From NCBI GenBank assembly GCA_944386095.1, contig CALWZU010000040.1, forward strand, positions 1 through 41,083: a stretch of 41,083 nucleotides of DNA, in the 5' to 3' direction. How positions within the stretch are numbered: position 1 is the stretch's first letter; each line of letters starts with the position of its first letter. The notes beneath the pieces were generated by a model. That model was given only the letters and a program-made list of their open reading frames with translations. It did not search any database and had not been told where the DNA came from. This document shows positions 1-41,083 of this stretch, one piece after another. Origin of the DNA: an uncultured Clostridia bacterium (GTDB taxonomy: Bacteria; Bacillota; Clostridia; Peptostreptococcales; Anaerovoracaceae). Made by a program: the position numbers and the translations under genes.

Positions 1-103
1 AAAATCCTTTCGTTTCACACAAATCCGGTATTTCCCTCAGGCTGAAACGGAAACCCCCTGCCGGAAATCCGGCGCTGATCCCAAACAGAAAGGAGGCCCG
101 CCC

Positions 104-1639
104 TTGGAACATTCGTTAAAAAAACAAAAAGAAGAAGGACGGATTTACATCGCCATCGATCTGAAATCCTTTTACGCTTCAGTGGAATGCCGGGAACGGG
201 GTCTGGATCCTCTTGATACCAATCTGGTAGTAGCAGACGAAAGCCGCACCGACAAAACCATTTGCCTGGCCGTTACGCCAACGCTGAAAAGCTATGGCAT
301 TTCCGGGCGCTGCCGCCTGTTTGAGGTCAGACAAAAGCTGCGCCAGGCCAATGACGGCCGCCGCCGTGACGCTCCAGGCCGCCGCCTTACCGGCTCCTCC
401 TTTCGTTATTCAGAGCTGCTGGCCAATCCCCGTCTTGCGGCGGATTTTATCATCGCACCGCCCAGAATGGGATATTACATGGCATACAGCGCCCGGATCT
501 ACCAGATCTATATGAAATACGTCGCGCCGGAGGACATCGTCGTCTATTCCATCGATGAAGTATTTATGGATATAACCGACTATATCAAGGCCTACGGCCT
601 TTCGCCCCGGGAACTGACCATGAAAATCATCCTGGATGTTCTGGAAACCACTGGAATCACGGCGACAGCCGGGATCGGAACCAATCTGTATCTGTGCAAA
701 ATCGCCATGGATATCATGGCAAAGCATATTCCCGCAGATCAAAACGGTGTGCGGATCGCCTTTCTGGACGAGACGCTCTACCGTCAAAGCCTTTGGGATC
801 ACCGGCCCTTAACGGACTTTTGGCGCATCGGCAGAGGCTATGAAAAAAAGCTGGAAAATAACGGTCTGTTTACCATGGGGGACATTGCCAGATGCTCTCT
901 TACCAACGAAGATCTTTTATACCGCCTCTTTGGAAAAAATGCGGAGCTTCTCATCGATCATGCCTGGGGCTGGGAACCCTGCACAATAGAGGCGATCAAA
1001 GCCTATAAGCCTTCCTCCAGCAGCCTCAGCTCCGGGCAGGTGCTCAAGCAGCCCTACCCGGCGGACAAGGCCCGGCTGGTTCTTCGGGAAATGGCGGATT
1101 TGATGGCCTTGGAGCTTGTGGACAAAAAACTGGTAACAGATCAGCTTGTCCTTACCATCGGCTATGATGTGGAAAATCTCACCGATCCAAAACGCCGCTC
1201 CCGTTACAAGGGGCAAATCGTAAAGGATGCCTACGGAAGAAGCCTTCCCCGCCACAGCCACGGAACCGAAAACCTTCCCGGATACAGCTCTTCCTCAAAG
1301 GAAATCACCCATGCCGCCGCAATGCTGTTTGACCGCATCGCCGACTCTCATTTGCTCATCCGGAGGCTGACCCTTTCCCTTTGTCACCTGATCCGGGAAG
1401 AGGAGCTGCCGGAGCAGAAAACGGTCATTGAACAAATGGATCTGTTTACCGACTATGAGGCCCTTGATTCAAAGAGACAAACGGAAAAAAAGGAGCGCCA
1501 AAAGGAAAGGCGTATGCAGGAAGCCCTGCTGACCATCAAAAAGAAATTTGGGAAAAACGCCATACTAAAGGGCATGAATCTGGAAGACGGCGCTACGGCC
1601 CGAGAACGAAACCGTCAGATAGGAGGACATCGCAAATGA
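104..1639 (+). CDS. Y-family DNA polymerase (UvrX/DinB/UmuC-like translesion polymerase)
   Basis: Likely a translesion DNA polymerase that copies past damaged bases in the cytoplasm. The 511-residue product has the palm motif DLKSFYASVE with a catalytic Asp near residue 19, and the second catalytic pair in YSIDEVFMD near residue 150. The TAGIGTNLYLCKIA segment follows, then a helix-hairpin-helix-like stretch DFWRIGRGYEKKL near 245, and a C-terminal little-finger region ending in a charged Lys/Arg/Glu tail. The start is TTG, chosen because AAAGGAGG at 89-96 sits 7 nt upstream and no in-frame ATG is better placed. The stop overlaps the next start (ATGA), so it is probably co-translated with the YolD-like gene, a pairing known for UvrX-type polymerases. 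No LexA-type operator was recognised in the 103 nt available upstream. Family assignment is firm; the exact subfamily is less so. Confidence 0.93.
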   Translation: MEHSLKKQKEEGRIYIAIDLKSFYASVECRERGLDPLDTNLVVADESRTDKTICLAVTPTLKSYGISGRCRLFEVRQKLRQANDGRRRDAPGRRLTGSSFRYSELLANPRLAADFIIAPPRMGYYMAYSARIYQIYMKYVAPEDIVVYSIDEVFMDITDYIKAYGLSPRELTMKIILDVLETTGITATAGIGTNLYLCKIAMDIMAKHIPADQNGVRIAFLDETLYRQSLWDHRPLTDFWRIGRGYEKKLENNGLFTMGDIARCSLTNEDLLYRLFGKNAELLIDHAWGWEPCTIEAIKAYKPSSSSLSSGQVLKQPYPADKARLVLREMADLMALELVDKKLVTDQLVLTIGYDVENLTDPKRRSRYKGQIVKDAYGRSLPRHSHGTENLPGYSSSSKEITHAAAMLFDRIADSHLLIRRLTLSLCHLIREEELPEQKTVIEQMDLFTDYEALDSKRQTEKKERQKERRMQEALLTIKKKFGKNAILKGMNLEDGATARERNRQIGGHRK

Positions 1640-2055
1640 AACAAACCGGCCCTTACGAAGATATACTGCACCTTCCCCATCATGTTTCTTCCCGCCGGCC
1701 TCAAATGCCCATGGCAGACCGGGCCGCCCAGTTTTCCCCCTTTTCCGCCCTTACAGGCTATGAAGAGGTCATTGAGGAAACAGGCCGGTTCACAGAAGAA
1801 AGGCCCGTCCTCGGGGAAGAAGACATACAGCTTTTGAACCGGCGCTTCCAGCTGCTCCTAAAGCGGGAAAAAGCCCCTGTCCCCGTAACCATCACCTATT
1901 TTCTTGCTGATAAAACAAAATCCGGCGGCACGTATATGACGGCCTCCGGCTTTATTGAAAAAATCGACATCTTAAACAGGGTCATAACCATGAGCCAGGG
2001 CATCCACATTCCCATGGATGACATCCTGGCCCTGGAGGGGGAGCTGTTTGAGTAG
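1636..2055 (+). CDS. YolD-like protein
   Basis: A 139-residue protein resembling the YolD family, small proteins usually encoded next to UvrX/ImpB-type polymerases in Firmicutes and thought to have an accessory role in mutagenic repair (family knowledge, mechanism unproven). What is seen: an N-terminal MPMADRAAQFSPFSALTGY motif typical of the clostridial members, and a C-terminal beta-rich part with ITYFLADKTKSGGTYMTASG and a final IPMDDILALEG. Its ATG overlaps the TGA of the polymerase gene by 4 nt (ATGA), and the GGAGGA just before the overlap serves as ribosome binding site, so translation is coupled. It ends only 5 nt from the convergent trmB stop, with no obvious terminator between. Confidence 0.85.
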   Translation: MKQTGPYEDILHLPHHVSSRRPQMPMADRAAQFSPFSALTGYEEVIEETGRFTEERPVLGEEDIQLLNRRFQLLLKREKAPVPVTITYFLADKTKSGGTYMTASGFIEKIDILNRVITMSQGIHIPMDDILALEGELFE

Positions 2056-2060
2056 ATTTC

Positions 2061-2756
2061 TTAATCCTGGCTTTCCTCCTGCCGAGCTTCAGCTCCGGTC
2101 CGGCCTTCCGCCTCTCCGGTATACTGGACCTTCGCATATTTTATGGTCTCTCCCCACCGGCTGAACTTTTCTTCGTATTCCGTCGTCACATCCTTGGCCC
2201 TCAGGCCGCTGGCGTGCAGATCATAGGAAAGCTCCCGCAGGGAAAACCCGAAATCGTGAAATTCCTGCAGGGAAAAATCAAATAAAGGATCATTGTCCGT
2301 TTTAAACTGAATCTGTCCGCCGGGACGCAGGAATTCCTTGTATTCTGCAAGAAAACGGCCGTGGGTCAGCCTGCGCTTGGCGTGTCTTGCCTTAGGCCAG
2401 GGATCGCTGAAGTTCAGGTAAATCCCTGCGATCTCATCCTTGGCGAAATACGCTCCGGGATGCTTGAAAAACTCGCAGACAAAAACCACATTGGCAAGAC
2501 CGCTCTGATAAGCCCTCTGCGCGCTCCGTAAAAGCACCCGCTCCTGGCCCTCCACGCCGATATAATTCCTGTCGGGATGAAGCTGGGCTTGGCGGATCAG
2601 AAACTGTCCTTTCCCGCAGCCCATTTCAAGAAAAATGGGATTTTCATTGCCGAAAACCCCCTTCCAGTTTCCCTTTCGTTCCATCGCCCCTGACACGATA
2701 TACCGGCGCAGGCGCTCGAATTTTTCCGTCGCTCCTTTGACTCTTCTGTATCTCAT
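2061..2756 (-). CDS. trmB: tRNA (guanine46-N7)-methyltransferase
   Basis: Transfers a methyl group from S-adenosylmethionine to N7 of G46 in the variable loop of tRNAs. The 231-residue length is normal. The SAM-binding motif I is visible as FLEMGCGKGQFL near residue 45. The family signature NFSDPWPKARHAKRRL lies near residue 115, and FKTDND near 155 belongs to the substrate pocket. The last ~20 residues are a polar Glu/Gln/Arg tail. The start ATG has only a weak GGGAA-type ribosome binding site. It lies downstream of, and on the same strand as, the L,D-transpeptidase-like gene, 104 nt away, with no clear promoter or terminator between them. Confidence 0.95.
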   Translation of the reverse strand: MRYRRVKGATEKFERLRRYIVSGAMERKGNWKGVFGNENPIFLEMGCGKGQFLIRQAQLHPDRNYIGVEGQERVLLRSAQRAYQSGLANVVFVCEFFKHPGAYFAKDEIAGIYLNFSDPWPKARHAKRRLTHGRFLAEYKEFLRPGGQIQFKTDNDPLFDFSLQEFHDFGFSLRELSYDLHASGLRAKDVTTEYEEKFSRWGETIKYAKVQYTGEAEGRTGAEARQEESQD

Positions 2757-2860
2757 AAAATATGTTCCCTTTAAAGCTTTTTTCTGAACCGATTTTTCTT
2801 CTGCCTTTGAGTTTTTCCTTCAAAAGCCTTTCTTATGTATACATGGATTTTCCAAGATCC

Positions 2861-3331
2861 TTATGGGTAAATGTGAACCGGCGTATTCTTTTCCACCAGG
2901 GGCCACAGCTCGCGGATATCCTCATCATCAAGGGATACGCAGCCCGCCGTCCAGTCGTAGGCGCTGCCCTTTCCGTGTATGCCGATCTTTCCGCCCAGAT
3001 CTGTTTCCCAATCAGGACGAAGTCCCTTTTGGATCGCCTGGATGATACGCCGGTATTCCTCCTGATCGATGATCCCCTCCCGCAGACCCCGTTCGGCGTC
3101 CTTGTCATTGGGATAACTCAGGCCCAGAAATAACGTAAATTTACTCTGTTCATTTTTTGTACAGATGTAATAATCTCCTTCCGGTACCCTGCCGTCTCCT
3201 TCCCGTATTTTCGCGCCCTTTGGAGAAAAGCCCAGACCTACCCGGTACTGCTTGATCCGTTGGCCGTCCTGCCACAGCTCCAGCCTTCTGTCTTCCTTGT
3301 AAATTCTGATCTCCCTGTTCATGCCGTCCAT
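2861..3331 (-). CDS. YkuD-type L,D-transpeptidase-like protein without signal peptide
   Basis: A 156-residue single-domain protein of the YkuD fold, which makes 3-3 or lipoprotein crosslinks in peptidoglycan or has related acyl-transfer activity. Seen: the beta-strand start EIRIYKEDRRLELW, the region FSPKGAKIREGDGRVPEG, and the catalytic signature IGIHGKGSAYDWTAGCVSL, which supplies the family His and the nucleophilic Cys. No signal peptide, membrane segment or LysM/PG-binding domain is present, so either export is non-classical or the substrate is cytoplasmic. AAGGAG lies only 3 nt before the first ATG (3329-3331) and 12 nt before a second in-frame ATG (3320-3322), so the start is uncertain by three residues. 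An A/T-rich -10 pair is present at 3397-3407. Confidence 0.85.
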   Translation of the reverse strand: MDGMNREIRIYKEDRRLELWQDGQRIKQYRVGLGFSPKGAKIREGDGRVPEGDYYICTKNEQSKFTLFLGLSYPNDKDAERGLREGIIDQEEYRRIIQAIQKGLRPDWETDLGGKIGIHGKGSAYDWTAGCVSLDDEDIRELWPLVEKNTPVHIYP

Positions 3332-3352
3332 TCACTCCTTGCCATAGCGTAT

Positions 3353-3407
3353 CCCGGAGCGTTTCTCCGGGAGAGGGCATACCTTCATTTTCTACAATTA
3401 TATTATA
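3353..3407 (-). promoter_or_regulatory. Putative promoter -10 and 5'-UTR hairpin of the L,D-transpeptidase-like gene
   Basis: Two overlapping TATAAT hexamers (minus strand, 3397-3402 and 3402-3407) stand ~70 nt upstream of the start; no good -35 is visible. Between them and the start, a perfect 7-bp hairpin CCCGGAG/CTCCGGG with a 5-nt loop (3353-3371) would form in the leader. No poly-U tract follows it, so it is not a terminator. Function unknown. Confidence 0.35.
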
Positions 3408-3519
3408 TCTCAGGGGAAAAAACACCCATTCGTAAAAGATTCACCCGGCCACCGCCTGAAAATTTACCTGCGGCGGCCTTAAGGCTGCCCCTTTGCGCCC
3501 TAAAACAAACCTGCTTCCC

Positions 3520-4959
3520 TTACCGATAAGCCACCTTGTTGGATTCTCGCTGGGCTTCAAACCAGAATACCACTCCATCCTCCACATTTTCCGCTCCATA
3601 GGGATAGCCGTGCATCTGAAGGATATTTTTGGCGATGGACAGTCCCAGCCCGGTTCCCTTTTCTTCCTTTTCGGTTTTGGCTTTATAGAAGCTCTCCCAT
3701 AAATAGGGCATATCCGCATCCTTGATATGCTCTCCCTCGTTCCAGACGGAAATGCGCAGCCGATCTCCCGTTTCCCGGGTTTCCAGGATGATCCGGCAGC
3801 CCTCACTGGTATGCTTCAGCGCATTGGTCACAAAATTGGTCAGCACCTGCTCCAGACGAAAATCATCCGCATAGACGATAAACTCCCTCTGGAAGCTTTC
3901 CTCATCAAACTCAAAGCGCACGTTCTGCTTGTCCGCCAAAGCCTTATATTTTTCCGTTACCGTCTCCAAAAGGCCGTATATATCAAAATAATCCTTGGTG
4001 ATCGTAAAGGTGCCCGCCTCGATCTGAGACAGATCCAGCATTCCCTTGACCATTCGGCTCATCTTGTCCGTTTCATCCCGGATGATCTCAAAATACCGTT
4101 CCCGTTCCGCCTCATCCTCCACCATGCCGTCCTCGATGGCTTCAAGATAGCTGTTGATGATGGCGATGGGCGTCTGCATTTCATGGGAAGCCTGGGCGAT
4201 AAACTGCTTACGCAGCGTATCCATGTTTTTTTCCTTTTCCAGCTCGTCCTTCAGCCCTTTGATGTTGGCCTCCAGCTTTTCGCCCAGTTCATTGAGGGTC
4301 TGGCCCAGCTGTCCGATCTCATCCTCCCTGGTGCCTTTATATTTTACGGAAAAATTCAGCTTTCCCATTTGCCCGGCAATATAGTTCAAATTCAGAAGGG
4401 GCGAGGTGATGCTTCGGGAGAGGATATAGGCGCTGTCCATGGAAATAATCGTGGCGATCAAAATCGTAAAGGTCAGGATCCGCTTGATGATCTCCACCGT
4501 ATCGTTGATGGCTTTTACCGGGATATTGATAATGGCAAGCCAGCCGTTGTCATAACGCTCGCAATATAAATAGCCGGTGGTCACGTTTTTTTCCACATAC
4601 TCAAACACCTGGCTGCCTCCCGGAGGCAGTTCCAGCGCATTGCGGGGGATCACGCTCACCGTGTTGTTCTCCTCCCAGCTGCCGCTGCCGAAAATCAGTT
4701 CGTTTGTCTCATCCAGAATCAGGATTCGTCCCCCCATCTGGATACTCAGATCCTCCATGTTATAAATGAATTCCGCAAAGCTCCCGTCATCCTGCAAAAG
4801 CCTTTCGATCTGATCGGAGGCCTGATTGGCCTGATTGATTTTCATGGAATAATAGATGTTTTCTGAAAAGGCGGTGACGATAAACAGCGCCACCGCCTGA
4901 ATAACCAGCATCGTTACCAGTATGATCACAAAATTCTTGATAAAAATCGACTTTTTCAT
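3520..4959 (-). CDS. Membrane sensor histidine kinase (two-component system)
   Basis: A 479-residue sensor kinase that should autophosphorylate and pass phosphate to the regulator encoded 29 nt upstream. Layout: TM1 about 9-31, an extracytoplasmic sensor domain about 32-158 of no recognised type, and TM2 about 160-182. A HAMP linker occupies 182-235. A HisKA dimerisation domain has the H-box QASHEMQTPIAI with phospho-acceptor His259. The HATPase_c domain shows the N-box LTNFVTNALKHT near 374-384, a G1-like VWNEGEHI, and the G2 box GTGLGLSIAKNIL near 435-447. This is the classic OmpR-partner arrangement. The ligand cannot be read from the sequence; proximity to a wall-modifying gene would fit an envelope stress role, but that is inference. 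Confidence 0.95.
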   Translation of the reverse strand: MKKSIFIKNFVIILVTMLVIQAVALFIVTAFSENIYYSMKINQANQASDQIERLLQDDGSFAEFIYNMEDLSIQMGGRILILDETNELIFGSGSWEENNTVSVIPRNALELPPGGSQVFEYVEKNVTTGYLYCERYDNGWLAIINIPVKAINDTVEIIKRILTFTILIATIISMDSAYILSRSITSPLLNLNYIAGQMGKLNFSVKYKGTREDEIGQLGQTLNELGEKLEANIKGLKDELEKEKNMDTLRKQFIAQASHEMQTPIAIINSYLEAIEDGMVEDEAERERYFEIIRDETDKMSRMVKGMLDLSQIEAGTFTITKDYFDIYGLLETVTEKYKALADKQNVRFEFDEESFQREFIVYADDFRLEQVLTNFVTNALKHTSEGCRIILETRETGDRLRISVWNEGEHIKDADMPYLWESFYKAKTEKEEKGTGLGLSIAKNILQMHGYPYGAENVEDGVVFWFEAQRESNKVAYR

Positions 4960-4988
4960 GCTGCATCTCTCGCCCTGCCGGCATCACT

Positions 4989-5678
4989 TTATTTTCCTTC
5001 GTCCTCTTCAATATAAAACCGGTAGCCTACGCCCCGAACCGTCTGTATTTCACAGCCGGAGTCCTTGATCTTGCTGCGCAGGCGTTTGATATGGGTGTCG
5101 ATGGTCCGCATGTCCCCGTAATAATCATAGCCCCAGATTTTGTCGATAATGGTTTCCCTGGAAAGGGCGATGTCCGCGTTTTCCCAGAAAAGCATCAGAA
5201 GATCGTATTCCTTTGGAGAAAGCTCCAGCTCCTTGCCATCCAGGATCACCCGGTGAGCCCGTACATTGATTTTGATCTTTCCCGCTTCCAGAATATTGCT
5301 GTCTGCGGAACGAACGCTGCGCCGGATCAGGGACCGGACCCGCATCATCAGTTCCCGATTGCTGAAAGGCTTTGTGACATAATCATCCGCTCCCAGTTCA
5401 AAGCCGAAAACCCGGTCGTTTTCTTCGCTTCTGGCGGTGAGCATGATAATGGGCACATCGGAGGTTTTGCGGATCTCCCGGCAGCAGGACCAGCCGTCGA
5501 TCCCGGGCATCATCACATCCAAAATGACAATGTCCATCTCTTTTTCCCGAAACAGCTCCAGAGCCTGCTCCCCGTCCTCTGCTTCGTAAACATGATAGCC
5601 TTCTTTTTTCAGGTATTTCGCCACGATTTCCCTTAGCTTTTGTTCATCCTCCGCCAGCAAAACATTTTCCATAGCCAT
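4989..5678 (-). CDS. OmpR/PhoB-family response regulator
   Basis: A 229-residue transcription factor, partner of the adjacent kinase. The receiver domain spans 1-120 with the acidic pair LAEDE, phospho-acceptor Asp54 in VILDVMMPG, the switch Thr in MLTARSEEND and the conserved Lys in YVTKPFSN. The C-terminal winged helix (about 130-225) shows LSPKEYDLLMLF and a recognition segment TIDTHIKRLRSKI, then GVGYRF. Start ATG at 5676-5678 has GGAGG 8 nt upstream; a second ATG two codons later is possible. It is the first gene of the pair, and its upstream region carries direct repeats suggestive of an autoregulatory site. Confidence 0.96.
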   Translation of the reverse strand: MAMENVLLAEDEQKLREIVAKYLKKEGYHVYEAEDGEQALELFREKEMDIVILDVMMPGIDGWSCCREIRKTSDVPIIMLTARSEENDRVFGFELGADDYVTKPFSNRELMMRVRSLIRRSVRSADSNILEAGKIKINVRAHRVILDGKELELSPKEYDLLMLFWENADIALSRETIIDKIWGYDYYGDMRTIDTHIKRLRSKIKDSGCEIQTVRGVGYRFYIEEDEGK

Positions 5679-5740
5679 TTCTTCCGCCTCCCTGCCTAAT
5701 GGATGTTTCCGTTGTTTTCCTGTATTGTCCCATAGGATTA

Positions 5741-5775
5741 TGTCAATTATGTGTCAAATTTATTTCTTTTGTCAC
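5741..5775 (-). promoter_or_regulatory. Direct TTGACA repeats upstream of the response regulator (candidate OmpR-type operator/promoter)
   Basis: On the minus strand TTGACA occurs at 5752-5757 and again at 5741-5746, exactly 11 bp apart, with a related GTGACA at 5770-5775. OmpR/PhoB regulators bind direct repeats spaced about one helical turn, so this is a plausible autoregulatory site. Either TTGACA could also be a -35 element, though no strong -10 is placed 17 bp downstream (best is TATGGG). Function inferred only from spacing and position. Confidence 0.35.
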
Positions 5776-5797
5776 AATTCATTCAGGAAGGCTTTCC

Positions 5798-6601
5798 TCA
5801 GGACACCAGGATCCGTTGGAGGATCAAGGCTCCCAGCATAAGGAGGGTGATCCCCATAGCAAGGCCGTCCCGCCAGGTATATCGCAGCTGATGCAGACGG
5901 GTACGGTTTTCCCCGCCCCGATAACAACGGGATTCCATAGCCATAGCCAGCTCTTCCGCCCGGCGGATGGCGCTGATAAACAAAGGCACCAGAATGGGAA
6001 TCAGCCCTTTGGCCCGGCGGATCAGGTTGCCGCTTTCAAAATCCGCCCCTCTTGCCATCTGCGCTTTCATGATTTTATCCGTTTCCTCCAAAAGAGTGGG
6101 GATGAACCGCAGGGCGATGGACATCATCATCGCCAGCTCATGGGCGGGAACGCCCACCCGCTTAAAAGGATTCAAAAGGGCTTCGATTCCGTCTGTCAGG
6201 CTGATGGGCTTTGTGGTCAGCGTCAGAAGGGAAGATCCCAGAATCAGCATAAACAGACGGAGGGCCATAAAAACAGCTGTCCTCAGCCCTTCCTCCGTAA
6301 CCGTAAGAAAGCCGATCTGGGCAAGCACATGGCCCTTTGTCATGAACAAATTGATCACAAAGGTCAAAAGGATGATAAATACGATCATCTTCATCCCCTT
6401 GAGCATAAAGCGGACCGGAACCTTTGAAATCCATATGCAGGCGGCCAGATATCCTATGGTCAAAATAAAGCTGAAAAAATTGACCATCACAAACAGAGCC
6501 GCAATAAAAATCAAGGTGGCGATGATCTTCATTCTGGGATCCAGACGATGAATAAAGGATTCTGCGGGATAATACTGTCCCAGGGTAATATCTCTCAGCA
6601 T
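5798..6601 (-). CDS. ecfT: ECF transporter transmembrane scaffold protein EcfT
   Basis: Membrane component of the energy-coupling factor module that joins the two ATPases to interchangeable vitamin- or metal-binding S components. The 267-residue product begins LGQYYPAESFIHRLDPRMKI, matching EcfT, and has about five or six hydrophobic segments. It carries the cytoplasmic coupling-helix signature QMARGADFESG near 186 and a second one around AMAMESRCYRGG near 223. It follows ecfA2 after 3 nt. In many Clostridia truA-rplM-rpsI come next; here the two-component pair follows instead. Confidence 0.94.
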   Translation of the reverse strand: MLRDITLGQYYPAESFIHRLDPRMKIIATLIFIAALFVMVNFFSFILTIGYLAACIWISKVPVRFMLKGMKMIVFIILLTFVINLFMTKGHVLAQIGFLTVTEEGLRTAVFMALRLFMLILGSSLLTLTTKPISLTDGIEALLNPFKRVGVPAHELAMMMSIALRFIPTLLEETDKIMKAQMARGADFESGNLIRRAKGLIPILVPLFISAIRRAEELAMAMESRCYRGGENRTRLHQLRYTWRDGLAMGITLLMLGALILQRILVS

Positions 6602-6604
6602 AGC

Positions 6605-7462
6605 TCATTCATTTCCCTTCAGTAAAGTTTCGATCCGGCTGACCGCCTGATCCATGGTCATCATGGGGCCATGAAGATGGATACCCCGTTTTTCCAGCTG
6701 CAAAGCCAGCTGCATGGTGTCGGGAAGCTCCAGGCCGATGGCTTCGATCAGCTTCCCATTTTGATAAACCTCCTGGGGCGTCCCCATCGCTGCGATCCTT
6801 CCCCGGTCCATCACGATGATCCTGTCGGCTGCCTCCGCCACATCGCTCATATTATGGGAAACCAAAATGATATTGTTTTTCTCGTGACGGTGGATTTCCT
6901 CCAGCATCCGGATAATATCGTCATGGGCTTTAGGATCCAGTCCCGCCGTAGGCTCGTCCAGAATCAATACCTTCGGCTTCATGGCGATCACCCCGGCAAT
7001 AGCGGCCCGGCGCTTCTGCCCCCCGGAAAGCTCAAAGGGGGAGCGATCCTTCAGCCGCTCATAGGAAAGCCCTACAAGCTCCATGGCCTCCCTGACTCTT
7101 TTCTGCGCCTCTTCCTTTTCCAGGCCCAGATTCAGGGGGCCAAAGGCCACATCCAGGGAAACGGTTTCTTCAAAAAGCTGGTATTCCGGATATTGAAACA
7201 CCAGGCCGACCTGCTTTCGGATCTCGCTGAGCTTCACATCCTTTGCGGTGATGTCCACTCCGTCAATGAGGATCCTGCCGCTGTCAGGCTTTAAAATCCC
7301 GTTCAGCTGCTGGATCAGGGTCGACTTGCCCGACCCGGTATGGCCGATAATTCCGGTGAATTCTCCGGTTTGTATGGTAAAGCTTACATCTGAAAGAGCC
7401 GCCGTTTCGTAGGCCATGCCCTTATTATAAATGTAAGTCAAATGCTCTGCTTGAATCGACAT
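6605..7462 (-). CDS. ecfA2: ECF transporter ATP-binding protein EcfA2
   Basis: One of the two ATPases that power the ECF vitamin/metal importer. The 285-residue product is complete: Walker A GHTGSGKS near 38, the Q-loop FQYPEYQLFEETV near 88 (typical of EcfA2), and the ABC signature LSGGQKRRAAIAG near 144. Walker B is LILDEPTAGLD near 165 and the switch His is in VSHNMSDV near 202. No frame damage is seen. It normally forms a heterodimer with EcfA1, so the lesion in the upstream ecfA1 bears directly on its function. A terminator-like hairpin lies in the 50-nt gap before its start. Confidence 0.96.
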   Translation of the reverse strand: MSIQAEHLTYIYNKGMAYETAALSDVSFTIQTGEFTGIIGHTGSGKSTLIQQLNGILKPDSGRILIDGVDITAKDVKLSEIRKQVGLVFQYPEYQLFEETVSLDVAFGPLNLGLEKEEAQKRVREAMELVGLSYERLKDRSPFELSGGQKRRAAIAGVIAMKPKVLILDEPTAGLDPKAHDDIIRMLEEIHRHEKNNIILVSHNMSDVAEAADRIIVMDRGRIAAMGTPQEVYQNGKLIEAIGLELPDTMQLALQLEKRGIHLHGPMMTMDQAVSRIETLLKGNE

Positions 7463-7494
7463 TGTCGCTGCTCTTTTCTCTGTCTTTTATCTGT

Positions 7495-7521
7495 AAAAAC
7501 GATCCTGCGATCCTAGGATCG
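7495..7521 (-). terminator. Terminator-like hairpin overlapping the ecfA1 stop codon
   Basis: Read on the minus strand, CGATCCT (7515-7521) can pair with AGGATCG (7500-7506), leaving an 8-nt loop and followed by TTTTT (7495-7499). An alternative perfect 16-bp palindrome GCGATCCTAGGATCGC (7507-7522) overlaps the same bases and contains the TAG stop of ecfA1. A ribosome at the stop would cover the hairpin, so it may act as a translation-sensitive attenuator before ecfA2. Confidence 0.5.
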
Positions 7522-8394
7522 CTTTTCATCCAAACGCCCATATTGGCTTTGTATAGCCTCTGTCAGTTCTTCCATATGGATAATGTCCCCGGGGATTTCG
7601 ATCCCTTTCTGCCGCAGCCGGTAAGCCAGCTCCGCCGCAAAGGGCACCGCCAGGCCCAGGGCCTTTAATTCCTCTACCCTGCAAAAGATTTCTCTGGGAC
7701 TGCCGTCCATTTTCACATGTCCATCATGCATAATGATGACCCGGTCCGCCTCGGCGGCCTCCTCCATAAAATGGGTGATCAGTACCACCGTCTTTTTTTC
7801 TTTTTGGTTCAAGGTCCGGATGATTTCCAGTACGTCCCGTCGTCCCTTGGGATCCAGCATAGCCGTAGGTTCGTCAAAGACGATACATTCCGGCAGCATG
7901 GCGATGACCCCGGCGATGGCGATTCTTTGCTTCTGGCCGCCGGAAAGCATATGAGGCGCCTTTTTCCGAAATTCATACATATTTACCGCCTTTCAAGACC
8001 CATCCACCCGACGGCGGATCTCCTCCGGCGCTATACCCAGATTTTCCGGCCCAAAGGCCACGTCATCCTCCACAATGGCGGAAACCATCTGATTGTCGGG
8101 ATTTTGAAATACCATCCCTACCTTCTGACGGATATTCCAGATTTGGGACGAGTCTGCGGTATCCAGCTCCTCCACCAGTATCCGGCCGGATTCAGGCAAA
8201 AAAAGCCCGTTGATATTTTTGGCAAGGGTGGACTTGCCGGAGCCGTTGCGCCCGATAATCGCCGTAAAGCTTCCTTTTTCAATTTGAAAATCCACATCCT
8301 CCAGGGCCTTAACAAAAACCTGGTCATGCTCCCTTTGATAGGAAAAGGTTACATGCTCCACCTGGATCATTGCGTCTGTTGTTTCTTTCATCAC
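7513..8394 (-). pseudogene. ecfA1: ecfA1 (ECF transporter ATPase) interrupted by an in-frame TGA
   Basis: Two collinear open frames in the same reading frame together make a full EcfA1 of about 293 residues. The first (8394-7993) carries Walker A GRNGSGKS and the Q-loop FQNPDNQMVSAIVEDDVAFG and ends RRRVDGS-stop. The second (7980-7513) begins MYEFRKKAPHMLSGGQKQR with the ABC signature, Walker B CIVFDEPTAMLD and the switch His region LITHFMEEA. The only interruption is TGA at 7993-7995, followed by codons for KAVN that continue the family sequence; the family usually has Leu there (VDxxLKAV), so a TTA-to-TGA change is the simplest origin. A near-consensus ribosome binding site AAAGGCGG lies 5 nt before the ATG at 7980-7978, so reinitiation is possible. 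It could be a true nonsense mutation, a sequencing error, readthrough, or a split gene. Confidence 0.85.
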
Positions 8395-8435
8395 TCTTAT
8401 ATACAGTTTTATTCTTTTTTGTACAGTCAGAAGGG

Positions 8436-8480
8436 TTTAATAGAACAAGAGGACGGTACTTATGCTAAAGTGCCGTCCTC
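8436..8480 (-). terminator. Strong hairpin between rplQ and ecfA1 (probable terminator or attenuator)
   Basis: A 13-bp stem with one G-U pair (8449-8461 with 8468-8480; GAGGACGG core) and a 6-nt loop lies just downstream of rplQ. The following tract TTGTTCTATT is only moderately U-rich, so termination may be partial. A weak promoter (TGTACA, 16 bp, TATATA) can be read just before ecfA1, so the ECF genes may be partly uncoupled from the ribosomal operon. Confidence 0.6.
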
Positions 8481-8493
8481 CGCTTTCTTCGAT

Positions 8494-8835
8494 TTACACC
8501 AGCTGGATCATAACCATTTCCGCCGCATCGCCCTTTCTTGGGCCAAGCTTCAAAAGTCTTGTATATCCGCCGTTTCTATCTTTATACTGCGGTGCGATTT
8601 CTTCGAACAGTTTGGTTACTACATCCTCGTCCAGCACATATGAGAGAACCTGTCTTCTCGCGTGCAGGTCGCCTCTTTTTGCCAGCGTGATCATTTTTTC
8701 CGCGATCCGTCTGGTTTCCTTGGCTCTCATTTCTGTGGTGGTCATTTTTCCTTCCCGCAGAAAGCTGGTCACCAGATTCCGGAGCATCATTTTTCTATGA
8801 GCTGTGGGTCTTCCCAGCTTCTTGATTCCCGGCAT
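8494..8835 (-). CDS. rplQ: 50S ribosomal protein L17
   Basis: Binds 23S rRNA near the exit tunnel region of the large subunit. The 113-residue product starts [20 protein letters not shown], the L17 hallmark, and has the conserved centre [20 protein letters not shown]; the C-terminus ending VMIQLV is normal. The typical bacterial length of 115-130 is nearly met. It is the last ribosomal gene of the cluster, 20 nt after rpoA, with a hairpin downstream. Confidence 0.97.
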
Positions 8836-8855
8836 GTGAATCCCTCCTTTGCTTG

Positions 8856-9803
8856 TTATTCGTCACTGGGCCTCAGACCAAGACCCAATTCTTCCAGCTT
8901 CAGCTTGACTTCATCAAGCGATTTCTTTCCCAGGTTGCGAACCTTCATCATGTCCTCTTCCGATTTGTGGGTCAGCTCCTCTACCGTATTGATACCGGCC
9001 CTCTTCAGGCAGTTGAAGGATCTGACGGAAAGCTCCAGCTCCTCGATGGTCATTTCCAGGACCTTTTCCTTTTGATCTTCTTCCTTTTCCACCATGATTT
9101 CAACCATATCAATACTGTCGGTCAGCTTGATGAACAGGTTCAGATGTTCCTGCATGATCTTCGCCCCGATGGAAACCCCTTCCTCCGGCCTGATGCTGCC
9201 GTCTGTCCAGATTTCCAGGGTGAGCTTGTCATAGTCGGTCACCTGTCCGACTCTCGTATTTTCAACGATAAAGTTAACCTTTTTCACCGGCGTGTAGATG
9301 GAGTCGACTGGAATCACAGCGATGGGCATGGAGTCGGTTTTATTCTGCTCCGCCAGCACATAGCCCCGGCCTCTTGCCATATTGATCTCCATATTCAGGG
9401 TGGAGTTTTCTTCCAATGTGGCAATATGAAGCTCCGGATTGAAGATTTCCACGTCGCTGTCGATCATAATGTCGGCAGCCGTGACTTCCTTGGGTCCGGT
9501 AACGTTGATGAGCGCTTTTTTAGGGCCATCGCCATTGATTCTCACTGCCAGCCGTTTCAGATTCAGAATGATTTCCGTCACGTCTTCCTTGACGCCGGGA
9601 ACCGTGGAAAATTCATGCAGAACGCCGTCGATCCGGATAGACGTCACAGCGGCGCCGGGAAGGGAGGACAAAAGGATCCTTCTGAGGCTGTTGCCCAGAG
9701 TCGTTCCATAGCCCCTTTCCAAGGGTTCCACAATAAACCTTCCGTAATTGGGATCTTCCTCTGAATATTCACATTTTATGGTCGGCTTTTCAATTTCGAT
9801 CAT
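8856..9803 (-). CDS. rpoA: DNA-directed RNA polymerase subunit alpha
   Basis: Assembles RNA polymerase and contacts UP elements and activators. The 315-residue product has an N-terminal dimerisation domain (1 to about 230) with [20 protein letters not shown], and a C-terminal domain (about 245-315) with the helix-hairpin-helix [20 protein letters not shown] and [13 protein letters not shown]. The linker is acidic (KEEDQKE). Its position after rpsD and before rplQ is the standard alpha-operon order. Confidence 0.98.
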
Positions 9804-9845
9804 ACCAAATAACCTCCTACTACAATCATTCGTGAGGGTGAAATC

Positions 9846-10466
9846 TTACTTAGAGTACAATTCTACGATAAGATGTTCTTTAATTGGTGTGTCTATTTCA
9901 TCTCTTCTCGGATAGCTGATGATCTTGCCTTCCAGCTTGTCAATATCCACGCTCATCCAGGAAGGCACGGTAATTGCCATTTCTCTCATTTCCTTAAATT
10001 TCGGAGAGGAAAAGCTCTTTTCTTTAACCTTGATAACATCTCCCGGTTTTACCGCATAAGAGGGAATGTCGACTCTTTTGCCGTTTACGGTGAAATGGCC
10101 GTGGCATACCAGCTGTCTGGCTTCCTTTCTGGAAGCGCCCATTCCCAGGCGGAATACGGCGTTGTCCAGTCTGGTTTCCAGCATTACCAAAAGGTTTTCA
10201 CCGGTGATGCCGGGTTTCTTGGCGGCCTTTTCAAAATAGTTATGGAACTGGGTCTCTAAAAGACCATAGAATCTCTTTGCCTTCTGCTTTTCTCTGAGCT
10301 GCAATCCATAATCGGAAAGCTTCTTTCTTCCCTGTCCGTGCTGTCCAGGTGCATAAGGCCGTTTATCAAGAGCACATTTTGTGCTGTAGCATCTTTCGCC
10401 TTTGAGGAAAAGCTTCTGTCCTTCCCTTCTGCAAAGACGGCAGGACGCATCTGTATATCTTGCCAT
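9846..10466 (-). CDS. rpsD: 30S ribosomal protein S4 (zinc-binding form)
   Basis: 16S rRNA-binding primary assembly protein. The 206-residue product has an N-terminal Cys cluster ([18 protein letters not shown] plus a fourth Cys shortly after), so it is the zinc-binding C+ form. The S4 RNA-binding domain about 95-160 shows [20 protein letters not shown] and [15 protein letters not shown]. Here it lies inside the alpha operon between rpsK and rpoA, unlike Bacillus subtilis, where rpsD stands alone. S4 is the translational repressor of the alpha operon in E. coli, relevant to the structured leader before rpsM. Confidence 0.98.
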
Positions 10467-10487
10467 GTCTCCTGTGCACCTCCCTTA

Positions 10488-10886
10488 TCAGACTCTTCTT
10501 CTCTTCGGCGGTCTGCAGCCGTTATGAGGAATCGGTGTGATATCCTTGATCAGCGTGATTTCAAGTCCGGCAGTCTGCAGGGCTCTGATAGCCGCTTCTC
10601 TTCCGGAACCCGGACCCTTTACATAAACCTCAACGATCTTCAGACCGTGCTCCATAGCGCCTTTTGCCGCTTCCTCCGCAGCCATCTGGGCGGCAAAGGG
10701 TGTGGATTTTCTGGAGCCTTTGAATCCCAGTGATCCGGCGCTGGACCATGACAGGGCGTTTCCGCTGAGATCGGTGAGGGTCACGATGGTATTATTAAAG
10801 GTAGCCTGGATATGGGCCTGGCCTTTTTCAATATTCTTACGTTCGCGTCTTTTTTTACGAACGACTTTCTTTACTTGCTTTGCCAT
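10488..10886 (-). CDS. rpsK: 30S ribosomal protein S11
   Basis: Platform protein of the small subunit that contacts mRNA near the Shine-Dalgarno helix. The 132-residue product shows the basic N-terminus [17 protein letters not shown], the family core [35 protein letters not shown], and the ending [15 protein letters not shown], which is diagnostic. It lies 19 nt after rpsM. Confidence 0.98.
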
Positions 10887-10905
10887 TGTTACGTCTCACC
10901 CTCCT

Positions 10906-11277
10906 TTACTTCTTTTTCTTTCTGCCAACGGTCTTTTTGGGACCTTTTCTGGTTCTGGCGTTTGTCTTTGTATTCTGACCTCTGACCGGCAGACCTCTTC
11001 TGTGTCTGATGCCTCTGTAGCAGCCGATTTCCATCAGCCGTTTGATGTTCAGGGAAACCTCTCTTCTCAGATCGCCTTCCACCTGATATTCGTTATCGAT
11101 CACCTTTCTGATCGCGCCGACTTCATCTTCTGTCAGATCCTTTACTCTTGTATCCGGATTGACACCGGTTTTCTGCAAAATCGCATTTGAGGTTTTTCTA
11201 CCAATGCCATAGATATAAGTCAATCCAATTTCGACTCTTTTGTCTCTTGGTAAATCGACACCGGCTATTCTAGCCAT
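10906..11277 (-). CDS. rpsM: 30S ribosomal protein S13
   Basis: Head protein that forms bridges to the large subunit and touches P-site tRNA. The 123-residue product begins [19 protein letters not shown] and has [14 protein letters not shown] and [20 protein letters not shown], with a basic C-tail ending in repeated Lys. It is the first gene after a 254-nt spacer with its own promoter and a structured leader, so it probably starts a separately controlled alpha-operon transcript. GGGAGGTG lies just upstream. Confidence 0.98.
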
Positions 11278-11329
11278 CCAGCTTACACCTCCCTGTGTAA
11301 TCGATTAACATGTAATGAATATTTATTTC

Positions 11330-11401
11330 ATATCATCATCATGGTCGCTCGTTCGGTGTCTCTCGACAGCGGGAGCGCAGCCGCTTCCGTTCCGATGATA
11401 T
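11330..11401 (-). promoter_or_regulatory. Structured mRNA leader upstream of rpsM (candidate r-protein autoregulatory element)
   Basis: In the RNA (minus strand) ATATCATC (11394-11401) pairs with GATGATAT (11330-11337), closing a 72-nt element. Inside, CGCTC (11373-11377) pairs with GAGCG (11346-11350). Inside that again, CGCTGTC (11365-11371) pairs with GACACCG (11354-11360) around a GAGA tetraloop, with one C-C mismatch. The nested, tetraloop-capped shape just before the ribosome binding site fits an S4-type or other r-protein leader, but the binding protein is unknown. Confidence 0.5.
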
Positions 11402-11423
11402 CTTTAACAGTCCAATCTTTCCT

Positions 11424-11429
11424 ATTATA
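11424..11429 (-). promoter_or_regulatory. Putative internal promoter (-10) for rpsM-rpsK-rpsD-rpoA-rplQ
   Basis: A perfect TATAAT on the minus strand, about 147 nt before rpsM. The hexamer 17 bp upstream is poor (TGGATT), so the call rests on the -10, the long spacer and the structured leader that begins about 20 nt downstream. Hairpins just after rpmJ (AU-rich 9-bp stem at 11504-11524; CCGTCC/GGACGG stem at 11472-11495) lack a following U-tract, so upstream transcription probably also reads through. Confidence 0.5.
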
Positions 11430-11531
11430 CAGGAAACCTGGCAAGAAATCCAGTATTCTCCAAACTTTTTTCCGTCCCCGGAGAAAAACGGACGGGGTCT
11501 TTTCAATTTTTCTTCGAAAAATTGGGTTAGG

Positions 11532-11645
11532 TCATCCCTGTCTTTGTTTGTGCTTGGGGTTGACACAGATCACCATGACTTTTCCGTTTCTTTTGATGAT
11601 CTTGCATTTTTCACAGATTGGCTTAACTGATGCTCTTACCTTCAT
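11532..11645 (-). CDS. rpmJ: 50S ribosomal protein L36 (zinc-binding form)
   Basis: A 37-residue ribosomal protein that I read directly from the sequence: start [14 protein letters not shown], then KIIKRKGKVMVIC, ending NPKHKQRQG with a TGA stop at 11532-11534. The three Cys and one His of the zinc ribbon are all present (C+ form). It sits 19 nt after infA, the usual place. The ribosome binding site TAGGAGGG precedes the ATG closely. Confidence 0.97.
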
Positions 11646-11664
11646 AGTACCCATTCCCTCCTAA

Positions 11665-11883
11665 CTACTTATCTCGCCAAGTAATTCGGCCTCTTGTTAA
11701 ATCGTAGGGCGACAGTTCCACCTTCACCCTGTCACCGGGAAGAATTCTGATAAAATTCATCCTGATTTTTCCGGAAATATGAGCCAGAACCTCATACCCG
11801 TTTTCCAGTTTTACCTTGAACATTGCGTTGGGTTGAGCTTCAAGCACGGTGCCAAACACTTCTATGACATCTTTTTTCGCCAT
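11665..11883 (-). CDS. infA: Translation initiation factor IF-1
   Basis: OB-fold factor that occupies the ribosomal A site during initiation. The 72-residue product is full length, with [40 protein letters not shown] and [20 protein letters not shown] as expected. It lies 14 nt after the KOW-protein gene and directly before rpmJ. Confidence 0.98.
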
Positions 11884-11897
11884 AAAGACGCACCTCC

Positions 11898-12161
11898 TTA
11901 CTGATGCAAGGCGAGCTGCCTGCGCAAAAGCGCATTTTCCACCTTCTCGCCGTTTTCTAATCTTTCCTTTACCACATCCGATACGAAACCGCTGACCTGA
12001 AGATGCATGAGCTTCTTCTTTTTAGGGGCTTCGATCCTTCGTTTGTCTCCATCCGCAATATACACATGCTTTTCATCGATGATGCCAACGATGAAAAACT
12101 GCCTGCCTTTATCCCTGCCCGCCTTGGCTCTGACCAGCTGGCCCGGTGAAAGCGCCTTCAT
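11898..12161 (-). CDS. KOW-domain RNA-binding protein (L14e-like)
   Basis: An 87-residue basic protein found between map and infA in many Clostridia and bacilli and resembling archaeal/eukaryotic L14e. The N-terminal KOW-like segment [20 protein letters not shown] is followed by [19 protein letters not shown]. The role is not established; the location and basic RNA-binding fold point to ribosome association. It starts 16 nt after map. Confidence 0.85.
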
Positions 12162-12177
12162 ATCACCGCTCCTTCCG

Positions 12178-12930
12178 TCACTTACTGCCTAGGGTCAGGA
12201 TTTCCGGCTCGCCCTCTGTGATCACCACGGTATTTTCATAATGGGCTGACAAAGAGCCGTCCAAAGACACAGCTGTCCATTCATCATCCAGAATGCGCAT
12301 CTTATCGGTTCCCACATTGACCATGGGTTCGATGGCAAGGACCATGCCCGCCTCCAGCCTGGGGCCGCGGCCCGCCTTGCCGTAATTGGGGATCTGGGGA
12401 TCCTCGTGCATATTGCTTCCGATGCCGTGACCCACGAAGTCCTTCACCACCGCGAATCCGTTTGTTTCTACGTGTTTTTGGATCGCATGGGAAACATCTC
12501 CCAGCCGGTATCCTACCTTGCAGTACTTAAGACCCTCAAAGAAGCTCTCTTTTGTGACCCTGATCAGCCGCTTGGCTTCCTCGGACACCTCTCCCACAGG
12601 ATAGGTCCTGGCGGCGTCGCTGTAAAAGCCTTTGTAAATGGTTCCCGTATCAATGCTGATGATGTCGCCCTCCTCCAGCCTGCGGTCCGAAGGGATCCCG
12701 TGAACGATGGTCTCGTTCACGGAGGCGCAGACGCTGGCAGGAAAACCACCATAGCCTTTGAAAGCGGGAAGCATGCCGTGCTTTCGGATCTCCTTTTCCA
12801 CGATGTGGTCGATTTCGGCGGTGGAAATCCCTGGCTTTATGATGTCGTTCATCATCTCTAAAATCTCCGCCGTCACTTTGGCAGCTTCTCTCATAAGCTG
12901 AATTTCATGATGGGATTTGATGATGATCAT
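12178..12930 (-). CDS. map: Methionine aminopeptidase type I
   Basis: Removes the initiator Met from nascent proteins. The 250-residue product has the five metal ligands in order: Asp in SIDTGTIYKG, Asp in FYSDAARTYPVG, His in VGHGIGSNMHEDPQIPNYG, Glu in LAIEPMVNVG and Glu in HYENTVVITEG. The substrate His lies in NETIVHGIP. There is no N-terminal zinc-finger or SH3-binding extension. It follows adk after 5 nt. Confidence 0.97.
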   Translation of the reverse strand: MIIIKSHHEIQLMREAAKVTAEILEMMNDIIKPGISTAEIDHIVEKEIRKHGMLPAFKGYGGFPASVCASVNETIVHGIPSDRRLEEGDIISIDTGTIYKGFYSDAARTYPVGEVSEEAKRLIRVTKESFFEGLKYCKVGYRLGDVSHAIQKHVETNGFAVVKDFVGHGIGSNMHEDPQIPNYGKAGRGPRLEAGMVLAIEPMVNVGTDKMRILDDEWTAVSLDGSLSAHYENTVVITEGEPEILTLGSK

Positions 12931-12935
12931 GGTTT

Positions 12936-13577
12936 TCAGTCTCCCAGAGCCTTAAAGATCTCTTCCTGGACGATCTTGGCGTCCTGATCACCGTTGATGT
13001 GAGCAAGCTTGCCTTTTTTCTCGTAATATTCTTCTAAGGGCTTGGTTTCCGTGAGATATACATCGATTCTTCTGGCGACGGTTTCTTCCTCATCATCGGC
13101 TCTCTGCACCACCTGGCCGCCGCATTTGTCGCAAACCCCTTCCGCCTTGGCAGGCCGGAAGCTGACGTGATAGGTTTCGCCGCACTGCTTGCAGACCCTT
13201 CTGCCGGTAGCTCTGCCGATCAGCGTGTCTCTTCCTACTTCGATGTCTACCACTTTGTCCACATCGATACCAAGACGCTCCATAGCCTCCGCCTGATAGA
13301 TCGTTCTGGGGAAACCGTCCAGCAGGAAGCCATTTTTGCAGTCCTCCTGCTTCAGCCGGTCCTCTACCAGGGCGATAACAAGATCATCGGGAACCAGTTC
13401 GCCCTTTTCCATGTAGGCCTTGGCCTGCTGGCCCAGAGGCGTACCTTCCTTAACGTTTTTTCTGAAGATATCTCCTGTGGAAATATGAACGATATGATAT
13501 TTTTCCACAATTCCGCTTGCCTGGGTGCCTTTGCCGGCGCCGGGAGGTCCGAGTAAAACAACTTTCATAGTTTTCAT
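12936..13577 (-). CDS. adk: Adenylate kinase (zinc-LID form)
   Basis: Interconverts ATP + AMP and 2 ADP. The 213-residue product has the P-loop LLGPPGAGKGTQASGI, the AMP-binding DGFPRTIYQAEAM and the LID domain about 125-165 with four Cys (CKQCGETYH, later CDKCGGQ), so the LID is of the zinc-binding long form common in Gram-positives. It is encoded 3 nt after secY, the usual spc-operon order. Confidence 0.98.
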   Translation of the reverse strand: MKTMKVVLLGPPGAGKGTQASGIVEKYHIVHISTGDIFRKNVKEGTPLGQQAKAYMEKGELVPDDLVIALVEDRLKQEDCKNGFLLDGFPRTIYQAEAMERLGIDVDKVVDIEVGRDTLIGRATGRRVCKQCGETYHVSFRPAKAEGVCDKCGGQVVQRADDEEETVARRIDVYLTETKPLEEYYEKKGKLAHINGDQDAKIVQEEIFKALGD

Positions 13578-13580
13578 CTC

Positions 13581-14864
13581 CTATTTTAAGAAGCCCGAGT
13601 AATTTCTCATTACCAGCTGATTTTCAATTTGTTTCATGGTATCCAGAGCAACGCCCACCGCGATCAGCAAAGACGTGCCCCCAAAGCCTACGTTCAGATT
13701 CATAAAATAGGACAGGATCGTAGGCAGAGTGGAAATTACCGCCAGGAAGATGGCGCCCACAAAGGTGATCCGCACCATGACCTTGCCCAGGTAATCCACC
13801 GTAGGTCCGCCGGGACGAATCCCGGGAATAAATCCGCCGTTGGCTTTCATGTTATTGGCCACTTCCGCCGGATTAAAGGTGATGGCCGTGTAGAAATACG
13901 TGAAGAAGATAATCAGCACGAAATTGAGAAGGCCGTACACCCATACGCCCGGATTGCCGGAAGGCGACAGATACTTCGTCACAAAATCCGTAAACCCGGT
14001 ATCGGGGAAGAAATACGTGATCGTCAGCGGGAAGGCCAGAAGGGAAATGGAGAAGATGACCGGAATGACCCCCGCCTGGTTGACCTTGATGGGGATATGG
14101 GTGCTCTGGCCACCGTACATTTTTCTTCCTACAACCCGCTTGGCGTACTGCACCGGAATCTTTCTGGCCCCCTGCTGGACCAGGATAACGCCGATGACCA
14201 CCACGGCCGCAAAGACCACAAACAGGATAAAGGTAACAACGCTCAGGGTTCCCTCTCTCATAGCCACGATCATGTCTCTGAGAGAAACGGGGAGCCTTGC
14301 GATAATGCCCGCGAAGATGATCAGGGAAATACCGTTTCCTACGCCGTTCTCATTGATCTGCTCGCCCAGCCACATCAGGAACGCCGTTCCCGCCGTCAGT
14401 GTCAGGATGATAACGATATAAGAGAAAATGCCTTTATCCACGATGGCGCTTCTGAACAGACCCACGGTCAGTCCAAAAGCCTGGATCAGCGCCAGCACTA
14501 CCGTCAGATAACGGGTGTACTGAACGATTTTCTTTCTGCCTTCAATGCCCTCCTTGGCCAGAGCCTCCAGTCTGGGGATGGCAATGGTCAAAAGCTGAAG
14601 GATAATGGACGCTGTAATGTATGGCGTAATACTCAGGGCAAAAATCGTAAAGTTGGAAAATGCGCCGCCTGAAAACAGGTCGAACAGGCCAAACAGACCG
14701 CCCTGGGCCGAATTGAACAGCTCCGTCAGGATGCTCCTGTCGATCCCCGGGATGGGGATGGCGCAGCCCAGCCGGAAAACGACCATCATCAGCAAGGTGA
14801 AGATGATCTTTTTTCTGATATCCGGAATTTTCCATGCATTAACAAGCGTTGCTAACATATTCAT
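13581..14864 (-). CDS. secY: Protein translocase subunit SecY
   Basis: Channel of the Sec translocon in the cytoplasmic membrane. The 427-residue product has ten predicted membrane segments. It shows NAWKIPDIRKKIIFTLLMM at the N-terminus, the plug region around FDLFSGGAFSNFTIFALSI, the cytosolic loop ARKIPVQYAKRVVGRKMYGG used by SecA/ribosomes, and IRPGGPTVDYLGKVMVRITF. Its ATG overlaps the rplO stop (TAATG). It would export the SLH surface proteins encoded further along. Confidence 0.98.
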   Translation of the reverse strand: MNMLATLVNAWKIPDIRKKIIFTLLMMVVFRLGCAIPIPGIDRSILTELFNSAQGGLFGLFDLFSGGAFSNFTIFALSITPYITASIILQLLTIAIPRLEALAKEGIEGRKKIVQYTRYLTVVLALIQAFGLTVGLFRSAIVDKGIFSYIVIILTLTAGTAFLMWLGEQINENGVGNGISLIIFAGIIARLPVSLRDMIVAMREGTLSVVTFILFVVFAAVVVIGVILVQQGARKIPVQYAKRVVGRKMYGGQSTHIPIKVNQAGVIPVIFSISLLAFPLTITYFFPDTGFTDFVTKYLSPSGNPGVWVYGLLNFVLIIFFTYFYTAITFNPAEVANNMKANGGFIPGIRPGGPTVDYLGKVMVRITFVGAIFLAVISTLPTILSYFMNLNVGFGGTSLLIAVGVALDTMKQIENQLVMRNYSGFLK

Positions 14865-15304
14865 TAGATCACCTCTGCCTTCCCACCGGCAGATTCAATT
14901 TTTTCAGCAGCTGATTTACTGAATTTGTGCGCTTGCACCGTTACGTTCTTTTCCAGATTTCCGTCTCCGAGAACCTTGATACCGTCTGCCACTTTACCTA
15001 CAATACCGGATTCGATCAGCATATCGGGTGTAACGACTGTACCGTTTTCAAATACGTTCAGATCTTCCACGTTCAGGATCGCCCACTGTTTTTTAAAGGG
15101 ATTGGTAAAGCCCCGCTTGGGCGTGGTTCTGGTCAGAGGCATCTGTCCGCCTTCAAAGCCCGGTCTGACGCCGCCGCCGCTTCTGGATTTCTGGCCGTTC
15201 ATACCTCTTCCGGCTGTTTTACCCTGTCCTGTGGCGGTACCTCTGCCCTTTCTTTTGGGTTTTTTCGTCGCGCCCTCCGGTGCTCTCAGCTCATGTAATT
15301 TCAT
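14864..15304 (-). CDS. rplO: 50S ribosomal protein L15
   Basis: Late-assembly protein of the large subunit. The 146-residue product starts [20 protein letters not shown], followed by the glycine-rich [20 protein letters not shown] and the conserved [15 protein letters not shown]. The globular C-terminus ends in [15 protein letters not shown]. The stop overlaps the secY start. Confidence 0.98.
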
Positions 15305-15323
15305 CTTTATAACACCTCCTCGC

Positions 15324-15506
15324 CTAAACTTCTTCCACAGCTACAAGATGGCTTACTTTTCTGATCATCCCGCGTACCTGGGGATTATCGGGAAGCGTTA
15401 CCGTCTGTCTGATCTTTTTCAGACCCAAAGCCTGAACGTTTTTTCTTTGCAGAGGCTTCGTGCCGATTGTGCTTTTTACCAGTGTGATTTTCAGTTCCTT
15501 TGCCAC
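15324..15506 (-). CDS. rpmD: 50S ribosomal protein L30
   Basis: A 60-residue protein with the L30 ferredoxin-like pattern: [53 protein letters not shown]. It is missing in some lineages but regularly present here between rpsE and rplO. Spacing to rplO is 19 nt and to rpsE 14 nt. Confidence 0.97.
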
Positions 15507-15520
15507 GGCTGTCCCCTCCT

Positions 15521-16027
15521 CTATCCTAAGATTTCTTCTTTTGTTTTTCCTCTGAGTTTTGTTACCTCTTCGATGGTCTTCAGGGATTTCAGACCCTCGA
15601 TGGTGGCGTAAGCCATGTTCCCAGAGTTATTGGATCCGATTGATTTGGCTCTTACGTCCTTTACCCCCGCCAGTTCCAGCACGGTACGCACCGCGCCGCC
15701 GGCGATAACGCCGGTACCGGGAGCAGCCGGCATGATCAGCACCTGGCCCGCGCCAAAGATCCCCAGCGTTCTGTGAGGAATGGTGGTTCCTACAGTAGGT
15801 ACGTAGATCAGGTTTTTCTTGGCATCCTCGATGGCCTTTCTGACGGCGTCGGGAATTTCAAGGGCCTTGCCCTGTCCTACTCCCACATAGCCCTCGCCGT
15901 TTCCGATGACGATGGTTACGCTGAATCTGAAGTTTTTACCGCCTTTTACAACCTTGGCCACACGTCTGATGTTAACGATGGATTCATTGAATTCCATCTT
16001 GGATGCATCTATCATGTCACGTCGCAT
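15521..16027 (-). CDS. rpsE: 30S ribosomal protein S5
   Basis: Small-subunit protein that affects decoding fidelity and mRNA unwinding. The 168-residue product has [19 protein letters not shown], the double-stranded RNA-binding fold, and [20 protein letters not shown]. The C-terminal part contains [20 protein letters not shown] and [18 protein letters not shown]. The first in-frame Met pairs (MRRDM) make the start uncertain by a few residues. Confidence 0.98.
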
Positions 16028-16046
16028 AAGTGTTCCTTCCTTTCTC

Positions 16047-16415
16047 CTAGAATTTGAGACCCGCTTCTCTCGCGCCGTCAGCCAGTTCCTTCACTCTTCC
16101 GTGATACAGGAAGCCGCCTCTGTCAAAGGAAACCGTTTCGATTCCCTTTTCAAGCGCTCTCTTGGCAATGACTTCTCCCACGATCTTCGCCGCTTCCTTG
16201 TTGCCGCCGTAAGCCGCTCTTTCCTTCACGTCCTTATCCAAAGAAGAGGCGGAAACCAGTGTGTGGCCCTTTGTATCGTCAATGATCTGCACACTGATAT
16301 TTTTCAGGCTTCTGAACACACACATTCTCGGTCTTTCAGGAGTTCCGAACACCTTTTTTCTTACTCTCTGATGTCTTCCCAGACGGTTCGCATTTCTGCT
16401 CGCTTTACCTGACAT
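16047..16415 (-). CDS. rplR: 50S ribosomal protein L18
   Basis: 5S rRNA-binding protein of the central protuberance. The 122-residue product has a basic N-terminus ([20 protein letters not shown]), [18 protein letters not shown], and the C-terminal [20 protein letters not shown], which is diagnostic. It lies 16 nt after rplF and 19 nt before rpsE. Confidence 0.98.
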
Positions 16416-16431
16416 TCATTTCACTCCTTTC

Positions 16432-16971
16432 CTATTTACCTGTCTTGCCCTCTTTGCGCAGGATCACTTCGTCATCGTACTTGATGCCCTTGCCCTTATA
16501 GGGTTCAGGTTCTCTGTAGGCTCTGATGTTGGCGGCGAAATCGCCTACCAGCGCTTTGTTGATGCCTTCTACGATCACTTCGTTGGTTCCGTTCACAGCG
16601 GTCTTTACATCGGCGGTATCCTTGACTTCAATAGGATGAGAATATCCCAGGGAAAGCACCAAGGTATCTCCCTTCTTTTCAGCCTTATAGCCTACGCCAA
16701 CCAGCTGCAGCTTCTTCTGGAAGCCGTTTGTCACGCCGATGATCATATTGTTCACAAGGGCTCTGGAAAGGCCGTGAAGCGCTCTTTCGTCCTTATCGTT
16801 GCTTCCTCTTTTAAAAACGATGGTGCCATCGTTGTTTTCGATGGTGATTTTGGTGCTGAGCTTCTGGGTCAGCTCGCCTTTGGGGCCTTTCACCGTGACG
16901 GTGTTGTCCTTGTCGACTTTGAATTCAACGCCCGCGGGAATAGTGATAGGCATATTTCCGATTCTAGACAT
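16432..16971 (-). CDS. rplF: 50S ribosomal protein L6
   Basis: Binds 23S rRNA near the sarcin-ricin loop and supports GTPase factor binding. The 179-residue product has two L6 folds, MSRIGNMPITIPAGVEFKVD at the start and the C-terminal signature REPEPYKGKGIKYDDEVIL. Normal length, with 19-nt spacing after rpsH. Confidence 0.98.
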   Translation of the reverse strand: MSRIGNMPITIPAGVEFKVDKDNTVTVKGPKGELTQKLSTKITIENNDGTIVFKRGSNDKDERALHGLSRALVNNMIIGVTNGFQKKLQLVGVGYKAEKKGDTLVLSLGYSHPIEVKDTADVKTAVNGTNEVIVEGINKALVGDFAANIRAYREPEPYKGKGIKYDDEVILRKEGKTGK

Positions 16972-16990
16972 TTCCTTTACCTCCTATCCC

Positions 16991-17389
16991 TTACCATACG
17001 TAGCAGATGACTTCTCCGCCTACGTTCTGCTTTCTCGCTTCCTTATCGGTGATGATCCCCTTGGAAGTGGAAATGATCGCGATTCCGAGTCCTCCCAGTA
17101 CCTTTGGGATCTCTTCCTTTTTCGCGTATACTCTCAGACCGGGCTTGGAAATCTTCTTGATGCCGGTGATAACTTTTTCTTTATTTGCGCCGTACTTCAT
17201 CTGTACGCGGATGATGCCCTGCTTATTGTCTTCTATTACATCGTAGCCTTTGATATATCCCTCTTCCAGAAGAATGCCCGCGATGGATTTTTTCATCTTG
17301 GAGGCGGGGATATCTACGCTTTCGTGACCTACCATATTGGCATTTCTGATTCTTGTGAGCATATCAGCGATCGGATCTGTCATTGACAT
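16991..17389 (-). CDS. rpsH: 30S ribosomal protein S8
   Basis: Binds the central domain of 16S rRNA. The 132-residue product shows [25 protein letters not shown]-type core [20 protein letters not shown], and the C-terminal [20 protein letters not shown] ending in CYVW. S8 is the translational repressor of the spc operon in E. coli, acting at rplE; no comparable element was recognised here. Confidence 0.98.
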
Positions 17390-17423
17390 GGTTTTCGTTC
17401 CTCCTTTCTGGTTGCCGCAAGTC

Positions 17424-17609
17424 TTACCAACTAGCCTTCTTTACGCCTGGAATCTGTCCCTTATATGCCAGCTCTCTGAAGCAGATACGACAAATTCCAT
17501 ACTTCTTTAACACGGAATGAGGTCTTCCGCAGATTCTGCATCTGGTATACGCTCTGGTAGAAAACTTGGGTTTCCGCTGCTGCTTCACCTTAAGCGATGT
17601 CTTTGCCAT
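17424..17609 (-). CDS. rpsN: 30S ribosomal protein S14 type Z (zinc-binding)
   Basis: The 61-residue zinc form of S14, reading [20 protein letters not shown], then [20 protein letters not shown], ending [11 protein letters not shown]. All four zinc-ligand Cys are present. The start ATG at 17607-17609 is chosen over a longer upstream frame because the family begins MAK and a GGAGGAAT site lies just before. It lies 13 nt after rplE. Confidence 0.97.
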
Positions 17610-17622
17610 ACCGTGATTCCTC

Positions 17623-18165
17623 CTATCTTGTGAACGGCATTCCCAACAGCTCCAGAAGCGCCATGGCTTCCTCGTCGGTTTTGGCCGTGGTTGTAAACAC
17701 AATATCCATACCCTTGATCTTGTCGATCTTGTCATATTCGATTTCAGGGAAGATCAGCTGTTCCTTAACGCCCAGGGCATAATTGCCTCTGCCGTCAAAG
17801 GAGTTTCTGCTTACGCCCTTGAAGTCTCTGACTCTGGGGAGGGCGATATTAAAGAACTTGTCGGCGAATTCGAACATTCTTTCCCCTCTCAGGGTCACCT
17901 TGGTTCCAATGGGCATACCTTCTCTGATTTTAAAGTTGGCGATGGATTTTCTGGATTTGGTAACCACCGGTTTCTGTCCGGAGATAATGGCAAGCTCTTC
18001 TACAGCGCTTTCCAGGATTTTCGGATTGTCCTTGGCTTCTCCCAGCCCCATGTTAATGGTGATCTTTTCCAGCTTCGGCACTTCCATTACGTTATGATAT
18101 TGAAACTTTTCCATAAGTGCGGGAAACACTTCGGTTGTGTATTTTTCCTTCAGTCTTGCTGTCAA
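17623..18165 (-). CDS. rplE: 50S ribosomal protein L5
   Basis: 5S rRNA-binding protein that also contacts P-site tRNA. The 180-residue product shows [20 protein letters not shown], the [20 protein letters not shown] segment, [20 protein letters not shown] and the C-terminal [20 protein letters not shown]. Full length; 24 nt after rplX. Confidence 0.98.
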
Positions 18166-18189
18166 AACAGTTCCCTCCTTTCCCTTTTA

Positions 18190-18498
18190 TCAGTCGACCG
18201 CGTTTCCGGTCCGTCTGGAAATTCTGACTTTCTTTCCGTTTTCGATTTTGTAGCCGATCCTTGTGGGCGCATTTTCTTTTTTGTCCCAGAACATCAGGTT
18301 GGAAATATGCACAGGGCCTTCTTTATGCTCGATGGCGCCCTGTCTCATCTGATTGTTGGGCTTTCTGTGCTTTGTCTGAATGTTGACGCCCTCTACGATA
18401 GCTCTCTGGGTTTTGGGGAACACCTTCAGCACTTTGCCTTTTTTCCCTTTATCTTTACCGGTGATGACCAGTACTGTGTCGTCTTTTTTGATACGCAT
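18190..18498 (-). CDS. rplX: 50S ribosomal protein L24
   Basis: Assembly initiator of the large subunit near the exit tunnel. The 102-residue product has the N-terminal KOW motif [20 protein letters not shown], then [20 protein letters not shown] and the C-terminal [19 protein letters not shown]. Normal size and position, 18 nt after rplN. Confidence 0.98.
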
Positions 18499-18516
18499 TC
18501 TCTTTGCCCCTCCTCG

Positions 18517-18885
18517 TTATAATACTTCCGGAGCCAGAGAGACGATCTTCATGAAGCTTTTTTCTCTCAGCTCTCTTGCAACAGGTCCGAAGATACGAGT
18601 TCCTACGGGATTCTTGTCATCCTTGATGACAACGGCCGCGTTCTGATCGAATTTCACATTGCTTCCGTCCGCTCTTCTTACGCCGTGCTTGCTTCTGACC
18701 ACGACCGCCTTGACCACGTCACCCTTCTTGACAACGCCGCCGGGTGTCGCATCCTTGACAGCGCAAACGATAATATCTCCAATGTTCGCATACTTGCGGC
18801 TGGTACCGCCCAGAATACGGATACATAACAATTCCTTAGCGCCTGAATTATCGGCAACTCTTAATCTGGTTTCTGTTTGGATCAT
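18517..18885 (-). CDS. rplN: 50S ribosomal protein L14
   Basis: Interface protein of the large subunit. The 122-residue product begins [20 protein letters not shown] and has the family core [20 protein letters not shown] and [20 protein letters not shown], ending LAPEVL. Highly conserved and complete. Confidence 0.99.
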
Positions 18886-18907
18886 CAGTAGTGCCTCCTT
18901 TCAGTTA

Positions 18908-19162
18908 CTATTTAACTTTCTCTACAATGTTCACAAGTCTCCATCTCTTGTCCTTGGAAAGAGGTCTTGTTTCCATGATCCTGACTTTATCGCCGATACT
19001 GCACTGGTTTTCTTCGTCATGGGCCTTGAACTTTTTGGTCACCTTTACCGCCTTGCCGTAAAGGGAATGTCTGACGAAGTCCTCTACAGTCACAACGATG
19101 GTCTTATCCATCTTGTTGCTGCTGACAACACCGATTCTGGTCTTTCTTCTGTTTCTGTCCAT
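18908..19162 (-). CDS. rpsQ: 30S ribosomal protein S17
   Basis: Early-binding 16S rRNA protein with an OB fold. The 84-residue product has [40 protein letters not shown] and the signature [20 protein letters not shown]. It is 19 nt after rpmC. Confidence 0.98.
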
Positions 19163-19181
19163 GTTTCATCCTCCTTTCGGC

Positions 19182-19382
19182 TTAGGCTTCTTTTTTCAGC
19201 TCTTTTTCTCTGAGGATCGTTTTGATCCTGGCGATTTCCTTTTTCACGGTTCTCATTTTTACAGGGTTTTCCAGCTGTCCGGTCACGTGCTGAAAACGAA
19301 GATTGAATAATTCCTGCTTTAATTTCATCGCCTCATTGTTCAGTTCCTGTTCGGTCATTTCTCTCATTTTTTCGATCTTCAT
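19182..19382 (-). CDS. rpmC: 50S ribosomal protein L29
   Basis: Small helical exit-tunnel protein that helps dock SRP and trigger factor. The 66-residue product shows [20 protein letters not shown] and [19 protein letters not shown], with a helical basic C-terminus. Its ATG overlaps the TAA of rplP (TAATG), so the two are coupled. Confidence 0.97.
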
Positions 19383-19807
19383 TATTCTTCACCACCCTCT
19401 TCACTCTTCACAGCGAATTTACACTTAACGGGCAGCTTATGAGACGCCAGTCTCATAGCCTCTCTGGCTCTTTCTTCCGGTACTCCGCCCAGCTCAAACA
19501 TGACTCTGCCCGGCTTCACAACCGCTACCCAGAATTCCGGAGCACCTTTACCGGCACCCATACGAACTTCAGCGGGTTTCTTGGTGACAGGCTTATGAGG
19601 GAAAATCTTGATATATACGTTTCCACCTCTTTTGATATATCTTGTCATGGCGATTCTGGCCGCCTCTATCTGATTGGAAGTGATCCATCCCGGTTCCGTA
19701 GCCACAAGGCCGTAGGTTCCGTAGGTGATGGTGTTGCCTCTTGTGGCCACGCCCTTCATTCTTCCTCTGTGGACTCTTCTGCGTTTCACTCTTTTAGGCA
19801 TTAACAT
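19382..19807 (-). CDS. rplP: 50S ribosomal protein L16
   Basis: A-site-proximal protein of the large subunit. The 141-residue product has [60 protein letters not shown] and the acidic tail KSEEGGEE. The first ATG (MLMPKR) fits the AAGGAGG spacing (10 nt) better than the second ATG two codons later. The stop overlaps the rpmC start. Confidence 0.98.
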
Positions 19808-19836
19808 AGCCGTGATTCCTCCTTTCCGTCGGGGCT

Positions 19837-20706
19837 TTATTCTTCAGTTGCCGGTTCCTGCTCCTGGGGAGCCTGCTGTTCCTGCGGGGCTTCTTCCGCA
19901 GGCGCGGGAGCTTCTTTTGGCTTCAGTCTCTGTCTGGGGTTTTTGTAAACCACCTTCTGCTCCTGATCTCTCTGGTCTCTTCTGTCCCGTCTGTTGCCGT
20001 CTCTGCCCTCTCTTCTCTTTCTGTCGAACTTCTTTCTTTCCTGAGCAGGTTCTTCCGTTGGGATTTCGCCCCATTTCTGGAGGATTTCTCCGTGATTGAT
20101 CCATACCTTTACGCCGATTCTGCCGTAGGTGGTATCCGCTTCCCAAAAGCCATAGTCGATATCCGCTCTCAGGGTGTGAAGAGGCACGTTGCCTTCGCTG
20201 TATTTTTCGCTTCTGGCGATTTCAGCGCCGCCCAGTCTTCCGGAAACCAGGACCTTGATGCCTTTTGCGCCGGCCTTCATGGTTCTGCCGATAGCCTGTT
20301 TCATGGCTCTTCTGAAGGAAACTCTCTTTTCCAGCGCCTGAGCGATGCTTTCCGCCACCAGCTGCGCATCTGTTTCCTGTCTTCTCACTTCGTTGATATT
20401 GATAACGGCGTCCTTGCCTGTGAGCTTCTGCACATCCGCCTTGATCTCATCGATCCCCGCGCCGGATCTGCCGATGACCATACCGGGTTTGGCGGTGTAA
20501 ACGGTCACCTTTACCGTGTTGCTGGCGGAACGCTCGATTAAGATGCGGGAAATTCCGGCCAGGTATAATTTCTTCTTTAAGAATGTTCTGATTTTATTGT
20601 CTTCGATCAAATAATCCGCAAAGTTTCTCTTGTCCGCATACCATTTGGAATCCCAGTCCTTGATAATACCGACTCTCAGTCCGTGGGGACTTACTTTCTG
20701 ACCCAT
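19837..20706 (-). CDS. rpsC: 30S ribosomal protein S3 with a C-terminal extension
   Basis: Small-subunit head protein at the mRNA entry site. Residues 1 to about 213 are standard S3: [20 protein letters not shown], the KH domain with [20 protein letters not shown], and [20 protein letters not shown]. At 289 residues it is longer than the usual ~210-235. The added tail first runs Arg/Lys-rich ([20 protein letters not shown]) and then Pro/Glu/Gln/Ala-rich ([20 protein letters not shown]). The tail is likely disordered. Such tails occur in some Clostridia and other Firmicutes, but I cannot say how common this one is. Confidence 0.97.
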
Positions 20707-20723
20707 TCAGCAAACCTCCTTCT

Positions 20724-21059
20724 CTACGCTCTTTCCTTCAGGGTAACACCGATGTGACTGCTTCTTTTCAGGATCATGGCGGCTCCGCCTCTGGCGCCGG
20801 CTCTCCAGCGCTTCATCGTGGGGCCCTGATTGGCGTAGATTTCCGCAACGTAAAGCTTTTCCAGATCCATGTTGTGATTGTTTTCCGCATTGGCTGCGGC
20901 GGATTTGACTACCTTGAGAATGGCCTCCGCCTGTCTGCCCGGTGTAAACTTCAGGATCGCCTGGGCTTCGCTTAAGCTCTTGCCCCTGACCAGGTCCGTG
21001 ATCGGCTTTAATTTCCTAGGGGAAATTCTGACATACTTTGCTACTGCTTTCGCTTCCAT
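20724..21059 (-). CDS. rplV: 50S ribosomal protein L22
   Basis: Lines the peptide exit tunnel with its long beta hairpin. The 111-residue product shows AVAKYVRISPRKLKPITDLV, the core KVVKSAAANAENNHNMDLEK and the hairpin GPTMKRWRAGARGGAAMILK followed by RSSHIGVTLKE. Tunnel-lining macrolide-resistance positions look unaltered as far as can be seen. Confidence 0.98.
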   Translation of the reverse strand: MEAKAVAKYVRISPRKLKPITDLVRGKSLSEAQAILKFTPGRQAEAILKVVKSAAANAENNHNMDLEKLYVAEIYANQGPTMKRWRAGARGGAAMILKRSSHIGVTLKERA

Positions 21060-21075
21060 CTTCTTTCCCTCCTAT

Positions 21076-21360
21076 TTACTTCTTAACCTTGGATGATTTT
21101 TCTTTGTCAGCATGACCTCTGTAGGTTCTGGTAGGCGCGAATTCGCCCAGCTTGTGACCTACCATGTCTTCTGTAATATATACGGGAACATGCTTTTTAC
21201 CATCATGGACCGCGATGGTATGTCCTACCATCTGAGGGAAGATCGTGGATGGTCTTGACCATGTTTTAATCACTTTTTTCTCGTTTGCCGCATTCATCGC
21301 GTCGATGGCCTTCAGCAGCTTGGCGTTGACGAAGGGGCCTTTTTTGAGTGATCTGCTCAT
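21076..21360 (-). CDS. rpsS: 30S ribosomal protein S19
   Basis: Small-subunit head protein in contact with S13. The 94-residue product begins [20 protein letters not shown] and has [40 protein letters not shown] and [20 protein letters not shown]. Complete; 15 nt after rplB. Confidence 0.99.
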
Positions 21361-21375
21361 TGACTCATTCCTCCT

Positions 21376-22209
21376 TTATTTCACGTTTCTTCTCTTCACG
21401 ATATATTTGTCTGAATGCTTGTTCTTCTTTCTGGTCGTATAACCAAGAGCAGGCTTGCCCCAGGGGGTAACCGGATTGGCTCTTCCGACAGGCGCTTTGC
21501 CTTCGCCGCCGCCATGAGGATGGTCGTTGGGGTTCATAACCGAACCTCTGACGGTGGGACGGATGCCCATATGTCTTTTTCTTCCGGCCTTACCGATGTT
21601 GATGTTTTCGTGCTCCAGGTTGCCTACTTCGCCGATGGTGGCCTTGCATTCGATCCTGACCTTTCTGACCTCTCCGGAGGGGAGTCTGACCTGAGCGTAA
21701 TCGTCTTCCTTTGCCATAAGCTGGGCGGCGTTTCCGGCGGAACGAACCATCTGAGCGCCTTTTCCGGGCTTGAGCTCGATGTTGTGGATCACGGTGCCCA
21801 CAGGGATATTTTTGAGGGGCAGCGCATTGCCGGGCTTGATGTCGGCGGAAGGGCCGCTCATGATCTGATCGCCTACCGTCAGCTTGTTGGGCGCGATGAT
21901 GTATCGTTTTTCCCCGTCTGCGTAAACCACCAAAGCGATATTGGCGCTTCTGTTGGGATCGTATTCGATGGTGGTTACCCTGGCGGGAATATCGTCCTTG
22001 TTTCTCTTGAAGTCGATGATCCTGTACTTGGGTCTTGTTCCGCCGCCTCTGTGACGAACGGTGATTTTGCCCCGGCTGTTTCTGCCGGCGTTTTTCTTCA
22101 GGGTCACGGTAAGAGATTTTTCCGGTTTAGAGGTTGTGATTTCTTCGAATGTCGATACCGTCATGCCTCTCTGGCCCGGAGTATTCGGCTTATATTTTTT
22201 GATACCCAT
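21376..22209 (-). CDS. rplB: 50S ribosomal protein L2
   Basis: One of the most conserved 23S rRNA-binding proteins, near the peptidyl transferase centre. The 277-residue product has [40 protein letters not shown], the centre [20 protein letters not shown] and the C-terminal [20 protein letters not shown] with its key His. Full length. Confidence 0.99.
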
Positions 22210-22236
22210 TTGTTATCCTCCTTCTCTTACAGTGTC

Positions 22237-22536
22237 CTACAGTCCCTGGAAGAATTCGATTTCCTTGCTGCCCGCCGTCAGCTTTACGATAGCTTTCTTG
22301 CCGGCGGCCGTCATGCCTACGTTTCTTCCCATTCTCTTCATTTTGCCTTTTACGTTCATGATGTTGACCTTTTCAACCTCAACGCCGAAGATTTCTTCCA
22401 CGGCCTGCTTTACCTGGGTCTTGTTGGCGTCCTTATTGACCTTGAACGTGTATTTTCTTTCCTGTACGTCGTCCATGCTCCTTTCGGAGATCACAGGCTT
22501 TATGATGACGTCATAAGGTGTTGACATTGTTGACAT
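22237..22536 (-). CDS. rplW: 50S ribosomal protein L23
   Basis: Exit-tunnel protein that docks SRP and trigger factor. The 99-residue product shows [20 protein letters not shown] and [20 protein letters not shown], then [20 protein letters not shown]. It overlaps the stop of rplD by one nucleotide. Confidence 0.98.
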
Positions 22537-23159
22537 TATACGTACACCTCCTCAATTTTGCTGACCGCGTCCTTCGTAACGATGAAGCTTGTGTGATTTA
22601 CGATGTCGTAAACGTTCATTTCTCCCACAAGAGTGGTCTTGACTCCGGGAATGTTGGATGCGGATTTGATTACGTTGACATCCTTTTCGGGCAGAACGAT
22701 CAGGGCCTTTTTCTGCGCATTCACCGCGCCCAGCACCTTGATCATCTCTTTGGTTTTGGGCTGCTCCATGGTCAGGGCGTCCAGTACGATGATTTCCTTT
22801 TCCGCCACCTTGGAAGACAGAGCGGATTTCATCGCCAGTCTTCTGACCTTCTTGTTGATGGTATATCTGTAATCCCTGGGTTTGGGCGCGAATACGATGC
22901 CGCCGCCTACATGGTTAGGCGCTCTTCTGCTTCCCTGACGGGCCCGGCCGGTTCCCTTCTGTCTGTAGGGCTTTTTGCCGCCGCCTTTTACTTCGCTTCT
23001 GGTCTTTGCCGACTGCGTACCCTGCCTCTGGTTGGCCAGGTAGTTTTTTACAACTTCCAGCACGGCGTATTCATTTATTTCAATCCCGAAAATGTCATCT
23101 TTCAGTTCGATTTCGCCTACGGCCTCGCCGGCCATATTCAGTACGTTCACTTTTGCCAT
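22536..23159 (-). CDS. rplD: 50S ribosomal protein L4
   Basis: Exit-tunnel protein and, in E. coli, translational and transcriptional repressor of the S10 operon. The 207-residue product has the tunnel loop [20 protein letters not shown] followed by [18 protein letters not shown], then [20 protein letters not shown] and the C-terminal [20 protein letters not shown]. Its possible autoregulatory role is relevant to the structured RNA upstream of rplC and rpsJ, but that is inference. Confidence 0.98.
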
Positions 23160-23185
23160 TTCGCTTTCCTCCTTTCCTTTCCCGC

Positions 23186-23821
23186 TTATTTAACCTGTCC
23201 TTTAACTGCGTAGCTGACTCTCAGCAGGCCGCCCTTGGGTCCGGGCACTGCGCCCTTGATCAGCAGGATGTTTTTATCCGCCAGGACCTTGACAAGTTCC
23301 ACGTTCTGCACGGTGACGGTTTCTCTTCCGGTTCTTCCCGGGCCCTTGTTGCCCTTGAATACTCTGGAAGGATAGGTACCCGCCGCCAGGCCGCCGGCCA
23401 GTCTCTTGTGCTTGGAGCCGTGGGTCATGGGGCCTCTGTGATGGCCGTGTCTTTTGATGTTGCCCTGGGTTCCCTTTCCTTTGGAAACCCCTGTTACATC
23501 CAGCTTCACGCCTTCTTCAAATTCCGCCACTGTGAATTCCTGCCCCAGCTGATAAGCGGAAGGATCCTCCACCCTCACCTCGGCGAGATATTTTCTTGCG
23601 GGGGTCTGCCACTTGGCAAAATGTCCTTTCATGGGTTTTGTGAGCCTGTGCTCCTTGACTTCTCCGAAGCCCAGCTGCAAAGCGTTGTAGCCGTCGTTTT
23701 CAACGGTCTTGATCTGGGTTACCACCATGGGGCCCGCTTCCACAACGGTTACCGGGATAGCGGTTCCTTCTTCGGAAAAGATCTGCGTCATGCCAACTTT
23801 TTTTCCTAACAGTGTGTTCAT
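23186..23821 (-). CDS. rplC: 50S ribosomal protein L3
   Basis: Early-assembly protein with a long loop to the peptidyl transferase centre. The 211-residue product starts [20 protein letters not shown] and has VDVTGVSKG-type core [40 protein letters not shown] and [20 protein letters not shown]. It is separated from rpsJ by 190 nt, much more than any other pair in this part of the cluster. AGGAGG lies 7 nt before the ATG. Confidence 0.99.
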
Positions 23822-23837
23822 GTTTTACCTCCTGTTT

Positions 23838-23894
23838 TTCTTACAGCGGACCGCAGCCTTCTGCGCCTTAAGCCTTCGGCGCGGTCATCCTAAG
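23838..23894 (-). repeat. Tandem hairpin unit A in the rpsJ-rplC spacer
   Basis: A 57-nt unit immediately before the rplC ribosome binding site. On the plus strand it runs from TTCTTACAGCGGACCGC to GCGGTCATCCTAAG. In RNA, GACCGC (23881-23886) pairs with GCGGTC (23849-23854), and the outer CTTA/TAAG ends can also pair. It shares its first ~17 and last ~14 bases with unit B, while the loop differs. Confidence 0.7.
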
Positions 23895-23947
23895 TTCTTA
23901 CAGCGGATCGCTCCATGGGCCTTGCCCGCCGGGGCGATCATACTAAG
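23895..23947 (-). repeat. Tandem hairpin unit B in the rpsJ-rplC spacer
   Basis: A 53-nt unit directly adjoining unit A with the same ends (TTCTTACAGCGGATCGC to GCGATCATACTAAG). The inner stem is GATCGC with GCGATC; where unit A has a C-G pair, unit B has a T-A pair. The stem base pair has changed on both sides together, a compensatory change supporting a real RNA hairpin. The apical part differs (GGGC/GCCC mini-stem here). Confidence 0.7.
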
Positions 23948-23978
23948 CGGAGTTACCTGTATGTTAACTTCTTAGTAT
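23940..23978 (-). promoter_or_regulatory. Competing hairpin overlapping unit B
   Basis: ATACTAAG (23940-23947, the end of unit B) can pair perfectly with CTTAGTAT (23971-23978), with an inner AGTTA/TAACT stem (23951-23955 with 23965-23969). Because it shares bases with the outer stem of unit B, the two folds exclude each other partly, which is the kind of arrangement seen in attenuators. No U-tract follows. Confidence 0.4.
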
Positions 23979-24011
23979 TCTGTCAAACGTTTCGGTTTTG
24001 GCGGTTTGCGC

Positions 24012-24320
24012 CTACAGCTTGATTTCCACATCTACGCCGGCGGGCAGATCCAGCTTCATAAGAGCGTCTACCGTTTTGGGAGCCGGGCTGAGGATGTCGA
24101 TGAGCCTTTTGTGGGTTCTCTGTTCAAACTGTTCTCTGGAGTCCTTGTACTTGTGTACCGCTCTCAGAATGGTAACGACCTGCTTCTCTGTGGGAAGAGG
24201 AATGGGGCCGGATACTTCGGCGCCGGTTTTCTTGGCCGCTTCCACGATTTTCGCAGCGGACTGATCCAGCGCTTTGTGGTCGTAAGCCTTCAGTCTGATT
24301 CTGATCTTTTGATTTGCCAT
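24012..24320 (-). CDS. rpsJ: 30S ribosomal protein S10
   Basis: Small-subunit head protein and transcription antitermination factor (NusE). The 102-residue product shows [40 protein letters not shown], and [20 protein letters not shown] ending in DVEIKL. It is the first gene of the S10 cluster, preceded by a ~255-nt leader and a promoter; tuf and fus are not adjacent in this window. AAGGAGG lies 7 nt before the ATG. Confidence 0.99.
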
Positions 24321-24577
24321 GTTGTTTCCTCCTTGTTTTTTCGTACGTTTTTGCTATGCTCGTACCGAGGCGGTTCTCTCCGCAGGATTTTTGCGTCCTT
24401 TAAACCCTGGATTTCAGGGATTCTTCCCGGAACACCCATCCGGGTGTTTCCTTATTTTGGACACAGCTTAAAAAGCGCGGGAGAACACCTTCGCCCTCTT
24501 CCAGAGAGGACAATTCTCCGCAGAAATTATCTGATAGCGCAGTAACTTCCTGCTTCATCGCATTTCTAAGCAAGCTG
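24321..24577 (-). promoter_or_regulatory. Long structured 5' leader of the S10 operon
   Basis: About 255 nt between the predicted transcription start and rpsJ with no reading frame of note. Stems that can be read: CAGCTT at the very 5' end (24572-24577) with AAGCTG (24464-24469), enclosing GGAGAA/TTCTCC (24514-24519 with 24480-24485), which itself encloses CCTCT/AGAGG. A separate 9-10 bp hairpin lies at 24429-24451 (GGAAACACCC/GGGTGTTCC), and GTACG/CGTAC lies nearer the start codon. This fits a regulated r-protein leader; the ligand is unknown. Confidence 0.5.
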
Positions 24578-24581
24578 TTGT

Positions 24582-24610
24582 ATTATATCCTATAAGTCCG
24601 GGTATTGCAA
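24582..24610 (-). promoter_or_regulatory. S10-operon promoter
   Basis: On the minus strand: -35 TTGCAA (24605-24610), 17-bp spacer, perfect -10 TATAAT (24582-24587). Runs of A and T just upstream of the -35 (24611-24650) could be an UP element for RNA polymerase alpha, in keeping with a ribosomal promoter. Confidence 0.75.
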
Positions 24611-24872
24611 GGCTTTTTCGGAAAAAAATCCTCTTTTCCCGGGATATTTTTTCCGCCTTTTTCAACGGCTCCAAAGGCCGGTCACTTTCACACGGCTCCG
24701 TGTGTTTCATTTTCTGTTTCGAATCCAAAAATATTTATTTTATTCTTTGTTAATTTCAAAATATTTTTTCTTATTTTTCATTTATTTATCATATTTTATC
24801 GATTTTTTATCTGTTTTCGGGATTCTATCGATTGTCAGGGTCTTATGTATAGAAAACAAAAGCATGAAAGGG
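24611..24872. other. AT-rich non-coding spacer between the S10 promoter and the giant gene terminator
   Basis: No gene is visible in these 262 bases. They are much richer in A and T than the surroundings. The one notable element is a perfect 7-2-7 palindrome CACACGGCTCCGTGTG at 24689-24704. ATCGATT occurs twice within 40 nt (near 24798 and 24829). Confidence 0.5.
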
Positions 24873-24909
24873 CAAAAAACAGAGAAGGCGCTCCGGATTG
24901 AGCGCCTTC
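24873..24909 (-). terminator. Rho-independent terminator of the giant SLH protein gene
   Basis: A perfect 10-bp stem GAAGGCGCTC/GAGCGCCTTC with a 6-nt loop, followed on the minus strand by TCTGTTTTTTG. It lies about 40 nt after the stop codon and insulates the S10 operon from read-through. Confidence 0.93.
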
Positions 24910-24948
24910 CCCTTATAGAGTTTGCAAAAGTTTGCGATAACCGCTTTG

Positions 24949-27900
24949 TTATGATTTGGCGATGTTTTCCATGAACTGCATAAACAGGGTAGCCGCCTGT
25001 GCCCTGGTGGCGTTGCCCTGAGGCTGGAGGGTATTGTCCCCCATGCCGCTGATGATTCCTGCGTTTACAGCCCAGCTGATCGCCTGCTCAGCATACGGAG
25101 AAACAGATCCCCAGTCGCTGAATTCCCTTGCAGCCATGCCGCCCTGGCTGGTATCATAGGCCTTTTCAGCCGCATAGCGATACAGTATCGCCGCAAGCTG
25201 CTCTCTTGTAATATTGTCCTCCGGCCCGAACAGGTCATCGCCATAGCCGCTGACGATTCCCTTTTCCGCAGCCCATTCCACAGCCTGGGTATACCAGGTT
25301 CCATCAGGCACATCGGCAAAGGACTGGACCGATTCCGGCTGAGGCTGTCCCTCAAGACGCCACAGCATGGCCACCATCATGGCTCTTGTCAGGGTGCCCT
25401 CCGGCTCAAAGCGGTCTTCGCTTACGCCGGACATGATGCCGTGCTCATAGGCATAGGCCACCGGATTATGGAACCAGTCTGCCCTGCCAACATCCGTATA
25501 GGGCAGATCATCGGAAGCCGCCCCTTCCCCGAAGTCCGCTTCAATGGTAACCGCCGTTTCGGGCATCTTAAAGGTATATTTGCCATCGGCGCTTCGGGTA
25601 ACGGAAACGGTCTTTCCCTTTTGATCGGTAACGGTAAGCTTGTCAAGATGATAGCCTTCATCGGGTTTTACCGTAATGGTAACGGTGTCGCCTTTAGCGG
25701 CTTTGCCCGGATCCACCGAAATGGTTCCGTGAGCGGACTGCTCCACGGTAACGGCCATTTCCGCCGCTCCGGCGCTGCCGCCGCCTCCGCCGCCGTGGGA
25801 GTCGGAATCATCCGGTTCTTCCGGAGGAGTCGTATCGGTGATCGAAGCTTCTACATCCACCGTATCAGAGCCTTCTTCTTTTCCTTCCACAAGGGCGGTT
25901 AAAAGCTCATCTGTCAGTGTTGTATAGGTCTTTCCGCCGAATTGCCACCCGTCAAAGCGCTGGTTTTCACCAAGGGTCAGGCTGGGAAGAGCCTCTCCCA
26001 CATTGCTGGCATCATACACTCTGGTCTGGGTCGCCCCTTCCTCTCCTGCCGTAAATGTAACCTCTACTTCTCTTGTGTCTGTTACCACTTCGAATTCGGA
26101 GAAACTGTCGGTCATGAATTTAAGAATATTACCGTCCGGTATTATATCCGGCCTGATGTATTCCGTTCTTCCGTCTGAACGTTCATGACGAATGAATGTT
26201 GTGTCGTTCAAAGTGATATCCTCAGGAACCTTAAGGGAAACCTCTACCGGCACGGCAATTTGATCATTTGTAATGGCAGCGCCTGTTACAAGAGGCGTTT
26301 CTTCGCCGGTCTCTGACGGGGAATACAGGCTGTAAACCGGCGTAATATTTACCTTGTAGGTTTCTCCCGGCTTATAGTCCACTACCTGCAGATTCTGTGA
26401 AACCTTCATCGTCACTTTCTCTGCCTGTTGATCTAATTCCTCTATTACAGAAGTTACGATCTGTTCCACATGCTTAGCGATTGCCGATAAAATATTGCCA
26501 AACTGATTATCCGCAGACTGCGCCGTTTGATTCAGCGTCTGTCTTTCTTCTTCCGTCAGTTCGATCTCATCCGATACGCCGCTTTCAACCTCTCCGGTTT
26601 CTAACGTAATATCGATAGGCCTTGCCACTACATTGCTGACGTCTACCTGGAAATTCACGTTGCCGCCAAGGCGAATGCCCGCATTTTCAGTATCCTCCTG
26701 AGCAGGAATCTTAACCGTCGTATAGGCTGAGCTTTCCACTCCGTTAATGATCCCTTTTACGCTCACTTCGATTTCTTTTTGGTCGTCTCCAACCGTTCCC
26801 GCAAAACCGCTGATCACGATTGCCGAACCGGATAAGTGCCATGATATGTCATCTGTTTGATCCAGTCCTTCAATCTCGATTTCTGGCAGAGAAATCACAA
26901 AGCGGCAGGAATTGCCTTTCACATCATCGGCCAGAATATAGTTGGGATTCAGGCTGGCCGCAGATACAACATAGGTTCCCACTTCTGTAGCCATAGGCAC
27001 GGTGAACGAAATACTGTCTCCCTGGATCAGTCCGCCGCCTTCCGCGACAGAGGCAACCGGCGCAAGGGGCTTTCCGGTATAGGTCAGCTCCGTATTGCTC
27101 CAGGTAATCGCGGAAATCGTCGCCGGTGTAATCTTGTATTCTACCGTATTGGTTTCCGGCAATGTATAATTGGCATTATCGATTACCGCTTCCGCCATGT
27201 GGGTTCCTGCATTTTTCTGCGTACCTCCGGCAACTGTGACAGTAACGGTATCTTCCTCCAGCTGACCCGTGATTTCGGCGCTGACATTGGAAGCCTGGCC
27301 GTCATAGGTTCTTGTTTCCGTTCCTGTCCAGGAAAGCGCCAGCTGTTTGGGCTTTACCGTCAGGCTGTACTGTCCGGATGTTTCTCCCTGAGCTGCCGTA
27401 ATCACGGTGCTTCCAGCATTTTGAATGGTTACCTGTCCATTGGCATCTACCGTCGCCACGTTCTCATCAGAGCTCGTGTACGTAAAAGCGCCTCCTGTGA
27501 CGCCGCCCAGCATGGCTTCATTCACGAACACAGGATCCCCATAGGTTTTTTCAATATTGCTTTCCCGGAAGGAAATACCCGTTCCGCTTTCCTGCCCCAT
27601 GGTCACGGTCAGAACATCGGAATTCTTGGTGGAATAATAGTCCTTTCCATCTACAGTGGCAAAGGGACGAACCATAAACTGATATTCTCCCTGCTCCAGA
27701 CCTGTCACCGTATATTCCGGCCGGTCCACAATACCCAGTCTGGTCCATTCTCCATCGATCTTTTGATAGAAGATATACTTTGTCGCTCCCGGTGCGGCTT
27801 CCCATGTAATATGCGCACTGTTTGATGTGGTTTCATAAGCAAAATCCTTTTCCACCACGTTCTGGGGCACGATTTCAAAGGTGCGGGTGGCTTCTCCATA

Positions 27901-30900
27901 ATAGGGGCCGTCAGAATATCCCACGATCCGAACCGTTGCCGTTCCCACCTCTTCATTGTTTTCCCAGTAAGGTGTAAAATCGCCATAGGTAGACTGGGGC
28001 TTCAGTTCATACTTCGTTCCATCAGGCAGCGTGTCTGTGACAGTGACCGCCGGCTGCCGCTTGTCTCCTGTATATCCGGCATACTGGAACGCCAGTTTAA
28101 TATCCAGGTCGGCAATATCCTTTCCCTGATGACCGCAGACAGAATAGGTGAAGGTATCGATGTCGAACACTTCCCTGGTACATACATGGTTCTCGTCATA
28201 TTGATGGCCCTGTCTTCTGGTTTCGGAAAGCTGATAGAATACATTGCATTCCTTGCACCAGCAGCCCAGGGATCCATCCTCCCAGCACTGAGCGGAATTG
28301 ACCGTTTCAGATTCATGAAGAATTCCATCCTCTCCCGCATGATGTACCGTATCTGCGCCCACCGCAAAGACGCCTGTCATAAGATTTCCGGCATTCAGAT
28401 ATACTCTGCCCTGCTCTCCGCCCTCCGGCGTATAGGCCGCATAGCCTGTATAAGCGGCGGCGGAGATGGCATATCCGCATTCCGAGCAGGTCAGCTGAGA
28501 GTCTCCGTCCCAGACATAGCTATGCTGATGGGAGGTGTCTCCTTCGGTTTTTGTGAAGCTGTCGATTTCCTTCACATCGCCGCCGTTGTAATCATAAGCC
28601 CGGATCATCAGCGTATTGTCTGTCGTCGCCAAGGTCATGTAAAGAGCCGAATAATCATTCGTGGCTATTTCAAAATTGAATTCTTCTGTTTCCGTAACGT
28701 CATAGCTCTTTTCTCCCAGGCTGCCGCAAATGAAATAGGTGATGCCTTCTTCATTTATCTGCCCGTCTATCATGGGCGCCGTTCGGGCATAAGAATGGTC
28801 GTGGCCGGATAAAACCACATCGATATCCGCCTGCTGTACGGCTTGAACCAGCTCTTGCTGCGTTCCGCTGCCCATTCCCGCTCCCACGTTGGTATAATAA
28901 GGAGGCTGATGTGTTACCAGAATACGCCACTGGGCTTCTGACGCCTCCGCATCACGGATCAAGCTCTGAAGGACCTCCTGAGAAAAGCTATTATACGCAA
29001 TGGTAGCAATAAAGACATTGCCTACCTTTATCGAATAGTAGTTGCCGTTTTCCTGATGATAGATCGTGCGATTCGGATCAATGCCCCCCTCCAGTTCGTG
29101 ATTGCCAAGGGCAAAAATCCGGTTTGTGTCCAAAGGCTGAAGCATGTTTAACGCGCTCACCCAGTTTGAATAGGAAGAACCATCGTCTACCAGGTCTCCG
29201 GTTTGGATCGCAAGATCATATTCGCTGATATCCCCCAGGCTCTCAAGGATGCCCGTCAACGCCGTATTATTTCTTTCCTGCAAATCTCCCAGGATCAGAG
29301 CGCTTACGCCGGCATCCGTTCTGCCGGTTGTCATGCTCCTGATCTCAGACCAGCTTTCACCGTTTCCTACCCGGTAATAATACGTTGTGTTCTCTTTCAG
29401 ATCCGTTATCGTCGCGCCGCATATATAGGCAGCGCTTCCGTCCGTAAATGTGACCAGATCGCAGGTCGCATCATAAACGGAACCTGCTTCTATCTCTTCC
29501 CGGCTTTCACTGATCTGCACCCGGGCAGCATCTTGTGCATACATGGGATTCGCAAACCAACTGACGTTTAAGCTGTCCGCCGCATCCGCCGCATTTCGCC
29601 AAATCTGCGTAGGAACGCCTTCTTCGTCTCCATCCGAATGATAAATGACGGTCGTATAAGCTACCGATACGTTTCCTTGGCTGTCTTTTGCAGTAACCGT
29701 GATCGATTCCTTGTTTTCCAGGATTTCCTCATTTACGGCTACTTTCCCCTGTTCATCTGAAGTCCCTATCAGGTTATCTCCCTCATAAAGGCCAACACCT
29801 TCAACCGGTAAACCGGTTCCTGAATCCTTAATAACGAAATAACAGGTATCCGGAAGTTCTGCGACCATCTGGCCTCCCGTTACCGTATAGGGCGCAACCA
29901 GCGGCATGGAAACGGAAGAATTAAAGGTTTCTCCGCCTGCATGGCCATTGATCCTGCAGCTAAAAGAGGTTTCCGCTCCCACAGAGGTCGGCACCTGTAA
30001 CGTAAGTGTCGCCATTGTTCCGCCAGCCACATTGCCTTCAACCCGAAAGCGCAAAATGCCGCTGATCGGATTATAGGAGGGTTCTTCTATAATAGTGCAG
30101 CCTCCCGCAACCTCTAATTGTGCATTTTCCGCAAACATTTCATCTACATTCAGCTCTACTTCCAGTGAATCCACTTCATTGTCTCTGGGTGTAAACTGCA
30201 AATGGATCGGCTGGCCTAACACAGCGCTGCTTTCCTGGGCCAAAACGGTCATAGGGGCTCCGGAAATGCTCTCATCCTGGATGGTTACCGTGTATTCTCT
30301 CGTAGCTTCATTTCCGTATCCATCCACTACCGAGACACGGATGGTGTGATTTCCGTTTGCCAGGCTTAGCCCTGCTTTTAATGTTCCGTCTCCGATATTC
30401 ACCAAAACATTATCGCCCTGAATCAGCTGCCCATCTACGTAAAGCGCCGCAGACTGCACACCGGTATTATTGGCGTTTGTCTGTACACTGTCTGCGAACG
30501 TCGCTTCAATATCAAGATTCCCGGAAGAAAGGGTCATATTCGTATGAAGGGCTTCCTGTTCTCCTTCACCTGCGGTTACCAGAACCGAACTGATTTCCGG
30601 AGGCTGAGTATCCTCGGGCGTACTTCCGTAAACATAGGTCAAATTATCAAAATATAAGGTTCCGCTCAGATCGCCCTTTGTCTGAGCAATACCGTCTGAA
30701 TTAAATGTTGCCAGATATTCAGGGATCGGGATCTGTCCGATGGTTACGGTTTCCCCTGTTGTGGCAAGGGTTACCGTTTCAGGAACCTCTGCTCCGATAT
30801 CAAGGGGTGAGGTGGAATAACCGCCGACAAACTCGCTGACCCGGGGATCATCACGATCCACCAAAATGATATTTCCATTCTCATCGGTCTGGCATTTTAC

Positions 30901-33216
30901 CCAGCCCTGGGGTGAGGCCCACAGCTTTCCGGCTCCTATAGATTGCTTGGGATTTGCCATCATAATCCGGACAGACATCCCTGCCGGAATCGTAACCGGC
31001 ATTTGCAGATGGCTGATATCCGCTTCAAAATAATGCCAGTTATCATCCGCGTGGCGGGCTACGCAGTTTGGCATATAAATACTATTCTCTGTAAAATCTA
31101 CCTGGGAAGTATTGCCAAGGCCGTCCCTATAGCGCAGACGCAGCCACAGATTCGGCGTATCCTTGGGAATATAGACCCAGATGCCGATTCTCGTGGGATT
31201 GCCTACGGCCTCCAATTTGATTTCCTCTGACAGCCCAAAGCAGACGCCGTCTGTTTTTCCCATATTGGTGTTGAAATCATAATCCACCCGCAGAGACTGG
31301 CTGCCAAAACGTACCGGATACCCCTCGTCTGCGCTTACAATTCTGGCGGTTCCTACCTGGGAGCCTTCCGGCGTGGTTCTGTCTGTGTAGGAAAGACAGG
31401 CGATATCATACCCTTCTGCGGCAATCTGCGCCCCGTTTTTGACTGTCTCAAATTTTTCGTAGCTTCCGTCTTCAAGGAACTGTCCACAGTAATCGTCAGC
31501 ACCGCCGGCTGTTTTCCCATGGAAAATCTTCGCAGATTCTTGTTCAAAATCCATCGCGGTCTGAGGCTCTTTACAAGCCTCCAGCACAACGCTGCCGGAT
31601 ACCTGAGAATCAAAGGCGCTTGTTACCGTGACAACCGCTTCGATATCCGTAGCCGTTTTTTCCAGGGCCGAAAGCGCATAATCCTCCGGCACCTTCTCAT
31701 TTGTGTTTTCCCCGCTATAGACAGGCTGACAGGTCAGTTTATTGTCCTTCACAGTCCCCACAGACAAAAGAGGCATTTGCTGCGGACTTTTTTCTTCTGT
31801 TTCCGTGATGATTTCATAATCACTTCCTGTTCCCGTCCATTGTCTGCGATTGTACTGGGTCGGCGCAATGGTCCATTCAAAGTCCCCGTCCTTATAATGC
31901 ACCTCTCTTTGCTTATACGTTACCTGCAAGCCCAGATCAGAGGTTTCTCCTTCTCCTATGCTGGCCTTTTCAGCGGAAAACTGAATTTTATCAGGCTTCG
32001 CAATGGTAATTTGGGTCGTTCCTACCACATTGCCGGTTTCATCATATAGCGAGACAGACACATCTCCTGTGTTTTCGTTTGAAGTAAATTCTCCTGTATT
32101 GCTGTTGATTTTACCGAACTTCGATTCCACCACCCAGCTTAACCCCTCCGGCAGAGGAGCAGGCGCACCGGACTGATCCGCTCCGGTCGCGGTAAACTGC
32201 ACCTTTGATCCTGGCGTATACACTTCATTATTGGGAGAAATCGCCGCATGATCAAAAATGCCATCCGATGAAGCCTTGGACAGAATCATCAGGGAAGAGC
32301 TGACCTGCCGTTCCTGCCCGTCGGAAGGATTGTTCCTGGTTATAACGCTGCCGTCCCCGTCTCTTCTGGAAACAAAGGTGGAGGAACCGCTTCCATCCAG
32401 AAGCAGGGCTGTTTCACAGCCTCTTTCCTTCATCATCTGTGCGACTTCATACTGGGTATAGCCGCAGGAAACAGGATACCGCTGCCCGTAGCAGACCATG
32501 GTAACCACGGTGCCGTCCGCTTTGATCCCCACCGCCGTATAGGTCACGTTCCGTCCGCCCTTTGCAACGTTTACCTCACCGTCTTTTACAAGCAGGCTGC
32601 CTCCTGCCACCGCATGCTGCAGATTGGCAAGATCCTCCTCTGCATAGCTGTCGGAAATCAGCGCTTGTCCATCCTTATCGATGGCAAAATAATACTTGCC
32701 GGCCGTATCGTTATAGGTCACCCCGTCAATGATCAAAATTCCGCTGGGCTGGCCGGTTGCCATGTTGTAATAATCCGCATTGATCGCCGCTACAACGGTT
32801 GCTCCCGCGTAATTTTCCAGATCTGTACGGTTGAAAAAGCTCTGAGCCGATTTTACCTGATCGGATACCGTCTGCATCCGCCAGGCGATCTCATTGTCGG
32901 AAAGGATATTTTCCAAACCTGCATAGCCGGCAATGATCTGCGCCTGACTCAGATCGATTTCACAAAAATAGTCGATATTTTGATTGAGTCCCGATTCCTC
33001 ATTGGTATAGGTCACATATTCCGTAACCCCCGGCGCCAGCTGATAGGCTGTTTCCGAAACAAACAGCCGGTCGCCGCTTTCACCTTCAAATAAATGAGTG
33101 CCGGAGCCGGTATTTTCAAACGCCGATTCCGCAAAGCCCGTTATCGGGGGGAATATCTGTAAGGCCATAATCAACGACAATGTGACTGCAAGCAGTCCCT
33201 TGACCCTCTGCCTCAT
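24949..33216 (-). CDS. Giant SLH-anchored surface protein: phosphodiester glycosidase (NAGPA-type) plus purple-acid-phosphatase-like domain
   Basis: About 2755 residues, secreted and wall-bound. Signal peptide 1-29 ends near TGFAES. Domains by approximate position: NAGPA-type phosphodiester glycosidase 60-310 with LLLDGSGSSTF; Ig-like 330-415; jelly-roll carbohydrate-binding-like 620-865 ending LYFDNLTYVYG; further Ig-like or unassigned folds 870-1195. A purple-acid-phosphatase N-terminal fold 1200-1295 precedes a metallophosphoesterase domain 1300-1555 with ILGDLQERN, QTGDLVDDG, ALGNHELEGG, VTHQPPYY and SGHDHSYAR. After that come fibronectin III 1780-1858, Big2-like 1880-1955, MBG-like repeats 1955-2110, an InlB-B-like repeat 2485-2560 behind a GGGGGGS linker, and three SLH domains 2572-2752 (motifs LTRAMM, ITREQL, ATRAQA). 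The ATG at 33214-33216 is chosen because AGGAGG precedes it at normal distance; a frame 19 codons longer runs through the upstream terminator. The substrate is unknown; sugar-1-phosphate diesters are the family expectation. Confidence 0.88.
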   Translation of the reverse strand: MRQRVKGLLAVTLSLIMALQIFPPITGFAESAFENTGSGTHLFEGESGDRLFVSETAYQLAPGVTEYVTYTNEESGLNQNIDYFCEIDLSQAQIIAGYAGLENILSDNEIAWRMQTVSDQVKSAQSFFNRTDLENYAGATVVAAINADYYNMATGQPSGILIIDGVTYNDTAGKYYFAIDKDGQALISDSYAEEDLANLQHAVAGGSLLVKDGEVNVAKGGRNVTYTAVGIKADGTVVTMVCYGQRYPVSCGYTQYEVAQMMKERGCETALLLDGSGSSTFVSRRDGDGSVITRNNPSDGQERQVSSSLMILSKASSDGIFDHAAISPNNEVYTPGSKVQFTATGADQSGAPAPLPEGLSWVVESKFGKINSNTGEFTSNENTGDVSVSLYDETGNVVGTTQITIAKPDKIQFSAEKASIGEGETSDLGLQVTYKQREVHYKDGDFEWTIAPTQYNRRQWTGTGSDYEIITETEEKSPQQMPLLSVGTVKDNKLTCQPVYSGENTNEKVPEDYALSALEKTATDIEAVVTVTSAFDSQVSGSVVLEACKEPQTAMDFEQESAKIFHGKTAGGADDYCGQFLEDGSYEKFETVKNGAQIAAEGYDIACLSYTDRTTPEGSQVGTARIVSADEGYPVRFGSQSLRVDYDFNTNMGKTDGVCFGLSEEIKLEAVGNPTRIGIWVYIPKDTPNLWLRLRYRDGLGNTSQVDFTENSIYMPNCVARHADDNWHYFEADISHLQMPVTIPAGMSVRIMMANPKQSIGAGKLWASPQGWVKCQTDENGNIILVDRDDPRVSEFVGGYSTSPLDIGAEVPETVTLATTGETVTIGQIPIPEYLATFNSDGIAQTKGDLSGTLYFDNLTYVYGSTPEDTQPPEISSVLVTAGEGEQEALHTNMTLSSGNLDIEATFADSVQTNANNTGVQSAALYVDGQLIQGDNVLVNIGDGTLKAGLSLANGNHTIRVSVVDGYGNEATREYTVTIQDESISGAPMTVLAQESSAVLGQPIHLQFTPRDNEVDSLEVELNVDEMFAENAQLEVAGGCTIIEEPSYNPISGILRFRVEGNVAGGTMATLTLQVPTSVGAETSFSCRINGHAGGETFNSSVSMPLVAPYTVTGGQMVAELPDTCYFVIKDSGTGLPVEGVGLYEGDNLIGTSDEQGKVAVNEEILENKESITVTAKDSQGNVSVAYTTVIYHSDGDEEGVPTQIWRNAADAADSLNVSWFANPMYAQDAARVQISESREEIEAGSVYDATCDLVTFTDGSAAYICGATITDLKENTTYYYRVGNGESWSEIRSMTTGRTDAGVSALILGDLQERNNTALTGILESLGDISEYDLAIQTGDLVDDGSSYSNWVSALNMLQPLDTNRIFALGNHELEGGIDPNRTIYHQENGNYYSIKVGNVFIATIAYNSFSQEVLQSLIRDAEASEAQWRILVTHQPPYYTNVGAGMGSGTQQELVQAVQQADIDVVLSGHDHSYARTAPMIDGQINEEGITYFICGSLGEKSYDVTETEEFNFEIATNDYSALYMTLATTDNTLMIRAYDYNGGDVKEIDSFTKTEGDTSHQHSYVWDGDSQLTCSECGYAISAAAYTGYAAYTPEGGEQGRVYLNAGNLMTGVFAVGADTVHHAGEDGILHESETVNSAQCWEDGSLGCWCKECNVFYQLSETRRQGHQYDENHVCTREVFDIDTFTYSVCGHQGKDIADLDIKLAFQYAGYTGDKRQPAVTVTDTLPDGTKYELKPQSTYGDFTPYWENNEEVGTATVRIVGYSDGPYYGEATRTFEIVPQNVVEKDFAYETTSNSAHITWEAAPGATKYIFYQKIDGEWTRLGIVDRPEYTVTGLEQGEYQFMVRPFATVDGKDYYSTKNSDVLTVTMGQESGTGISFRESNIEKTYGDPVFVNEAMLGGVTGGAFTYTSSDENVATVDANGQVTIQNAGSTVITAAQGETSGQYSLTVKPKQLALSWTGTETRTYDGQASNVSAEITGQLEEDTVTVTVAGGTQKNAGTHMAEAVIDNANYTLPETNTVEYKITPATISAITWSNTELTYTGKPLAPVASVAEGGGLIQGDSISFTVPMATEVGTYVVSAASLNPNYILADDVKGNSCRFVISLPEIEIEGLDQTDDISWHLSGSAIVISGFAGTVGDDQKEIEVSVKGIINGVESSAYTTVKIPAQEDTENAGIRLGGNVNFQVDVSNVVARPIDITLETGEVESGVSDEIELTEEERQTLNQTAQSADNQFGNILSAIAKHVEQIVTSVIEELDQQAEKVTMKVSQNLQVVDYKPGETYKVNITPVYSLYSPSETGEETPLVTGAAITNDQIAVPVEVSLKVPEDITLNDTTFIRHERSDGRTEYIRPDIIPDGNILKFMTDSFSEFEVVTDTREVEVTFTAGEEGATQTRVYDASNVGEALPSLTLGENQRFDGWQFGGKTYTTLTDELLTALVEGKEEGSDTVDVEASITDTTPPEEPDDSDSHGGGGGGSAGAAEMAVTVEQSAHGTISVDPGKAAKGDTVTITVKPDEGYHLDKLTVTDQKGKTVSVTRSADGKYTFKMPETAVTIEADFGEGAASDDLPYTDVGRADWFHNPVAYAYEHGIMSGVSEDRFEPEGTLTRAMMVAMLWRLEGQPQPESVQSFADVPDGTWYTQAVEWAAEKGIVSGYGDDLFGPEDNITREQLAAILYRYAAEKAYDTSQGGMAAREFSDWGSVSPYAEQAISWAVNAGIISGMGDNTLQPQGNATRAQAATLFMQFMENIAKS

Positions 33217-33230
33217 AAATTCACCTCCTG

Positions 33231-33270
33231 AAAAAAAAAAGAGAAGGGCGACGGCTTTACGCCGCCGCCC
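33231..33270 (-). terminator. Terminator between the 485-residue SLH gene and the giant gene, abutting the giant gene's ribosome binding site
   Basis: On the minus strand GGGCGGCGGC (33261-33270) pairs with GCCGTCGCCC (33246-33255) across a 5-nt loop, with one G-U pair, followed by TTCTC and ten T residues. Directly after the last T come CAGGAGGTGA and the giant gene's ATG, leaving no room for a separate promoter after the hairpin. Expression of the giant gene is therefore likely by partial read-through. Confidence 0.88.
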
Positions 33271-33304
33271 CAAATGAGTGCTGTGACTTTTCAGAATGGA
33301 AACG

Positions 33305-34762
33305 TTAAATCACCGGATCCTGCGTAACCGCATCTCCGATTTGCTGACCTAAATCGCTTCCCGAAATAGGATTGCTTTCCTCAGGATCATCATTGATTTC
33401 AAACCATTCTTCCATGTCATCGTTATAAACGTATTCTTTGTCATCAACGGTAACTGTTGTGCCGCCGCTAATAGCCTGTTCGATCTTATCTCCCAGATCT
33501 TCCGGTGAAATGAATTCCCCTTCCGGGCCTTCATATTCTTGTTTATCCTCACGCCATTCATACTTGTCATTTCCGATTTGAACAACGCCGGGACGAGTCA
33601 CTTCAGGCGGATTCCCACCGCCATGGCTTCCGCCACCGCCGCCGCTGCTGGGACGGGTCGCCGGAGCGTTGATGGTTCCTCCATTGGTGGTTTCCTGATT
33701 TTTGATGGCGCTGGTGTTGCCGGTTGCGGTAATGTCCGCGCCGTCTGTGGACAGGGTGTCGATGGTTGCGCCGTTCGCTACGTTTACGCTTGTTCCGTCA
33801 GCGGTCTCTTCCACTGCGATGGTGCCGATTTCAGCTGTAGACTGCGCCTGGATGCTGGTATCAGGCGCTTTAACGCTGATGTTTTCTACTGTGCCGGCAA
33901 CGGTCAGAGCAGCGTCTTCAGCCCCTTCCTCAACGATTACGTTTTCAACCGCAGACCCTTCGCCCACGGTGACTTCTCCATTGGCTGCGGAAACGATAAC
34001 ATTGTCCGCTGTGGTATCATTCAGGGTAACGCTGCCGTTTGCAGCCCCCTGAGCAACGATGATATCTCCGGCTTTTACGCCTTCGATAACAACATCTTCG
34101 GCTGTAGCGATCACGATGGTGCCGGTAGCGTCTACATCTGCCGCTGCGTAAGTGCCGCCTGCATTGATGTACGTCGTAACGGCGTTGTTGAGCATAACAA
34201 CGACTGCGCCTCTGGATACGGCAGCCAGAGGATCAACGGTTCCGTCAGGATTGCCGTTTACAATGCCTCTTGCGCTCATGGCGTTCAGATAAGGCAGCGC
34301 CCAGCTGGAAACGTCCGCGCTGTCAGCAAAGGCGGTTCCGCCTGTTGTCATGGGCTCGATCTTCAGAGCTCTTGCCAGCATAACGATGGACTGCTCTCTG
34401 GTAATAGGATCGTCGCCGCCTACGGTTCCGTCTCCATAGCCGCTCATAACATCAGCCGCTACGCATTTGAGAATGGCGCTTTGGTACCACTGGCCGTTCA
34501 GATCGGTGAACTGGTTGGACGCGGTGGTCTCATAACCAAAGGCTTCCGCCAGAACCTGGGCCAGCTCGCCTCTTGTCATGGAATTATCCAGATTCGCATT
34601 TCCATTTTCATCACCGGACAATACGCCGTTTTCAGCCCACTCGTCAAAGGCGCCCTGCGCCCAGTGTTCTGAAGCATCATTGGCAGCAAATACCATACCC
34701 GGCATCATGGATACCACCATGGCCAGAGACAGTAACACTGCCAATACCTTTTTCTGTTTCAT
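33305..34762 (-). CDS. S-layer-like protein with three N-terminal SLH domains
   Basis: A 485-residue secreted wall protein of no known enzymatic role. Signal peptide 1-26 (ends GMVFAAND). Three SLH domains at about 27-205 have the SCWP-binding motifs MTRGEL, ITREQS and VSRGAV. A Thr/Val/Ala-rich region at about 210-360 of short beta-strand-like repeats (VIEGVKAGDIIV, VENVIVEEGAEDAALTV, VENISVKAPDTSI) suggests a right-handed beta-helix. After a Gly/Ser linker SSGGGGGSHGGG, two ~45-residue tandem repeats follow (first with IGNDKYEWREDKQEYE and ISPEDLGDKIEQAI; second with VDDKEYVYNDDMEEWFE and ISGSDLGQQIGDAV). A GGAGGGGAAAT site precedes the ATG. It has a strong promoter and is probably abundant. 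Confidence 0.9.
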   Translation of the reverse strand: MKQKKVLAVLLSLAMVVSMMPGMVFAANDASEHWAQGAFDEWAENGVLSGDENGNANLDNSMTRGELAQVLAEAFGYETTASNQFTDLNGQWYQSAILKCVAADVMSGYGDGTVGGDDPITREQSIVMLARALKIEPMTTGGTAFADSADVSSWALPYLNAMSARGIVNGNPDGTVDPLAAVSRGAVVVMLNNAVTTYINAGGTYAAADVDATGTIVIATAEDVVIEGVKAGDIIVAQGAANGSVTLNDTTADNVIVSAANGEVTVGEGSAVENVIVEEGAEDAALTVAGTVENISVKAPDTSIQAQSTAEIGTIAVEETADGTSVNVANGATIDTLSTDGADITATGNTSAIKNQETTNGGTINAPATRPSSGGGGGSHGGGNPPEVTRPGVVQIGNDKYEWREDKQEYEGPEGEFISPEDLGDKIEQAISGGTTVTVDDKEYVYNDDMEEWFEINDDPEESNPISGSDLGQQIGDAVTQDPVI

Positions 34763-34827
34763 GTGATTTCCCCTCCTTACATGATTCAGGAAAGAATCTC
34801 TTTCCTTAACAAATTATGGTTGCCTTT

Positions 34828-34856
34828 ATTATATACGCCTTTTCGACGTGTTTCAA
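34828..34856 (-). promoter_or_regulatory. Promoter of the S-layer-like gene
   Basis: Minus strand: -35 TTGAAA (34851-34856), 17-bp spacer, -10 TATAAT (34828-34833), then ~65 nt to the start codon. One of the best promoters in the window, as expected for an abundant surface protein. Confidence 0.85.
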
Positions 34857-34883
34857 TACATTTTCACGCCATTAAGTGTATTT

Positions 34884-34919
34884 TTGAAAAGAGGAAAATT
34901 CTATATGATAGTATATAAT
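34884..34919 (+). promoter_or_regulatory. Divergent promoter of the XRE regulator gene, forming a dyad with the S-layer promoter
   Basis: Plus strand: -35 TTGAAA (34884-34889) with GATAGT 17 bp downstream (34907-34912); TATAAT at 34914-34919 is a better hexamer but 24 bp away. TTTCAATACA (34851-34860) and TGTATTTTTGAAA (34877-34889) form an imperfect inverted repeat overlapping both -35 elements, a plausible operator for the XRE protein. Confidence 0.45.
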
Positions 34920-34944
34920 CCCAGAAAGGTTGATTTTAGCCCAT

Positions 34945-35334
34945 ATGCTTCAGATCAAAGAATTGCGAACGCAACTGGGGATCAGTCAGGAATCTCTTTC
35001 CGAAGTCCTGGACGTTTCTCAGCAGACCATCAGTAAATATGAAAACCACAGGCGAGTGCCCGATCTGCAAATGCTGATTCGTCTTGCGGATTTTTTTCAT
35101 GTCACGTTGGATGAGATCGCCGGAAGAACCTTCTCCTTCCCGGAGGCCGAGCTTTCGGACGAATCTTTTTTGGAATCCACTGTGGATGTCTCCGACCTTT
35201 CTCAGGAATCCAGAAAAAAGCTGGCAGACTACATAGACCTGCTGAGGCGTTCTGAGCATCTGGCGCAAATCGAAAAAAAGGGGAAACAGGGAACCCCGCC
35301 GAAAAAAACAGCCCCTTTATCATCATTCAGATAA
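34945..35334 (+). CDS. XRE-family helix-turn-helix transcriptional regulator
   Basis: A 129-residue DNA-binding regulator. The N-terminal Cro/C1-type HTH (about 3-60) reads LRTQLGISQESLSEVLDVSQ, QTISKYENHRRVPDL and LADFFHVTLDEIAG. The C-terminal 65 residues are mostly helical and charged (LSQESRKKLADYIDLLRRSE). An in-frame TTG at 34930 would add five residues, but the AGAAAGG site lies too close to it; the ATG at 34945 is preferred. It is transcribed away from the S-layer-like gene with overlapping control regions, so it may control that gene; this is inference from position only. Confidence 0.88.
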   Translation: MLQIKELRTQLGISQESLSEVLDVSQQTISKYENHRRVPDLQMLIRLADFFHVTLDEIAGRTFSFPEAELSDESFLESTVDVSDLSQESRKKLADYIDLLRRSEHLAQIEKKGKQGTPPKKTAPLSSFR

Positions 35335-35428
35335 ATCCCCCCTGCTTCCGCCCCTTTGCCGGATCCCTTTCCCTTTTCTTTCCGGCCTGTGACTTCTTTT
35401 TCCCCCGCAGCTGTTTCATGATGGTTTT

Positions 35429-35474
35429 CAAAAAATAAAAAACCAGCGCAGCCGGATTTCTCCAGCCGCGCCGG
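35429..35474 (-). terminator. Rho-independent terminator of the perR-rubrerythrin operon
   Basis: Minus strand CCGGCGCGGC (35465-35474) pairs with GCTGCGCTGG (35443-35452), including two G-U pairs, followed by TTTTTTATTTTTTG. It lies about 50 nt after the rubrerythrin stop. The 3' end of the opposing XRE gene is about 95 nt away, without a convincing terminator of its own. Confidence 0.85.
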
Positions 35475-35520
35475 CATTCTTCGTTCTTCTTTCCGCCTCT
35501 TTTTCAAAGGGGCCTTTTTC

Positions 35521-36057
35521 TTAATAGTTTTCCGCCTTGATCTGGAAGTAAGCCTGAGGATGTGCGCATACGGGACATTCCTTATAGGCTTCCTTGCCTA
35601 CATACTGATGGCCGCAGTTAGAACACTGCCATACCACCTCTTCGTCTCTTTTGAATACCTTGCCGCTTTTGATGTTTTCCGCCAGCTTGCGGTATCTTTC
35701 CTCGTGCTCTTTTTCGATGGCGGCAACCCCCTCCATCTGAACGGCGATATCCTCAAAGCCTTCTTCTCTGGCAACCGCCGCAAATTCCTTGTACATATCG
35801 GTCCATTCGTAATTTTCACCGGCCGCCGCATCAAGCAGGTTTTCCTCTGTGGTGCCGATCCCCTGGAAAAGCTTGAACCACAGCTCAGCGTGTTCCTTTT
35901 CATTGGCCGCGGTTTCTTCAAAGAGTTTGGAAATCTGTACATAGCCTTCCTTTTTCGCCTTGGAGGCATAGAAGGTGTACTTGTTTCTGGCCTGAGATTC
36001 TCCCGCAAAGGCCGCCATCAGATTCGCTTCGGTTCTTGTTCCTTTTAAGCTTTTCAT
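35521..36057 (-). CDS. rbr: Rubrerythrin
   Basis: Non-haem di-iron peroxidase that reduces hydrogen peroxide in anaerobes. The 178-residue product has the ferritin-like four-helix domain (1 to about 135) with ligand Glu residues in [32 protein letters not shown] and [19 protein letters not shown]-terminal rubredoxin-type iron site (about 140-178) has [12 protein letters not shown] and [12 protein letters not shown]. It follows perR by 89 nt on the same strand; together they form an oxidative-stress operon common in Clostridia. Confidence 0.97.
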
Positions 36058-36146
36058 GTTGTTTCTCCTTTCCTTTCACTGAAGTAGCTTTTACCGGCTT
36101 TCCCGTTGATTTTCCGGGCTTTCCGGTTCTTTGGGTGTGTCTTCGC

Positions 36147-36593
36147 TTATTTCTGCCTTGCTGCTGTTTCTGTCTGCGGCCATTGCCTTTTCCCGCAATG
36201 GGGGCAGATTCCCCAAAAGACGATTTCGTGCTCCTGGATCTCAAAGCCTCCGGTATCCCGGATTTTCCCCGCAAGCTTCGCCTGATAAGGCATATCCACA
36301 TCATACACCCGGCCGCACTGCTTGCAGACGATGTGATAATGGGGAGCCAGGGTATGATCTACCCGGTGAGCCGCCCCGGGAATGGGGATTTTGGAAAGCT
36401 GGCCGCTCTCCACCAGAAAGTTCAGGTTCCGGTAAACGGTTCCCTTGCTGACGGTGGGATGCTCCTTATGAATGTGCTCGTATACTTCTTCAGGCGTCGG
36501 ATGATTGCGAAGGGTCATCACCGCCTCCAGCACCAGATCCCTCTGGATGGTATTGCGGGTGACCGGTTTGTGGGTTGTACTTTTCATAATCAT
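36147..36593 (-). CDS. perR: Fur-family peroxide-sensing repressor PerR
   Basis: A 148-residue metal-dependent repressor. The N-terminal winged helix has HPTPEEVYEHI and TVYRNLNFLVESGQL. The regulatory-metal ligands of PerR are all in register with Bacillus subtilis spacing: His in NHPTP (H37), Asp in RVDHT 48 residues later (D85), HYH six and eight residues on (H91, H93) and the Asp in VYDVD eleven beyond (D104). D85 marks PerR rather than Fur or Zur. The structural zinc site is CKQCG plus CPHCG. Two Met codons at the start (MIM) leave the start uncertain by two residues. It is transcribed from a consensus promoter and probably represses itself and the rubrerythrin gene. Confidence 0.93.
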   Translation of the reverse strand: MIMKSTTHKPVTRNTIQRDLVLEAVMTLRNHPTPEEVYEHIHKEHPTVSKGTVYRNLNFLVESGQLSKIPIPGAAHRVDHTLAPHYHIVCKQCGRVYDVDMPYQAKLAGKIRDTGGFEIQEHEIVFWGICPHCGKRQWPQTETAARQK

Positions 36594-36612
36594 CGTTCCT
36601 TATTAGTATCTT

Positions 36613-36653
36613 TTCTCAATAAGAATTATATATCGTCATCTTTCTCCTGTCAA
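36613..36653 (-). promoter_or_regulatory. perR promoter with candidate Per box
   Basis: Minus strand: perfect -35 TTGACA (36648-36653), 17-bp spacer, perfect -10 TATAAT (36625-36630). Just downstream, over the start point, is the dyad TTCTTATTGAGAA (36613-36625), a candidate autorepression site; it is a loose match to the Bacillus Per box. Confidence 0.85.
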
Positions 36654-36697
36654 CGTTTTTTCATTCATTTTTATATGTGAATTTTCTGTTACAATTA

Positions 36698-36739
36698 TTG
36701 ACATATGCCCACAATTTGGATATAGTGAACATATGTCAA
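36698..36739 (+). promoter_or_regulatory. Promoter of the DUF134 gene bracketed by a perfect 10-bp inverted repeat
   Basis: Plus strand: -35 TTGACA (36698-36703), 17-bp spacer, -10 TATAGT (36721-36726). TTGACATATG (36698-36707) and CATATGTCAA (36730-36739) are perfect inverted repeats; the first contains the -35, the second sits on the transcription start. A repressor binding both arms would close the promoter. Confidence 0.75.
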
Positions 36740-36778
36740 GTATATCTCTTTTCCATGATGGTTAAGGAGGCGCCTTTC

Positions 36779-37201
36779 GTGTCAAGGCAAGCAAAGGAAC
36801 GAAAAGTTTGCAGTATGCCCAAAAATCTGCGGTTTCAGCCAAGCGCCGGCCCTTCCGGGCCAATCTCCCTCCGGGAGGACGCCCCCGGGCCCCTTCAGCA
36901 GCAAAGCCCCGGCGAAGAAGCTTTTCCCGACGACACCAACACCATCACCATGACGGTAGAGGAATACGAAACCATCCGCCTGATCGATTATATGAACTTT
37001 AATCAGGAAGAATGCGCCCACCATATGCAGGTGGCCAGAACCACCGTCCAGCGCATTTACAACCAGGCAAGAAAAAAACTGGCCATCTTTCTGGTAGACG
37101 GCCCCCGGCTGTATATTTCCGGCGGAAGCTATGAGCTGTGCGACAGACACGGCTCCTGCAACGGTTTATGCGAGCACATTCCCTCAGCCGGCGAAAAATA
37201 G
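36779..37201 (+). CDS. DUF134-family HTH protein
   Basis: A 140-residue putative DNA-binding regulator of the uncharacterised DUF134 family. It shows RKVCSMPKNLRFQP near the N-terminus, a Pro/Gly-rich acidic stretch, then TMTVEEYETIRLIDYMNFNQ, the helix-turn-helix ECAHHMQVARTTVQRIYNQA with RKKLAIFLVDG, and a Cys/His-rich end YELCDRHGSCNGLCEH that may bind a metal or cluster. The start is GTG at 36779, chosen for AAGGAGG 8 nt upstream and because the family begins shortly before RxVCSxP; a longer in-frame ATG option lies upstream. It is divergent from perR. Function unknown; its regulator-like fold and the operator-like dyad suggest autoregulation. Confidence 0.88.
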   Translation: MSRQAKERKVCSMPKNLRFQPSAGPSGPISLREDAPGPLQQQSPGEEAFPDDTNTITMTVEEYETIRLIDYMNFNQEECAHHMQVARTTVQRIYNQARKKLAIFLVDGPRLYISGGSYELCDRHGSCNGLCEHIPSAGEK

Positions 37202-37235
37202 CTCTCACACATATAATTACATATAAAAAAGAAGA

Positions 37236-37290
37236 AAGGGCGTTTTTCCAGCGGCCAAAGCCGGGAAAAACGGCCCTTTTCTTGTTTTTT
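37236..37290 (+). terminator. Terminator of the DUF134 gene
   Basis: AAGGGCGTTTTTCC (from 37237) pairs with GGAAAAACGGCCCTT, leaving a GC-rich apical loop and one bulged base, followed by TTTTCTTGTTTTTT. Strong and well placed, ~35 nt after the stop. Confidence 0.9.
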
Positions 37291-37391
37291 GATCCTGGCC
37301 GGGCCCTTTCTTTTCCCCCAAAAGCCTTGGCCTGTCCTTTTCCCAAAAGCGCCTTTTCTGAAAATCTCCTTCTTACAGCCTCCGAAATCCA

Positions 37392-37420
37392 TGGACAAGC
37401 CCTTCTTTTTCTTTTATATT
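37392..37420 (+). promoter_or_regulatory. Promoter of the adenine deaminase gene
   Basis: -35 TGGACA (37392-37397), 17-bp spacer, -10 TATATT (37415-37420). The leader would be about 50 nt, too short for a purine riboswitch. Confidence 0.65.
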
Positions 37421-37477
37421 GAAAGCATGCCGTAAGAAATCCCTTTTTTGAAACATCTCGAAAGGAGCGATAGATCC

Positions 37478-39205
37478 ATGAAGCCCTTACCCTTCTATGA
37501 AACCGGCCCCGCTCTTGCGGAGCTTTGTCATGTCATCCGCGTTGCCTCAGGGACGGAGGAAGCCGACCTGGTACTGAAAAACCTCCGCTATCTGAATGTT
37601 TTTACCGGAGAGCTTCTCACCTCTGACATCGCCCTGGCAGGCGGCCGGATTGCCGGTCTGGGACGCTTCCGGGGAAAAACAGAAATGGACGGCTCCGGTA
37701 TGCTCGCGCTGCCGGGCCTGATCGACGCTCATATCCATCTGGAAAGCGCCCTGCTCAGCCCCCGGGAATTGATCAAAGCCCTTCTGCCCTGCGGCAGCAC
37801 CACCCTCATTTGCGATCCTCATGAAATTGCCAACATAGCGGGAACCGCCGGCATCGACTATATGCTCCGGGAAACGGAGGGGCTGCCTTTGGACGTACGC
37901 TTCATGCTGCCCTCCTGCGTCCCCGCCACTGCCTTTGACGAAGCAGGGGCCGCTTTGGATTCCCAGGCTCTCGCCCCTTATTACGCGCATCCCCGGGTTA
38001 TGGGGCTGGGCGAAATGATGAATTATCCCGGCGTCCTGGCCACAGACAGAGATCCCCTGGAAAAAGTCCTTGCCGCCCGGCTAAAGGGAAAGCCGGTAGA
38101 CGGCCATGCTCCCGGCCTTCAGGGAAAAGCGCTGGGCGCCTATGTGGCGGCGGGGATCCGCAGCGATCATGAATGCGCCGCTCTGGAAGAAGCCCTTGAA
38201 AAGCTGAGACTGGGACAGATGATCATCATACGGGAAGGTACCGCCGCTCACAATCTCCAGGCGCTGGTATCCCTTCTTTCCCCTCCTTACGAAGGCCGCT
38301 GCATGCTGTGTACCGATGACAAGCATCCCGGCGATCTTCTCCGGCTTGGGCACATGGACGGGATCATCCGCAGGGCCGTCTCTCTGGGCGCCGATCCTGT
38401 TTCCGCCGTTAAAGCGGCAACCATCAATCCCGCCCGGCATTACCGCCTGGAGGATAAAGGCGCTATCGCACCGGGATACCGGGCCGATCTGATCCTGGTG
38501 GATGATCTTGAATCCTTCAACGTAAAAAAAGTCTTCCAAAACGGGCGCCTCGTTGCCGAAAACGGGCTGCTGCGGGAGCCTCTTCCTGACGGGCCTGAGG
38601 ATCAGGCCCTTTCTGAAAAAATCCGCGACAGCTTCCACATGGGGCCTTTTGGAGAAGCCTCCCTTCGCAATACCCTGCCCCTGCCTCTGATCGGCATGGT
38701 AAAAGGGCAGATCCTTACCACAAACCTTGGATACGCCGAAAACATCCAGGTTGAAAGGGACATACTGAAGATCGCCTCCATAGAACGGCATAAAAATACC
38801 GGTCATACCGGCCTGGGCTTTGTCAAGGGCTACGGCCTGAGATCCGGGGCCGTAGCCACCTCCGTTTCCCATGATTCCCACAATGTTGTGGTCATCGGCG
38901 CAAACGAAAAGGATATGGCCGCCGCCGTTAGGCTGCTTGCCTGTATGAAAGGCGGCATCGCGGTGGTAGAAAACGGCCTCCCCCTGGCGCAAATACCCCT
39001 TCCCATCGCCGGGATCATGAGCGATAAGCCCCTGAAAACCGTTGACCTTCAGCTCCAGGCCGCTAAAAAAGCCGCCTATTCCCTGGGCGTTCATCCGGAA
39101 ATCGACCCCTTTATGACCCTGAGCTTCATGGCTTTGCCGGTGATTCCCTCCCTTCGGATCACCACCCGGGGAATTTTTGATGTAGACGCCCAGAAATTCC
39201 TGTGA
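37478..39205 (+). CDS. ade: Adenine deaminase
   Basis: Hydrolyses adenine to hypoxanthine and ammonia in purine salvage; a metal-dependent amidohydrolase. The 575-residue product has the metal site LPGLIDAHIHLESALLSP, STTLICDPHEIANIAG, the PVDGHAPGL and GIRSDHECAAL motifs and CTDDKHPGDLLR, followed by RHYRLEDKGAIAPGYRADLI. The C-terminal adenine deaminase domain has GAVATSVSHDSHNVVVIGAN and LSFMALPVIPSLRITTRG. The ATG at 37478-37480 is preferred because GAAAGGAG lies 11 nt upstream; an in-frame TTG ten codons earlier lacks a site. It is monocistronic, with no strong terminator of its own before the insertion sequence. Confidence 0.96.
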   Translation: MKPLPFYETGPALAELCHVIRVASGTEEADLVLKNLRYLNVFTGELLTSDIALAGGRIAGLGRFRGKTEMDGSGMLALPGLIDAHIHLESALLSPRELIKALLPCGSTTLICDPHEIANIAGTAGIDYMLRETEGLPLDVRFMLPSCVPATAFDEAGAALDSQALAPYYAHPRVMGLGEMMNYPGVLATDRDPLEKVLAARLKGKPVDGHAPGLQGKALGAYVAAGIRSDHECAALEEALEKLRLGQMIIIREGTAAHNLQALVSLLSPPYEGRCMLCTDDKHPGDLLRLGHMDGIIRRAVSLGADPVSAVKAATINPARHYRLEDKGAIAPGYRADLILVDDLESFNVKKVFQNGRLVAENGLLREPLPDGPEDQALSEKIRDSFHMGPFGEASLRNTLPLPLIGMVKGQILTTNLGYAENIQVERDILKIASIERHKNTGHTGLGFVKGYGLRSGAVATSVSHDSHNVVVIGANEKDMAAAVRLLACMKGGIAVVENGLPLAQIPLPIAGIMSDKPLKTVDLQLQAAKKAAYSLGVHPEIDPFMTLSFMALPVIPSLRITTRGIFDVDAQKFL

Positions 39206-39308
39206 TTTTTTCCGGGTGTTTTTTTCCGGATCCGGCATCTCTATAAAAAGAGGGTGTCGCAAAATCATCAAATTAGATGATTGAGCGAGACCCTCGCTCT
39301 GTTTATAG

Positions 39309-39356
39309 AAAAATCAGGAGATTATCCTCTTATCTGTGGATATTCTCCTGATTTTT
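39309..39356. terminator. Bidirectional terminator at the left end of the insertion sequence
   Basis: A long stem AAAAATCAGGAGA/TCTCCTGATTTTT, extended by TATCC/GGATA across a T-T mismatch, with a 10-nt loop and A/T tracts on both sides. It can end the transposase transcript (minus) and also transcription arriving from ade (plus). Confidence 0.85.
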
Positions 39357-39392
39357 GGCATACTTTAATAAGGCATCTTATTTTTAGCTTTA

Positions 39393-41000
39393 TTATGCGG
39401 ATTCTTTAACCTCGTACAGATGGCTTCCCGTCCGTTCGTTTTGTATTTTCGCATGCAGTTTGTTCAGATTATACCCCATGCTCAGCAAAAGAATCTCAAG
39501 TTTTACTTTTGTTTTCCCCCGAAGCAGAAATCTTTGAAATTCATAGTCGTTTTTCAGAACCCCAAATGCTCCTTCCACCTGGATCGAACGGTTCATTCGG
39601 TACTGGATCCCTTTTTCACTCAGTATATTTTCATAAGATTCCTGACGCTTTTCCAAAAAACTCTTCGAAATATACAGCCGTTTGTTTCCCTTTGCTTTCG
39701 TGCATTTTTCTTTGTAAGGACAACCGTTGCAATCCTCACATTCATAGACGGTGACTTCTGATTTATACCCGCTTTTACTTTTCTGTTTCTTTATGAAAAG
39801 CGGCTGCAGTTTTTTCCCTGCATGGCAGGTATAAATATCTGTTGTCTCATCATAGCCCATGTTTTCCCGTTTGCTGATGTCTTTTTTGAAGCTCCGCTTT
39901 TTCCATTTCTCATAGGTCTGGGGTTTGATATAAGGCTTCTGTTTCTGCTCCCGTAAATAGGTATATCCTTCTTCGCTTTCATATCCGGAATCCGCAGTCA
40001 CACTGGGATATCGGAAACCCAGTTTTTTCTCCATTTCTTTTAAAAACGGAACCAGTGTCCAGACATCATTCCGGTCCTGAAAAATATCCGCTGCTACGAT
40101 ATATTCGCTGTCCACGGCGATCTGTACATTATATCCCGGTTTTAATTGGGCGTTCCGCATATGGTCATCTTTCATATGCATAAACGTAGCATCCGGATCT
40201 GTCTTGCAATAATTATTCCGTCCCTGGAAGCTGGCCGTATGCCAGTCATAGATCGTCTGGCGTTCCAGGAAACGGCGGAACAGCTCCAGATATTTCTGGT
40301 TCCGGCTTTTCCGTCTGCCTCTGCTATGGACAAAAACAGTATGCTGTTCTTTGCAGATCTGTTCCAGGAAATGGCAGATTTTCTGAAGATCCTGTGTCCT
40401 TGTTTCTTCCGTTACGGAAAAACTCTGTATATACTCCTGATTCAGAAGAAATACTGCCTCCTGTATTTTCCGGAGCATTTTTGTCTCCCATTTTCCCACG
40501 GATTTCTTCCAGACGAAGGTATATTTGTTCGCGCATGCTTCCAGTTTTGTGCCATCGATAAAAACAGTCTCTTTTGACAATTCACCGGCTTTTTGCAGTC
40601 GTTTTACCATCTGGTAAAAAAGATCTTCACATGCATCAGCCAGAAATCCCGTACGGAAACGTGCGATCGTGCTGTGATCAGGCGCTTTTCTGCCTGCCAG
40701 CAGCCACATAAAGTTGATATCTCGTCTGCATGCCGTTTCAATCTTTCTGGATGAATAAATGTTCTGGGAATACGCATAGGTCAGGATCTTGAACATGGTC
40801 TTAGGGTCCACTGCCGGATTTCTGCCTTTGGCAGAGTAAGCCTGATACAGCAAGCTGTAATCCAATTCCTCCAGTTCGTGGCTCAGCAGTCGGACAGAGT
40901 CATCATCAGGAACCAAACCTTCCAAATTTAATGGCAAAACCAGTTGATAAGGTTCGCCGAATTCGGTATAATTTTTATGGTATTTTGAATTACTCGTCAT
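39393..41000 (-). CDS. IS1182-family transposase
   Basis: A 535-residue DDE transposase. The N-terminal DUF772-type region (about 45-125) has DPKTMFKILTYAYSQNIYSS and APDHSTIARFR. The catalytic core has Asp149 in VFIDGTKLEACANKY, a second Asp in TADSGYESEEGY and a Glu in VEGAFGVLKNDYEFQRFLLR, with an inserted Cys-rich stretch (YECEDCNGCPYKEKC). No frame damage is seen, so it may be active. The ATG at 40998-41000 has no Shine-Dalgarno sequence; TATAAT stands 5 nt upstream. Confidence 0.95.
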   Translation of the reverse strand: MTSNSKYHKNYTEFGEPYQLVLPLNLEGLVPDDDSVRLLSHELEELDYSLLYQAYSAKGRNPAVDPKTMFKILTYAYSQNIYSSRKIETACRRDINFMWLLAGRKAPDHSTIARFRTGFLADACEDLFYQMVKRLQKAGELSKETVFIDGTKLEACANKYTFVWKKSVGKWETKMLRKIQEAVFLLNQEYIQSFSVTEETRTQDLQKICHFLEQICKEQHTVFVHSRGRRKSRNQKYLELFRRFLERQTIYDWHTASFQGRNNYCKTDPDATFMHMKDDHMRNAQLKPGYNVQIAVDSEYIVAADIFQDRNDVWTLVPFLKEMEKKLGFRYPSVTADSGYESEEGYTYLREQKQKPYIKPQTYEKWKKRSFKKDISKRENMGYDETTDIYTCHAGKKLQPLFIKKQKSKSGYKSEVTVYECEDCNGCPYKEKCTKAKGNKRLYISKSFLEKRQESYENILSEKGIQYRMNRSIQVEGAFGVLKNDYEFQRFLLRGKTKVKLEILLLSMGYNLNKLHAKIQNERTGSHLYEVKESA

Positions 41001-41005
41001 AATTA

Positions 41006-41040
41006 ATTATACCACGGATTACGGACTCTTCGGGGTCCGT
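41006..41040 (-). promoter_or_regulatory. Transposase -10 element and upstream dyad
   Basis: Minus strand TATAAT at 41006-41011, only 5 nt before the ATG, so a transcript from it would begin at or next to the start codon. Just upstream, ACGGAC (41035-41040) and GTCCGT (41020-41025 region) form a hairpin that could block ribosome access on transcripts entering from outside. No good -35 is visible. Confidence 0.4.
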
Positions 41041-41083
41041 TTTCTGTTTTTGGACACGAAAAAGGAGCGTTGCTCCATAGATG

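Follow-up and report, generated by a model that had tools for sequence, protein, structure and literature searches.

A structured RNA element before rplC in Clostridia, most likely an internal ribosomal-protein leader of the S10 operon

In the window, the whole 41,083-nucleotide stretch of DNA analysed here from an uncultured Clostridia bacterium of the family Anaerovoracaceae, the spacer between the genes for ribosomal proteins S10 and L3 contains two tandem copies of one small RNA element, which recurs with covarying helices directly before rplC in related genomes. The element appears to act as a ribosomal-protein leader inside the operon and, most likely with L3 as its ligand, to repress translation of rplC, a reading to which we assign a probability of roughly 60%. 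The original prediction had offered three options, an mRNA processing site, a small dispersed repeat, and an autoregulatory RNA for a ribosomal protein with L3 or L4 as candidates; the last of these is supported by the placement of the element, its single locus and its conserved internal loop. The features of the region are as follows.

23186..23821, minus strand: rplC (ribosomal protein L3, Pfam PF00297), the gene proposed to be under control
23822-24011, in the minus-strand operon: the rpsJ-rplC spacer (190 nt)
23828..23833, minus strand: Shine-Dalgarno AGGAGG of rplC, from the sequence
23840..23894, minus strand: element copy 2, unit A of the original prediction (covariance model R1 39.7 bits, R2 41.9 bits)
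23897..23947, minus strand: element copy 1, unit B of the original prediction (R1 48.2 bits, R2 48.2 bits)
23971..23978, minus strand: anti-P1 strand AUACUAAG, complementary to CUUAGUAU (23940-23947)
24012..24320, minus strand: rpsJ (ribosomal protein S10, Pfam PF00338), the upstream neighbour
24491..24566, minus strand: S10-Clostridia leader (RF03136; 32.8 bits, E 7.4e-5)
24582..24610, minus strand: likely S10 operon promoter, TTGCAA-17-TATAAT, by consensus match alone

Directly upstream of the operon lies a gene for a 2774-aa surface protein with S-layer homology (SLH), phosphodiester glycosidase and metallophosphatase domains (24949-33273, minus strand), itself preceded by a second SLH protein (33305-34762).

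The 190-nt spacer had been predicted correctly, as had the stems GATCGC/GCGATC of unit B (23939-23934 with 23911-23906) and GACCGC/GCGGTC of unit A (23886-23881 with 23854-23849), together with the compensatory T-A to C-G exchange between them. The stems hold, but not the strand on which they had been read: rpsJ, rplC and the RNA are all on the minus strand, so that the RNA is the reverse complement, in which unit B precedes unit A. The two units with near-identical ends are indeed two tandem copies of one element, although they had been drawn too short, missing an outer helix, P1, in which CUUAG at the 5' end of the unit pairs with UAAG at its 3' end. In general the element is built from P1 (CUUA/UAAG), a covarying helix P2 with a free loop and, between the two helices, an asymmetric internal loop that is conserved (GNAU/CGCUG). 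Copy 1 combines P1 CUUA/UAAG, the loop GUAU/CGCUG, P2 GAUCGC/GCGAUC and an apical loop, laid out as CUUAGUAU-GAUCGC...GCGAUC-CGCUG-UAAG-AA (23897-23947); copy 2 has the same P1, the loop GGAU/CGCUG, P2 GACCGC/GCGGUC and an apical loop, laid out as CUUAGGAU-GACCGC...GCGGUC-CGCUG-UAAG-AA (23840-23894). In sense order the spacer thus reads AUACUAAG strand, copy 1, copy 2, AGGAGG and the ATG start codon of rplC, 3' of AGGAGG. The last UAAG of copy 2 ends 6 nt before AGGAGG, right before the ribosome binding site as had been foreseen. The spacer is expanded here, but not exceptionally so, since expansion is usual in the clade (43-333 nt); the tandem arrangement is uncommon among relatives and was also found in five close ones (L037-L041). 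The folding energy by itself is unremarkable (z = -1.75); support for the element comes from comparative evidence.

Nearly all of 80 rplC loci from related genomes, our starting sample, show a comparable element at the same place, and covariation in P2 was seen already in this first set. Model R1 recovers 71 of the 80 as well as both window copies, the nine that it misses having kept the conserved ends while carrying divergent pairs or a P2 loop with long insertions. Four of the six P2 pairs covary, and compensatory changes also occur in P1, at its CG/UA and UA/CG positions; other families of the Clostridia have UUUA/UAAA or UCUA/UAGA in place of CUUA/UAAG. Across a broader set of 66 sequences we counted 97 double-change cells, compared with 34.6 after shuffling and at most 24 with slid partners. 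When 127 loci were picked by their conserved end letters, independently of any model, at least five of the six P2 pairs were kept in every one of them, with the outer two of the six being fixed by the picking pattern itself. The spacing between the conserved ends in these loci runs from 20 to 242 nt, and P2 loops may have just a few nucleotides or more than 200. The internal-loop letters are nearly invariant, in lineage-specific versions (CGCUG or CAAUG/CAAUA). Lack of stem conservation in relatives had been set as a refutation of the original prediction, and the outcome was strongly positive for conservation. Searching the family by DNA sequence alone gave too weak a signal, but drew attention to the conserved CCGCTGTAAGAA. 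In four loci (L063, L097, L108 and L221) the P2 loop contains inserted tandem repeats, each about 90 nt long (GGGCTTCCGCAGTAGGATTCAGCC...). A larger type of element, in which P2 is topped by a second, likewise conserved internal loop (AYGAGAGG / AAACCRGAG) with covarying Y and R, occupies the rpsJ-rplC spacer of L058, L065, L077, L086, L093, L106 and others; by letters alone, this second loop resembles the sarcin-ricin loop of 23S rRNA.

Matches to R1 were observed in 92 of 149 genomes of the same family, 220 of 297 of the same order and 36 of 341 drawn from the class, and those of model R2, in a phylum-wide draw of 399 genomes, are confined to this class. R1 undercounts: 12 family genomes without a match were examined, 11 have an identifiable rplC, and all 11 carry an expanded or diverged version of the element. 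The gene order is S10-element-L3-L4 in every locus read, the element precedes AGGAGG, and the start codon is usually 15-24 nt off. Every credible match that was checked sits directly before rplC, with a single locus per genome; five genomes (G117, G065, G468, G461 and G861) have secondary weak matches, and those inspected fall inside coding sequence. Two features of ribosomal-protein leaders in general are present, namely a position directly before ribosomal-protein genes with one site per operon, and a secondary structure that is conserved and supported by covarying pairs.

A second subtype, GGUCAWG..CCAAUAACC or in fuller form GGUCAWGUUSG...CSAACCAAUAACC, is found in many other families of the Clostridia at the identical spot, about 20-60 nt before rplC in loci L266-L296, and its P2 covaries as well. 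Its model, R3, matches 120 of 291 class genomes, and in the order of the first type a single genome, weakly; the strong matches that were fetched all lie at rplC, and inspection of weak ones placed them within coding sequence. Bin G572, where R3 has two strong matches, contains two S10 operons, on contigs 6 and 127 (L301 and L300), probably reflecting mixed species in the bin. In some clostridial genomes the rpsJ-rplC spacer is very short and has neither type. Both subtypes can be expressed with one core, A[U/A]G-P2-CC(GC or AA)U, and this core, the intermediate forms L223, L227, L237 and L247, and the shared position suggest that the two are of common descent.

Textbooks present S10 operon autoregulation as the work of L4 at the operon start. 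The first step of 50S assembly requires L3, among other proteins; we know of no earlier bacterial L3 leader. No Rfam 15 family matched the spacer at gathering thresholds or at permissive, weak E-value thresholds, and neither subtype has a family in Rfam 15. RF03136 is also a cis-regulatory leader of the same operon and lineage, but it precedes rpsJ rather than rplC, differs in sequence and structure, and co-occurs with the rplC element in the operon. Its model has no match in the spacer and matches solely before rpsJ, at the operon start behind the plausible promoter, with a score just below gathering here (32.8 against 35.1 bits) and above gathering in relatives. Feedback by an operon's own protein (review PMC10931766) would be shared with the L4-binding S10 leader of Gammaproteobacteria, a long leader at the operon start that acts through transcription attenuation, whereas the element here is short, terminator-free and placed before the second gene. 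The L20 leaders of rpmI-rplT are likewise small sites before a ribosomal-protein gene with more than one recognition region (PMC7247131), but they have another ligand and clear 23S mimicry, which was not found for the rplC element. The main text of Narunsky et al. 2024 (PMC11109978), a survey of 50 genomes and 30 leader candidates, describes a candidate S10 operon leader of Peptostreptococcaceae, the rpsJ motif RLC-47-1, before rpsJ and not between rpsJ and rplC, and has no rplC motif; a prior listing of our element among the 30 candidates is possible. Eckert and Weinberg 2020 (PMC7247131) describe 20 leaders, none of them a bacterial one for rplC; their L4-Archaeoglobi candidate also lies in front of rplC but is archaeal, and our element matched no Rfam family. 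We regard the rplC element as a new family within an established type of regulator.

The ligand could instead be L4 or another operon protein, making the element a second L4 checkpoint within the operon. A review of the extraribosomal functions of ribosomal proteins (PMC10931766) names uL4 as the protein that controls the E. coli S10 operon, and the passages found there on uL3 deal with other matters, e.g. 50S assembly; moreover, rplD is always the second gene after the element, so that synteny does not separate the two proteins. Still, the gene directly behind the element is rplC, and L4 would already have its operon site if it is the ligand of the S10-Clostridia leader that precedes rpsJ. 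We take L3 as the first candidate, given that rplC follows directly and that L4 usually acts at the operon start, and consider L4 or another operon protein unlikely, if the best of the alternatives.

Somewhat less probable is a processing or stability element, where RNase III, RNase Y or a similar enzyme would separate rpsJ from rplC mRNA and thereby set their ratio. Tandem stems, and hairpins that hold a constant position between two genes of a long operon, are what one might expect of such an element, yet a conserved internal loop with lineage-specific versions, combined with variable P2 loops, is more in keeping with a recognition site than with a duplex substrate. This, the location directly before the Shine-Dalgarno sequence and the one locus per genome favour a ribosomal-protein leader.

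The third stem of the original prediction, ATACTAAG/CTTAGTAT, exists (23978-23971 with 23947-23940) and overlaps copy 1; in line with the alternative folds suggested on its basis, the anti-P1 strand competes for the 5' side of P1 in this copy. The nearest-neighbour model places the ligand-free anti-P1 fold of the window below the P1 fold by about 7 kcal/mol. Across loci, upstream anti-P1 complementarity scores 10.5, versus 6.9 +/- 0.26 for shuffled sequences and 8.9 +/- 0.2 for swapped partners, and 65 of 103 loci have a competing strand of at least 6 bp, versus 19.9 +/- 4.1 and 45.1 +/- 3.4, respectively. The strand has two main forms (UACUAAG/CUUAGUA and UAAGGG/CCCUUA), and in L182 it changes in step with P1 (AUACUAAAU/AUUUAGUAU). 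So widespread a competing strand might point to a protein-free device, in which P1/anti-P1 exchange, independently of any ligand, would couple translation or respond to temperature. However, many loci without the strand retain the element, and its near-invariant internal-loop letters exceed the needs of a simple switch, leaving this explanation quite improbable. Burial of the Shine-Dalgarno sequence was rejected as a mechanism, since constrained folding gives similar accessibility in both states; repression, if any, would thus be exerted sterically by a protein bound nearby.

A dispersed repeat, an intrinsic terminator or chance hairpins can practically be dismissed: despite the tandem near-identical ends, the cross-species conservation and covariation are strong, the genome has two copies only, both in this spacer, and not the multiple copies of a REP- or MITE-like palindromic repeat, so that the repeat fails by the criterion set in the original prediction, the credible matches checked elsewhere are all at rplC, and the minus strand within 23822-24011 has no GC stem followed by a U run that could act as terminator or attenuator.

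The two strands of the element resemble AUCCGCUGU and CUUAGUACGA, about 45 nt apart in 23S rRNA (that of this genome being absent from the assembly). Nevertheless, in two other genomes the AUCCGCUGU stretch is AUCCGUCGC or AUCCAGCGU and the leaders still have UCCGCUGUA, and neither element model scores above chance against 23S rRNA. Since the letters are not kept when 23S changes and no model scores above chance, we do not claim literal mimicry. Both results weigh against the leader reading; resemblance to the rRNA site of the ligand is frequent in ribosomal-protein leaders but is not a requirement.

Under the preferred reading, an L3-bound leader, an operon-encoded ribosomal protein in excess of free 23S rRNA, most likely L3, would bind the P1/internal-loop/P2 element, stabilise P1 against the competing upstream strand and block 30S loading at the adjacent Shine-Dalgarno sequence. 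Output of L3 would then fall and, by translational coupling, also that of L4, L23, L2 and the genes that follow, with the tandem copies here perhaps sharpening or strengthening the response. The presence of an S10 leader further upstream in the operon speaks against this reading. The more comprehensive version, a class-wide clostridial L3 autoregulatory RNA with at least two structural subtypes and an A[U/A]G / CC(GC|AA)U core, providing a second, internal feedback in the S10 operon, with a tandem two-site arrangement here and an antisense strand gating P1, is more tentative and in our estimate falls somewhat short of an even chance. If true, L3 would have its own feedback through a second element before rplC across Clostridia. 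The element would offer a short, testable RNA for L3 recognition, and an example of a regulatory element that differs in form between lineages while its place among the genes stays fixed.
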